Part shown: positions 1-52,303 of the stretch, piece after piece | Layout of the letters: each line of letters starts with the position of its first letter | How positions within the stretch are numbered: position 1 is the first letter of the stretch | NCBI GenBank assembly: GCA_018664075.1 | Contig: JABJOY010000040.1 | Location: forward strand, 1 to 52,303 | Reading direction: 5' to 3' | DNA length: 52,303 nt | From: Porticoccaceae bacterium | Lineage (GTDB): Bacteria > Pseudomonadota > Gammaproteobacteria > Pseudomonadales > Porticoccaceae | Notes under the pieces: model-generated | What the model saw: the letters and a program-made list of their open reading frames with translations, nothing else | Databases searched by the model: none | Told to the model about the DNA's origin: nothing | Made by a program: the position numbers and the translations under genes

Positions 1-2
1 TA

Positions 3-176
3 TTTATCGACATTATGATGCCACGTCTTGATGGCTATCAGACGTGCGCATTAATTAAAAACAACGATGAGTTCAAATCCACTCCGGTCATTATGTTATC
101 GAGTAAAGATGGCCTGTTTGATAAGGCTAAGGGGCGGATAGAGGGTTACCTTAAACAGATTCCGCTTTATTTTTGA
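3..176 (+). pseudogene. pilG: PilG-like response regulator receiver, 3' part, truncated
   Basis: The 5' end lies outside the window. The visible 57 residues match the second half of a CheY-like receiver of the type IV pilus regulator PilG: MMPRLDGYQTCALIKNN, then PVIMLSSKDGLFDKAKGRI. In the family this continues with a YLTKPF motif, which holds the conserved switch lysine, and about 20 more residues. Here the reading frame becomes GYLKQIPLYF and stops, so the lysine-proline motif and helix 5 are missing. Remnants of the expected YL..KPF segment can be guessed in shifted frames, which suggests small deletions. It is most likely a decayed pilG, although the upstream half cannot be seen. No further chemosensory or pilus gene follows. 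Confidence 0.6.
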
Positions 177-239
177 ATATTGAGCCAGACCGTTTAAAAA
201 TGTGACCCGCAAGCCGAATATTGTGGTTTTGCCCAGCGA

Positions 240-269
240 TTGACAAGTGGTAGCCTTAGACGCTAATAA
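240..269 (+). promoter_or_regulatory. sigma70-like promoter of the acyl-CoA ligase gene
   Basis: A consensus -35 TTGACA (240-245) and a -10 TAATAA (264-269) are separated by 18 nt. The inferred start is near 275, with an AGGGG ribosome site just before the ATG at 296. Confidence 0.55.
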
Positions 270-295
270 TAAACAAAAATTTAGGGGCAGAAAGT

Positions 296-1915
296 ATGAA
301 CGGCTTAATGATGGACTCCCATCTCACCATTACCTCAATCATGGAACATGCGGATCGTATTAATGGGACAAGTGAAATTGTCTCGGTTACTGGTGACAAT
401 CCTCATCACCGCTACACCTACAAGGATGCTTTCCGGAGAGTTCGCCAGATGGCAAATGCCCTGCAGCAGGTCGGTTTTAACCCGGGCGATCGCATTGCCA
501 CGCTGGCCTGGAATGATTATCGCCACTTTGAGCTGTACTACGCCATCTCCTGCTCCGGTCAGGTGTGTCACACCATTAATCCGCGGCTATTTCCCGAGCA
601 GATCAACTTTATTATCAACCACGCAGAGGATCAGTGGGTATTTACAGACCCAATGTTTGTGCCCCTGCTCGAAGCCCTGAAATCACAACTTCCCTCGGTG
701 CGCGGCTACGTGGTTATGACCAGTGCAGATCATATGCCAGAGACCAGTCTGGACAACGTGCACTGCTATGAAACCTTTATTGAACGTCAGCCAGACACTT
801 TTGATTGGCCGGATCTGGATGAAAAGACTGCCAGCTCAATGTGCTACACGTCAGGCACAACAGGTAACCCCAAAGGTGTGCTCTACAGCCATCGCAGCAC
901 AGTGCTGCATTCGATTGTTGGCTCCATGCCCGATCTGATGAATCTGTCTGGCCGGGATGTGATTATGCCCATAGTGCCGATGTTTCATGTCAATGCCTGG
1001 GGTACGGCTTACAATGGGCCGATGACTGGTGCCAAGCTGGTATTCCCCGGACCGAAAATGGCTGACGGTGAAACTTTGACTAATCTGATTAACTCAGAAA
1101 AGGTTAATTATTCTCTCGGTGTTCCCACAGTTTGGCTGGCCCTGGTTGGGTATCTCAATGAGACAGGCAGAACGATTGAGACCTTGAAATCCGTTGTTTG
1201 CGGTGGCTCCGCTTGCCCGCTGTCGCTGATGAAAGAAATGGAAAAACATGGAGTCATGGTGCACATGGGCTGGGGCATGACCGAAATGAGCCCGCTGGGA
1301 TCCTACAACCGTCCAATGAAGTGGATGGATGAGGGTAGTGAAGAAGAAAAGGATGCAGCGCGGGTTCGCGCCGGTCGTATGGTCTACGGTGTTCAGATGA
1401 AGATTGTCGATGCCGATCAGAATGAATTGCCCTGGGATGGAATTGCATCTGGCCTGTTAATGGTCAAAGGTCCCTGGGTCATCAGTGGCTATTACCGTCT
1501 CGATGAAAAGCCTGCTCTTGATGAGGATGGCTGGTTTGATACCGGAGATATGGCTGCAATTGATGAATATGGCTATGTCACCATTACCGACCGGGTAAAA
1601 GATGTGATTAAGTCTGGCGGTGAATGGATTAGCTCGATCGATGTAGAAAATGCCGCCATGGCTCACCCGGATGTTCAAGAAGCGGCAGTGATTGGTGTTG
1701 CCGACCCCAAATGGACTGAGCGGCCTCTATTAATTGTGATTCCTGTTGCAGGGACAACACCAGATAAAGATGCCATTTTGGCTTCTCTGGAGGGCAAGAT
1801 TGCCAAGTGGTGGATTCCTGGAGACTGCGTGTTTGTTGAAGAAATTCCTCACACTGCCACAGGTAAAATCAGCAAAAAAGATCTCCGCGACCAGTTTGCC
1901 GATTACAGCTACTAA
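296..1915 (+). CDS. AMP-forming acyl-CoA ligase (AlkK/DmdB-like)
   Basis: 539-residue adenylate-forming enzyme that activates a carboxylic acid with ATP and joins it to coenzyme A. The AMP-binding signature YTSGTTGNPKG lies near residues 183-193, the GWGMTEMSPLG adenylation motif is in the middle, the GEWISSIDVE hinge is in the C-terminal lobe, and the catalytic lysine is in TATGKISKKDL near residue 522. The N-terminus (MNGLMMDSHLTITSIMEHA) resembles medium-chain fatty acyl-CoA ligases of the AlkK group and the methylmercaptopropionate ligase DmdB of DMSP degradation. The sequence alone does not separate these two. The gene is a single transcription unit with its own promoter and a good terminator after it. 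Function as an acyl-CoA ligase is secure; the substrate is not. Confidence 0.88.
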   Translation: MNGLMMDSHLTITSIMEHADRINGTSEIVSVTGDNPHHRYTYKDAFRRVRQMANALQQVGFNPGDRIATLAWNDYRHFELYYAISCSGQVCHTINPRLFPEQINFIINHAEDQWVFTDPMFVPLLEALKSQLPSVRGYVVMTSADHMPETSLDNVHCYETFIERQPDTFDWPDLDEKTASSMCYTSGTTGNPKGVLYSHRSTVLHSIVGSMPDLMNLSGRDVIMPIVPMFHVNAWGTAYNGPMTGAKLVFPGPKMADGETLTNLINSEKVNYSLGVPTVWLALVGYLNETGRTIETLKSVVCGGSACPLSLMKEMEKHGVMVHMGWGMTEMSPLGSYNRPMKWMDEGSEEEKDAARVRAGRMVYGVQMKIVDADQNELPWDGIASGLLMVKGPWVISGYYRLDEKPALDEDGWFDTGDMAAIDEYGYVTITDRVKDVIKSGGEWISSIDVENAAMAHPDVQEAAVIGVADPKWTERPLLIVIPVAGTTPDKDAILASLEGKIAKWWIPGDCVFVEEIPHTATGKISKKDLRDQFADYSY

Positions 1916-1970
1916 AAAGTCAGTAAGGCGAGGCTTACCCACAGGGTTTATACCGCTGCATATTGACAGT

Positions 1971-2003
1971 AAAAAAATGGCCACATTCAGTGGCCATTTT
2001 TTT
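1971..2003 (+). terminator. Intrinsic terminator after the acyl-CoA ligase
   Basis: Perfect stem ATGGCCAC/GTGGCCAT with a 5-nt loop, preceded by a run of A and followed by a run of seven T. The flanking A and T runs make it able to work in both directions, but only the plus-strand gene ends here. Confidence 0.85.
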
Positions 2004-2082
2004 GGCCCAGATAAAAGGTAAATTATTTGCACCCAAAAGGGTTCTCGCGCATCATTGCCGCTCAATTGCTTTATGGTGTGTT

Positions 2083-2754
2083 ATGACTGATTTTCTGATT
2101 GCCCCATCCATCCTCGCCGCCAACTTTGCCCGTCTGGGTGAAGAGGTCGATAACGTACTTGAGGCTGGTGCCGATATTGTTCACTTTGATGTAATGGACA
2201 ACCATTATGTGCCCAATCTCACTATCGGCCCTATGGTGTGCAAAGCGCTTCGAGATCATGGAGTAACAGCGCCTATTGATGTACATCTGATGGTGCAACC
2301 CGTCGATGATCTAATCCGCATGTTTGCCGATGCTGGAGCCACCTATATTACTTTCCACCCAGAGGCATCAAACCATATTGACCGCTCGCTTCAATTAGTG
2401 CGAGACCTGGGCTGTAAAGCCGGGCTGGTATTAAATCCGGGAACTGGTTTGGATGTTGCCCGCTGGGTGATGGACAAGATGGATATGCTGCTGTTGATGT
2501 CAGTAAACCCGGGTTTTGGCGGGCAGAAGTTTATTCCCTCAACCCTGGACAAACTGCAGGAAGCACGAAAGCTGATTGATGCCAGTGGCTATGATATTCG
2601 CCTCGAAGTGGATGGCGGTGTTGGAGTTAATAATATCGCCGAAGTAGCTGCCGCTGGCGCAGATACCTTTGTTGCCGGGTCGGCAATCTTTAACCAGCCC
2701 GACTATGCTGATGTCATTGCCAAAATGCGTGAACAGCTCGCCTCAGCAGGTTAA
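2083..2754 (+). CDS. rpe: Ribulose-phosphate 3-epimerase
   Basis: 223-residue cytoplasmic TIM-barrel enzyme that interconverts ribulose 5-phosphate and xylulose 5-phosphate in the pentose phosphate pathway. It starts with the family sequence [19 protein letters not shown] and contains [30 protein letters not shown] and EVDGGV, which carry the metal ligands and the catalytic aspartates. The frame is open further upstream through the terminator, but homology starts at the ATG used here. The gene sits directly before the trp leader, as in Pseudomonas, but the phosphoglycolate phosphatase gene usually found between rpe and trpE is absent. The trpE promoter begins at the very end of rpe. Confidence 0.97.
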
Positions 2755-2783
2755 TTTACTGAAAACCGGAATTTGATTACAAT
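2755..2783 (+). promoter_or_regulatory. Promoter of the trp operon
   Basis: -35 TTTACT (2755-2760), a 17-nt spacer and -10 TACAAT (2778-2783), placed right after the rpe stop codon. The inferred start near 2790 gives a leader of about 140 nt that contains trpL. Confidence 0.6.
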
Positions 2784-2810
2784 AGGCGACTTGATGTCAG
2801 GATATGGGTC

Positions 2811-2873
2811 GTGAGAACCATTAGTTTTTTACAGTTTGATTATACCCAGCAGTGGTGGCGATGGCGCAGCTAG
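2811..2873 (+). CDS. trpL: trp operon leader peptide
   Basis: A 20-codon reading frame starts with GTG, has an AGGA ribosome site 8 nt upstream, and ends TQQWWRWRS-stop. Three Trp codons (15, 16 and 18) directly upstream of trpE are the hallmark of a ribosome-sensing trp leader: scarcity of charged tRNA-Trp would stall the ribosome there. The 5' half of the coding sequence also forms one arm of a long-range inverted repeat. Too short for ordinary gene finding; called on composition, ribosome site and position. Confidence 0.8.
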   Translation: MRTISFLQFDYTQQWWRWRS

Positions 2874-2914
2874 TGTCGCCTCAGCGCATTGTGCGCCTGT
2901 ATAAATCAAACTGT
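2831..2914 (+). promoter_or_regulatory. trp leader RNA with competing helices
   Basis: An 11-bp perfect inverted repeat (2831-2841 with 2904-2914) closes over the end of trpL and stops 2 nt before the trpE ribosome site at 2917-2921. Inside it, 2857-2861 can pair with 2876-2880, 2863-2868 with 2892-2897, and 2884-2888 with 2892-2896. The last two exclude each other. No T run follows any of these stems, so this is not a standard intrinsic attenuator. Control may act on translation of trpE or through Rho. The pairings are read directly from the sequence; the mechanism is inferred. Confidence 0.6.
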
Positions 2915-2928
2915 TCAAGGAAACTGTC

Positions 2929-4419
2929 ATGACCCCGGAAGAATTTGCCAAGCTGGCAAGCCAAAATTTCAATCGTATTCCAGTCACGCGAGAAGTGCTG
3001 GCTGATCTCGAAACTCCCCTTAGTGTCTACTTAAAACTCGCCTACGGCGCCAACTCGTACATGTTTGAATCTGTGCAGGGGGGCGAGAAATGGGGCCGCT
3101 ACTCATTGATTGGGCTACAGACATCGACTCTGCTTAAGGTCTATGGCAACCGTCTTGAAATTGTCCGTGATGGCAAGCCAATGGTGAATCGCACCACCAG
3201 TGATCCACTGGCTGAGGTAGAGCGGTTTCGTCAGCTTTTTAGTATGCCTGTTCTGCCGGATCTGCCCAGATTTACCGGTGGCTTGGTGGGTTATTTTGGC
3301 TATGACACGGTACGGTTTGTAGAGCCACGACTGGCGAAAACCGCACCTGAGGATGATTTGGGTGCGCCGGATATTCTGCTGTTGGCCTCTGATGAAGTAG
3401 CTATTTTCGACAATCTGTCAGGCACTATTATGCTGGTTGTCCATGTGGATGCTGCACAGCCAGGTGCCCTGAATATGGCCGAGGCGCGGCTGGATGAGTT
3501 GGAGGGCAAGCTGGCACAGCCGGCTCCAGAGTTGCCGCCGATGAATATGCCGGGTGAAGGTATTGCAGAGGATACCTTTGTCTCCAGCTTTGGCCGGCAA
3601 GACTATATGGCTGCTGTGGACAGAGTTAAAGACTATGTATTGGCTGGCGACGTGATGCAGGTAGTACCATCTCAGCGCCTGTCAGCGCCCTTTGATGCAG
3701 CACCGATCAACCTGTACCGCGCCTTACGTCGACTCAACCCTTCTCCATACATGTACTTTCTGGATTTGGACGGTATCCATATTGTCGGTTCATCCCCGGA
3801 GGTCTTGGCTCGTTTAGAAGATGGTCAGGTTACGGTTCGACCTATAGCAGGCACTAGACGCCGCGGTCAGAACGAAGAAGAGGATCAGGCTCTGGAGCTT
3901 GAGATGCTCGCTGATCCTAAAGAGATAGCAGAACATTTGATGCTGATAGACCTAGGCCGCAATGATGTTGGCCGCATCAGCCAGACCGGCACTGTCGAAG
4001 TTACCGAGCAAATGGTCGTTGAGCGATATTCCCATGTTATGCACATCACGTCTAATGTGGTCGGTGAGGTGACTGCAGATATGGGGCCGCTGGAAGTACT
4101 CAAGGCCACGTTACCTGCAGGCACATTGAGCGGCGCGCCAAAGATACGCGCCATGGAAATTATTGATGAGCTCGAGCCAGTAAAACGCGGTATCTATGGC
4201 GGAGCAGTGGGCTACATCGGCTGGAATGGCAATATGGATACTGCTATCGCCATTCGCACTGCGGTAATTAAAGATGGCATGTTACATGTGCAAGCTGGTG
4301 CTGGCGTAGTGGCTGATTCTGTTCCCGAGCTGGAATGGGAAGAGACAATGAACAAGGCGCGGGCATTGATGCGCGCGGCGGCAATGGTGTGTAAGGCACC
4401 TAGTGGAGAGTCCAAATGA
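2929..4419 (+). CDS. trpE: Anthranilate synthase component I
   Basis: 496-residue large subunit of anthranilate synthase, which converts chorismate to anthranilate in the first committed step of tryptophan synthesis, using ammonia delivered by TrpG. The N-terminal part has [17 protein letters not shown], typical of the region that binds feedback tryptophan. The C-terminal chorismate-binding domain shows [29 protein letters not shown] and [12 protein letters not shown]. The ATG follows an AAGGA site by 7 nt. The stop codon overlaps the trpG start in an ATGA, which implies translational coupling. Expression is likely governed by the preceding leader. Confidence 0.98.
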
Positions 4420-4994
4420 TATTAATGATCGATAACTATGACTCTTTTACTTATAACGTAGTGCAGTATCTGGCTGAGTTAAATGCCGATGTTCAGGTTT
4501 ATAGAAATGATGAAATTACCATCTCTGAGATTGAGCAGTTAGCGCCCGAAAAAATTGTTATCTCTCCTGGTCCCTGCACACCCAATGAAGCAGGCATTAG
4601 TGTCGAGTGCATCAACACCTTCGCAGGCAGAATCCCAATTTTGGGTATCTGTTTGGGACATCAGAGTATTGGCCAGGCGTTTGGCGGCAGGATTATTCGT
4701 GCGCAGCAGGTGATGCATGGCAAAACCTCAATGATGTACCACGATAACACCGGTGTGTTTAAAGGCTTGAGCAACCCCTTTGAAGCGACCAGATATCATT
4801 CTTTGGTTATAGAGCAATCCTCCATGCCCGATTGTCTGGTGGTCAATGCCTGGACTCAGAATGACGATGGTTCAATCGATGAGATTATGGGCGTTCGCCA
4901 CAGGGACCTTGCGATCGAAGGCGTGCAGTTTCACCCAGAGTCGATTCTTACCCAGCATGGCCACGACCTACTGCAAAATTTTCTGGAGTCTTAA
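4416..4994 (+). CDS. trpG: Anthranilate synthase component II (glutamine amidotransferase)
   Basis: 192-residue class I glutamine amidotransferase that supplies ammonia from glutamine to TrpE. It shows [11 protein letters not shown] at the start, the nucleophile in [15 protein letters not shown] near residue 79, and the HPESI motif close to the C-terminus that supplies the other two members of the catalytic triad. It overlaps trpE by 4 nt and is followed after 3 nt by trpD, so the three are surely one operon. In many bacteria the same subunit also serves aminodeoxychorismate synthase; no pabB is in view. Confidence 0.97.
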
Positions 4995-4997
4995 TCC

Positions 4998-6035
4998 ATG
5001 GATATCAAAACAGCGTTAGACAATGTGGTAAATGGCCAGGATCTTAGTTCTGCCGAGATGCGCGATGTAATGCGCCAGATCATGACAGGCAATGCCGGCG
5101 ATGCACAGATCGGTGCCTTTTTGGTGGCCCTGCGCATCAAAGGGGAAACCATTAATGAGATTGCCGGCGCCGTTGAAGTGATGCGTGAGCTAGCGACCGG
5201 GGTTCAGGTAGCAGGGGAACATCTAGTTGATATTGTTGGCACAGGGGGTGATGAATCCAACCTGTTTAATGTGTCTACCGCATCAACCTTTGTGGTGGCC
5301 GCCGCCGGTGGTCGCGTTGCCAAGCATGGCAATCGCTCGGTCAGCAGCAATAGCGGTGCCGCAGATTTGCTCGAAGCCGCAGGCGTCAACCTCAATCTCA
5401 GTCCCGTTCAGGTAGGGCTCTGTGTTGAGGAACTGGGCGTTGGTTTTATGTTTGCACCAGCTCATCACAGTGCTATGAAACACGCTATTGGCCCGCGCAA
5501 AGAGCTGGGTCTACGGACCATCTTTAATATTCTTGGGCCCATGACTAACCCGGCTGGTGTGACTCGTCAGTTAATCGGCGTTTACAAAAAAGAACTATGC
5601 AAGCCCATGGCCGAGGTTCTGGGTCGTCTGGGGGCTGAGCATATTATGATTGTGCACTCTGCCGATGGGCTCGATGAGATTAGTATTGCAGAGCGAACCT
5701 TTGTTGCAGAATACCGCGATGGCGCTGTCAGGGAATATACTATCAGTCCGGAAGACTATTTATCCCAGCGGCAGAGCCTTGAAGGTTTGGCGGTGGACAA
5801 TGCCGATCAGTCACTTGCGCTGATTATTGATGCACTGGGCAAAAGACAGTCTGCCAATGCCGGCAAAGCCGCAGATCTGATTGCGATTAATGCAGGCGCT
5901 GCGCTGTATGTGGCGGGTTGTGCTGCGGACTTGGGTCAGGGGGTTGCCATGGCGCAGGATGCTATTGGCTCTGGTTTGGCGAAAGCGAAAATAAATGACC
6001 TGGCGACTTTTACCCAGGTTCAGCAAGACGGATAA
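4998..6035 (+). CDS. trpD: Anthranilate phosphoribosyltransferase
   Basis: 345-residue enzyme that joins anthranilate to phosphoribosyl pyrophosphate. Signature segments are [15 protein letters not shown] (PRPP binding), [19 protein letters not shown], and [17 protein letters not shown]. Length is normal for the family. It stands third in the trpEGDC run and is not fused to trpG as in enteric bacteria. Confidence 0.97.
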
Positions 6036-6053
6036 AATTTAAGAGATTCTTCC

Positions 6054-6854
6054 ATGGCCTCAGATACGCCCACCATATTAAAGAAAATTCTTGCTCGTAA
6101 GCATGAAGAGATTGCTGAGCGCAGCGCCATCGTGTCAGCCGAAGAGCTGCTGATGCGAGCCGGTTCAGCATCGGCGCCCCGGGGTTTTGCTGTGGCCATG
6201 GCAGCCAGGATCGCTGCTGGTGAATCTGCGGTGATTGCTGAAATTAAAAAGGCCTCACCAAGCAAAGGTGTTATTCGCGAAGATTTTGATCCAGCGGCCA
6301 TTGCTGCAAGTTATGCTGCCGGGGGTGCTGCCTGTTTGTCTGTGCTGACGGATGTGGACTTTTTTCAGGGCGCAGATGAATATTTACAGGCGGCCCGGGC
6401 GGCCTGTGATCTGCCGGTAATTCGCAAAGATTTTATTATTGATAAATATCAGATCTACGAAGCCCGTGCCATGGATGCAGACTGCATCCTGTTAATTGTG
6501 TCAGCGCTATCTGAAGGTCAGCTGCACCAGTTGCATGATGAGGCTCAATTTCTGGGTATGGATGTGCTTATAGAAGTGCATGACAGGGCTGAGTTGGAGA
6601 TTGCGCTGAAACTGGACAACCCCATGGTGGGAATCAATAACCGCAATCTGCACAGCTTCGACGTATCCCTGGAAAACACCTACCAATTACTGGAGCAGAT
6701 TCCAGCCGGAAAAATTGTGATTACGGAGAGTGGCATTCACCATAGAGACGATGTGGCCGCCATGCGCGACCGCAACGTCAATGCATTTTTAGTGGGCGAA
6801 GCCTTTATGCGCAGCGACGAGCCGGGCGAGCGACTGCGAGAGATGTTTAGCTAA
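6054..6854 (+). CDS. trpC: Indole-3-glycerol phosphate synthase
   Basis: 266-residue single-domain TIM barrel that closes the indole ring of tryptophan. It has [19 protein letters not shown] (catalytic lysine), [33 protein letters not shown] and ITESGI. It lacks the TrpF fusion of E. coli; trpF, trpA and trpB are not in the window. It ends the trp run and meets vfr head-on with only 12 nt between the stop codons, and no terminator can be seen. Confidence 0.97.
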
Positions 6855-6866
6855 ACAGCCCGAACC

Positions 6867-7502
6867 TCACCTGGTACCAAACACCACCATGGTTTTGCCA
6901 GCTACAGAAACCAGCTCCCGCTCTTCCAGATCTTTGAGCACCCGGCCCACCATTTCCCTAGAGCAGCCGACAATACGGCCGATTTCCTGGCGGGTAATTT
7001 TAATTTGCATCCCATCCGGGTGGGTCATGGCATCTGGTTCCCGGCACAGGTCGAGCAAGGTACGAGCTACGCGACCAGTTACATCAAGAAATGCCAGATC
7101 ACTGACCTTGCGGGTGGTATCTCTCAGGCGCTGGGCAATCTGCTTGCTGATGGCAAACAGGAATTCCGGATGCTTGTGGCTCAGCTCAACAAATTTGCCA
7201 TAGCTGATTTCGCCCACTTCACATTCGGTTTTAGTGCGAATCCAGGCGCTGCGGTGCTCCTGATCAAAAAGACCCATTTCACCGACAAAGTCTCCGGGAT
7301 TAAGGTAGGCGAGAATCATTTCCTTGCCGTCACTATCATCTTCAATAACGACGGTCACTGATCCTTTGATTATGTAGTAAAGGGTGTCACCCTGATCTCC
7401 CGCGTAAATAATGGTACTTTTAGCTGGGTAACGACGGCGGTGGCAATGGGACAAGAACTCTTCAACATTGTCTATATGTGGGGTAAGAGGTGCAGGCGCC
7501 AA
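6867..7502 (-). CDS. vfr: cAMP receptor protein family regulator (Crp/Vfr)
   Basis: 211-residue cyclic-AMP dependent transcription factor. The N-terminal nucleotide-binding barrel has [12 protein letters not shown] and [14 protein letters not shown], which keeps the glutamate, arginine and serine that hold cAMP. The C-terminal helix-turn-helix is [20 protein letters not shown]. Length fits E. coli Crp (210) and Pseudomonas Vfr (214). The start is a TTG with a strong AAGGAG site 7 nt upstream; no ATG would keep the first helix. The position between trpC and an OsmC gene is the same as in Pseudomonas, which favours the name vfr. Targets cannot be told from this window. Confidence 0.93.
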
Positions 7503-7588
7503 TGTGTATCTCCTTCTATGGTTTTCCTAAGCCGCGAGTGTTTACCACTACATATAACAGTTATTTGCGACCCCTGTGACTAATAGTA

Positions 7589-7603
7589 GTAAAAATATTT
7601 TAC
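7589..7603. promoter_or_regulatory. AT-rich palindrome in the vfr-osmC intergenic region
   Basis: GTAAAA-ATA-TTTTAC, a perfect inverted repeat between the divergent vfr and osmC genes. It could be an operator for either gene. It does not match the TGTGA-N6-TCACA cAMP-receptor site. Confidence 0.3.
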
Positions 7604-7680
7604 CTGCGCAGGAAATTTCTGTGGCGGGATATGCTAATCTTTGCGCCCTCCAAAATCAGCCATATAGGTATAGGTGAGTC

Positions 7681-8100
7681 ATGCAGGCAACAGTGAAATG
7701 GGTAGATGGTGTGATGTTTTTAGGTGAATCCGGCAGTGGTCATTCAGTAGTTATGGATGGAGCGCCAGACCAGGGCGGCAGAAATATGGGGGTGCGCCCA
7801 ATGGAAATGATTTTAGTAGGGCTTGGCGGCTGCGCCTCTTTCGATGTGATGAGCATGCTGCACAAGGGCCGCCAACAGGTCACTGATTGCAGGGCCGAAA
7901 TCGAAGCAGAGCGAGTCGACGCGGTGCCAGCAGTGTTTAGCAAGATACATCTTAATTTTGTTGTAACCGGTGTTAATCTCAAGGAAGCGCAGGTTAAGCG
8001 CGCGGTCGAGTTGTCAGCAGAGAAATACTGTTCCGCCTCTATTATGTTGGAAGATGCTGGTGTTGAGATCAGCCATAGCTATGTGATTGAAGCCGCCTAG
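7681..8100 (+). CDS. OsmC family protein
   Basis: 139-residue OsmC/Ohr fold protein. The family is made up of small thiol-dependent peroxidases and related proteins. One conserved cysteine is seen in GLGGCASFDVMSML and the other in SAEKYCSASIML, as in the YhfA branch of the family. The divergent pairing with vfr is shared with Pseudomonas (PA0653 position). The next gene there, speD, is absent here and is replaced by the LysR/small-RNA region. The precise substrate is unknown. Confidence 0.88.
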   Translation: MQATVKWVDGVMFLGESGSGHSVVMDGAPDQGGRNMGVRPMEMILVGLGGCASFDVMSMLHKGRQQVTDCRAEIEAERVDAVPAVFSKIHLNFVVTGVNLKEAQVKRAVELSAEKYCSASIMLEDAGVEISHSYVIEAA

Positions 8101-8126
8101 TCTGGGGCTGGGGACTAAATTTCAGG

Positions 8127-8181
8127 CAAAAAAAAGGAGCCTTGGCGGGCTCCTAAAAAATTCTTTGAATGAATTACAAAG
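8127..8181 (-). terminator. Double terminator of the predicted small RNA
   Basis: Read on the minus strand, CTTTG/CAAAG with a 9-nt loop is followed by AATTTTTT. Then AGGAGCC/GGCTCCT with loop CGCCAA is followed by eight T. Orientation excludes it as the terminator of plus-strand osmC. Confidence 0.75.
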
Positions 8182-8251
8182 AGGGGTTAGGGGTAAAACA
8201 TGTGAGAACCTGCCCTTGGCAAATCCTCTAAAACTCGTAATGCTGTTTACG
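8128..8251 (-). ncRNA. Predicted small RNA of about 120 nt, paralogue of the peptide-gene transcript
   Basis: Bounded by a well-formed promoter (TTGATT, 17 nt, TACTAT) and a double terminator. No ribosome site or convincing reading frame lies inside. Near the 3' end it has ACCCCTAACCCCTCTT, a C-rich single-stranded segment complementary to Shine-Dalgarno-like sequences, followed by a weak hairpin with a U run and then a strong GC hairpin with an 8-U tail. The same order of elements ends the neighbouring transcript. Existence is inferred from sequence architecture only. Confidence 0.5.
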
Positions 8252-8257
8252 GAGAGC

Positions 8258-8286
8258 ATAGTAAGAATCCGTCACCTATTAATCAA
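8258..8286 (-). promoter_or_regulatory. sigma70 promoter of the predicted small RNA
   Basis: Minus-strand -35 TTGATT (8281-8286), 17-nt spacer, -10 TACTAT (8258-8263). The -35 box starts at the same distance from the palindrome as in the second copy. Confidence 0.55.
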
Positions 8287-8323
8287 ATGCATTATTTGCA
8301 TCATAGTTATGCGTTTTGGTAAT
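8287..8323. repeat. Operator-like repeat, copy 1
   Basis: Palindrome ATGCA-TTATT-TGCAT (8287-8301) followed after 7 nt by ATGCGTTTTGGTAAT. Copy 2 at 8665-8701 is identical at 32 of 37 positions. The palindrome contains T-N11-A, the usual core of LysR binding sites. Confidence 0.7.
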
Positions 8324-8353
8324 ACCTTAAGTTAATCCTGAAAAATCAACGGC

Positions 8354-8406
8354 AAAAAAAACGGGACCTTGGCAGGTCCCGGTAAAAAAATCCTATAGCA
8401 AGGATT
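8354..8406 (-). terminator. Double terminator of the 36-residue peptide gene
   Basis: Minus strand: AATCC/GGATT with an 8-nt loop, then a T run; next CGGGACC/GGTCCCG with loop TGCCAA and eight T. The motif ACCCCTCTT (8407-8415) precedes it, exactly as in the small-RNA copy. Confidence 0.8.
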
Positions 8407-8477
8407 AAGAGGGGTAATACTTTAAAACTACGAATTTGGTACATCTGTAAATAAAAACTCAGTGAATCTGTCGAGTT

Positions 8478-8588
8478 TTACTTCTCAGAAGCCTCGAGTC
8501 CTGGTGCTTCCAACTTGGCGAAACTATCTTTCGCAATTGCAGCACCCGCAAGGCCGGTAAAACCGATCATTAAATATACGAGTGTCAT
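8478..8588 (-). CDS. Small membrane peptide, 36 residues
   Basis: Reading frame MTLVYLMIGFTGLAGAAIA followed by a polar tail (KDSFAKLE, then APGLEASEK). An AAGGAG ribosome site sits 6 nt before the ATG, a consensus-like promoter lies 50 nt upstream and a double terminator downstream, so this is very likely an expressed gene. Residues 3-19 form one hydrophobic, glycine-rich helix; the rest is charged and soluble. I do not recognise a family. It is divergent from the LysR regulator and shares its operator region, so LysR control is likely. The long 3' untranslated region resembles the neighbouring predicted small RNA. Confidence 0.65.
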   Translation of the reverse strand: MTLVYLMIGFTGLAGAAIAKDSFAKLEAPGLEASEK

Positions 8589-8612
8589 TTCTGTCTCCTT
8601 AAGTAAAAGTTA

Positions 8613-8626
8613 AGAGCAACTGCTCT
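8613..8626 (-). promoter_or_regulatory. 5' hairpin in the peptide mRNA leader
   Basis: AGAGCA/TGCTCT with a 2-nt loop, a few bases after the inferred transcription start. It may stabilise the message. Confidence 0.35.
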
Positions 8627-8635
8627 ATGGGTGAC

Positions 8636-8664
8636 AATATAGAGATTCCTGTGACATAATCCAA
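8636..8664 (-). promoter_or_regulatory. sigma70 promoter of the small membrane peptide gene
   Basis: Minus-strand -35 TTGGAT (8659-8664), 17-nt spacer, -10 TATATT (8636-8641). It abuts the palindromic operator. Confidence 0.6.
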
Positions 8665-8701
8665 ATGCATTTTTTGCATCAACAATATGCGTTTTGGTAA
8701 T
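8665..8701. repeat. Operator-like repeat, copy 2, between the peptide gene and the LysR gene
   Basis: Palindrome ATGCA-TTTTT-TGCAT (8665-8679), then ATGCGTTTTGGTAAT (8687-8701) just upstream of the LysR ribosome site. Placement fits autoregulation of the LysR gene and divergent activation of the peptide gene. Confidence 0.7.
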
Positions 8702-8714
8702 GGAGCTAATTTTA

Positions 8715-9701
8715 ATGAATTTACAGAAACTTTCGCGGCTGGATCTCAATCTACTGGTTTCCCTGCAGGCTCTGCTCGAAGAGAAAAGTGTGACCCGTGC
8801 CGCCGAACGGTTGTTTATTACCCAGCCCGCCATGAGTCGTGTACTGCAGCGGCTAAGACATCAGCTTGATGATCCCTTATTTACCCGCACAGGCAATGAG
8901 CTTGTACCAACCCCTAAAGCTCGTGAGTTGCAGGCCCGATTGCCAAGGCTGCTGGATGGCATTTTGGAAATGGTCAGTGAGGGGGAGTTTGATCCTGCAA
9001 CCTATGAGGGTGAGATTAGTATTGCGGTCCCTGAATTTGTAGCGATTTCCCTGATCTCTGAATTAACCAAGGTTGTCACCGAGCATGCCCCAGGTGTGGT
9101 GCTGTCAATTTCCAGTGAGACTGATTCATCTGTGGAAGTTGAGCTAGCTGAGGGTGTACTGGACTTTGCCATTGATATTGAAAAGACCATCACAGAAGAC
9201 ATTAGTATCAGAAGTCTGGCTATTTTTACACCTTCCATCTGGATGCGAGAAGACCATCCCCTGGCAGAAAAAAGCCGCGTTACCTTGGATGAGATCCTGG
9301 AATATCCCTTTGTGCAGTATTATCTGCTGATTGCCAAGCGTGTGAGTGCCCGCACTGATGCACGATTTGATCGGGTTCTTCGGGATATGGGCCGCAAGCG
9401 TAAAAAAGCGCTGGTCACTAATCAGCTGATGACTGCAGTTGAAACTGTGTGTGGCACGGACTGTCTGATGGTAGCGGCAAAATATGGTCTTACCATGGAG
9501 CGCGAAATGTACCGCATTGTGCGCAAGCCCTATCCGGCAGACCTGCCTCACAAAGGAACTATTTCCCTGGTGTTATTGCAGCACAAGCGGACATCCGGCT
9601 CCGGAATTCATCGCTGGCTGTCGGATAAGATTGTCGGTTTGATTCAGGATTGGGAGAAAACGCTTGAGGCCGAGAGCGTTAGGGTCGTCCAGGAACAATA
9701 G
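8715..9701 (+). CDS. LysR family transcriptional regulator
   Basis: 328 residues. The N-terminal winged helix-turn-helix spans residues 6-65 (LDLNLLVSLQALLEEKSVTRA, ITQPAMSRVLQRLR). A periplasmic-binding-like effector domain follows. The start chosen is the ATG giving MNLQKLSRLDL, with GGAG 9 nt upstream; a TTG 21 nt earlier in the same frame lies inside the operator repeat and is less likely. The sequence resembles the NodD/LeuO-type branch, but the effector is unknown. Its position beside two copies of one operator suggests that it governs the peptide gene and the predicted small RNA. It meets coq7 tail to tail. Confidence 0.9.
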   Translation: MNLQKLSRLDLNLLVSLQALLEEKSVTRAAERLFITQPAMSRVLQRLRHQLDDPLFTRTGNELVPTPKARELQARLPRLLDGILEMVSEGEFDPATYEGEISIAVPEFVAISLISELTKVVTEHAPGVVLSISSETDSSVEVELAEGVLDFAIDIEKTITEDISIRSLAIFTPSIWMREDHPLAEKSRVTLDEILEYPFVQYYLLIAKRVSARTDARFDRVLRDMGRKRKKALVTNQLMTAVETVCGTDCLMVAAKYGLTMEREMYRIVRKPYPADLPHKGTISLVLLQHKRTSGSGIHRWLSDKIVGLIQDWEKTLEAESVRVVQEQ

Positions 9702-9709
9702 TTCAGTAG

Positions 9710-10354
9710 CTACAGCCGGTAACTGCTGCCAGTCATTGCAGAGGAAACCAGAGTCATCAGTTTTTTGACCGGTGCGGGAAACTGGTGCCCCCCGGCATCT
9801 AGCGCCGATTGCGCATGGCGGGCTTCATCTTCCAGCATCTGCGCAACAATAGCCCGGCTCTTTTGATCATTGGCTGGCAGCTCCTCAAGATGCTGCTGCA
9901 AATGATCGCAGACTTGATCTTCAGTGGCAGCCACAAAGCCGAGGCTGAGTTTATCGCTGATTAATCCGGCTCCGGCGCCAATGCCAAAGGACATGGCATA
10001 CCACAGTGGGTTCAGTGCGCTGGTGCGCCCACCCAGCTCGTGAATACGCTCTTCACACCAGGCCAGGTGGTCAATTTCTTCTGCGGCAGCATGCTCCATT
10101 TGCTCGCCAACTTCGGGCAGCTTGGCAGTCAATGCCTGGCCCTGATACAGGGCCTGAGCGCAGACTTCACCGGCATGATTGACCCGCATTAGGCCCAGAG
10201 CATGCTGGCGCTCCTGACCAGACAGCTCAGATTCACTGAGCTCAACCGCGGGGGATACTCGCTGTGGTGCCGGAGCATTGCCTAGCACAGTGCGCAAGCC
10301 CTGGTCGAGCTGGGTTAAAATTTGATCAAGTCCTGAGAGCTGTCGATTTGCCAT
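9710..10354 (-). CDS. coq7: 2-nonaprenyl-3-methyl-6-methoxy-1,4-benzoquinol hydroxylase (Coq7)
   Basis: 214-residue di-iron hydroxylase that carries out the penultimate step of ubiquinone synthesis. Iron ligands are in [30 protein letters not shown] and [10 protein letters not shown]. The frame is open further upstream, but homology begins at [13 protein letters not shown], whose ATG lies 1 nt after the stop of the preceding membrane protein gene. It needs oxygen, in keeping with ubiH and ubiI elsewhere in the window. Confidence 0.95.
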
Positions 10355-10355
10355 G

Positions 10356-11105
10356 TTATCTGTCTGTGGGTTCGCCAGTTGTAATTGTAACCGCTTCAGC
10401 AAAGTATTTCTTGCCGAGCACAATAGGTACGTAGGCAATGGCGAAAAAGCCCATGGCCAGTACCTCACAAACCAGAATATAAAATGGCCAGTCACCAAAA
10501 TAGTCCAATATAGAGGGGTTGATGGGTTTTTCCATCATATAAAAATAGTTGGCATCCAGAATCAGATTCACCGGCACCAGCGCCAGTAAATATAAATTCA
10601 GCCAGATAAATGTTCGCACCATGCCATTAGCCTGGGGAATAAGCTGGAAAGCCAGCAGGTGATGAATCACCAGAACCACCAGCCCTCCATGGACAATCCA
10701 GTATTTAAAGAAACCATAGCTGGGGAAGCCGGCATAGAGGTCTGGTGTCAGCATTGCCTGAAATGTTCCGCACAGCACCAGAAAATAAATGACCTCAAAG
10801 CGCCTGAAGTTGGGTTGCCAAAACAGCAGCGGTGCCAGCAGGGCAAACAGGTTACAGATTGAGAGAGGCAGGTCTACCTTATAGTTAAACAGGCCATTAG
10901 CGCTGTGAATCCAGGAGAAAACAACCACAGTAATGGACAGGAATATGGCAATTGCTCTGCCCAGCCAAAGATTTTGCGCAGGGCTGAGTTTTTGTCCCAC
11001 CCGGATTGTCAGCGCTAATATCAGAACAAAGACGCCCAATGTCCACCAGTGGGATGGGCTAAAAGATGCAAAGGGAATATCAAAGCTAAAAAAGGGATGG
11101 TCCAT
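10356..11105 (-). CDS. TIGR02206 (YwaF-like) integral membrane protein
   Basis: 249 residues with about seven hydrophobic segments. It resembles the TIGR02206/YwaF family: early [20 protein letters not shown], central [18 protein letters not shown] and [18 protein letters not shown] with conserved histidines. The family has no established biochemical role. It lies 1 nt upstream of coq7 and 46 nt downstream of purD on the same strand, so it is probably cotranscribed with both. Confidence 0.75.
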
Positions 11106-11151
11106 AGGAATCCTTATTATTGCCTTTATTTGGCCGCCAGGGCTTTATCCG

Positions 11152-12447
11152 CTAACTGCTTTTTTCGCGCTCAATAGCGCGCCATGCAATATCATCCCTG
11201 AGATATATGTCCTTCCAGTGAATTCCTGAAGCTAGCTGATAGGCTTTTTGCTGAGCCTCGGAAACAGAGTCTCCCATGGCAGTGGCGCAAAGTACCCGCC
11301 CACCGCTGGTGACAATAGCTTCCCCATCCTGCCTGGTGCCAGCATGAAACACCTTGGCCCCATGAATATCCTCTGCCGCAGAACCCAGGCCGCTAATAAT
11401 ATCGCCGCCATTATAGGCGCCTGGGTAACCACCAGCAGCCAATACAACGCCTACCGCAGGTCGGGGATCCCATTGGGCTTGTTGGGTATCCAGATCACCG
11501 GACAGAGCAGCCAGACAATGGGCAACCAGATCAGACTGCAGGCGCAGCAAAATTGGCTGAGTCTCTGGATCGCCAAAGCGGCAGTTATATTCGATAACCT
11601 TGGGGGTACCATCAGCCATAATCATCAGGCCAGCATACAGAAAGCCAGTGTAATCGTTGCCTTCAGCGGCCATGCCTTTCACCGTGGGGTAAATAACTTC
11701 ATCCATTGCCCGCTGATAAATCATTTTATCTACCACAGGCGCCGGGGAATAAGCACCCATGCCGCCTGTATTGGGGCCGGTGTCACCATTGCCCGCGCGT
11801 TTGTGGTCCTGACTGGTGGCCATGGGCAGCACATTAACCCCGTCGACCATCACAATAAAGCTGGCTTCTTCACCATCGAGAAATTCTTCGATTACTACAA
11901 GGTGGCCCGCTTCCCCAAAGGCATTGCCCCCCAGCATATCTTTAACCGCAGCCTCAGCCTCATCCATAGTCATGGCGACAATAACCCCTTTGCCCGCGGC
12001 CAGACCATCGGCTTTAATCACAATGGGCGCACCCACTTTATGCAGGTAGGCCATGGCTTTATCTATATCGGTAAAGTTGCCATAGGCGGCAGTTGGAATC
12101 TGATGGCGCTCAAGAAAATCCTTGGTAAAGGCTTTTGAGCCCTCAAGCTGGGCGGCACCCTGGGATGGCCCAAAAATAGGCAGATCGCGGGCCTGAAAAT
12201 AATCTACTACACCCTCTACTAAAGGTTGCTCTGGACCCACAATGGTCAGGCCAACATGATTGCCAGCTGCAAATTCCGCCAGGCCCTGAAAGTCATTCAC
12301 TTTCAGATTAAGGTTTTCAATATTGGGCTCTATGGCTGTACCTGCATTGCCCGGGGCAACAAATACCTTTTCTACATCTGCACTTTGCGCCGCTTTCCAG
12401 GCCAGTGCATGTTCACGCCCACCAGAGCCAATAACCAGTACATTCAT
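11152..12447 (-). CDS. purD: Phosphoribosylamine-glycine ligase
   Basis: 431-residue ATP-grasp enzyme of purine synthesis that joins glycine to phosphoribosylamine. It starts [18 protein letters not shown]; the ATP-grasp region has [15 protein letters not shown] and the family signature is CRFGDPETQ. In Pseudomonas it directly follows purH; here the photolyase gene on the other strand separates the two, so purD must use its own promoter. Confidence 0.97.
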
Positions 12448-12581
12448 CAATCATATTCCAGCTGTTAATAAAGGCGGGAATTGTAGCAGACTGTGATACT
12501 GGCGTATTTACACCAGAGGACAAAAAGCTACCCTGTTATCCCACTGGGAGCCCAGCTGCAATATTAAATTGGGACAATCTA

Positions 12582-12594
12582 AACCAATTTGGTT
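12582..12594. promoter_or_regulatory. Palindrome between purD and the photolyase gene
   Basis: AACCAA-T-TTGGTT, perfect. It overlaps a possible weak promoter of the photolyase gene, with TATAAA following near 12614. Function unknown. Confidence 0.3.
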
Positions 12595-12635
12595 GCCGTA
12601 TTCTCTGTAATCATATAAACAATAGGCCTGTCGTT

Positions 12636-14090
12636 ATATCCTCCGCCAATAACCATCTTAGCCCCACGATTGTCTGGTTTCGTCAGGACCTGCGCCTGGC
12701 TGACAATCCGGCACTATCTGCCGCTTGCGAAAGGGGAGATATTGTTCCCGTCTATATCCTTGATGATAACAACGCGGGGGAATGGGCCATGGGTGGCGCC
12801 AGTCGCTGGTGGTTGCACCATGCCCTGGAGAGTCTCAATCATTCTTTGTCTGGCAAGTTAAATATTTTCCAGGGTGACCCTGAGCAGATCCTGCCCCAGC
12901 TGGCACAGCAGACCTCTGCAGCTACGGTGGCATGGAACCGATGTTATGAACCCTGGCGCATCGCCCGGGATGGCAATATAAAGTTTAGGCTTAAACAACT
13001 TGATATTCAGGTAGATAGTTTTAATGGCTCATTGCTGTGGGAACCCTGGCAGGTGCTAAAAAAAGATGAGACTCCCTACAAGGTTTTTACCCCCTATTAT
13101 CGCCGTGGCTGTCTGTCCAAAACGTCTCCCAGAAGACCATTGCCAATTCCCGCTAATTTGCAGACAGTGCCCCTGAGTAAGGACTCAGTTTCTCTGGATA
13201 GCCTGCATCTCCTGCCGCGTATTCCCTGGGACAGTGAGATGAAAGAAAGATGGGATATCAGTGAGACGGCGGCCCAGGACCGGTTGGATGAATTTGTACT
13301 CGCCGAACTTGAGGACTACCGTGAAGGCCGCAACTTCCCAAGCAAAGCCAATGTATCGAGACTCTCAGCCTACCTGCACTTTGGTCAGATCTCGACTAAT
13401 ACTGCCTGGCACCGAGCCTCAGATGCAGCGGCGTTAATAAACAATGAAGCTAGTGTGGATACCTTTTTAAGTGAGCTGGGCTGGCGTGAGTTCTCCCATT
13501 ATCTGCTCTATCATTTTCCACAGTTACCCAAAGACAATTTGCAGCAGCGCTTCGATGTTTTTCCCTGGGCGCAGGATACGGCTGCGGAGTTAACTGCCTG
13601 GCAACAGGGACGCACGGGCTACCCTCTGGTCGATGCAGGTATGCGTGAACTCTACAATACTGGCTATATGCACAATCGTGTGCGCATGGTGGTGGGCTCA
13701 TTTATGGTCAAGAATTTACTAATACATTGGCATCGCGGTGAGGAGTGGTTTTGGGACTGTTTAGTTGATGCTGATCTGGCGGCTAATAGCGCTAGCTGGC
13801 AGTGGATTGCTGGATGCGGTGCTGATGCTGCACCATTCTTTAGAATTTTTAATCCAATCACCCAGAGTGAAAAATTTGATAAGCAGGGGGATTATATTCG
13901 TCGCTATGTGCCAGAGCTGGCTCAGATGCCGGCCAAATATATTCACGCCCCCTGGCTGGCACCGGCAGAGATTCTTCGCGCTGCCGGTATTGAAATAGGC
14001 GCCGACTATCCGGCACCTATCGTCGATATCAAAGAGTCCAGAGAAAGAGCGCTTGCCGCCTTTAAACTGACTAAGCTGGATGAACTTTAG
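12636..14090 (+). CDS. phr: Deoxyribodipyrimidine photolyase, start codon non-standard
   Basis: Light-driven DNA repair flavoprotein of the cryptochrome/photolyase family. The conserved N-terminus [17 protein letters not shown] is encoded from 12666, yet no ATG, GTG or TTG precedes it in frame. The first ATG (12789) would remove the start of the antenna domain. The best candidate is an ATA at 12636 (TAGG about 9 nt upstream), giving about 484 residues, normal for the family. The FAD-binding half is intact: [43 protein letters not shown] and [16 protein letters not shown]. Either a rare start codon is used or the start was mutated. The gene is inserted between purH and purD on the opposite strand. 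Confidence 0.85.
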
Positions 14091-14114
14091 TTGGATTCTT
14101 CTATGGGGATGGGC

Positions 14115-15689
14115 TTAATGCCTGAAATGCCTCATGCCAGTAAACACCATCGCCATACCATGCTCATTGGCAGCAGCGATCACTTCATCGTCGCGCATTG
14201 ACCCACCGGGCTGAATAATACAGCTGATACCTGCTGCGCCAGCGTTATCTATACCGTCGCGGAAGGGGAAGAAAGCATCAGATGCCATCACCGCACCTTT
14301 GACTTCAAGCCCGGCATGCTCAGCCTTAATGCCAGCAATACGCGCGGAATTAATGCGGCTCATCTGGCCAGCGCCCACGCCTATAGTCTGATTATTCCTA
14401 GCATAGATAATTGCATTGGACTTGACCATCTTGGCGACTTTCCAGGCAAATAACATATCGGCCATTTCTACCTCGGAAGGTGTGCGCTCAGATACAACCT
14501 TGAGGTCCTGCTCGGCAACCATGCCATTGTCGCGATCCTGAATCAGCAGACCGCCATTCACCCGTTTGTAGTCGAAGTCCTGTGGACGTTCGGAGCCCCA
14601 GGCACCACATTCCAACAGGCGTACATTCTTTTTAGCCGCAACCACTTCAACTGCATCTGCGGCGACAGAGGGGGCAATAATCACTTCAACAAATTGCTTT
14701 TCGCAGATTGCTGCGGCAGTTCCCGCATCCAGTTCCCGGTTAAAGGCGATAATGCCGCCAAAAGCAGATTCCGGGTCTGTGGCAAAAGCCAGCTCATAGG
14801 CTGTGGCAATGTCCACTGCTACAGAAACACCACAGGGGTTGGCATGTTTCACAATGACACAGGCGGGCTGTTCAAATTGCTTAACGCATTCCAGTGCCGC
14901 ATCCGTATCTGCAATATTGTTGAATGAAAGCTCTTTACCCTGCAGCTGCTTGGCGGTTGCTACGCTTGCCTCTGTTGGGTTGGCTTCAGTATAGAAAGCT
15001 GCTTTTTGATGAGGATTCTCGCCGTAGCGCATTTCCTGGGTCTTAAAATACTGCACATTGTAGGTGTCAGAGAAGTCGCGTTTTTCGTTGGCTGTATTGC
15101 GCCCACCAAAGTGGTTGGCAATCATGCCATCGTAGCTTGCGGTGTGCTCAAAGGCCTTAACCATCAGCTGATATCTGCTGTCGTAATTGAGCTGACCGGC
15201 ATTGTCCTGCATTTCACCGATTACGGTTTTGTAGTCGTCGGCATTGACCACAATGGCCACATCTTTATGATTTTTTGCCGCGGAGCGAACCATGGTGGGG
15301 CCGCCAATATCAATATTCTCAATAGCTGTCGGCAGGTCGCAGTTTGGATTTGCCACTGTAGCGGCAAAGGGGTACAGGTTCACCACCACCATATCAATAG
15401 GCTTGATGCCATGTTCGGACATCACCGCATCGTCCTGACCGCGACGCCCCAAAATACCGCCGTGAACCTTGGGGTGTAATGTCTTCACCCGGCCGTCCAT
15501 CATCTCGGGGAAACCGGTGTAATCAGATACCTCGGTAACCGCAATGGCATTTTCGCTGAGCAGGCGATAAGTGCCGCCCGTAGAGAGCAACTCTACCCCC
15601 TGATCTGTCAGGGCACGGGCAAAGTCGACAATGCCGGTTTTATCAGAAACACTAATCAGTGCGCGGGAAATTTTTCTTAGATCGCTCAT
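14115..15689 (-). CDS. purH: Bifunctional AICAR transformylase / IMP cyclohydrolase
   Basis: 524 residues carrying out the last two steps of IMP synthesis. The N-terminal cyclohydrolase domain has [16 protein letters not shown] and STGGTYRLL; the C-terminal transformylase domain has [11 protein letters not shown] near residue 265 and [12 protein letters not shown]. It is preceded by fis with a 24-nt gap, on the same strand, matching the dusB-fis-purH order of Pseudomonas. Confidence 0.97.
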
Positions 15690-15713
15690 GGAGTCCTCGG
15701 GTGCAGAAGGTAA

Positions 15714-16016
15714 TTACAGAAGGTTGTATTGCTTTAACTTTTTGCGCAGAGTGCCGCGATTCAAACCCAGCAGCTCAGCTGTTTTACTTTGATTTTGCCG
15801 CGTATAGTTCATCGCTGCGCTCAGCAGTGGTGGTTCAACCTCGGCCATAACCAGATCGTAGAGGTCGCGGGTTTCCTGACCATCGAGATCGGCAAAATAA
15901 CGCTGCATTGCCTCGGCGACACTGTAGCGCAGGGATTGACTGCTGTGGTTTTCACTGGGCGTTGATGGCGAGACCTGTTCCGCTGCTTGTAATTGGTTTT
16001 GTTCTGCAGAATTCAT
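15714..16016 (-). CDS. fis: DNA-binding protein Fis
   Basis: 100-residue nucleoid protein that bends DNA and stimulates rRNA promoters such as those at the right end of this window. The C-terminal helix-turn-helix is QNQSKTAELLGLNRGTLRKK; the N-terminal half is variable, as usual. Its ATG overlaps the dusB stop codon in ATGA, so it is translated from the dusB-fis message. Confidence 0.97.
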   Translation of the reverse strand: MNSAEQNQLQAAEQVSPSTPSENHSSQSLRYSVAEAMQRYFADLDGQETRDLYDLVMAEVEPPLLSAAMNYTRQNQSKTAELLGLNRGTLRKKLKQYNLL

Positions 16017-16999
16017 GCCGCTTGTTCCTGATTGATAATATTAAGGAAAAACTGCTTGAGAAATTCCTGTTGGTGAGTGCGCGATTCGAGCTTGTTAAAA
16101 TGTTGGGTAAACTCTTTGCCTCCCGCCAGTTCGCTGCTGTACCAGCCAATATGCTTTCGCGAGATCCGTACGCCACCCACTTCACCATAAAACTTGTGCA
16201 GGGCTTGCAGATGGCGGGCCATTATTACACCGATTTCCTCAATGCTTGGCGGGACCAACTGCTCCCCCTTGTCGAGATAATGATTAATCTGATTAAAAAT
16301 CCACGGGTTTCCCTGGGCTCCACGGCCAATCATTACTGCGGCAGCGCCGGTATGCTCAAGCACGGCGACGGCTTTTTGCGGACTTGTGATATCCCCATTG
16401 GCGATCACCGGCATGGATACAGTTTCGACTATTTCAGCAATGGTGTCGTACTCGACTTCCCCGACAAAGCGGCAGGCGCGAGTGCGGCCATGTACGGCAA
16501 GAGCAGCGATACCTGCCTGTTCAGCAATTTTGGCGATGGTTGCGCCGTTGCGATTCTGACGATCCCAACCGGTGCGTATTTTTAAGGTAACAGGCACGTC
16601 GACTGCGGCTACCACCGCCTGCAGAATATCGTCGACTAGCTGTGGGTCCTGCAACAGGGCGGAGCCGGCCGCACGTTTGCATACTTTTTTCGCCGGGCAG
16701 CCCATATTGATATCAATAATCTCCGCACCCTGAGCCACATTGAAGCGTGCGGCCTCGGCCATCATTTGCGGATCATAGCCGGCAATCTGCACTGATCTGG
16801 GAGCTGGCTCATCACCGAACTGAATGCGCAGACGAGATTTTCTGGTATCCCAGGTGCTGGGATCTGCTGCGACCATTTCCGACACCACAAGTCCGGCACC
16901 CATTTCACGACAGAGCTGGCGGAACGGCAGATCCGTCACCCCAGCCATGGGAGCTAGAATCGTTTTGCGACTAATGTGGTAGGGTCCAATATTGAACAA
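16013..16999 (-). CDS. dusB: tRNA-dihydrouridine synthase B
   Basis: 328-residue flavoprotein that reduces uridine in the tRNA D-loop. It shows APMAGVTDLPFRQLCREMG, NMGCPAKKVCKRAAGSALL with the catalytic cysteine near residue 100, HGRTRACRF and ANGDITS. It is first in the dusB-fis unit, a conserved arrangement in gammaproteobacteria. Confidence 0.97.
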   Translation of the reverse strand: MFNIGPYHISRKTILAPMAGVTDLPFRQLCREMGAGLVVSEMVAADPSTWDTRKSRLRIQFGDEPAPRSVQIAGYDPQMMAEAARFNVAQGAEIIDINMGCPAKKVCKRAAGSALLQDPQLVDDILQAVVAAVDVPVTLKIRTGWDRQNRNGATIAKIAEQAGIAALAVHGRTRACRFVGEVEYDTIAEIVETVSMPVIANGDITSPQKAVAVLEHTGAAAVMIGRGAQGNPWIFNQINHYLDKGEQLVPPSIEEIGVIMARHLQALHKFYGEVGGVRISRKHIGWYSSELAGGKEFTQHFNKLESRTHQQEFLKQFFLNIINQEQAA

Positions 17000-17035
17000 G
17001 CGAATCCCGAGGCTCAGTGATACAACAGGGACGCC

Positions 17036-17064
17036 ATTCTACCCTTTGGGCAGCTGATTAAAAA
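17036..17064 (-). promoter_or_regulatory. Probable dusB-fis promoter
   Basis: Minus-strand -10 TAGAAT (17036-17041) with a weak TTTTTA at 17 nt. It is followed by GGCGTCCC, a GC-rich discriminator like those of growth-rate controlled promoters, which suits fis. Confidence 0.4.
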
Positions 17065-17119
17065 GTGATCAATTGAAAAAACTGGATTTTAAATCTCGGT
17101 GGCCTGAATTCGTTGGCGC

Positions 17120-17164
17120 TTTACTCTGGTCTTGCACAGCAGAGTAAATATCCTGCTATGCAGG
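17120..17164. repeat. Two adjacent perfect hairpins downstream of the DUF3426 gene
   Basis: TTTACTCTG/CAGAGTAAA (9-bp arms, 11-nt loop) is followed 3 nt later by CCTGC-TAT-GCAGG. Neither is followed by a T run on either strand, so they are not standard terminators. Confidence 0.45.
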
Positions 17165-17172
17165 GGTTAAAG

Positions 17173-18078
17173 CTAGTCCAGAAGCTCTATGGCGTAATTG
17201 GTTGCAGCAGGGCCTGGATCGGCGAGCCGCATCTCGATTTTGCTCCCTTGACCGGGGCTCATCAATTTGCCCGGTGTTGGCAGATATAGCTGGTATTCAG
17301 CGGCGGGGATAATCCGTTGGGCAACGGGCAGCTGTTCTAGATCAGTAAACAGGATTTTCAGCCCGGGCAAGCGCTGGCTGTAGGCTGCGCGATTAACCAT
17401 TAGCAGCTGCATGTCAATGCTGCCCGGCAGCTGCGGGTCACTGAGCATGGTGAATTGAGTCACCTCGATCTCGCTCAGATCCCGGTACTCGGCAATGGCG
17501 CATTGGGTATGTTGGCACAGGACTTCAAGTGCGGAGCGATACTGGGGGTTCAAGCTGAGCCGCGCACTGTTGACATAAACAAGCGCTGCGGCCAACAGTG
17601 AGAGTGCCAGGAGTAATGCAGCCACCGCGGGAAGTTTGCTTTTGGTGCTTTCGGGCTCAGGCTGGGTCAAGGCTTCATCCAGAGTAAAGGGGTCGGATAT
17701 ATCGACTTGATCGGTAATAGAATCTTCCAGTAGCTGATCGAGCATATCCGCAAATTTGCTATGATTTTCAGCGCTGCTGGCCAGTTTGGCATCCATTATT
17801 TCATGATCAATTGCTTGATCAAGGCGCCCGCCCAACACATTATTTAATTCTTCCTCAAGCTGACCTGTGGCTCCGCCAAGGTCTTCGAACTTATCAAGTA
17901 CATAGGGCAGATATTCAACATTGAGTGCTTCTGAGTCCGGCTGTTCAATATATTCTTGGGCATTGAACACCACAAGACAGGTGCCACAGCGCACCAGGCC
18001 ACCAGCAGCAGACAGCTGGCTGGGTTCGGCGCGAAATGCAATCTGGCATTCGGGGCAGCGGGTGACAATATCAGACAT
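17173..18078 (-). CDS. Zinc-ribbon and DUF3426 membrane protein
   Basis: 301 residues. The N-terminal MJ0042-type zinc ribbon has CPECQIAFRAE and RCGTCLVVFNA (four cysteines). A long acidic linker follows, then one membrane helix near residues 150-170 (LPAVAALLLALSLLAAALVY). The remainder is a DUF3426 domain, predicted outside the cytoplasm. The function is unknown. Its place between prmA and dusB is conserved in Pseudomonas. The ATG at 18078 is preferred over an adjacent TTG. Confidence 0.8.
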   Translation of the reverse strand: MSDIVTRCPECQIAFRAEPSQLSAAGGLVRCGTCLVVFNAQEYIEQPDSEALNVEYLPYVLDKFEDLGGATGQLEEELNNVLGGRLDQAIDHEIMDAKLASSAENHSKFADMLDQLLEDSITDQVDISDPFTLDEALTQPEPESTKSKLPAVAALLLALSLLAAALVYVNSARLSLNPQYRSALEVLCQHTQCAIAEYRDLSEIEVTQFTMLSDPQLPGSIDMQLLMVNRAAYSQRLPGLKILFTDLEQLPVAQRIIPAAEYQLYLPTPGKLMSPGQGSKIEMRLADPGPAATNYAIELLD

Positions 18079-18157
18079 CAATTTCCTGGGGCATATTTTT
18101 GCCGGTCAGCTCTGCTAGTCAGTTTAGCAGCATTGGCCTGCATATTGAGGGTTGACC

Positions 18158-19042
18158 TCAGGGGCGAGTTTTGCGCGCAGATAGTCTCGCCCAGTCATCT
18201 TCGATATCAGGGCTATCGAAGTCAAACCGGGCCAGGTAGGGAGCGGATACATCCTCAATTTGAGATTGGAGAAGTCCGGACAGACACAGCAGGCCGTCGG
18301 CCCCAGTGAGGTTGCTGATCCTGGGAGCCAATTCAATCAACGGTGCCGCGAGTATATTGGCCAGCATTACATCGGCGAGAATACCTTCCGGGATAGCATC
18401 TGGCAGGCAGGTAATCAGACGCTGATCAGCAATGTTATTGCGGCGGGCATTGTCGCGGCTGGCGAGCAGTGCCTGAGGATCGTTGTCGATAGCGATAACT
18501 TTTTCGGCACCTAGCAGCAGAGCTCCAATACCTAAAATGCCAGAACCGCAACCGTAATCAATAACGGTTGTGCCAGCCAGGTTCTGCCGATCCAGCCAGC
18601 GCAGACACAGATGTGTGGTGGGGTGGCTACCGGTACCAAAAGCCAGTCCCGGATCCAGCATCAGATTAAAGCCATTTGGGTCTGGCACCTCAGTCCAACT
18701 GGGGCAGATCCACAGTCTGTCACCGCATTTGAGCGGTTGAAAATATTTCTTCCATTCCTGAGACCAGTCTTTGTCTTCCAGTAGTTCCCAGCGCAGCTCC
18801 GAATACAGGCTGGTTTGCAGTTGAGTGGTAATCTGGTCTGTATCTACGGTGGCGGGGAACAGTGCTTTGACAATACATTGATCCCAGAGTGGGGTTTCAC
18901 CAACTCCAGGTTCGAGAATGGGCTGATCTGCGGCATCCTCCAATGTTACTGATAAGGCTCCAACCTCCAGCATGGCATCTTCAGTCAAGACGCTATGCTG
19001 GCGGGATACTTCAGTTTGCAGCTGGACCCATTGGGCTGACAT
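18158..19042 (-). CDS. prmA: Ribosomal protein L11 methyltransferase
   Basis: 294-residue SAM-dependent enzyme that trimethylates ribosomal protein L11. Motif I is TTVIDYGCGSGILGIGALLLGA and the substrate-side motif is MLANILAAPL, preceded by GLAFGTGSHPTT. The start is 5 nt after the accC stop, so it is part of the aroQ-accB-accC-prmA run. Confidence 0.96.
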   Translation of the reverse strand: MSAQWVQLQTEVSRQHSVLTEDAMLEVGALSVTLEDAADQPILEPGVGETPLWDQCIVKALFPATVDTDQITTQLQTSLYSELRWELLEDKDWSQEWKKYFQPLKCGDRLWICPSWTEVPDPNGFNLMLDPGLAFGTGSHPTTHLCLRWLDRQNLAGTTVIDYGCGSGILGIGALLLGAEKVIAIDNDPQALLASRDNARRNNIADQRLITCLPDAIPEGILADVMLANILAAPLIELAPRISNLTGADGLLCLSGLLQSQIEDVSAPYLARFDFDSPDIEDDWARLSARKTRP

Positions 19043-19047
19043 CTGGT

Positions 19048-20388
19048 CTACAGGCCGAGCTTTTTCTCAAGATAGTGGATATTGACGCCACCTTTCTTGA
19101 ACTCTGAATCTCTTACCAGATCCTCATGCAGCTCTATATTTGTCTTGATGCCATCAATAACCATCTCGTCTAGAGCGTTGCGCATTCTCGACAGTGCCGA
19201 GTCACGATCACGACCATAGGTAATAACTTTGCCGATCAGAGAGTCGTAGTTAGGGGGGACGCTATAGCCATTATATATATGGGAATCAACGCGCACACCA
19301 TTGCCGCCGGGCGCATGGTAGGCCTGAATGGTGCCGGGCTGCGGCAGAAAGCTCACTGGATCTTCGGCATTGATACGGCACTCAAAACTGTGACCGCGGA
19401 AGATAATACTTTCCTGTTTAAAGCTAAGAGGTCTGCCACTGGCAATCAGCAGCTGCTCTTTAATAATGTCGACGCCAGTAATCATCTCAGACACTGGATG
19501 CTCTACCTGTACTCTGGTATTCATCTCAATAAAGTAATAGTTGCCGTCTTCATAGAGAAACTCAAAGGTTCCAGCCCCTCTATAATTGATCTGAATGCAG
19601 GCATTAATGCAGCTTTCAAATACAGCCTGGCGCGCCTCTTCCGGAATTCCTGGAGCCGGGGCTTCTTCAATCACTTTTTGGTGGCGCCGCTGCAATGAGC
19701 AGTCGCGATCACCCAGATGGATGGCGCTGCCCTGACCGTCAGATAGCACCTGTACCTCTACATGCCTTGGGTTTTGCAAAAACTTTTCCATATATACTGT
19801 GCCATCGCCAAAGGCAGCTGCGGCTTCAGTTTTGGTAATGCTTACAGCATTGAGCAGGACCTGTTCATTTTCGACTACGCGCATACCGCGGCCACCGCCA
19901 CCAGCTGCGGCTTTAATAATCACTGGGTAGCCAATACGCAATGCGGTGGCTTTCAGAAATTCCGGGTCATCGGACAGAGGGCCATCTGAACCGGGCACTG
20001 TGGGTACACCTGCGGCTTTCATGGTCTGAATGGCCGCTACCTTATCGCCCATGGTGCGAATAACCTCGGCGGTTGGACCGATAAAGATAAAGCCGCTGTT
20101 TTCGACCTGTTCGGCAAAATCAGCGTTCTCGGCCAAAAAACCATAGCCAGGATGCACCGCTTCTGCGCCGGTAATTTCCATGGCGCTGATAATGGCTGGC
20201 ACATTTAAATAGCTTTGGGGAGAGGGGTTGGGGCCGATGCAGACAGCTTCATCAGCTAGTTTTACATGTTTTAACGCTACGTCGATCTTGGAGTGCACTG
20301 CAACGGTTTTAATATTTAACTCTTTGCAGGCGCGAAGGATTCGTAGGGCAATTTCACCGCGGTTGGCGATAAGCACTTTGTCGAGCAT
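19048..20388 (-). CDS. accC: Acetyl-CoA carboxylase, biotin carboxylase subunit
   Basis: 446-residue ATP-grasp enzyme that carboxylates the biotin on AccB with bicarbonate and ATP for malonyl-CoA formation. It has [32 protein letters not shown], the [15 protein letters not shown] motif, [14 protein letters not shown] and ECRINAEDP. Twenty nucleotides separate it from accB. Confidence 0.98.
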
Positions 20389-20408
20389 GATTCAGTTCCT
20401 GACAGGCT

Positions 20409-20867
20409 TTAAATAATGGTGAAAATAGGTTGATCAAACTCGACAGGTTCGCCATCTTCAATCAGGATGGCGCCAATGGTACCGGCCTTATCTGCTTCAA
20501 TCTGGTTCATCATCTTCATAGCTTCGATAATGCACAGAACATCCCCTGGCGCTACAGCCTGACCTACAGTGACAAAGCTGGGTGAGCCAGGAGCAGGAGA
20601 GCTATAAAAGCTGCCCACCATGGGAGAGCGCACCACATGCCCAACCAGTTCATCAGCTGCAGGCGCCGGTGTTTCTGCGGCTGGCGCCGCTGGTGCAGCT
20701 ACCTGGGCCACAGGGGCGGGAGCAGGGGCTGGCGCTGGTGCCACCGCATAGGCTGCTGGGCCTCCGCGACTGATGCGCACAGACTCTTCACCTTCTGTGA
20801 TTTCTAATTCATTAATATTTGATTCTTCAAGCAGCTCTATAAGCTTCTTAACTTTACGAATATCCAT
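20409..20867 (-). CDS. accB: Acetyl-CoA carboxylase biotin carboxyl carrier protein
   Basis: 152 residues: an N-terminal helical segment, an Ala-Pro-rich flexible linker (about residues 38-72), and a C-terminal biotinyl domain with the biotin-accepting lysine in EAMKM. It carries biotin between AccC and the carboxyltransferase. Followed by accC. Confidence 0.98.
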
Positions 20868-20890
20868 TCTGGTCTCTCGGTCAATTCTAA

Positions 20891-21331
20891 TTAATGGTCA
20901 AGCTTGCTCAGCACAGCGTGCAGAGCGAGATGGTAGCTTTGCGCACCGAAGCCGCAGATTACGCCCTCAGCAACATCGGAAAAATAGGAATGGCGGCGAA
21001 ACTCTTCTCTGGCGTGCACATTGGACAGATGCACTTCGATAAAGGGAATTTCTACCCCAAGCAGGGCATCGCGCAGTGCGACACTGGTGTGAGTAAAGGC
21101 GCCGGGGTTAATGATAATAAAGTTAACCCCTTCCTGTTTGGCATCGTGAATGCGTTGAATAAGTTCATATTCAGCGTTGCTTTGCAGGGCGAGCAGATGA
21201 TGACCGGCCGAAATTGCGGTATCCATTAGCTGCTGATTGATTTTTTCCAGACTGTCACCACCGTATATTTCAGGCTCTCTGGTGCCCAGAAGATTTAGAT
21301 TGGGCCCGTGCAAAAGAAGTATGGTCGCCAT
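20891..21331 (-). CDS. aroQ: 3-dehydroquinate dehydratase, type II
   Basis: 146-residue enzyme of the shikimate pathway. It shows [20 protein letters not shown], the catalytic tyrosine and arginine region, [17 protein letters not shown] and [14 protein letters not shown]. It heads the aroQ-accB-accC-prmA-DUF3426 run and has a clear upstream promoter. Confidence 0.97.
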
Positions 21332-21373
21332 AGTGATTCTCAGTGGTGAGATGAGTTCCGCGCAGTCTGCACT

Positions 21374-21402
21374 AAAATAGGCACACTGTCCATAAAATGC
21401 AA
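21374..21402 (-). promoter_or_regulatory. Promoter of the aroQ-accBC operon
   Basis: Minus-strand -35 TTGCAT (21397-21402), 17-nt spacer, -10 TATTTT (21374-21379), about 40 nt before the aroQ ATG. Confidence 0.5.
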
Positions 21403-21437
21403 AAAAATATGATTTTCGACGAAATTAGAGGAATTTA

Positions 21438-21599
21438 ATGTTGTTTTTGTCCTGTTTTCTTCGGGGATGTTTATTTTTTATGCTGATTATTGGCCAGATA
21501 ATGGTTTTTCGAGGCCTAATGCCGACAGAACAGCACATAAATCACGAAGTTCAACGAAAAATGGTTAATTACGGCGATTGTGCAGCTAAAAGCTGCTAA
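21438..21599 (+). CDS. Predicted 53-residue membrane protein
   Basis: The ATG is preceded by AGAGGA at 5 nt. Residues 1-24 form a single hydrophobic segment (MLFLSCFLRGCLFFMLIIGQ), followed by a hydrophilic tail ending GDCAAKSC. The stop codon is 4 nt before the end of the convergent dsbD gene. Four cysteines in so short a protein next to the membrane thiol reductant DsbD are suggestive but prove nothing. No family is recognised. The ribosome site and clean placement support it; lack of known homology keeps confidence moderate. Confidence 0.45.
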   Translation: MLFLSCFLRGCLFFMLIIGQIMVFRGLMPTEQHINHEVQRKMVNYGDCAAKSC

Positions 21600-21603
21600 C
21601 TAT

Positions 21604-23367
21604 CTATTTGATGCTAGTGAGCAGCTCTATTACTGTGGTTTCGAGCAAGATTTGCGGCAATATCTGAGCTTTTCCCTCTCCTTTGGGGAAGAGTAAATAT
21701 AAGGGCACGCCACTGCGTTGGTACTCATTGAGCAGCGCCGTAATCTCTGGGTCACTGTCTGTCCAGTCTCCTTTGAGATAGGTAATATCGTTGGTATCCA
21801 GAGCTTGATAGAACGCCGCTGAACTCAGCGCAACCCGTTCATTGGCCAGGCAGGTGATACACCAGTCCGCAGTAAGATTGATAAATACCGGCTTGCCTTC
21901 AGCTCGCAGTTGACTGAGGCGCTCGGGTGAATAGGCTTCCCAGCGCTGTGGTTGATCGTCCGCTGACATGGCCAACCCCGGTACAGCGATGGCAGCTGCC
22001 AGACAGGCCACTGCCAGGCATTTACTTGGGTTCAGCTTTTTCGGCTGATTTGCAGACCCGAGTTTCCACAGCCAGATTGCCATGGCGATAAGTACTAGAC
22101 CAATAACTACTGTTGCAGCAACATCAATACTGGTCTGGCGACCGGCAACCCATAGCAACCAGACTGCAGTCAGATAGAGGGGAAAAGCCAAAAACTGCTT
22201 AAACGTATCCATCCACTGGCCGGGTTTTGGCAGTCGCTGGCTGAGACCAGGAATCCAGGTGAGCAGAATAAAGGGCAGGGCCATGCCCAGTCCCAGAAAG
22301 GCAAATACCAGCAGGGCAATAGCGGAGGGCTGAGATATGGCATAGCCCAGCGCTGGTCCCATAAAAGGTGCCGTGCAGGGGCTGGCTACTGTGGTTGCCA
22401 GAACGCCAGTCATAAAGGATGAGGTCAGGCTCTGCCCATTGGCAGTGGAGGACTGGCCCAGGGACATTAGTCCGGCACCAATTTCAACATAGCCGGAAAA
22501 TGCCAGACCCATAACAAAGAACAGATAAATCAGGCCGATAATAAAAGCCGGAGATTGCAACTGGAAGCCCCAGCCAATAGCTTCCCCGGCAGAGCGCAGA
22601 ATTAACATGAGCGTGGCGATACCAACAAAGGTCGAGACCACGCCCGCGGTGTAGGCGAGACCATGGACCTGCTTGTTTTTGTCTGATTGATGGTTTTGGG
22701 TAAAGCTCAATGCTTTGATTGAAAGTACCGGGAATACACAGGGCATCAGATTCAGAATCATGCCTCCAGCAAGGGCAAAAAGCAGGATCCAAGCCAGTGA
22801 CACCTGGTCGGTGGACGGCTGGTTAGCTGGGTTGCCAGTTCGAGCGGAAGCCGAAGGTTGGGCGCTGATGTCGACGCTGCCGGAGCTCAGATCGATAGTC
22901 AGCCATTGTTTGTAGGGTGGATAACAGAGTCCTGCATCGGCGCAGCTCTGGGATTCTATCTGGAGTTCGATCTGCTGCGCTGGGGTGCTAAATGGCAGAC
23001 TGACCATGGTGCTGTGATAATAAACTTCCAGCTCAGCCTCAAAATATTCGTCCCACTTTACCTTGCCGGTCTGGAATGTTGGCTGCTGCAACTGGCTGTT
23101 GGGATCGACCGCATTAAATTTAAAGCGATCGCGGTAGAGGTAGTAGCCGTCGGTAATGGTCCAGTTGAGTAATAATTGGTTCTCTTCGACAGAGACTGCC
23201 AGCTGATAGGCCTGTTCCACAGGCAAAAATTCGGCACTGCTATCCTGGGCAAAAAAATCGGTGCCACTGCTCTGTAGGCCTTTGGTGAGAGCCACCTGGC
23301 CAATGGACGGCAGGCTGATTGCCAGACAGGTCAGCAGCCACAGGCTTTTGTTTAGCAGTTTATTCAT
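21604..23367 (-). CDS. dsbD: Thiol:disulfide interchange protein DsbD
   Basis: About 587 residues with all three parts of DsbD: a signal peptide and periplasmic alpha domain with the cysteine pair in SCADAGLCYPP; an eight-helix membrane domain whose redox cysteines are in LMPCVFPVLSIKALSF and ASPCTAPFMGPALG; and a periplasmic thioredoxin-like gamma domain with DWCITC near residue 505. It brings electrons from cytoplasmic thioredoxin to periplasmic disulfide isomerase and cytochrome c assembly. The start follows an AAGGA site; an ATG 6 nt upstream is an alternative. Confidence 0.95.
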   Translation of the reverse strand: MNKLLNKSLWLLTCLAISLPSIGQVALTKGLQSSGTDFFAQDSSAEFLPVEQAYQLAVSVEENQLLLNWTITDGYYLYRDRFKFNAVDPNSQLQQPTFQTGKVKWDEYFEAELEVYYHSTMVSLPFSTPAQQIELQIESQSCADAGLCYPPYKQWLTIDLSSGSVDISAQPSASARTGNPANQPSTDQVSLAWILLFALAGGMILNLMPCVFPVLSIKALSFTQNHQSDKNKQVHGLAYTAGVVSTFVGIATLMLILRSAGEAIGWGFQLQSPAFIIGLIYLFFVMGLAFSGYVEIGAGLMSLGQSSTANGQSLTSSFMTGVLATTVASPCTAPFMGPALGYAISQPSAIALLVFAFLGLGMALPFILLTWIPGLSQRLPKPGQWMDTFKQFLAFPLYLTAVWLLWVAGRQTSIDVAATVVIGLVLIAMAIWLWKLGSANQPKKLNPSKCLAVACLAAAIAVPGLAMSADDQPQRWEAYSPERLSQLRAEGKPVFINLTADWCITCLANERVALSSAAFYQALDTNDITYLKGDWTDSDPEITALLNEYQRSGVPLYLLFPKGEGKAQILPQILLETTVIELLTSIK

Positions 23368-23531
23368 AGTCATCCTTAGATCATAATTGATCGTACTCTG
23401 TATATACGGCAAAGCATCTATTTAGACCGCCGCCAGACACTTTACCATTTTGCCTTTTAACAGGGCTAAAAATAACCCAGTAATTCGGTCATTCTCTATG
23501 GCCCCATGCTATAGTTTGCCTGAGGGAATCT

Positions 23532-24014
23532 ATGAAAAAATTTATCAGTTTAGCCGTAATTCTGGCCGCCCAATTTGTTTTGCTGCAGCCAGTGCTATCA
23601 GTCCAAGCAGAGTCAGCCCATAAATTGCATGTCAGCGGGGCCTATATCCGCACCATGCCTCCCGGGCGCACAACCACCGCGGGCTTTCTTACCATCGCTA
23701 ACCATGGTACTGCAGACTGCAAGGTTATTAGTGCCAGCTCGCCGCTGTCTAATCGTATTGAGTTTCACGAACACCTGCACAGTGATGGCATGATGCGTAT
23801 GAGACCAGTCGATAGCGGCATAGTTCTGCCCGCTGGAGAGGCGGTGATTTTTAAACCGGGCGGGCTACATATCATGTTATTTAATATCGAGCAGGCCCTT
23901 GTTGGTGGAGACACTACGCAGCTCCAGTTCAATACAGATCATTGTGGTTCAGTTGAATTCAGCGCTGAAGTCCGCAGTCTGAAGGCGGCGCCCATGGCGA
24001 AGAAGCATCATTAA
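23532..24014 (+). CDS. Periplasmic copper chaperone PCuAC
   Basis: 160 residues with a signal peptide (residues 1-27, ending VQAES). The PCuAC/DUF461 domain carries the copper-binding set H-M...H-M: IEFHEHLHSDGMMRM and KPGGLHIMLF. The family delivers Cu(I) to the CuA or CuB centres of cytochrome oxidase. The stop codon overlaps the ATG of the following DUF2333 gene by one base. A His-rich C-terminus (KKHH) may also bind metal. Confidence 0.9.
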   Translation: MKKFISLAVILAAQFVLLQPVLSVQAESAHKLHVSGAYIRTMPPGRTTTAGFLTIANHGTADCKVISASSPLSNRIEFHEHLHSDGMMRMRPVDSGIVLPAGEAVIFKPGGLHIMLFNIEQALVGGDTTQLQFNTDHCGSVEFSAEVRSLKAAPMAKKHH

Positions 24015-25087
24015 TGAAATTGTTTGATTGGCTGAAAGGGAAATGGAGCCGCTCATACAATGATATCAGCGAAACCATATCCGAGGATTATGTCGGTGAG
24101 CGAGCGCCAAAAGGTCTTCGCTACAGTCTGATTGCCTCCCTTTTTCTGCTGGTTGTTTTGCTGTTGCTGGGCTGGCACTGGAGCGATGAGCCGGACCAGT
24201 TTGATGTGCGTCAGATTACCGGTGCAAACATTGGCCAGTCCGGGCAGCCGGTGATTGGTGCTGCCACTACTTCTACTCTTATTGAAGCCATTGATGTTGT
24301 CCTGCATAAGCGGGGGGGCTATCTGGCCAATGATATTTCCCCTCCTGGCCTGTGGCTAGATAATTTGCCCAGCTGGGAGTTTGGTGTCCTGGTTCAGGTT
24401 CGTGACCTCAGCAAAGCATTGCGCGAATCCTTTAGCCGCTCTCAGTCTCAGTCGACAGAGGATCGCGATCTGGCTCTGGCCGAGCCAAGGTTTAATGTTG
24501 ATCATCGAAGCTGGGCTGTGCCCTGGCCCGAGAGTGAATATGCTGACGGCCGCAACTATCTCAACAGTTATCTGCAGCGCCTTGGGGATGAGCAGGTTTA
24601 CGATGCCCAGTTCTACGCCCGTGCCGACAATCTGCGCTATTGGTTGGGTACAGTTGAAACCCGCCTCGGCAGTTTATCTCAGCGACTCTCTGCCAGTGTC
24701 GGCCAGCGGCGCATCAATACAGATCTCGCCGGTGCTGCCGGAGCCGTGCAGTCCACTTTGGCACCACAAGAGCTGGAGATAAAAACTCCCTGGCTGGAAA
24801 TTGACAATGTGTTTTATGAAGCTCGCGGTACTTCCTGGGCTCTGCTACATTTTCTACAGGCCGTTGAAATTGATTTTGCGGATGTTCTGGCCAAGAAAAA
24901 TGCCGTTGCCAGTGTCCGGCAGATTATCCGTGAACTGGAAATGACTCAGCAGCCAGTGCATGCCCCCATGATTGTTAATGGTGAAGGGTTTGGTGTGTTA
25001 GCTAATCACTCATTGGTTATGGCTTCTTATATCAGTCGCGCTAATGCGGCGATCATTGATTTGCGGGAGTTACTCTCCCAAGGTTAG
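24014..25087 (+). CDS. DUF2333 family inner membrane protein
   Basis: 357 residues. One membrane helix near residues 37-57 (YSLIASLFLLVVLLLLGWHW) is followed by a large domain predicted in the periplasm. The pattern of GGYLANDISPPGLWLDNLP and WAVPWPESEY fits DUF2333, a family of unknown function common in gammaproteobacteria. It is translationally linked to the copper chaperone upstream and followed after 6 nt by a cyclic-di-GMP protein. Confidence 0.78.
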   Translation: MKLFDWLKGKWSRSYNDISETISEDYVGERAPKGLRYSLIASLFLLVVLLLLGWHWSDEPDQFDVRQITGANIGQSGQPVIGAATTSTLIEAIDVVLHKRGGYLANDISPPGLWLDNLPSWEFGVLVQVRDLSKALRESFSRSQSQSTEDRDLALAEPRFNVDHRSWAVPWPESEYADGRNYLNSYLQRLGDEQVYDAQFYARADNLRYWLGTVETRLGSLSQRLSASVGQRRINTDLAGAAGAVQSTLAPQELEIKTPWLEIDNVFYEARGTSWALLHFLQAVEIDFADVLAKKNAVASVRQIIRELEMTQQPVHAPMIVNGEGFGVLANHSLVMASYISRANAAIIDLRELLSQG

Positions 25088-25093
25088 AAGCAG

Positions 25094-27664
25094 ATGGTAG
25101 ACGTCTTGAACGCAGATGGAATTGGTTCGGGAACAGGCGCGGAGCTGGCTGATAAGCTGGGTCAATCGCTCAATAAAGAACTTAGCAGAGAGCTGATGGC
25201 TGGCCGCTCTAAAGGCGGTGTCATGGTGGTTGACCACAATTTCAAAGTGGTGATGATCGATGCCAAAGTTGCACAGTATTGCTCAGTTTCTGCCGGGCAG
25301 TCCCAGGGCAAGAGATTTTATGCTCTGTTTCCCGGTTTACTCGGTAGCCTTTTTGCATCGGAGCTTCATGAGGTGCTGGCCTTTGTGGGGCGCAAGCAAT
25401 GCTCCAGACCAGCTGAAAATGCTCTTTTGCAGCAGTTTTCCGAGGCCTTTGAAAAGTCCGTAGAAGGGGAGTCTGCCCAGCCCCCCGCACTCAGTGCTAT
25501 CTCTATGCGCGCCTATCCGGATGGCAACTCGATCTATGCATTAATTCAGCTGCAGTGGCGAACAGACGCCCAATTATCTCAGCGACAAGAAGATTCCAAC
25601 CTGATTGCCCAGCATCAGGCTCTATATGGTCGTCCGCTGAATTTTGACAGCAATGCGATTATGGTGGTTGTTGACACTGAGGGTTTTATTCAAAGTATCA
25701 GTGCCGCTGCCGAGCAGTTGCTCGGTTATAGTCAGGCGCTGCTAAAAGGCAGCTCAGTCAGGGTTATTTTTCCTGATCTCAACTGCATGGATCAGGCTGG
25801 TGATATTGGTGAATCTCTGGCCATTTTGTCTGCTCAGAGTTATCTTGGCCATATTCTTGCTGCAACTGCAGAGGGTCAAACCAGGCGTCTGGATATTCAG
25901 TGTTTGCGCAGCGCCGATACATCTGCGGAGCTGATATTACTGTGCCGCGACTGCACGGATAGCAGCCGCAGAATAGAGCAGTTGATCAATCGCGGCCAGC
26001 TTTTTGACAGCACAGCAAAAAGCGTTGCTGACGGTGTGCTGGTGGTTGATGCGGAGGGCTTTGTTCAGGAGATCAATCCTATTGCAGAGCAATTGCTTCG
26101 CTTTGAGTTGGATAGATCCAAAGCGGTGCAGATTCAAACAGTGATGCCATTGGCTAATGAAGAAACCAGTATTGCTGTCACACCGGTGCAAGATGCATTG
26201 AGTCAGGCCAGTAATATTGAAGTCAGTGAATCCTTGCTGCTTAAGGTGCGCGGTGCAGAACCCCTGGCAGTTGCAGTCTCTGCATTCCCCATACGCAATG
26301 CCATGGGCCGGGTAGAGAAATGCCTGGTTATATTCCGCCCCCTGAGTGAGGCGCGGCGTGTGTCCAGTCGTCTGCGCTGGCAGTCAATGCACGATACATT
26401 GACAGGCTTGCCCAATCGCAAATCTCTGGCCGAGCGCATTCAGCGCGCCATTGAGAGTGCCAAGCGCGATGGCACTATTCATGCGCTGCTCTATATCGAC
26501 CTGTACAACTTCTCGGTAATTAACGACACCAGTGGCCATATGGCCGGTGATGAATTGCTCGTCCAATTTGCCCATTTGCTGATTGAGGCCACCGGTCCCA
26601 GTGATATCGCCGCGCGTATTGGCAACGATGAGTTCGCTCTGCTGTTGCACTGCATGAATTACGACAAAGCGATGGCAATGGCAGAGCAGGTGTTGGAGGT
26701 CATCAAGGAATTTAGCATTATCTGGGAGGGCGAGACATTGAAAGTGGGCGCCAGTATCGGCGGCATTATGATTGATTCAGCGGCGCTTTCGGATATAGAC
26801 CTGATGATTTCCGCCGGTTCTTCCTGCGCCGCCGCCAGAGATAAGGGCCGCAACAAAATTCACTTTCAGTCATTTAATGAAGAGGTTACCAAGCGCCGAC
26901 GGTTGGCTACCAGCATGCCGAAGATAGTCAGTGCTTTGGATGAGAATCGCTTTACCTTATTTGCCCAGCCCATTGTCTCTCTGAATCCCAATGTGGCACT
27001 GCCAAAATATTACGAAATTCTGGTACGCATGCGCGATAACGACGGTACTATTTTGCCCCCCTCCGAGTTTATACCTGTGGCTGAGCATTACTCGCTGATT
27101 GATGATCTGGACAAATGGGTGTTTACCAATGCCCTCGCGTTTTTGAAAAAACTTCATCAGAAGTCAGCTATATTGCCCACCTTGGCAGTGAACCTTTCCG
27201 GCAGCACCGTTGGCGATGAAAATGCCATTGATTATATTCTTGCTGGTTTTAGTGACAGTGGTATCGCGCCAAAGCATATTCAGTTTGAAATTACCGAAAC
27301 AGCGGCAGTTAAACATCTGTCGGAGGCCAAGCACTTAATTGGCACATTGCGCTCTGTGGGTGTGTCCTTTGCGCTAGATGATTTTGGCAGTGGCCTATCG
27401 TCTTTTGCCTATCTGAAGGAGTTGCCCATTGACTGTCTGAAGATTGATTCAAGCTTTATTCAAACCATGGATAACAGTGATGTGGATTATTCTGTGGTCA
27501 GCACCATAAACCATCTTGGCCATATTATGGGGGTGTCTACGGTGGCCGAGGGGGTGGAGAATAAAACCCAGCATCAGTTGCTCAAAAAGATTGGCGTCGA
27601 CTATGTGCAGGGTTTTCAAATCCAGCGACCCAAGCCACTGAATAAAGGTATTCCGACGATCTAG
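25094..27664 (+). CDS. PAS-GGDEF-EAL cyclic-di-GMP signalling protein
   Basis: 856 residues. Two or three PAS-like sensor segments come first (about 40-140, 180-290 and 300-415, the last with DGVLVVDAEGFVQEINPIAEQLL). The GGDEF domain (about 430-590) has RIGNDEF at its active loop instead of GGDEF, and the EAL domain (about 605-850) begins with YYEILVRM. The EAL domain keeps NLSG, the E in EITETA, DDFGSGLSS, LKID and VAEGVEN, so phosphodiesterase activity is likely. With GNDEF the cyclase half may be weak or regulatory. No membrane helix is seen, so the protein should be cytoplasmic. Confidence 0.9.
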   Translation: MVDVLNADGIGSGTGAELADKLGQSLNKELSRELMAGRSKGGVMVVDHNFKVVMIDAKVAQYCSVSAGQSQGKRFYALFPGLLGSLFASELHEVLAFVGRKQCSRPAENALLQQFSEAFEKSVEGESAQPPALSAISMRAYPDGNSIYALIQLQWRTDAQLSQRQEDSNLIAQHQALYGRPLNFDSNAIMVVVDTEGFIQSISAAAEQLLGYSQALLKGSSVRVIFPDLNCMDQAGDIGESLAILSAQSYLGHILAATAEGQTRRLDIQCLRSADTSAELILLCRDCTDSSRRIEQLINRGQLFDSTAKSVADGVLVVDAEGFVQEINPIAEQLLRFELDRSKAVQIQTVMPLANEETSIAVTPVQDALSQASNIEVSESLLLKVRGAEPLAVAVSAFPIRNAMGRVEKCLVIFRPLSEARRVSSRLRWQSMHDTLTGLPNRKSLAERIQRAIESAKRDGTIHALLYIDLYNFSVINDTSGHMAGDELLVQFAHLLIEATGPSDIAARIGNDEFALLLHCMNYDKAMAMAEQVLEVIKEFSIIWEGETLKVGASIGGIMIDSAALSDIDLMISAGSSCAAARDKGRNKIHFQSFNEEVTKRRRLATSMPKIVSALDENRFTLFAQPIVSLNPNVALPKYYEILVRMRDNDGTILPPSEFIPVAEHYSLIDDLDKWVFTNALAFLKKLHQKSAILPTLAVNLSGSTVGDENAIDYILAGFSDSGIAPKHIQFEITETAAVKHLSEAKHLIGTLRSVGVSFALDDFGSGLSSFAYLKELPIDCLKIDSSFIQTMDNSDVDYSVVSTINHLGHIMGVSTVAEGVENKTQHQLLKKIGVDYVQGFQIQRPKPLNKGIPTI

Positions 27665-28650
27665 GCGATCTTTAACCCGTTGTACTCGGCAACATGCAGG
27701 CGCGGCCCGTATTTTCCCACGACTGCACTGGCTGCACGATTGGCAAAGGTTGCGGCATCCAGACAGCTCTGTCCCTGAGTGATGGCATACAGAAAGGCTC
27801 CGGCAAACATATCTCCGGCACCGTTGGTATCTACTGCAGTGACAGGCTGGGCCCGTGCGTGCAGGGTATTAAAGCCATCAAAAATAACCGCGCCTTCACC
27901 GCCCATGGTAATGGCAAATTGTTTGGCGGTTTTTTGCATGGTCTCCATGGCCACCTCGATGTCGTCGGTGTCACACCAGTTTAAGGCTTCCTGCTTATTG
28001 CAGAAAAGCAGATCTACACCTGGTCCCACCATATCCTTAAGGCCCTGTTTGAAATGCTCGACAATACCTGGGTCAGAAAGGCTGATGGCGACCTTGGTGC
28101 CATTTTCCTGAGCCAGCTCGCGGGCTTTAATCGCAGCTGCGCGACCAGTGTCACTAGTGACCAAATAGCCTTCTATATAAATATATTCAGATTCTGCAAC
28201 TGCGCTGCCATCAATATCTTCGGGGGCCAGTTGCTCGCCTATACCGAGAAATGAATTCATGGTTCGCTCCGCATCCGGAGTCACCATTACCAGACATTTC
28301 CCGGTGATACCCTGTTCGAGTTGGGGCCCACCGCTGTGGTCGACACCGTTATCAATAAGGTCTTGCAGATAGAACTGGCCATTGTCATCGTCGGCCACTT
28401 TGCAGGCCATATAGCCTTTGCCGCCGAACTGGGAAACAGAAATAACGGTGTTGGCTGCTGAGCCACCGCAGGCGCGTTTGGATAATGTCAGGCGATCTTG
28501 CAGGTTGTCGATTAGAAAGTGCTGTCTCTCCTCATCAACCAGAGTCATCAGTCCTTTTTCAATGCCGAGATTGTTAAGGTCTTTGTCCGCAACCTCTATC
28601 TCTGTATCGACAAGGGCATTGCCCAATCCGTAGACATGGTATTTTCTCAT
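27661..28650 (-). CDS. PfkB family carbohydrate/nucleoside kinase (adenosine kinase-like)
   Basis: 329-residue ribokinase-fold enzyme. GGSAANTVISVSQFGG near residue 62 binds the substrate, and DTNGAGDMFAGAFLYAI near residue 280 holds the anion hole and catalytic aspartate. Overall likeness is to bacterial adenosine kinase-like PfkB proteins, but related sugar kinases cannot be excluded. Its stop codon shares the CTAG sequence with the stop codon of the convergent GGDEF-EAL gene. Confidence 0.82.
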   Translation of the reverse strand: MRKYHVYGLGNALVDTEIEVADKDLNNLGIEKGLMTLVDEERQHFLIDNLQDRLTLSKRACGGSAANTVISVSQFGGKGYMACKVADDDNGQFYLQDLIDNGVDHSGGPQLEQGITGKCLVMVTPDAERTMNSFLGIGEQLAPEDIDGSAVAESEYIYIEGYLVTSDTGRAAAIKARELAQENGTKVAISLSDPGIVEHFKQGLKDMVGPGVDLLFCNKQEALNWCDTDDIEVAMETMQKTAKQFAITMGGEGAVIFDGFNTLHARAQPVTAVDTNGAGDMFAGAFLYAITQGQSCLDAATFANRAASAVVGKYGPRLHVAEYNGLKIA

Positions 28651-28722
28651 TATTCTATTGCTCTTTATTAACCTGCTGTTAATAAAAGTGCCCTTAAAGA
28701 AGCGCTCTCAACTAAATGGCCC

Positions 28723-29403
28723 TCAGGATTTGGCTTTGTGAGTGACAATGCCCTGTTGCGTGGCCAAAAATAAAATATCCGCGGGCTTTACAGCAAACAG
28801 ACCATTGGTAACTACGCCGGTGATCTGATTGATTTTTTCTTCCAGTTCACAGGCCGAACCCATGGGATAGAAGTGGTGAACATCAAGAATCAAATTGCCA
28901 TTATCAGTCACCACATTTTCACGCCACACAGGATCGCCCCCCAGCTTGACCAATTCCCTGGCCACATGACTGCGGGCCATGGGAATAACCTCAACAGGCA
29001 GTGGGAATGTGCCCAGATGGTCGACCCACTTGCTTTCATCGGCGATACAGACAAACTCATTGGCCACGGCGGTAACAATTTTTTCACGGGTCAGGGCAGC
29101 GCCGCCGCCCTTGATGAGCTGCAGCTGATCGTTAGCTTCGTCGGCGCCATCTATATAAATGGTTACTTCAGATACTGCATTGAGCTCAAATACCTGAATG
29201 CCATGGCTGCGCAGACGCTCCGCCGAACCTTCAGAGCTGGCGACAGTGGCGAGGAATTTATGTTTGTGCTCGGCGATAAGATCAATAAAACAGTTGGCGG
29301 TGGAGCCAGTGCCAATGCCAACAATGCTGTCCGCTTCGATTCGTTCTAATGTGTAATCCACAGCGGCCTGGGCAACTGCCTGTTTAAGTTGATTCTGATC
29401 CAC
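28723..29403 (-). CDS. rpiA: Ribose-5-phosphate isomerase A
   Basis: 226-residue enzyme interconverting ribose 5-phosphate and ribulose 5-phosphate, the counterpart of rpe at the left of the window. It has [23 protein letters not shown] and [12 protein letters not shown]. The start chosen is GTG ([18 protein letters not shown]) because a GGAG site lies 6 nt upstream and the sequence aligns with known N-termini; a TTG 12 nt earlier overlaps that site. Divergent from ilvA, as in Pseudomonas. Confidence 0.96.
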
Positions 29404-29584
29404 CGATAACTCCAAAAAGATTTGTGGTTAAAATAATGCCGGCAATTATAAGGCAATCATTGCATAAAGCAGTACTAAAACAAGGTGCAGCAGCCTATTA
29501 GTGCTATGCCAGACTGGCGAAAACCCCTGGATCAAATTACTATTGCACCACCTTTAAGAAAGTTTGAATAACATTGGATATTTC

Positions 29585-31102
29585 ATGCCGCAAAACTATG
29601 TGGAAAAAATTCTTGATGCCCGCATCTATGATTTGGCGATAGAAACGCCTGTGGATGCAGCACCTTTACTTTCCAAGCGCCTCAATAACGAAGTGCTGCT
29701 TAAACGTGAAGACCTGCAGCCGGTGTTTTCGTTTAAGCTTCGCGGTGCCTACAACAAATTGCGTCACCTGTCTGCAGAACAGTTGTCTGCCGGGGTCATT
29801 GCGGCGTCAGCGGGAAATCATGCCCAGGGCCTGGCACTGGCAGCAAAAAAAATGGGCGTCAAGGCCACTATTGTAATGCCCAAAACAACACCGCAGATCA
29901 AAGTCGACGCAGTGCGTGCAAGGGGTGCCAAGGTGGTACTGGTGGGTGACAACTATGATGCTGCGGCCGCCCATGCGGATCAATTGATTGCCGAGCATGG
30001 CCTTACTTATATTCACCCATTTGATGACCCTGATGTGATTGCCGGGCAGGGCACCATTGGTATGGAAATCCTGCGCCAAGTGCAGGGTGATCTGGACGCG
30101 GTATTTATTGCTGTTGGTGGCGGTGGCCTCTGTGCTGGTGTTGCTGCCTATATCAAGCATCTGCGTCCTGAGGTCAAAATTATTGCTGTGGAATCGGACG
30201 ATGCTGCCTGCCTCGATGCCGCTATGAAGACGGGCCGTCGGGTCCGCCTCAAGGAGGTGGGTATCTTTGCAGATGGCACTGCTGTTGCCCAGATTGGCAA
30301 GGAGACCTTTAGAATTATTAAGGACCTGGTGGACGAGGTGATCACTGTCAGCACCGACGAGATCTGTGCTGCTATTAAAGATGTCTACAACGATACCCGC
30401 GCGATCTGCGAACCCTCTGGAGCGCTGGGTACTGCCGGGCTCAAAAAATATGTAGAGACCCATGGTGTTGAGGGTCAGACTCTGCTGGCCATTCAATGTG
30501 GCGCCAATATAGATTTTGATCGCTTGCGTTATATTTCCGAGCGCACCGAGACTGGTGAGAAGCGCGAGGCAGTTTTGGCGGTAACCATTGATGAGAAGCC
30601 TGGCAGTTTCCAGACGTTTTGCACTGATCTGCGCAAGCGCAATATCTCGGAGTTTAATTATCGCTACAATGACGATCAGCTGGCACAGATTTTTGTCGGT
30701 ATAAAAGTGGCCTCGGATGAGGATCGTCAACAGCTGGTTAAAGAGTTGACCGACAAAGGCTATGCCGTATCTGATATGACTGACAATGAGATGGCCAAGT
30801 TACATATTCGCCATATGGTCGGTGGACATTGCCCAGACGTGGGAGAGGAGCGAGTTTTCCGTTTTGAATTCCCCGAGCGTCCGGGTGCATTGATGAATTT
30901 TCTGGTTGAACTTGGCGGCCGTTTTAATATTTCCATGTTCCATTACCGCAACCATGGCTCTGCCTTTGGTCGCGTATTGGTCGGCCTGCAGGCGTCAGCC
31001 AAGGATGCTCGAGAGTTGAAAAAATTCCTCGACCACCTCGGCTATCGTTACACAGATGAAACTGACAATGAGGCCTACCAGTTTTTTCTCGGTAGCAAAT
31101 AG
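29585..31102 (+). CDS. ilvA: Threonine ammonia-lyase, biosynthetic
   Basis: 505-residue PLP enzyme that makes 2-oxobutanoate from threonine, the first step of isoleucine synthesis. The PLP lysine is in SFKLRGAYNKL and the glycine-rich loop is GGGGLCAG. Two ACT-like regulatory domains fill the C-terminal third (VLAVTIDEKPGSFQTFC and VFRFEFPERPGALMNFL), consistent with isoleucine/valine control. The ATG giving MPQNYVEKILDARIYD is preferred over a TTG 21 nt upstream. Confidence 0.96.
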   Translation: MPQNYVEKILDARIYDLAIETPVDAAPLLSKRLNNEVLLKREDLQPVFSFKLRGAYNKLRHLSAEQLSAGVIAASAGNHAQGLALAAKKMGVKATIVMPKTTPQIKVDAVRARGAKVVLVGDNYDAAAAHADQLIAEHGLTYIHPFDDPDVIAGQGTIGMEILRQVQGDLDAVFIAVGGGGLCAGVAAYIKHLRPEVKIIAVESDDAACLDAAMKTGRRVRLKEVGIFADGTAVAQIGKETFRIIKDLVDEVITVSTDEICAAIKDVYNDTRAICEPSGALGTAGLKKYVETHGVEGQTLLAIQCGANIDFDRLRYISERTETGEKREAVLAVTIDEKPGSFQTFCTDLRKRNISEFNYRYNDDQLAQIFVGIKVASDEDRQQLVKELTDKGYAVSDMTDNEMAKLHIRHMVGGHCPDVGEERVFRFEFPERPGALMNFLVELGGRFNISMFHYRNHGSAFGRVLVGLQASAKDARELKKFLDHLGYRYTDETDNEAYQFFLGSK

Positions 31103-31108
31103 AATTGC

Positions 31109-32515
31109 TTACAGCAGGTCCGAAATTTTGCGGATCTGTAGTGCCTCAAAACCTGAGCCCGCCAGTGCATCAGAAATAACCACCACCTGATCGTCCGGAG
31201 AAAACTCGTCTCGCTGAATCATAATGGCCGCTGCCGCGGCTAGGGTTTTGTCTGAGTCCGCACCAATCTCAATCTGATAGCTCAACACATTGCGGTTAAT
31301 CACCAGCTGTCGCCTGGTGCTGCTGTTGTTGGTAAAGGCGCAGATTATGGATTCCGGGTGACAATTGGTGATGCGATTGGCCATGCGCCCGCGCCTGGTG
31401 GGAACAATAATCGCTCTGGCTGCAATTGAGGTAGCCAGATCTACGGCGGCTTTGGCAATCTGCTGTTTGTCATCTAACAGCTGCAGATTGTCAGTAAAGC
31501 GCAGTCCTCGACTGCTCTCGGTGGACCGGGCAATGCGGTCGAGTATCTCGACACATTTAACCGGGTACTTGCCCACGGTAGTTTCACCGGAGAGCATAAT
31601 GGCATCTGCTTCTTCATAGACGGCATTGGCCACATCTGTCACTTCGGCGCGGGTTGGAATCGGGTTTTCAATCATGGATTCCAGCATATGGGTTGCCACA
31701 ATGACACGTTTCCCCATCTCGGCGCAGGTGCGAATAATGCGTCGCTGAATGCGTGGCAGTACTTCAAAGGGAACCTCGACACCAAGATCACCACGGGCAA
31801 CCATCACGCCATCCGCAGCATCAATAATATCGATCATATTGGTAATGCCTTCCTGATCTTCCAGTTTGGCGATAATTTTTATATCGTTGGACCGGTCCCC
31901 CAGCAGCTGCCGCAACTGGTTGACATCAGCAGCCTGACGCACAAATGACAGGGCGATAAAATCGACGCCCTGCTCCATGCCAAATTGAATGTCGCGGCGG
32001 TCTTTGTCCGTGATAGCGGGCAGATTTACTCTGATGCCAGGCAGGTTAACATGGCGCTTGCTCTTGAGCAGGCCTCCGTCGATAACCTTTACCTTCATCA
32101 CCCGCTCTTGTTTGCTCAGCACTTCGAGATTAATCAGACCATTGTCCACGGTAATAATGTCGCCCATATCAACATCATGGATCAGGTCTTCATAGTTAAT
32201 ATGGATTGATGAAGACTCAACATCTTCGGCACCGCGAGCAACGATAGAAATAATATCGCCCTCGTTGAGATGCAGCTCGTCGACCATATCACCAGTGCGA
32301 ATCTCCGGACCCTGGGTATCCAGCAAGATAGCTATAGGGTGGTTGCGCGTGGCATTTAACTGGTGGATCGACTGAATGATTTTGGCATGGGAACTATGGT
32401 CGCCATGGGACATATTCAGGCGCGCCACATTCATGCCGGCATCGGCAAGCTTCTCCAGCATGTCAATTGATTCGGTGGCTGGGCCTATGGTGCAGATTAT
32501 TTTTGTCTGGCGCAT
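31109..32515 (-). CDS. pyk: Pyruvate kinase
   Basis: 468-residue glycolytic enzyme. It begins MRQTKIICTIGPATESIDML and has LDTQGPEIRTG, KLEDQEGI with the catalytic lysine, MVARGDLGVEVPFE, VATHMLESM and LSGETTVGKYPVKC. The C-terminal allosteric domain is present. It overlaps the upstream 5-formyl-THF cyclo-ligase gene by 19 nt in another frame. Meets ilvA tail to tail with 6 nt between stops. Confidence 0.96.
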   Translation of the reverse strand: MRQTKIICTIGPATESIDMLEKLADAGMNVARLNMSHGDHSSHAKIIQSIHQLNATRNHPIAILLDTQGPEIRTGDMVDELHLNEGDIISIVARGAEDVESSSIHINYEDLIHDVDMGDIITVDNGLINLEVLSKQERVMKVKVIDGGLLKSKRHVNLPGIRVNLPAITDKDRRDIQFGMEQGVDFIALSFVRQAADVNQLRQLLGDRSNDIKIIAKLEDQEGITNMIDIIDAADGVMVARGDLGVEVPFEVLPRIQRRIIRTCAEMGKRVIVATHMLESMIENPIPTRAEVTDVANAVYEEADAIMLSGETTVGKYPVKCVEILDRIARSTESSRGLRFTDNLQLLDDKQQIAKAAVDLATSIAARAIIVPTRRGRMANRITNCHPESIICAFTNNSSTRRQLVINRNVLSYQIEIGADSDKTLAAAAAIMIQRDEFSPDDQVVVISDALAGSGFEALQIRKISDLL

Positions 32516-33087
32516 ATTATCTCTTGGTTGGTCGCTATTAGATGTAATGGTATATCCCAGCTCTGCTGAGATATCTGATTTATTTCCTGACCGCTGTGGG
32601 CGAGGCCGACCAGTTTTGGCTGCAGTCTGTCGCCGCTAGCCATAAAGGCCAGGGTGCGATCATAGTAGCCGCCGCCCATACCCATGCGATTGCCTTGGCG
32701 ATCAAATGCGACCAGCGGCATAAAAATAACATCTAGACTCCAGGGCGGGGCAATCCGGGCAAGGTTAAATTTGGGCTCTGGAATACCAAAGCGGTTGGGT
32801 ACAAGCTCTGTATTGGTGCTGTACTGACCAAAGTAAAGACGATTCTCTTTCAATGGGTGCAGTATAGGCAAAAAGCACTGCTTGCCAGCTTTGAGTGCTA
32901 TATCAATTAATAGAGAGGGATCTATTTCACCATCATTGGCCAGATAGATACCAATGCGTTTGGCGCGCAGGAAAAACCTTTGTCGGCAGATAATTGAGGC
33001 TAGCTGGTCTGCACAGAGTTGCTGATGGTCCGCTGAGAGAGCCCGGCGGGCGGCGCGAAGTTGCTGTCTGGTATCAGTGCTGGTCAT
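32497..33087 (-). CDS. 5-formyltetrahydrofolate cyclo-ligase
   Basis: 196-residue ATP-dependent enzyme (YgfA/Fau) converting 5-formyl-THF to methenyl-THF. The signature GMGGGYYDRTL is near residue 141, and the N-terminus is TSTDTRQQLRAARRAL. The start chosen (ATG 33087) follows the 6S RNA; a longer frame reads into that RNA gene. The zapA-6S-FCL order is widely conserved in gammaproteobacteria. It is probably made in part from read-through of the 6S transcript. Confidence 0.94.
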   Translation of the reverse strand: MTSTDTRQQLRAARRALSADHQQLCADQLASIICRQRFFLRAKRIGIYLANDGEIDPSLLIDIALKAGKQCFLPILHPLKENRLYFGQYSTNTELVPNRFGIPEPKFNLARIAPPWSLDVIFMPLVAFDRQGNRMGMGGGYYDRTLAFMASGDRLQPKLVGLAHSGQEINQISQQSWDIPLHLIATNQEIICARQK

Positions 33088-33108
33088 GAATTCAAACCGA
33101 TGTTTGTT

Positions 33109-33278
33109 AAATCCCAGAGTGCCGCTGCCAACGTGGCCTTGAACCGAAGAGTTCAAGGTGGCTATCCTCGCAACAAATCAGGCTTTCCGACGCACGGAAG
33201 TGCACAACATTGTTGACGGAGAACTGCCGGGTATAAATTATCGGCTCAGGGACTTCTTGGCTGGCAAACACCCCAGGA
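33109..33278 (-). ncRNA. ssrS: 6S RNA
   Basis: About 170 nt on the minus strand between zapA and the cyclo-ligase gene, the standard locus. Conserved segments read on that strand are AAGTCCCTGAGCCGATAAT and CACCTTGAACTCTTCGGTTC. The ends pair (CCTGGGGTG with CACTCTGGG, allowing G-U) as in the closing stem of 6S. The RNA imitates an open promoter and binds sigma70 RNA polymerase in stationary phase. Ends are estimated. Confidence 0.92.
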
Positions 33279-33284
33279 AAACCT

Positions 33285-33292
33285 AGTATACC
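33285..33292 (-). promoter_or_regulatory. Extended -10 promoter of 6S RNA
   Basis: Minus strand TGGTATACT: a consensus TATACT -10 with a TG extension, 7 nt before the inferred 6S start. Confidence 0.6.
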
Positions 33293-33350
33293 AGAGGCAT
33301 AGCGGAAAAATCGTTGTCAGTTAGCAATTAATTCAGTTTAAAAAGGTGAA

Positions 33351-33647
33351 TCAATTGGCTAAATCGGTCAGAACTGAGTCCAGCTTGGAGTCCATGGATT
33401 GCAGCAGGTTGGCAGCGCTGTTGTCTTGCTTGGCTGTTTCTTCACTGCGAATTAAATCATGGGCCAGATTGAGGGCGGCCATAACTGCAATCCGCTCGAG
33501 CCCGATAATATGGGAACCGCGACGGATCTCTTCCATTTTTTCGTTGAGCAGCTGGGCCGAGTACTCGAGCGCTTCGCGCTCTTCTGGCTGACAATTAACT
33601 TGATACTCTTTATCCAGAATGCGAATTTTTAGAGAAATAGAGGCCAT
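33351..33647 (-). CDS. zapA: Cell division protein ZapA
   Basis: 98 residues. The N-terminal beta domain (SLKIRILDKEYQVNC) is followed by a long coiled coil from about residue 55. It stabilises FtsZ filaments at the division site. It lies 5 nt after the ZapB-like gene and upstream of 6S RNA, both conserved neighbours. Confidence 0.95.
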   Translation of the reverse strand: MASISLKIRILDKEYQVNCQPEEREALEYSAQLLNEKMEEIRRGSHIIGLERIAVMAALNLAHDLIRSEETAKQDNSAANLLQSMDSKLDSVLTDLAN

Positions 33648-33652
33648 AATAA

Positions 33653-33853
33653 TTATTCTGCACTCAATGTGCGCAAGCGGTTAATCATGGTTTCGATTTT
33701 TTGTCGCGCCATTTCATTTTTCTCGATTAGTTCACCGCGCTCACCCAGAAGTCCAGCTTCCCGCTCACGCAGGCTCTGATTTTCACGTTTGAGTTGTTGG
33801 CACAACTCAATCAGTCGATCTAGTTTTTCTTCAAACTTATCTGTATCAGTCAT
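33653..33853 (-). CDS. ZapB-like small coiled-coil protein (TIGR02449)
   Basis: 66 residues, almost entirely a charged coiled coil (FEEKLDRLIELCQQLKRENQ and the following heptads). TIGR02449 proteins stand directly before zapA in Pseudomonas and relatives and are thought to act in division like ZapB; that role is inferred from position and shape. Confidence 0.85.
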   Translation of the reverse strand: MTDTDKFEEKLDRLIELCQQLKRENQSLREREAGLLGERGELIEKNEMARQKIETMINRLRTLSAE

Positions 33854-33990
33854 TGCGCAGTTGCTGTCTTTTGGGGTTCGGATGTGACGGCATAACTATA
33901 GGCATGTAACCCGGTCTGGTCAATTACAAGATTAGATGCAGCGCAGTAGCAAGGATGGTAGGATGCGGAATAATCTCAAGAGGCGATCCT

Positions 33991-34536
33991 GTGACCTTTG
34001 AACAACTCGAAGATCTTTTTTTTACGCTGCAAATTCAAGCCAACCCATCCGGATTTCACGGCTTTCTCTGTGGCCGTCTCAGCTGCGGTGCAGTGGATAT
34101 GCAACAGCTGGTGGAGGCGTCAAGCCAGTGGTTGGCTATGGCTGAAGAGCAAGCCGAGGCGGCTGAAAATTCCCTCGAGGATTTTTATCAGGAGTCACTG
34201 AGTAATTTGGAAGATATCAGTTTTCTATTCCAGCCATTGCTGCCCGATGATGAGTTACCTCTGCCCGAGCGTTTGGTTGCAGTGGGCGACTGGTGTAGCA
34301 ATTATATTTCTGGTCTCGGCGAGGGCATGGGCGCTGAGTTTGAAGTCTCGGTCGAGGGCAAAGAAGCGCTGGAGGACCTGGCAGCCATAGGACAGATTTC
34401 AACGGACTTTGAGTCCGATGATGATGGCGAGCGAGACTATGCCGAGTTGGTGGAATATATTCGTATTGCAGTACAGCTGGTATTTTCTGATCTGCATCCG
34501 GAGTTAGATACCCAGGCAGAACCCACTATTCATTAG
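33991..34536 (+). CDS. UPF0149 (YgfB/YecA-like) family protein
   Basis: 181 residues, all-helical and acidic. It has HGFLCGRLSCGA near the start and the WCSNYISGLGEG segment typical of YgfB. The GTG start is supported by AGAGG 7 nt upstream and gives MTFEQLEDLFFTL. YgfB-like genes lie upstream of pepP and the ubi hydroxylases in many gammaproteobacteria. In Pseudomonas aeruginosa YgfB is linked to control of ampDh3 expression; whether this holds here is unknown. Confidence 0.88.
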   Translation: MTFEQLEDLFFTLQIQANPSGFHGFLCGRLSCGAVDMQQLVEASSQWLAMAEEQAEAAENSLEDFYQESLSNLEDISFLFQPLLPDDELPLPERLVAVGDWCSNYISGLGEGMGAEFEVSVEGKEALEDLAAIGQISTDFESDDDGERDYAELVEYIRIAVQLVFSDLHPELDTQAEPTIH

Positions 34537-34561
34537 CCCCTGACCTTAGGGAAACTGCTAG

Positions 34562-35872
34562 ATGATTTCACAGAAACAGTATGCATCCAGACGGCGAGAT
34601 CTGATGGCCATGATGCAGGGCAACAGCATTGCTGTGATTGCGGCTGCACCAGAAAAAATTCGCTCCAAAGATACCCATTACCCCTATAAACAGTCCACTA
34701 ATCTAAGCTATCTCTCCGGATTTCCAGAGCCCCAGTCAGTGATGCTGCTTATTCCGGGCCGCTCACAGGGTGAGGTGGTGTTTTTCTGTCGCGACAAAGA
34801 CCTATTGAGGGAGACCTGGGATGGGTATCGTCAGGGCCCCGCAGGTGCAGTACAGAATTTTGGTGCCGACGATGCTTTTCCCATCGATGATATCGACGAT
34901 ATTCTGCCTGGCATGCTCGAGGGTCGGGATCGTGTTTATTATGGAATTGGCAAGGACGCCGAGTTTGATAAGCATTTAATGGAATGGGTCAATGGCGTGC
35001 GCCATAAGCGCGGCAGTGACGCCATGCCGCCAGGGGAGTTTGTTGATCTCGATCATCTGGTCAATGAGATGCGGCTGATCAAAAGTGCAGCTGAGATTAA
35101 ACTGATGCGCAAAGCCGGGGAGATTTCCGCCAGAGCCCATCGACGGGCTATGCAGATGAGCCGCCCGGGGCTGTTTGAGTATCAGTTACAGGCCGAGATT
35201 GAGCATGAGTTTATGCTGTCCGGCGCCACAGGGCCGGCCTACACCAGTATTGTTGGCGGTGGGGAAAACGGCTGTATTCTGCACTATATTGAGAATCGGG
35301 ATAAATTGAGATCTGGCGATCTGGTGCTCATTGATGCGGGCTGTGAATATCAGGACTATGCCGCTGATATCAGCCGCACATTTCCCGTCAATGGCAAGTT
35401 CAGTCCCGAGCAGGCGGCCATCTACGATATTGTCCTGGCCTCCCAGGTGGCGGCCACTGAGTTAATTGCCCCCGGCCTTGAATATAATTTGGCCAATGAT
35501 GCCACGGTGCGCGTAATTACTCAGGGCTTGGTGGATCTAAAGATTCTTCAGGGTGAAGTTGAAGATCTGATTGCCCGCGGCGCTCATCGCGACTTTTATA
35601 TGCATAATGCCGGCCATTGGCTGGGAATGGATGTGCATGATGTGGGGGATTACAAGATTGATAATCACTGGCGTATCTATGAGCCTGGGATGGCATTGAC
35701 GGTGGAGCCCGGTATTTATATTTCTCCGGACAATACCAATGTTGATGAAAAGTGGCGTGGTATTGCTGTGCGTATTGAGGACGATATGCTGGTGACTAAA
35801 ACCGGCTGTGAAAATTTGACCTCGGAAGTGCCCAGTGCCCGGAATGAAATAGAACAGTTAATGGCGAGTTAA
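34562..35872 (+). CDS. pepP: Xaa-Pro aminopeptidase P
   Basis: 436-residue pita-bread metallopeptidase that removes an N-terminal residue before proline. Metal ligands can be seen in IDAGCEYQDYAADISRTFP, HNAGHWLGMDVHD, LTVEPGIY and RIEDDMLVT. The N-terminal creatinase-like domain is complete. It is followed by ubiH after 23 nt, as in E. coli and Pseudomonas. Confidence 0.96.
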   Translation: MISQKQYASRRRDLMAMMQGNSIAVIAAAPEKIRSKDTHYPYKQSTNLSYLSGFPEPQSVMLLIPGRSQGEVVFFCRDKDLLRETWDGYRQGPAGAVQNFGADDAFPIDDIDDILPGMLEGRDRVYYGIGKDAEFDKHLMEWVNGVRHKRGSDAMPPGEFVDLDHLVNEMRLIKSAAEIKLMRKAGEISARAHRRAMQMSRPGLFEYQLQAEIEHEFMLSGATGPAYTSIVGGGENGCILHYIENRDKLRSGDLVLIDAGCEYQDYAADISRTFPVNGKFSPEQAAIYDIVLASQVAATELIAPGLEYNLANDATVRVITQGLVDLKILQGEVEDLIARGAHRDFYMHNAGHWLGMDVHDVGDYKIDNHWRIYEPGMALTVEPGIYISPDNTNVDEKWRGIAVRIEDDMLVTKTGCENLTSEVPSARNEIEQLMAS

Positions 35873-35895
35873 GTCGTCCGACACAAGAGAGAATA

Positions 35896-37128
35896 ATGGC
35901 CAGAGCCCAATCTGAAACCGCTAGCAACTACGATATTATTATCGTCGGTGGCGGTATGGTGGGTATTAGTTTGTCGCTGCTTCTGGCGCAGCAGCACGAC
36001 TGGAAAATATTATTGGTCGAGGCTCAGGAAATCGGTAACCCTGTGGATGGGGCATACAGTCCGAGCTTTGATGCCCGGTCTACGGCACTGTCCTGGAGCA
36101 GCCGTGAAATTTATCAGTCCATGGGGTTGTGGTCACAGCTAGAGCCCCATGTCTCCAGTATTGCCCAGATCCATGTCAGTGATCGCGGCCATATGGGCCT
36201 GACCCGCATTGATGCTCAGGAAGCTGGTGTGGATGCTCTGGGCTATGTGGTTGAAAATCAGCGTCTTGGCGCGGCCCTGCTAGCGCAGTTACAACAGACG
36301 CAGATAGAACTGCGTGGCTCAACCACAGTTACAGGGGTTAAAACCCTGGCGTCTGGTATGCAGTTAAGTTTTGCTGATGGACAAACTGCCCATGCCGGTT
36401 TATTGGTGATTGCCGATGGCGCATGTTCCAGTACTGCAGAGAAGCTGGGCATTCACAGTGACAGTAGCGCCTATAACCAGTCGGGCATTATTGCCAATAT
36501 CAGTCTTGCCCAGCCCCACAATGCTGTGGCCTATGAGCGGTTTACCGAACATGGCCCTCTGGCTCTGCTGCCGCTGACCAACTTTCAGGGCCGACCACGC
36601 AGCGCACTGGTCTGGACGCAGCCCCAGGATCAGGCCGAGGCCTTGATGGCTGCAGATAATGAGATATTTCTGGCCAGACTACAGGAACAGTTTGGCTATC
36701 GCCTGGGTCGGTTTGAAGCCGTGGGTGAGCGAGTCAGCTATCCACTGGCGTTAACCAGGTCCAGTGAGCAGGTGCGCCGCCATCTGGTGGTGATGGGCAA
36801 TGCCGCTCACAGTCTGCACCCGGTGGCAGGGCAGGGGTTTAATCTGTCCCTGCGAGATGCAGCTACCCTAGCTAAGGTGTTGGCCGAGAGCCCAGGCGCT
36901 ATTGGCGACCTTGTGACCCTGCAACATTATTACCAAAAACAATCTGCCGATCAGCGCAACACAGTACTGTTTAGCGATAGCCTGCCGAAGGTCTTTGGCC
37001 TGTCATCTTCACTGGCGGCTGCAGGGCGCAATTCAGGATTGTTGGCGATGGATTTAATTCCCACTCTGCGCAGTCGCTTTGCGCGCTTTGGCATGGGACT
37101 GGCAACATCGGAGGCGAGCAATGGTTAA
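35896..37128 (+). CDS. ubiH: 2-octaprenyl-6-methoxyphenol hydroxylase
   Basis: 410-residue FAD monooxygenase of ubiquinone synthesis. The FAD dinucleotide motif is IIIVGGGMVGISLSLLLAQ, DG is in VIADGAC, and the second FAD motif is VMGNAAHSLHPVAGQGFNLS. Its stop overlaps the ubiI start by 8 nt. Order pepP-ubiH-ubiI matches E. coli, which supports the assignment of the first gene as UbiH, though the paralogues are alike. Confidence 0.92.
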   Translation: MARAQSETASNYDIIIVGGGMVGISLSLLLAQQHDWKILLVEAQEIGNPVDGAYSPSFDARSTALSWSSREIYQSMGLWSQLEPHVSSIAQIHVSDRGHMGLTRIDAQEAGVDALGYVVENQRLGAALLAQLQQTQIELRGSTTVTGVKTLASGMQLSFADGQTAHAGLLVIADGACSSTAEKLGIHSDSSAYNQSGIIANISLAQPHNAVAYERFTEHGPLALLPLTNFQGRPRSALVWTQPQDQAEALMAADNEIFLARLQEQFGYRLGRFEAVGERVSYPLALTRSSEQVRRHLVVMGNAAHSLHPVAGQGFNLSLRDAATLAKVLAESPGAIGDLVTLQHYYQKQSADQRNTVLFSDSLPKVFGLSSSLAAAGRNSGLLAMDLIPTLRSRFARFGMGLATSEASNG

Positions 37129-38326
37129 CCGATCTCAGGGTCATTACGATGCCATTATCGTTGGTGCCGGCATGGTGGGAGCGGCGGCTGCCTGTTTTTT
37201 GGCTAAGGCTAATCCCCAGTTATCCATAGCTCTGGTCGAGGCTCGAGTCGCGACGCCTTTTGATAAGAGCCAGTTTGATCCGCGCGTGGCGGCGATTACC
37301 GAGAAGTCGCGACAGCTGTTTGAGCGCGGTGGACTCTGGCAGTCTGTTGTGGAAAAGCGAGTGAGTCCTTACTTGCGCATGGATGTTTGGGATGCCGAGG
37401 GCACCGGCCGAATTGAGTTTGACTGCGAGGACATTCATCAGCCCAATCTGGGCCATATTGTCGAAAACTCGGCGCTGGTGGATAGTCTGCTGGCGGAGGT
37501 CGCTTGGCTTGCCAATATAGATTTCTACTGCCCGGTAAGCATCGCTGATTATCAGCTGGACAGCGACAATGTGATTGTCGAACTGGAAGACGGGCGCCAA
37601 CTGATGGCCAAATTGCTAATTGCCGCTGATGGGTCCAATTCAAATATCCGCCAGCATTTTCAGTTTGCCACCAGAGAATGGGACTATGGCCACAGCGCTA
37701 TAATCACCACTATTACCACTGAGCGGCCCCATCAGCAGACAGCGCGACAGAGATTTATGTCCACAGGGCCTCTGGCATTTTTGCCCCTGATGAAGGCTGA
37801 GGATATGCATCATTGCTCCATTGTCTGGTCCCAAGAGACCGAGGTGGCAGAAGGGTTGATGGCCCTGGACGACAGGCAGTTCTGTGCTCAGCTATCTGTG
37901 GCCAGTGAGCAATGTTTGGGGCAGGTTGTAGGGGTTGAAGAGCGCTATTCCATTCCTCTGCGCCAGCGTCATGCCACCGATTATGTGGCTCATCGAGTGG
38001 CACTGGTCGGTGATGCTGCTCACAGTATTCATCCGTTGGCTGGTCAGGGTGTCAATCTGGGGTTTGCTGATATTGAAGTGTTGGTGGAAGAGATTTGCCG
38101 AGCTGTTGCCCGTGGTGTGGATATAGGTGGTATGGCGACATTGGGCCGTTATCAACGCCGCCGCAAGCCAGAAAATTTGGCCACCATGGCGGCGATGGAG
38201 GGCTTTAAAAGACTGTTTGCCGCTGACCAGTTACCATTGAGGATGCTGCGCAATCTGGGTATGACACAGTTGAACCAGCGCAGTCTGGCCAAGAATGAAA
38301 TTATTAAACGGGCTATGGGAATCTAG
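37121..38326 (+). CDS. ubiI: 2-octaprenylphenol hydroxylase (UbiI/VisC-like)
   Basis: 401-residue FAD monooxygenase, paralogue of UbiH, which hydroxylates the ring at C5 in ubiquinone synthesis. It has IIVGAGMVGAAAACFLA and VGDAAHSIHPLAGQGVNLGF. The ATG at 37121 has a strong GGAGG 6 nt upstream and lies within the end of ubiH; a longer frame would extend further into ubiH and is not needed. Convergent with the RIO kinase gene. Confidence 0.92.
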   Translation: MVNRSQGHYDAIIVGAGMVGAAAACFLAKANPQLSIALVEARVATPFDKSQFDPRVAAITEKSRQLFERGGLWQSVVEKRVSPYLRMDVWDAEGTGRIEFDCEDIHQPNLGHIVENSALVDSLLAEVAWLANIDFYCPVSIADYQLDSDNVIVELEDGRQLMAKLLIAADGSNSNIRQHFQFATREWDYGHSAIITTITTERPHQQTARQRFMSTGPLAFLPLMKAEDMHHCSIVWSQETEVAEGLMALDDRQFCAQLSVASEQCLGQVVGVEERYSIPLRQRHATDYVAHRVALVGDAAHSIHPLAGQGVNLGFADIEVLVEEICRAVARGVDIGGMATLGRYQRRRKPENLATMAAMEGFKRLFAADQLPLRMLRNLGMTQLNQRSLAKNEIIKRAMGI

Positions 38327-38345
38327 CCTGCAAGGCTAAAAAGAA

Positions 38346-39200
38346 TTATTGCTCATTATCCTCTGCAAGGCGTTCCTGACGCTTTTGTTCTTCCATCAGC
38401 ACTGCTTTAATTTCTTCCAGTACCCCATCGACATCTGAGGCCTCCTCCGATTCAGCAAAATTACCAGATAGCTCAATGCCTGGTTTCAATGCGCCATCTT
38501 CATAAAGGGCCCAGATTTCTTTGCCATATTGGGAGTTCAATAACTCTGGTGCAAACTGCCCATAATAATGGGCCATATTGTCCACATCCCGGTACAGCAT
38601 AGATTCAGCATGATTGTTGGCCGATGCATCTACTGCCTGGGGAAGATCGATAATCACTGGCCCATAATCATCAACCAGAACATTGAATTCGGAGAGGTCG
38701 CCGTGAACAATACCGGCACAGAGCATCAGCACCACATAGTCCATCATCAGGGCATGGTCCTCCAACGCCTGCTCGGCACTCATGGCCACATCTCCAAGTC
38801 GCGGCGCTACATCGCCACTGTCATCAGTGACCAGTTCCATCAGTAGCACACCATCAAAACAGCCGTAGGGCTTCGGGACCCTAACTCCGGCATTGGCCAG
38901 CAGATAGAGTGCATCCACCTCGGCGTTTTGCCAGGTTTCCTCCTGCTGTTTGCGACCGTATTTGGAGTTTTTTTCCATGGCCCGGGCCCGGCGGCTATTG
39001 CGTACTTTGCGGCCCTCTTGGTACTGGGTGGCTTTTTTAAAACTGCGTTTTGCGGCCTCTTTATAGACTTTGGCGCAGCGTATCTCTGAGCCACAGCGCA
39101 CTGTGTAGACTGTGGCTTCTTTGCCACTCATCAATTGGCCAATCACCCCATCGATTAAGCCGTCCTCAATCAGAGGCTGCAATCGCTTTGGGGTTTTCAT
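38346..39200 (-). CDS. RIO1-like serine/threonine protein kinase (PA4780 family)
   Basis: 284 residues. The nucleotide loop is LMSGKEATVYTV near residue 23, the ATP lysine is in IRCAKVYKEA, the catalytic aspartate is in IVHGDLSEFNVLVDD near residue 170 and the metal aspartate is in PVIIDLPQAVD. A charged C-terminal tail follows. RIO1 kinases of archaea and eukaryotes act in ribosome maturation; in bacteria the role is unclear. Here the gene overlaps rsmC, a 16S rRNA methyltransferase, by 4 nt, which hints at a ribosome-related role (inference). Confidence 0.88.
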   Translation of the reverse strand: MKTPKRLQPLIEDGLIDGVIGQLMSGKEATVYTVRCGSEIRCAKVYKEAAKRSFKKATQYQEGRKVRNSRRARAMEKNSKYGRKQQEETWQNAEVDALYLLANAGVRVPKPYGCFDGVLLMELVTDDSGDVAPRLGDVAMSAEQALEDHALMMDYVVLMLCAGIVHGDLSEFNVLVDDYGPVIIDLPQAVDASANNHAESMLYRDVDNMAHYYGQFAPELLNSQYGKEIWALYEDGALKPGIELSGNFAESEEASDVDGVLEEIKAVLMEEQKRQERLAEDNEQ

Positions 39201-40270
39201 TGGCTCAGAGCCACTAGCTTAAAGGAGCCGTTGTTGGCCAGCACATCTACCTGTGCAAAGTGCGATTTGGCTTTGTGTTCAAGGGGAATAAACGTATTGA
39301 CCACAAACAGAGCCTGCCCGGCGATGGCTAGCAGTCGCGCGCTGGCTTGGAGAAATCTCACACCAAGATCGTTATCCATCGCAAAGCCCTGATGGAATGG
39401 TGGATTACACAGAATGGTATCGAAGCGCTGCTCCAGTTGATTACCGACATTGGCGGCAATCACCTGATACTCGACATTGAGCAGTCGAAGAAAATTATTT
39501 TCAGCGGCCATTAGCGCAGCGGCATTGTTATCAGTACCGCTGATATGGGAGAACCCGTACTGACTTGCTTCGCAGGAAAGGTAACCATAGCCACAGCCGA
39601 GATCCAGCAATGACGTTGGCGCTGTCTGGTAACGGGCCAAAAACTGGGGCAAGTAACCAATCAGAAAGGCACTGCCACGATCAATTTTATCCCAGCCAAA
39701 AATACCTGGTTTGCTGAGATATTCGGCTTCGCTGTGATGCCGGGCTTTGATCGGCCGAATCTGAGTATAGTCTTTGTCGTCCAGCGGGCTGGACTCTGTA
39801 TAGTGTAATTTGATTGAGGCGAGGTAGCAGATCCCATGCTTTGCCGCGTTGGTGCTGTCACCAAAGCGCTTGCAGGCTTGCTTGGTATAGGTTTTTACAC
39901 CATCGTTTTTCTCGCCACTGAGCCATAGTTCAGCGCGGGGTTTTAACAGTTGCGCTGCCTGATTGATGACATAATGGCTGTTGGCGCGCTCTTTGGATAC
40001 GCGAAAAAGCACGGCGTCAAAGCTGTGTTGGGCATGGGCAGAAAAATCAAAATCACTAAACTGGCTGTCGATGCCGGCGGCCTCTGCCCCCGCAGCTATA
40101 TCAAAGCGATTGCTGACCACAACAAGTTGGCCATTGGCGCTGTTTTTGATCCCGGACCAATGAACCTGAGACCAGTTCTCGTCAGCGACCAGCAGAATAT
40201 TCCCGGCGAGATCAGGTAGTTTCTGCAGCAGCAAATCGACGCTTTTATCCAGGCCTGAAGAATCACTCAT
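39197..40270 (-). CDS. rsmC: 16S rRNA (guanine-N2) methyltransferase, RsmC/RlmG-like
   Basis: 357 residues with the two-lobed layout of RsmC: a degenerate N-terminal methyltransferase half and an active C-terminal half with SLLDLGCGYGYLS (SAM motif) and LCNPPFHQG (catalytic NPPF). The ending (NNGSFKLVAL) resembles RsmC, which methylates G1207 of 16S rRNA, but RlmG of 23S rRNA is close. It overlaps both neighbours in ATGA junctions. Confidence 0.83.
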   Translation of the reverse strand: MSDSSGLDKSVDLLLQKLPDLAGNILLVADENWSQVHWSGIKNSANGQLVVVSNRFDIAAGAEAAGIDSQFSDFDFSAHAQHSFDAVLFRVSKERANSHYVINQAAQLLKPRAELWLSGEKNDGVKTYTKQACKRFGDSTNAAKHGICYLASIKLHYTESSPLDDKDYTQIRPIKARHHSEAEYLSKPGIFGWDKIDRGSAFLIGYLPQFLARYQTAPTSLLDLGCGYGYLSCEASQYGFSHISGTDNNAAALMAAENNFLRLLNVEYQVIAANVGNQLEQRFDTILCNPPFHQGFAMDNDLGVRFLQASARLLAIAGQALFVVNTFIPLEHKAKSHFAQVDVLANNGSFKLVALSQ

Positions 40271-40959
40271 AAAATTGAGGCGACTTCGAGATCGGTTAAG
40301 GGGCGATAGTCACCGGGCTCAAGTTCTGCATCCAAAATAATATCCCCAACCTGAAAACGGTGCAGGCTGACCACATGGTTTCCCAGCGAAGCAAACATGC
40401 GTTTGACCTGATGGTATTTACCTTCGGCAATGCGCAGGGTGAGATGATAATCATCAATCTGCTCCATGCTGGCGGGCAGGCAGCGGTGTTTTTCCCCATC
40501 GAGTAAAACACCTGCGCTAAGTTTCTCTTGATAGTTCGACTCAATAGGTTCTGCCAGGCCGACGGCATAAATTTTGGCGCAGTCCGAGCGGGGGGAAGTC
40601 AGCCGGTGATTCCATTTTCCATCATCGGTAATTAGCAAAAGACCAGTGGTATCTATATCCAGGCGCCCAGCAATCTGCAGTTCATCACTGCGGTGTTCAT
40701 ACATCAGGCCTATTGCGGTGGGATTATTGTGGTCTTTAGTCACAGAGACGACGCCAGCTGGTTTATTCATCATAAAGTAGCGGCTCTGGGCCCGATTGAT
40801 TGCCGAACCTTCAATAGCCACTGTTTCATCAGCGGCAATTTTCCGGGCGGGATTGCTGGCAATAACATCGTCAATAGTGACAACTGCATTCTTGATCAGG
40901 CGCTTGGCGTCAGTCCGCGATAAATCCGTGGCATTGCTGATATATTTATCCAGGCGCAA
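40267..40959 (-). CDS. rsuA: 16S rRNA pseudouridine(516) synthase
   Basis: 230 residues. The S4 RNA-binding domain is at the N-terminus (MRLDKYISNATDLSRTDAKR) and the catalytic motif GRLDIDTTGLLLITDDG lies near residue 98. YHQVKRMFASLGNHV is typical of the RsuA branch. It sits 2 nt after hemB and overlaps rsmC, forming a unit with two 16S modification enzymes in a row. Confidence 0.94.
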   Translation of the reverse strand: MRLDKYISNATDLSRTDAKRLIKNAVVTIDDVIASNPARKIAADETVAIEGSAINRAQSRYFMMNKPAGVVSVTKDHNNPTAIGLMYEHRSDELQIAGRLDIDTTGLLLITDDGKWNHRLTSPRSDCAKIYAVGLAEPIESNYQEKLSAGVLLDGEKHRCLPASMEQIDDYHLTLRIAEGKYHQVKRMFASLGNHVVSLHRFQVGDIILDAELEPGDYRPLTDLEVASIL

Positions 40960-40961
40960 GG

Positions 40962-42008
<1,047 letters not shown>

Positions 42009-42062
42009 TTAAATCAGGATTTGATTGGCCGAGATTATAATACGAAAACATTGGCTGCAGCC

Positions 42063-43367
42063 TTATATCCTTGCAAAGACTCTCTCCGCAGCATTGAGAG
42101 TATCTTCAATATCCTGATCCGTATGTGCCGCCGACATAAAACCTGCCTCATAGGAGGCTGGTGCGAGGTAGACACCTTCTTCAAGCATGCCGTGGAAAAA
42201 TTTGGCAAAACGTTCAGTGTCGCACTGCATAACCTGATCATAGTTAATGATTTTTTCTTCAGTGGAAAAGAAAACTCCCCACATGGTACCCACATGGTTG
42301 CTGGTCATTGGTATGCCTGCGGCCGTTGCTCGCTCAACCAACCCTTTGACCAATCTGTCTGTGCGCTCAATTACCGGCTCCAGAAAGCCAGATTGTGAGA
42401 TCAGCTCGAGAGTTGCCAGGCCTGCTGCCATGGCGACGGGGTTGCCAGATAGGGTGCCGGCCTGATAGACAGGGCCCAGTGGTGCAATCTGCTGCATGAT
42501 TTCGTGCTTGCCACCAAATGCGCCAACTGGCATGCCGCCGCCAATTACTTTGCCCAGACAGATAAGGTCGGCATCAATACCATAATGGCCAATAGCGCCC
42601 TGTTGGCTAATACGGAATCCGGTCATCACTTCATCAATAATCAGTAGGGCACCGCTGGCGGTGCAGCACTCGCGCAAGGCTTCGAGAAACCCGGGAATGG
42701 GTGGCACGCAGTTCATATTGCCAACCACGGGCTCAACAATAATACAGGCAACCTTATCGCCGATTTCGGCAAAGGCCTGCTTGACCTGCTCGATATTATT
42801 GTAGGAAAGGGTCACCGTGTGATCAGCAAGGCAGTCGGGGACGCCAGGGGAGCTTGGCACACCCAGAGTTAATGCCCCGGAACCTGCTTTTACCAGCAGG
42901 GAGTCGGAATGGCCGTGATAGCAGCCTTCAAATTTAATAATTTTATCTCGGCCTGTATAGCCGCGGGCAAGACGGATCGCGCTCATGGTAGCTTCGGTAC
43001 CCGAGTTGACCATGCGAATCATTTCCATACCGGGCACAATCGAACAAATTTTGTCCGCCAGTTTGATCTCTAATTCCGTGGGGGTGCCAAAGGTCATGGC
43101 TTTTTCCAGCTGAGTACGAATTGCTGACAGCACCTCTTCATGGCCATGGCCCAGCAGCATGGGTCCCCAGGACAGTACATAATCGATATAGCGTTTGCCA
43201 TCTGCATCGAACATATAGGCGCCGCTGGCGCGATCAAAAAATACAGGGGTGCCGCCCACGGCGCGAAAGGCGCGGACCGGGGAATTAACGCCACCGGGAA
43301 TGTGCTGCTTGGCAGCCTCGAAAAGCTGTTGCGAACGGGGGTTTTTAGTTGCTGCTGTATCGGACAT
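42063..43367 (-). CDS. hemL: Glutamate-1-semialdehyde 2,1-aminomutase
   Basis: 434-residue PLP enzyme that makes 5-aminolevulinate in the C5 pathway. The PLP lysine lies in [16 protein letters not shown] near residue 272. [11 protein letters not shown] and [18 protein letters not shown] are typical. It lies upstream of hemB on the same strand, so successive steps of tetrapyrrole synthesis are adjacent. Confidence 0.98.
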
Positions 43368-43481
43368 TAAAAGTTTCCTGACAAGTAAACGAATATTGCT
43401 GAATTGGTGATTTGTATTATCCTTAATTAACAGAGCGGAAGCTATTTAAGCTAACAAGCAATAAGGATGTATGGAGCCATT

Positions 43482-44087
43482 ATGGAAATTCAGCAGGTTT
43501 TGCAGTTTTGGTTTGGTCTGACAGTTGGGCCTGAGACCCCCTCTATTCAAGCTGGGCTCTGGTGGAGCAAACAGCCGGAAATAGATCTGCAGATACGGCA
43601 AAAATTTGCAGATGGATTGCAGGCGCTGGTTCGCGGTGAACACAGTGATTGGCTGCAAACAGCGAGTGGCAGACTGGCTGCTATTATTGTGCTCGATCAA
43701 TTCTCAAGAAATATCTATCGCGATACGCCCCAGGCATTTGCTCAGGATAGCCAGGCGCTGGCCTGGTGTCTGGAAGGTATTGATAAACAGCAGGACTTGC
43801 AGCTTGAGCCGGTCGAGCGGGTATTTTTCTATCTGCCCCTGGAACATGCGGAGGATATAGAGATGCAAGATCTGTCATGTCGCAAGTTTTCTGACTTGCT
43901 GGACGATAATATTAATTATCAGGTGACCCCCAGTGATGGTACCTACGAGGGATTCTATCGTTTTGCCGAGCGCCATCGTGACGTAATTCAAAAGTTTGGC
44001 CGCTTTCCCCATCGCAATAAAATCCTTGGGCGGACCAGTAGCGAGCAGGAACAGGAATATCTCAATACGCCAGGTAGTGGGTTTTAA
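43482..44087 (+). CDS. DUF924 family protein
   Basis: 201 residues. It opens MEIQQVLQFWFG and contains LIVLDQFSRN-like (AIIVLDQFSRNIYRDTPQAF), FFYLPLEHAED, and a closing FPHRNKILGR motif, all typical of DUF924, a TPR-like helical family of unknown function. The second ATG was chosen because GGAG lies 5 nt upstream of it. Confidence 0.88.
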   Translation: MEIQQVLQFWFGLTVGPETPSIQAGLWWSKQPEIDLQIRQKFADGLQALVRGEHSDWLQTASGRLAAIIVLDQFSRNIYRDTPQAFAQDSQALAWCLEGIDKQQDLQLEPVERVFFYLPLEHAEDIEMQDLSCRKFSDLLDDNINYQVTPSDGTYEGFYRFAERHRDVIQKFGRFPHRNKILGRTSSEQEQEYLNTPGSGF

Positions 44088-44104
44088 GGGGTAGGTCAGC
44101 CAGA

Positions 44105-44530
44105 TTAGAAAGGCTGCACTACCACCAGAATAACAATGGCCACCAGAAACAGTACTGGCACTTCATTAAATACGCGAAAATAGACATGGGATTTCTCGCT
44201 GCGATCCTCAGCTAGCTGCTTCATATGCCCGAGGCACATATGGTGATAGCCAATTAACAGCACCACTAAAAAGGCTTTTAGGTGAAACCAGGTCTGATGC
44301 AGATAGGCCTCTGGTGCCATGGCCACCAGCCAAACTCCCAGTACCACAGTGGCAATCATTGAGGGGTTGGCAATAACTCGATACAGTTTACGCTCCATTA
44401 TTTTAAAGCGCTCAATGCTCGGGCTGTCATCTGACATCGCGTGGTAGACAAATAGTCGCGGCAGATAAAACAGCGCAGCAAACCAGCAGATAACCGCAAT
44501 AATATGAAAAGCTAGTACCCATTTATACAT
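44105..44530 (-). CDS. hemJ: Protoporphyrinogen oxidase HemJ
   Basis: About 141 residues with four membrane helices. It starts MYKWVLAFHIIAVICWFAALF and has LPRLFVYHA, WFHLKAFLVV and GYHHMCLG, the conserved histidines and lysine of HemJ (formerly UPF0093). It oxidises protoporphyrinogen IX in the membrane, the penultimate step of heme synthesis. An ATG 12 nt upstream is an alternative start. It lies close to hemL and hemB. Confidence 0.92.
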   Translation of the reverse strand: MYKWVLAFHIIAVICWFAALFYLPRLFVYHAMSDDSPSIERFKIMERKLYRVIANPSMIATVVLGVWLVAMAPEAYLHQTWFHLKAFLVVLLIGYHHMCLGHMKQLAEDRSEKSHVYFRVFNEVPVLFLVAIVILVVVQPF

Positions 44531-44647
44531 CAGCGGCCCCATTAAGCTGTTTGTAGTAATAATTCAGACTGTATTGGAATATCTGGATCAATGTTTTTCG
44601 GGTATTATAGGCGGCCGAAACGATTCTGGATATTCAAAAGCGAGGCT

Positions 44648-45682
44648 ATGGTGGTTAAAGTTGGTATTGTCGGAGGAACAGGCTATACAGGGGCAGAGTT
44701 ACTGCGCTTGCTGGCTGCACACCCCAATGCTGATGTGGTGGCTATAACCTCACGCGCAGAAAAAGGCGTGGCGGCCGCCAAGCTGTACCCGAATCTCAGA
44801 GGCGTTGTTGATCTGGATTTTGTTGAGCCCGATATTGATATGCTGGCCAGCTGCGATCTGGTGTTTTTTGCCACACCCCATGGTGTAGCCCAGAGTACAG
44901 TGCCTGCCATTATGGCAACGGGCACCAAAGTTATTGATCTTTCTGCCGATTTTAGAATTAGAGATATTGCTGTTTGGGAGCAATGGTATGACCAGGTTCA
45001 TGCCGCTCCTGAGCTGGTGGAAAAAGCCGTGTACGGCTTGCCAGAATATAACCGCAGCGCTATAGCGGATGCAGACCTGGTGGCCTGCCCCGGCTGTTAT
45101 CCCACAGCGGTGCAACTGGGTTTTATGCCATTGCTGCAGGCGGACTGTGTAGATACCAGTGACCTGATTGCCAACTCCGCATCTGGTGTCAGTGGCGCGG
45201 GCAGACAGGCGAGTGTTGCCAATTTGCTACCTGAAGTCAGTGATAGTTTTAAGGCTTATGCCGCATCGGGACACAGGCATCAGCCAGAGATTGAGCAGGG
45301 ATTAACAGATATGGCCGGCAAGTCGGTGGATCTGACCTTTGTCCCCCATCTACTGCCAATAAATCGCGGCATTCATGCCACGCTGTATGCCAATTTGACC
45401 GACCCCTCGGTGGATGTGCAGGCTCTGTTTGAGCAGGCTTATGCCAGCGAGCCCTTTGTCGATGTGTTGCCTGCGGGCAGTCATCCGGAAACCAGGTCTG
45501 TGCGCGGCTCCAATTATTGCCGCATTGCATTACATCGTCCCGGTAATGGCCGTAAGGTTGTGGTGCTGGTGGTCGAAGATAATTTAACCAAAGGTGCATC
45601 AGGTCAGGCTATTCAATGTATGAACCTGATGTTTGATCTACCTGAGAATGCGGGATTGACTGCCCCCGGGGTGGTGCCCTGA
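44648..45682 (+). CDS. argC: N-acetyl-gamma-glutamyl-phosphate reductase
   Basis: 344-residue arginine synthesis enzyme. The NADP motif is [18 protein letters not shown], the catalytic cysteine is in [13 protein letters not shown] near residue 149, and HRHQPEIEQ and [11 protein letters not shown] follow. Start at ATG 44648, or a GTG one codon later that is better spaced from GAGG; a longer upstream frame lacks homology. The stop overlaps the next gene by 1 nt. Confidence 0.95.
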
Positions 45683-46386
45683 TGATTGAGCGTAAGCCTA
45701 TAGTGGTTAACTACAGGCCCAGCCATCTGTACTGGCTGCTGGCGCTGATTGCTGCTTTTGTTCTGGCAATTTTGTTTTTGGGCAAGTTGTGGGGAACCAT
45801 GGTGTCCGATTGGGAGCTGGCTGAGAAAGCCGAGCTGGAGGTAAGGACCGCTGAGTTGGAGGCCCAGCTGGTGGATCGAACCACGGAGTTAAGCAGGATA
45901 AAACTCAGTTCCGAAGTTGATGCCGCGGCCCTTGAGAACAGTCGGCAGGAAATGATTGGCCTGCAGCGGCAGATTTACCAGCGTGATCAGGAGCTGAAAT
46001 TATATCGAGAGTTGCTGCAGGACAATGATCAGCCCAATGGCCTTTCAGTGAGCGATTTAAATCTGGAGGCTATGGATGATGGCCGGATCAGGTATCGTTG
46101 GGTGGCCAGGCAGAAGACCGTGAAGATGCAGACTCTGAGCGTCTATGCTGATGTCTGGGTTATCGGGATGCAGGGGGAAAAGGAATTAAGTCTGCCACTA
46201 AATGAATTAGATACAGAGGTGAGTCGATTGCCATTGAAGTTGGAATTTAAATATTTTTCCATCAATCAGGGCATTTTGCAGTTACCCGAGGGTTTTGAGC
46301 CTGATAAAGTACGGATTACATTGAGATACACTTGGATGGACAAGGCTCAGTCAGATCAAAAATTTGATTGGGAAATTGAGGAATAA
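45682..46386 (+). CDS. Membrane-anchored coiled-coil protein (DUF6776-like)
   Basis: 234 residues: a short cytoplasmic start, one membrane helix at about residues 15-37 (LYWLLALIAAFVLAILFLG), a coiled coil (about 45-110), and a mainly beta C-terminal domain (LEFKYFSINQGILQLPEGF). Resembles the uncharacterised DUF6776 group. Tight linkage to bactofilin (2-nt gap) suggests a structural role at the membrane, which is inference. Confidence 0.7.
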   Translation: MIERKPIVVNYRPSHLYWLLALIAAFVLAILFLGKLWGTMVSDWELAEKAELEVRTAELEAQLVDRTTELSRIKLSSEVDAAALENSRQEMIGLQRQIYQRDQELKLYRELLQDNDQPNGLSVSDLNLEAMDDGRIRYRWVARQKTVKMQTLSVYADVWVIGMQGEKELSLPLNELDTEVSRLPLKLEFKYFSINQGILQLPEGFEPDKVRITLRYTWMDKAQSDQKFDWEIEE

Positions 46387-46388
46387 GA

Positions 46389-46850
46389 ATGTTTGGCTTT
46401 AAAAATAACGACAATGCTAAATCTGGCCCGTTTTCTATGGGATCTACAACGTTGATTGCCGAGGGCACCGAGTTAGAAGGTGACCTGCACTTTAAAGGAA
46501 ACCTGGAAGTTGAGGGCAGTATTGTTGGCAATATTCTTTCCGAAGACGAAAATGCCCGGGTTCGAGTGTTGCAGGGAGGTTCTGTGCATGGCGAGGTCTG
46601 GGTTGGCACTGTGATTATTAATGGTAATGTCAAAGGCGATATTTACGCCAGCAAGCAGGCCAAGTTAGCTGCTAAAGCTGTGGTTGAGGGTAATATCCAT
46701 TACAATCTCATAGAGATTGAAAAAGGTGCCGAAGTTGTCGGTAGCTTTATTCATGAGCAGCCCCAGACTAATGTGACCGCATTCCCTAAAGAAGGGCGTG
46801 GCGACGAAACTGCCGAGACAGCAAAGAAAGCTGACAAGCAGTCGCTTTAG
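46389..46850 (+). CDS. Bactofilin (polymer-forming cytoskeletal protein)
   Basis: 153 residues. The central beta-helix domain (about 20-115) has the repeating glycine/valine pattern of bactofilins (TELEGDLHFKGNLEVEGSI; NGNVKGDIYASKQAKL), flanked by short disordered tails. Bactofilins polymerise without nucleotides and organise cell-wall or polar structures. It follows a membrane coiled-coil gene and precedes erpA. Confidence 0.92.
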   Translation: MFGFKNNDNAKSGPFSMGSTTLIAEGTELEGDLHFKGNLEVEGSIVGNILSEDENARVRVLQGGSVHGEVWVGTVIINGNVKGDIYASKQAKLAAKAVVEGNIHYNLIEIEKGAEVVGSFIHEQPQTNVTAFPKEGRGDETAETAKKADKQSL

Positions 46851-46896
46851 ATAATTTGAGCTGGGCAGAACACTGCTCAGAGGACATGGAGTAAAT

Positions 46897-47250
46897 ATGT
46901 CAGGTATTCAAACATTCACACCCACAGTGCTGGACGTCACCGAACGCGCTGTCGCCAAGGTTCATAGCCTGAAAACCGAAGAGGGCAATGACGAGCTTAA
47001 GTTGCGCGTCTATGTAACCGGTGGCGGTTGCTCGGGCTTTCAGTATGGGTTTTCGTTTGAAGACATAATGGCTGAAGATGATACGCCAGTATCCAAAGAT
47101 GGCGTGACAGTGTTAATTGATTCATTGAGCTATCAATATTTGGCCGGGTCAACGGTAGACTATGAAGAGGGTTTAATGGGATCCAGATTCATTATTACCA
47201 ATCCCAATGCCTCTACAACCTGCGGTTGTGGAGCCTCTTTCTCAATTTAA
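46897..47250 (+). CDS. erpA: Iron-sulfur cluster insertion protein ErpA
   Basis: 117-residue A-type carrier. The three cluster cysteines are in [11 protein letters not shown] and TTCGCGASF near the C-terminus. It delivers Fe-S clusters to apoproteins, including those of isoprenoid synthesis. GGAG lies 5 nt before the ATG. The neighbours anmK, M23 peptidase and tyrS match Pseudomonas. Confidence 0.97.
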
Positions 47251-47268
47251 TAGCAAGGATGCACGATT

Positions 47269-47466
47269 ATGAGAAACACAAACGCATTACTGTTTATGCT
47301 TTTTTGTATAGTCGCTCCTGGCGCCTGCCTTCAGGCTCAGGAGTTGGCGATAGCAGATCAACCCTTAGAAATTAATTATTCCGGGTTTGTTGCAAGGGTT
47401 GATCTCGAAAAGGCAGACGACCTGCTCAGCGCCCTGCTGAAGCCTATTATCAGGCAGAGGGTATGA
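47269..47466 (+). CDS. Exported N-terminal part of a DsrE-like protein (split gene, part 1)
   Basis: 65 residues: a signal peptide (LLFMLFCIVAPGACLQAQE) and then a segment (INYSGFVARVDLEKADDLLSALL) that looks like the first beta strand and helix of a DsrE/DsrF fold. The frame ends at a TGA that overlaps the next frame in ATGA. Joining the two frames by a -1 shift near 47440 would give one normal-sized exported DsrE-like protein (about 150 residues), with helix LLSALAEAYYQAEGM. So this may be one gene broken by a frameshift or sequencing error, or two coupled genes. Confidence 0.55.
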   Translation: MRNTNALLFMLFCIVAPGACLQAQELAIADQPLEINYSGFVARVDLEKADDLLSALLKPIIRQRV

Positions 47467-47732
47467 ACCTCGATCATCCCCCGGTGGCATTTGTGGTATT
47501 TGGCTCGCCAGTTGCGATGTTCTTCAAGAAAAATTATCAGCAATATTCCGAAGTGGTCGATCTGGCCGCCAAGTTGACGGCCCTTAAAGTGATTGATGTA
47601 AAAGTCTGCAAGTACAGCTTCGTCAAAGAGGGTTTGGACAATAAAAACTTATTGCCCTTTGTCAGTACTGTGCCATTTGGACCGGATGAGGTTGTGCGGT
47701 TGATCGAGCAGGCGAAGTACAGGTACTTTTAG
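47463..47732 (+). CDS. DsrE-like protein, C-terminal part (split gene, part 2)
   Basis: 89 residues. VAFVVFGSPVAMFFKKNY, followed by a helix and KVIDVKVCKYSFVKEG then VSTVPFGPDEVVRLIEQAKYRY, follows the usual strand-helix order of DsrE-fold sulfur-relay-like proteins, with one cysteine in the expected place. Open frame continues upstream without a start codon into sequence that extends the fold, which favours a frameshifted single gene. An AGAGG sequence only 2 nt before the ATG is a poor ribosome site. Confidence 0.55.
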   Translation: MNLDHPPVAFVVFGSPVAMFFKKNYQQYSEVVDLAAKLTALKVIDVKVCKYSFVKEGLDNKNLLPFVSTVPFGPDEVVRLIEQAKYRYF

Positions 47733-47752
47733 TAGGTCAGCATATTTGCTAT

Positions 47753-48880
47753 TCAGGGTGGATAGATTCCGCCAAGAACGGCTCTCTTGCGCGCCCCAGT
47801 TACTGCCGGCAGATTACCATGTTTGCCTTCAATGCGCTGCCTGGCTAGCCATGCAAAGGCGCAGGCCTCCACCCAGCAAGGCTCCAGGCCAAGAGTCACA
47901 GTTGTTGCTAGCCTGGCATGGGGCAGGGCTTTGGCCAGAGCATTCATCAATGCGGCATTAAAAGCGCCGCCGCCACAGATATAGACCTGATCTATCTCTA
48001 TCTCCAGAGCATTGATCTGATCCGCAATGGTTTCTGCTGTCAGCTGAACCAGAGTCGCTTGCACATCCTGTGCCTCAACCTGCTTGAAGGTCTGCAACTG
48101 TTGATCAAGCCATTGCTGGTTGAACATTTCGCGCCCAGTGCTTTTGGGCGCTGGTTGGGCGAAAAAATCATGGCACTTTAGTTGTGTTAATAGCTGGCTA
48201 TCAACTGTGCCTCCAGCGCCCCAGTCACCATTGTTGTCGTAGGGGCTGTTCAGGTGAATCTGAGACCAGCTGTCTAGCAGCATATTGCCCGGCCCAGTGT
48301 CATAGCCAATACAGTTTTGATCTGCATTGGAGTCACTGGCTGGCAGTATGGTGATATTAGCTATGCCGCCTATATTAACAATGGCACGATTGTAGGCCGG
48401 GTCGCTGAAAAGCTGCTGATGAAATGCCGGTACCAATGGTGCCCCATGTCCCCCGACGGCCATATCTGCTCGCCGAAAGTCCGCCACCACATGGCAGCCA
48501 GTGCGCGCTGCAATAATATTAGGGTCAGCAATTTGTAGACTAAAAGCAATGCTGCCATCAGCTGGTGGTGCATGGCGAACAGTCTGGCCATGGCTGCCAA
48601 TCGCGGCAATGTCTGCTTTACTAAGGCTGAGTTCTGCCATTAGTGCCAGTGCGGCAGTGGCAAATAATTGACCCAACTGATGGTCGGTTTCGGCATAGAG
48701 TTTTACCGAGTCTGTTCCGGGCTGGCACAGATTGAGAATAGCCTGCTTAACTGGCTTGGGAATATTCTGGACATAACTGCCTAGAAGTTTGAATTCCCCT
48801 TTATCAAAATAGACGGCAGCAGCATCTATGCTGTCAATGCTGGTGCCAGACATAAGACCAATATATATGTTGTTGTTCAT
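47753..48880 (-). CDS. anmK: Anhydro-N-acetylmuramic acid kinase
   Basis: 375-residue cell-wall recycling enzyme that opens and phosphorylates 1,6-anhydro-MurNAc. It has IGLMSGTSIDSIDAA at the N-terminus, GSHGQTVRHAP, NIGGIANIT and DTGPGNMLLD, all typical of the family. It lies 11 nt downstream of the M23 peptidase gene on the same strand, so both cell-wall genes are probably cotranscribed. Confidence 0.97.
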   Translation of the reverse strand: MNNNIYIGLMSGTSIDSIDAAAVYFDKGEFKLLGSYVQNIPKPVKQAILNLCQPGTDSVKLYAETDHQLGQLFATAALALMAELSLSKADIAAIGSHGQTVRHAPPADGSIAFSLQIADPNIIAARTGCHVVADFRRADMAVGGHGAPLVPAFHQQLFSDPAYNRAIVNIGGIANITILPASDSNADQNCIGYDTGPGNMLLDSWSQIHLNSPYDNNGDWGAGGTVDSQLLTQLKCHDFFAQPAPKSTGREMFNQQWLDQQLQTFKQVEAQDVQATLVQLTAETIADQINALEIEIDQVYICGGGAFNAALMNALAKALPHARLATTVTLGLEPCWVEACAFAWLARQRIEGKHGNLPAVTGARKRAVLGGIYPP

Positions 48881-48891
48881 AGGCGGGTCAG

Positions 48892-50229
48892 CTAGTTGGC
48901 ACTGGAGTCGCTGTTATGCATTAACGCCAGCTGGATGGTTTGCTGATGCTCTGCAAGTTTCGCCAGCACAGGTGCTGTGGCCTGTTCAAAGGACGACTTC
49001 TCCCCCTTGGCGATCGGGCGAGCCTGGGGCAGTTTTACAGTGCGTGGATTGCGGTGTACGCCATTGACCAAAAACTCATAATGTAAGTGGGGCCCTGTGG
49101 CATAACCGGTGGAACCGACTGTACCAACAAGTTGTCGTTGGCGCACAGTCTGTCCTTTGCGAACCTTCCTGCGATTAAGATGCAGGTATTTGGTGGTGTA
49201 GGTTTGCCCATGTTGCACAAACACATAGTTGCCATTGGCTTTGCTGTAGCCTGAGGCAATAACTTTCCCATCGCCGGCAGCATAGACCGGGGTGCCCCGG
49301 GGCGCTGCGTAGTCCACGCCGCGATGGGCTTTGATTTTTTTGTGGATCGGATGTTTGCGCCTCAGGTTAAAGCCGGAGCTAATACGAAAGATATCCAAGG
49401 GTGTGCGCAGGAAAGCTTTGCGCATACTCAGGCCCTGTGGGGTGTAGTAGTTGCTCAGGCCTTTGCTGTTTGTGTAGCGCACGGCTTCATAGGTTTTACC
49501 ACGATTGGTAAATGAGGCTGCAACTATATTGCCTGGAGACAGTTTTTCCCCTTCGAGATACCTATCTTCAAACAATAGTGAAAAGGAATCTCCCTGGCGA
49601 ATATCAAAAACAAAGTCCACATCCCAGCCAAAGATATTAGCCAGCTCCATAATCAGTTTGTCCGGCAACTCTGCTTTGGCTGCAGATAAATACAGGGAAT
49701 CTTCGATAATGCCTTCCCTGTAGCTAAGCATAATCTCTGGCTGGCTAACAACATGCTCGACGTTATAACTGTCTTGATGCTTTTTAAACTCATAGCGTTC
49801 CAGGGCACTCTTTATATAGTGTAGCTCACTGAGCTGACCCTGAGCGTCAATACCGAACCGGAGACTCTCCCCTGGATACAGTTTACGCAGGGACTTGCCT
49901 GCTTTCAGGGAGGAAATGTTATACACATCTCTGGGGCTGAGTTTGGTGCGCTGGAACAATGTAGAGAGATTGTCGCCGCTGGTGACTTTCTGCTCTTTCC
50001 ATGTCAGCTCAAAATCGGCGGGGACAGTGGCAACAGGTTCTGGTGCTGAGCTATCAATTTGGATGTCGATAGGCTCATAAATTTGACGCTTTGCCTGAGG
50101 GCTATCGTAGGGATAGATAGCCAGTGCCAGCAGGCAGCCGGATAAAGCTGATGCCAGAATCAGATGGCGGCGGGGAAACTCCCGTGCTATCAGCAGCAAA
50201 AAATTGCTTACTTTTTGCAATTTACCCAT
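48892..50229 (-). CDS. M23 family peptidoglycan DD-metalloendopeptidase with LysM/OapA-like domain
   Basis: 445 residues. An N-terminal membrane anchor (LILASALSGCLLALAIYPY) is followed by an OapA/LysM-like region (VTSGDNLSTLFQRTKLSPRDVY). The C-terminal M23 domain has zinc ligands in HRGVDYAAP (near 301) and HLHYEF (near 378). It cuts peptidoglycan cross-links in the periplasm. ATG at 50229 chosen; a TTG three codons earlier is possible. Divergent from tyrS, as in Pseudomonas. Confidence 0.93.
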   Translation of the reverse strand: MGKLQKVSNFLLLIAREFPRRHLILASALSGCLLALAIYPYDSPQAKRQIYEPIDIQIDSSAPEPVATVPADFELTWKEQKVTSGDNLSTLFQRTKLSPRDVYNISSLKAGKSLRKLYPGESLRFGIDAQGQLSELHYIKSALERYEFKKHQDSYNVEHVVSQPEIMLSYREGIIEDSLYLSAAKAELPDKLIMELANIFGWDVDFVFDIRQGDSFSLLFEDRYLEGEKLSPGNIVAASFTNRGKTYEAVRYTNSKGLSNYYTPQGLSMRKAFLRTPLDIFRISSGFNLRRKHPIHKKIKAHRGVDYAAPRGTPVYAAGDGKVIASGYSKANGNYVFVQHGQTYTTKYLHLNRRKVRKGQTVRQRQLVGTVGSTGYATGPHLHYEFLVNGVHRNPRTVKLPQARPIAKGEKSSFEQATAPVLAKLAEHQQTIQLALMHNSDSSAN

Positions 50230-50339
50230 GGCTAACACAACGTACCATCATAGAATTTGAGCAATTTTAGCCTGCTTTATTAATAAGTTACAACAAGTTA
50301 CGGCGGTAACCTCGTCCTTTTTGATCAGTAGTTCATATA

Positions 50340-50410
50340 ACAGATTGAAACTTGCAGGTTCCTTTGGGCACAAGATGTCATAACATCTTGTATTTGGCGT
50401 CCCAATCTGT
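50340..50410 (+). promoter_or_regulatory. Nested inverted repeats upstream of tyrS
   Basis: Outer arms ACAGATTG (50340-50347) and CAATCTGT (50403-50410) enclose a perfect inner repeat ACAAGATGT-CATA-ACATCTTGT (50370-50391). It could be a structured mRNA leader or an operator; a possible promoter TTGTAT...TAGAGT overlaps the right side. No T-box features are seen. Confidence 0.4.
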
Positions 50411-50437
50411 AGAGTTGGAGACCTTTGGATTCAGGCA

Positions 50438-51757
50438 GTGAAACGACTAAAAATGAAACAGACTGGCAGCTCTTTGATAGAACAATTACGCAATCGTGGC
50501 CTTGTCGCCCAAATCTCTGGGGACGCCGAGCTTGAGGAACATCTCAATGAGCCCCGCGTGGTGTATTGTGGTTTCGACCCCACTGCTGACAGCCTGCATC
50601 TCGGTCATCTGGTGCCTCTGCTTGTATTAAAGCGTCTGCAACAGGCTGGGCATACACCTATTGCGCTGGTTGGCGGTGCGACGGGCATGATTGGCGATCC
50701 CAGCTTTAAGGCTGATGAGAGAAAGCTCAATACTCCAGAGGTGATTGCTGGTTGGGTCGACAAGATCAAAAGGCAGGTAAGTCAGTTTGTTGATTTTGAC
50801 TGCGGCGACAATGGGGCGGTGGTGGCTAACAACCTAGATTGGACTGCGGATATGAGCGCGCTGGATTTCTTGCGTGATGTTGGCAAGCACTTCTCAGTTA
50901 ACGCAATGATCAATAAAGAGTCGGTAAAACAGCGGATTGATCGCGAGGGCTCTGGCATCTCATTTACTGAATTCTCCTACTCTCTACTGCAGGGTTTGGA
51001 TTTTGCCGAGCTCAACCGCCGTTATAGTTGCACCATACAGGTGGGTGGCAGTGACCAATGGGGTAATATTGTTGGTGGTATTGATTTGGCTCGCCGCCAG
51101 AATCAGGCCCAGTGTTTTGCTTTAACAGTCCCACTTATAACCAAGGCGGACGGGACAAAGTTTGGCAAGACTGAAGCTGGCGCAGTCTGGCTGGATCCGC
51201 AAAAAACCTCTCCCTATAGCTTCTATCAGTTTTGGCTCAATGTGGCCGATGCCGATGTATATAAGTTTCTACGTTACTTTACCTTTGTTCCTCTGGCAGA
51301 AATTGAGGCAATCGAAGCTGCGGATGCCGCTGCTGAAGGTCGCCCCCAGGCTCAGTCGATACTGGCTCGTGAGGCAACAGCATTGGTTCATGGTGAGCAG
51401 GGCCTAAATGCTGCGTTGCGCATTACCCAGGCGATGTTCAGTGGTGAGTTAAATGATTTGTCCGAGCAGGATCTCGAGCAGCTTCGCCAGGATGGTCTTC
51501 CGTCGTCTACGTTGTCTGAGCATGATCTGACAGACAAGCCATTAACATTGCTGTTAACCGAATGCGGTATGGTAAAAGCTGGGCGTGAAGTAAAAGATGC
51601 GCTCGGCAGGGATTCGGTATTTATTAACGCTGTTCCCAAAGGGGCGGCAGACAATATGAATAACGCGGAAAATTTTGCTGAGAGCAAGGCTTTATATGGC
51701 CGCTTTTTTCTGGTGCGCCTGGGCAAGAAAAAATACCACTTATTCGAGCGCTCCTAA
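50438..51757 (+). CDS. tyrS: Tyrosine-tRNA ligase
   Basis: 439 residues from the GTG at 50438 (434 from an internal ATG at 50453; the true start is unclear because neither has a well-spaced ribosome site). Class I synthetase: the HIGH-type motif is LHLGH near residue 53, [10 protein letters not shown] binds tyrosine, and the KMSKS-type loop is KFGKT near residue 242. A C-terminal S4-like domain ([17 protein letters not shown]) is present. It has the form of the proteobacterial TyrRS with the KFGKT signature. The rRNA operon follows. Confidence 0.96.
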
Positions 51758-51832
51758 ACCGTCAATCTGCCCCTGAAATAACCCCTGTTTTGGTCACTTT
51801 TTGGCCAGTATAAAAATAATCTTAAATTCTTG

Positions 51833-51860
51833 TTGACAGTCTACCGCCTGTCTGTAGAAT
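51833..51860 (+). promoter_or_regulatory. rRNA promoter 1
   Basis: TTGACA (51833-51838), 16-nt spacer, TAGAAT (51855-51860), then the GC-rich discriminator GCGCGCTCCC. AT-rich sequence precedes it. Confidence 0.85.
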
Positions 51861-51945
51861 GCGCGCTCCCAACAGGGTGAGCCGCTTTAGAAAAGCAGGC
51901 AAAAGCTAGTAAAAATAAGACTATATATTTATTTCTTAATAGCGG

Positions 51946-51973
51946 TTGACAAGTAGATTCGCGACGCTAGAAT
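51946..51973 (+). promoter_or_regulatory. rRNA promoter 2
   Basis: TTGACA (51946-51951), 16-nt spacer, TAGAAT (51968-51973), with the same GCGCGCTCCC discriminator as promoter 1 and an AT-rich upstream element. Confidence 0.85.
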
Positions 51974-52059
51974 GCGCGCTCCCAACAGCAATGTTGAGAC
52001 ACGAAATAAGCGTCAGGAACAGAGAGTGAAAATTAAGTCAAATAATTCACTTTCGACTG

Positions 52060-52087
52060 TTGACAAAGGGTCGGCTTTCTATAGAAT
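52060..52087 (+). promoter_or_regulatory. rRNA promoter 3
   Basis: TTGACA (52060-52065), 16-nt spacer, TAGAAT (52082-52087), followed by ACGCCCCCCGC. AT-rich upstream sequence again. Confidence 0.85.
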
Positions 52088-52095
52088 ACGCCCCC

Positions 52096-52125
52096 CGCTC
52101 AGATGAGCGAATCGCTCTTTAAAAA
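52096..52125 (+). promoter_or_regulatory. rRNA antitermination site (boxB hairpin and boxA)
   Basis: Hairpin CGCTCA/TGAGCG (52096-52109) followed by CGCTCTTTAAAAA (52113-52125), close to the boxA consensus TGCTCTTTAACA bound by NusB-S10. Confidence 0.8.
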
Positions 52126-52148
52126 TATAATCAAGCAATGCGTGTGGG

Positions 52149-52192
52149 CACTTGCTAATTGATATTGGATACATATATATCATAAGCAAGTG
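52149..52192 (+). promoter_or_regulatory. rRNA leader stem
   Basis: CACTTGCT (52149-52156) pairs with AGCAAGTG (52185-52192) over an AT-rich loop. A leader stem of this kind in the pre-16S RNA is expected. Confidence 0.5.
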
Positions 52193-52303
52193 ACTCATCG
52201 ATTCATTTATGAATGTGATAAGTTCAAACTTATGAAACTGAGATTTTGAATGGTAAAGCAAGTTTTGCGTAACCATTCCCTCTCCTTAATTGGTGAGGTT
52301 AAA

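Follow-up and report, generated by a model that had tools for sequence, protein, structure and literature searches.

A LysR-linked locus of SAR92-clade Porticoccaceae with two predicted sibling small RNAs, one of which may also encode a membrane micropeptide

The window, i.e. the whole 52,303-nt stretch of DNA analysed, is contig 90 of a 2.06-Mb assembly (93% complete). Its DNA was assigned to the SAR92 clade of the Porticoccaceae, and among named organisms the closest relatives belong to this clade too, for instance strains HTCC2207, MOLA455 and H231. SAR92 is a clade frequent in the coastal ocean. The locus of interest has the gene order crp (minus strand), osmC/yhfA (plus), unit B (minus), unit A (minus), a LysR-family regulator gene (plus) and coq7 (minus), and at the corresponding place in Pseudomonas we presume speD to stand. 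The LysR gene (8715–9701, plus strand), identified by Pfam, NCBIfam and ortholog searches, encodes 328 residues from the ATG at 8715. Its product carries the LysR helix-turn-helix domain PF00126 (3.1e-18) and the substrate-binding domain PF03466 (3.9e-17), both above cut-off; the best NCBIfam model, BsrA (NF050187), scored 125 of 480 bits, far under its cut-off. When positions 8100–8720 were used as a DNA query against the genome itself, nothing beyond the locus was found.

Units A and B share one architecture, as the first-pass annotation of this DNA had proposed, each consisting of an operator, a promoter, the motif ACCCCUCUU, a small hairpin and a terminator. Comparison and pattern search placed operator 1 at 8665–8701, between the LysR gene and unit A, and operator 2 at 8287–8323, ahead of unit B (both minus strand). 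These 37-bp operators agree at 32 positions, as had been noted, and the agreement is not due to chance: the runner-up in the window agrees at 24 of 37, as does the best of 30 mononucleotide-shuffled windows searched on one strand. A sigma70-like promoter with a 17-nt spacer, also described before, was seen by eye abutting the end of each operator. The predicted promoter of unit A (8636–8664, minus strand) consists of TTGGAT (8664–8659) and TATATT (8641–8636), and that of unit B (8258–8286, minus strand) of TTGATT (8286–8281) and TACTAT (8263–8258). Both are largely kept across 13 aligned genomes, the window genome included, with some variation of the −10 element. A consensus scan named neither promoter and found promoter-like sites at background level (one, on the plus strand, against 1.8 expected).

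Unit A is predicted to yield a transcript of ~276 nt (8354–8629, minus strand; start deduced from the −10 element) that would serve as a peptide mRNA with an sRNA-like 3′ end. The frame for the predicted 36-residue membrane peptide MTLVYLMIGFTGLAGAAIAKDSFAKLEAPGLEASEK runs from 8588 to 8478 (minus strand) and has the good ribosome site attributed to it earlier, AAGGAG (8600–8595), 6 nt ahead of the ATG. Besides the open reading frame and the comparison of loci, the frame is backed by its substitution pattern. The pN/pS ratio in 39 genomes was 0.23; reading the alternative frames gave 1.2 and 3.1 and met a stop in 39/39 and 38/39 sequences. By this measure, the peptide is under coding selection. 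Synonymous change per site was 0.67 in codons 4–13 and 0.80 in the first LysR codons, and only 0.27 in codons 15–21. The core GGT GCT GCA ATT GCG AAA therefore appears to be constrained as nucleic acid, DNA or RNA, as well, and a second signal within the coding frame is likely at these codons. Nucleotides of codons 15–21 (8526–8546, minus strand) are near-invariant in the 39 genomes, and the palindrome GCAATTGC is found with them. None of 20 peptides exceeded a Pfam cut-off: DUF1328 was hit by one of the 20 (E 0.008), and the window peptide had no Pfam match. The NCBIfam model NF010229, listed as ‘hypothetical protein’ and taken by us to represent the DUF1328/YtjA small membrane proteins, scored the window peptide at 13.8 of 52 bits and the best of the 20 members at E 6.5e-4, which is below cut-off. 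No match to the peptide was found in the plasmid collection searched. For a dual-function sRNA, coding selection and a ribosome site are thus in place, and a shared transcript and translation are predicted.

For unit B, a transcript of ~124 nt without the peptide is predicted (8128–8251, minus strand). No peptide frame with a ribosome site was seen in it, in line with the earlier description; a 45-codon open reading frame (8259–8122) starts within the −10 element, and the aligned region is rich in indels. A 5′ hairpin of this transcript, at 8204–8228, is not conserved in sequence. The 3′ ends of the two transcripts are built alike. The class A RNA end (8354–8418, minus strand), delimited by covariance model R2, comprises AUUACCCCUCUUAAUCCU, a small hairpin, a GGGACC/GGUCCC terminator and U8, and the class B RNA end (8128–8191, minus strand), delimited by model R1, comprises the CUAACCCCUCUUUG hairpin, a GGAGCC/GGCUCC terminator and U8. 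The motif ACCCCTCTT, the weak hairpin with a U run and the strong hairpin with U8 were found in both copies, as first described. The loop YGCCAA, originally listed as a further shared element, holds for the window genome and a few neighbours, but other genomes have different loops. Terminator-like sites numbered four, against 0.7 expected. Within the window, the two models each detect the other class (1.5e-7 and 3.2e-5), indicating that the A and B RNA ends are related. Among 104 genomes searched, R2 found matches in 53, including 48 of the 50 from the same genus, and R1 in 65 at E ≤0.01, the weakest of which are likely chance terminators. A match of R2 on contig 18 of genome G000 was rejected as a third copy, being by eye a terminator behind an amtB-like gene. 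Several weak model matches (L225, L226, L227, L235, L236, L237 and L239) likewise looked, on inspection by eye, like ordinary terminators or chance matches, a verdict that leaves aside L222, L232 and L233.

A covariation check, as suggested in the first-pass annotation, demonstrated compensatory changes at both RNA ends, indicating structural constraint. Class A sequences were gathered in alignment A1 by a motif search with one mismatch allowed, and its invariant columns are partly selected because that search defined its members. Because MAFFT had aligned the terminator of class A wrongly in A1, alignments A4 and then A6 were used instead, A6 being fitted to the structure and so biased towards it. 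Across the 61 class A matches (50 distinct), 99.9% of cells were paired, compared with 27–68% after sliding the partner, and 8 of 14 pairs had changed on both sides. The 27 class B sequences gave 99.5% paired cells, 23–69% after sliding, and 6 of 14 pairs changed on both sides. This support sits mostly in the terminator stems of both classes; three of the six pairs of hairpin 1 are invariant in each class. The number of further pair types was not above that in shuffles, 103 (class A) and 459 (class B) of 500 shuffles being as high. The 15-mer ACCCCUCUUAAUCCU, next to a variable loop, is exact in 56 of the 61 R2 matches, which came from a covariance model built on ten motif-search sequences and include one class B copy. 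A CU-rich stretch followed by a hairpin and a U8 terminator is, on its sequence, of the form typical of Hfq-dependent RNAs. At the sequence level, the hallmarks of Hfq-dependent sibling sRNAs are present, namely related RNA ends, a conserved unpaired stretch and a U-rich terminator, and hfq was found in all eight genomes tested.

The module proved to be conserved in close relatives, a point on which the first-pass annotation had staked its reading. The LysR locus occurs in 48 of 50 same-genus genomes, the two without it being 71% and 73% complete, and both operators (≤2 mismatches) lie upstream of LysR in 48/48 loci. Two genomes, G045 and G007, have three class A copies, yet still two operators. 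The peptide core is present in 41 of the 48 loci. A tree was built from 47 LysR proteins, of which SAR92 contributed 33. In it, the seven streamlined SAR92 genomes that lack the peptide group as a single clade (100/100) surrounded by genomes that carry it; over the whole tree the peptide-less state needs three changes, and inside SAR92 one loss. All seven genomes of the clade have retained the operators and the class A RNA end, and six have retained class B; the contig of the seventh ends inside class B. A subclade without the peptide has thus kept operators and RNAs, which suggests that the RNA matters by itself. As a separate observation, a tblastn search of the sequence retrieved upstream of LysR detected no osmC in 14 SAR92 loci (G003, G006, G007, G015, G020, G023, G024, G026, G027, G030, G032, G042, G045 and G049), and there an RNA unit without peptide adjoins LysR.

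The placement of the operators is nearly exclusive. With a pattern built from these same operators, and blind to sites of other shape, 94 places with ≤2 mismatches were found in 48 genomes of the genus (G000–G047). Of these, 92 fall at the LysR locus, as pairs in 46 genomes, and the other two are single off-locus places in two different genomes. The reversed pattern, used as a control, had one place in those 48 genomes. The regulator therefore seems to serve these two promoters specifically. Judged by sequence, hardly any other target with this operator pattern would be available to it, binding itself being predicted.

In other Porticoccaceae, variant units lie upstream of related LysR genes, mostly with a peptide and a C-rich stretch before the terminator. 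Porticoccus sensu stricto has C-rich RNA ends and, by the filter used, no peptide; the remaining variants encode a single peptide or a pair with the pattern ..G(S/G)AIA.(D/E)D... A complete genome from the genus of Porticoccus W117 (G069) contains ten peptide units (L290–L295), four in tandem upstream of LysR and six dispersed. By eye, a similar operator-like stretch precedes each of the four tandem units. The six dispersed units have another promoter region, common to them, and several have similar flanks. Seven of the ten units carry CUACCCCC before the terminator and an eighth the shorter CUACCCUU; two carry neither. In another genus (G062), three copies are found on a second contig. The CU-rich stretch drifts among genera, appearing as CCCCUCUU, CCCCCUGGAAAA and CUCCCUCUAUAU. 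A peptide profile run against 293 genomes from the order at E 0.01 gave 14 matches: nine strong ones, all in the family, and five weak ones (0.003–0.008) that are likely chance. Two C-rich RNA ends in tandem, 231 bp apart and of the form AUUCCCCCUCCUC.. plus a GGCGCC terminator, were also noticed elsewhere in the genome of G057 (L231; contig 78, 4884–5167).

More distant LysR relatives (35–41% identity, many from Halieaceae) stand at another location, next to one predicted divergent short transcript and, by eye, an operator of like form. A 24–26-residue peptide containing IAW is present in 4 of 14 aligned; its kinship with the 36-residue peptide was judged by eye. The RNA end of these relatives carries a quite different conserved stretch. 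In loci L184–L199, which come from assemblies of Halieaceae and of unassigned gammaproteobacteria, a conserved CAUCCAGGUCC and a AACCCGCC/GGCGGG terminator mark the RNA end, which on its sequence is a candidate for a separate sRNA family.

The distribution of the peptide bears on a rival explanation, that the locus is only a duplicated gene for a small membrane protein with its terminator, unit B being a dying copy and the RNA ends plain 3′ untranslated regions. Since the units of several other genera carry the peptide, it appears to be old and the peptide-less copies look derived, and two of the ten G069 units have a peptide without the C-rich stretch, as this explanation would allow. A dying copy is, however, hard to reconcile with a second operator in every one of the 48 loci and with compensatory changes in class B, and one clade has lost the peptide while keeping everything else. 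Conservation of the C-rich stretch, moreover, greatly exceeds that at third positions in most codons of the peptide. We consider it decidedly unlikely that a peptide gene is all there is, and favour a functional pair of sibling RNAs.

How sibling RNAs might act was addressed by searching for targets, for which the evidence was weak. The first-pass annotation had suggested that the C-rich segment pairs with ribosome sites. Away from the locus, the 11-nt complement of this segment occurs at 12 places in 48 genomes, fewer than the 33 of its reversed control, so that at most a short seed of ~8 nt is plausible. The sequence AAGAGGGG lies 2–9 nt ahead of an ATG 26 times, vs 11 for the reversed sequence, in six genomes, a mild excess that ordinary ribosome sites could explain. 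For a TonB-dependent receptor, AAGAGGGG was found at the ribosome site in all three genomes with a close ortholog; these receptors are 91–92% identical, and the site may simply have been inherited. A distant relative of the receptor (42% identity) lacks AAGAGGGG at its ribosome site, and in the window genome no match to the receptor was found at E 1e-30. A repeat match in a gene that we take to be rplV was dropped because it most likely lies inside the coding sequence. Regulation of the peptide by the C-rich stretch of its own locus was also rejected, its pairing being no better than in shuffles in 38 (class A) and 19 (class B) genomes.

The scarcity of complementary 11-mers off the locus speaks for the main rival to base pairing, in which the C-rich RNA is a decoy for an RNA-binding regulator or nuclease, a protein that the siblings would sequester while LysR is active. 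The near-invariant 15-mer includes stem bases that the structure alone does not need, and in some genomes the copy number has risen, as it can for sponge RNAs. We recognised no known protein motif in the RNAs, however, and by eye the loops contain no CsrA-type GGA; the drift of the CU-rich stretch between genera also suits pairing with ribosome sites. A decoy role is, in our judgement, unlikely, and pairing of sibling sRNAs through a short seed is the reading we prefer. A short hydrophobic peptide next to a small RNA, with tandem and dispersed copies in relatives, also calls to mind a type I toxin-antitoxin system, with the peptide as toxin and the second RNA as antitoxin. RNA B, however, lies on the same strand as RNA A and is similar rather than complementary to it, its pairing with the peptide ribosome site was at shuffle level in 19 genomes, and genomes that have lost the peptide still carry RNA B and the operators. 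A toxin-antitoxin system with RNA B as the antitoxin is therefore very improbable, and sibling sRNAs with an optional peptide describe the locus better.

Database searches placed the RNAs in no described family. At gathering score, no Rfam family matched the units; the best model at the locus, Burkholderia ncS54, was far below its cut-off at both copies (19.8 and 17.1 of 43 bits), and RF02278, the model for Burkholderia double-hairpin RNAs, was not among the locus matches up to E 5. At 13 relative loci, the best Rfam matches were suhB/mmgR (28.2 of 41) and anti-hemB (25.9 of 49.5), all subthreshold. The sole over-threshold Rfam match in the window is 6S RNA (RF00013, 102 bits) at 33107–33282, minus strand. 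A LysR-family regulator with a divergently transcribed sRNA is known from OxyR/OxyS, and GcvA belongs to the same regulator family; GcvB and OxyS both have Rfam models, and neither model had a match listed at the window.

The locus nevertheless has clear parallels of known kinds. GcvB is described as transcribed divergently from gcvA and activated by GcvA, which also controls gcvTHP (PMC1557403). The locus resembles that system in the arrangement of a LysR gene with a divergent sRNA gene. It departs from it in that the sibling RNAs number at least two and a peptide is embedded, and in that the operator pattern is almost absent from the rest of the genome. The Burkholderia double-hairpin RNAs and the Neisseria NmsRs, the latter arranged in tandem, are described as homologous short RNAs with two hairpins and unpaired CU-rich stretches predicted to cover ribosome sites (PMC5688073). 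The siblings share this CU-rich form, and the main text on those RNAs makes no mention of LysR (PMC5688073). In Rhodobacter sphaeroides, the very small protein gene ccaF1 is followed in one transcript by the homologous sRNAs CcsR1–4, which are reported to be processed from its 3′ UTR, CcaF1 being a DUF1127 RNA-binding protein (PMC8625941). A tiny protein is linked to sibling sRNAs in both cases (PMC8625941), but the peptide here is hydrophobic and without a Pfam match, and the siblings have predicted promoters of their own. The earlier statement that no system of such form has been described holds for the databases and the literature searched, which covered few subscription journals and yielded no description of a LysR/sibling-RNA/micropeptide system, but not for the parts, given the parallels with GcvA/GcvB, the NmsRs, the Burkholderia RNAs and CcaF1/CcsR1–4. 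What is new is the combination of a LysR regulator with at least two sibling RNAs as its apparent sole targets and an optional membrane micropeptide.

From the GcvA/GcvB arrangement, the CU-rich sibling form and the CcaF1/CcsR1–4 linkage, we propose LysR-switched sibling sRNAs. The LysR protein would bind both near-identical operators and switch two divergent short transcripts, and probably its own gene, on or off. Both transcripts would end in one kind of sRNA module, in which an unpaired CU-rich stretch precedes a small hairpin and the U8 terminator. The siblings would then act in trans with Hfq, the short CU-rich seed pairing with purine-rich ribosome sites and blocking translation. Transcript A would be dual-function, additionally encoding the 36-residue peptide, which would reside in the inner membrane. 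We regard it as probable, well short of certain, that the locus encodes CU-rich sibling sRNAs driven by LysR, probably dependent on Hfq, and with a dual function in one case. The LysR-controlled circuit with a tiny membrane protein and an RNA pair, as first suggested, has gained from conservation, RNA structure, coding selection and operator placement, and its binding and transcription steps stay at the level of prediction. A more far-reaching version can be offered only tentatively, as somewhat doubtful: the entire output of this LysR in SAR92 may be the riboregulator pair; in 44 of the 46 operator-bearing genomes, the operator is confined to this locus. In the same vein, the operator, micro-membrane protein and CU-rich end may together make up a dual-function gene complete in itself, which in related genera gives rise to tandem copies and to a dispersed family, with the core codons of the peptide doubling as an RNA or DNA signal (0.27 vs 0.67 synonymous changes per site).

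The analysis yields two covariance models for RNAs unmatched by Rfam and a micropeptide family unmatched by Pfam, all of which can be checked against existing marine transcriptomes. The locus also offers a natural experiment on dual-function RNAs, in which a streamlined clade dropped the peptide and kept the RNA, and other genera multiplied the peptide-bearing unit. For SAR92 bacteria, the predicted DNA targets of the regulator can be read from sequence alone as two small RNAs, and its response would therefore run through RNA.
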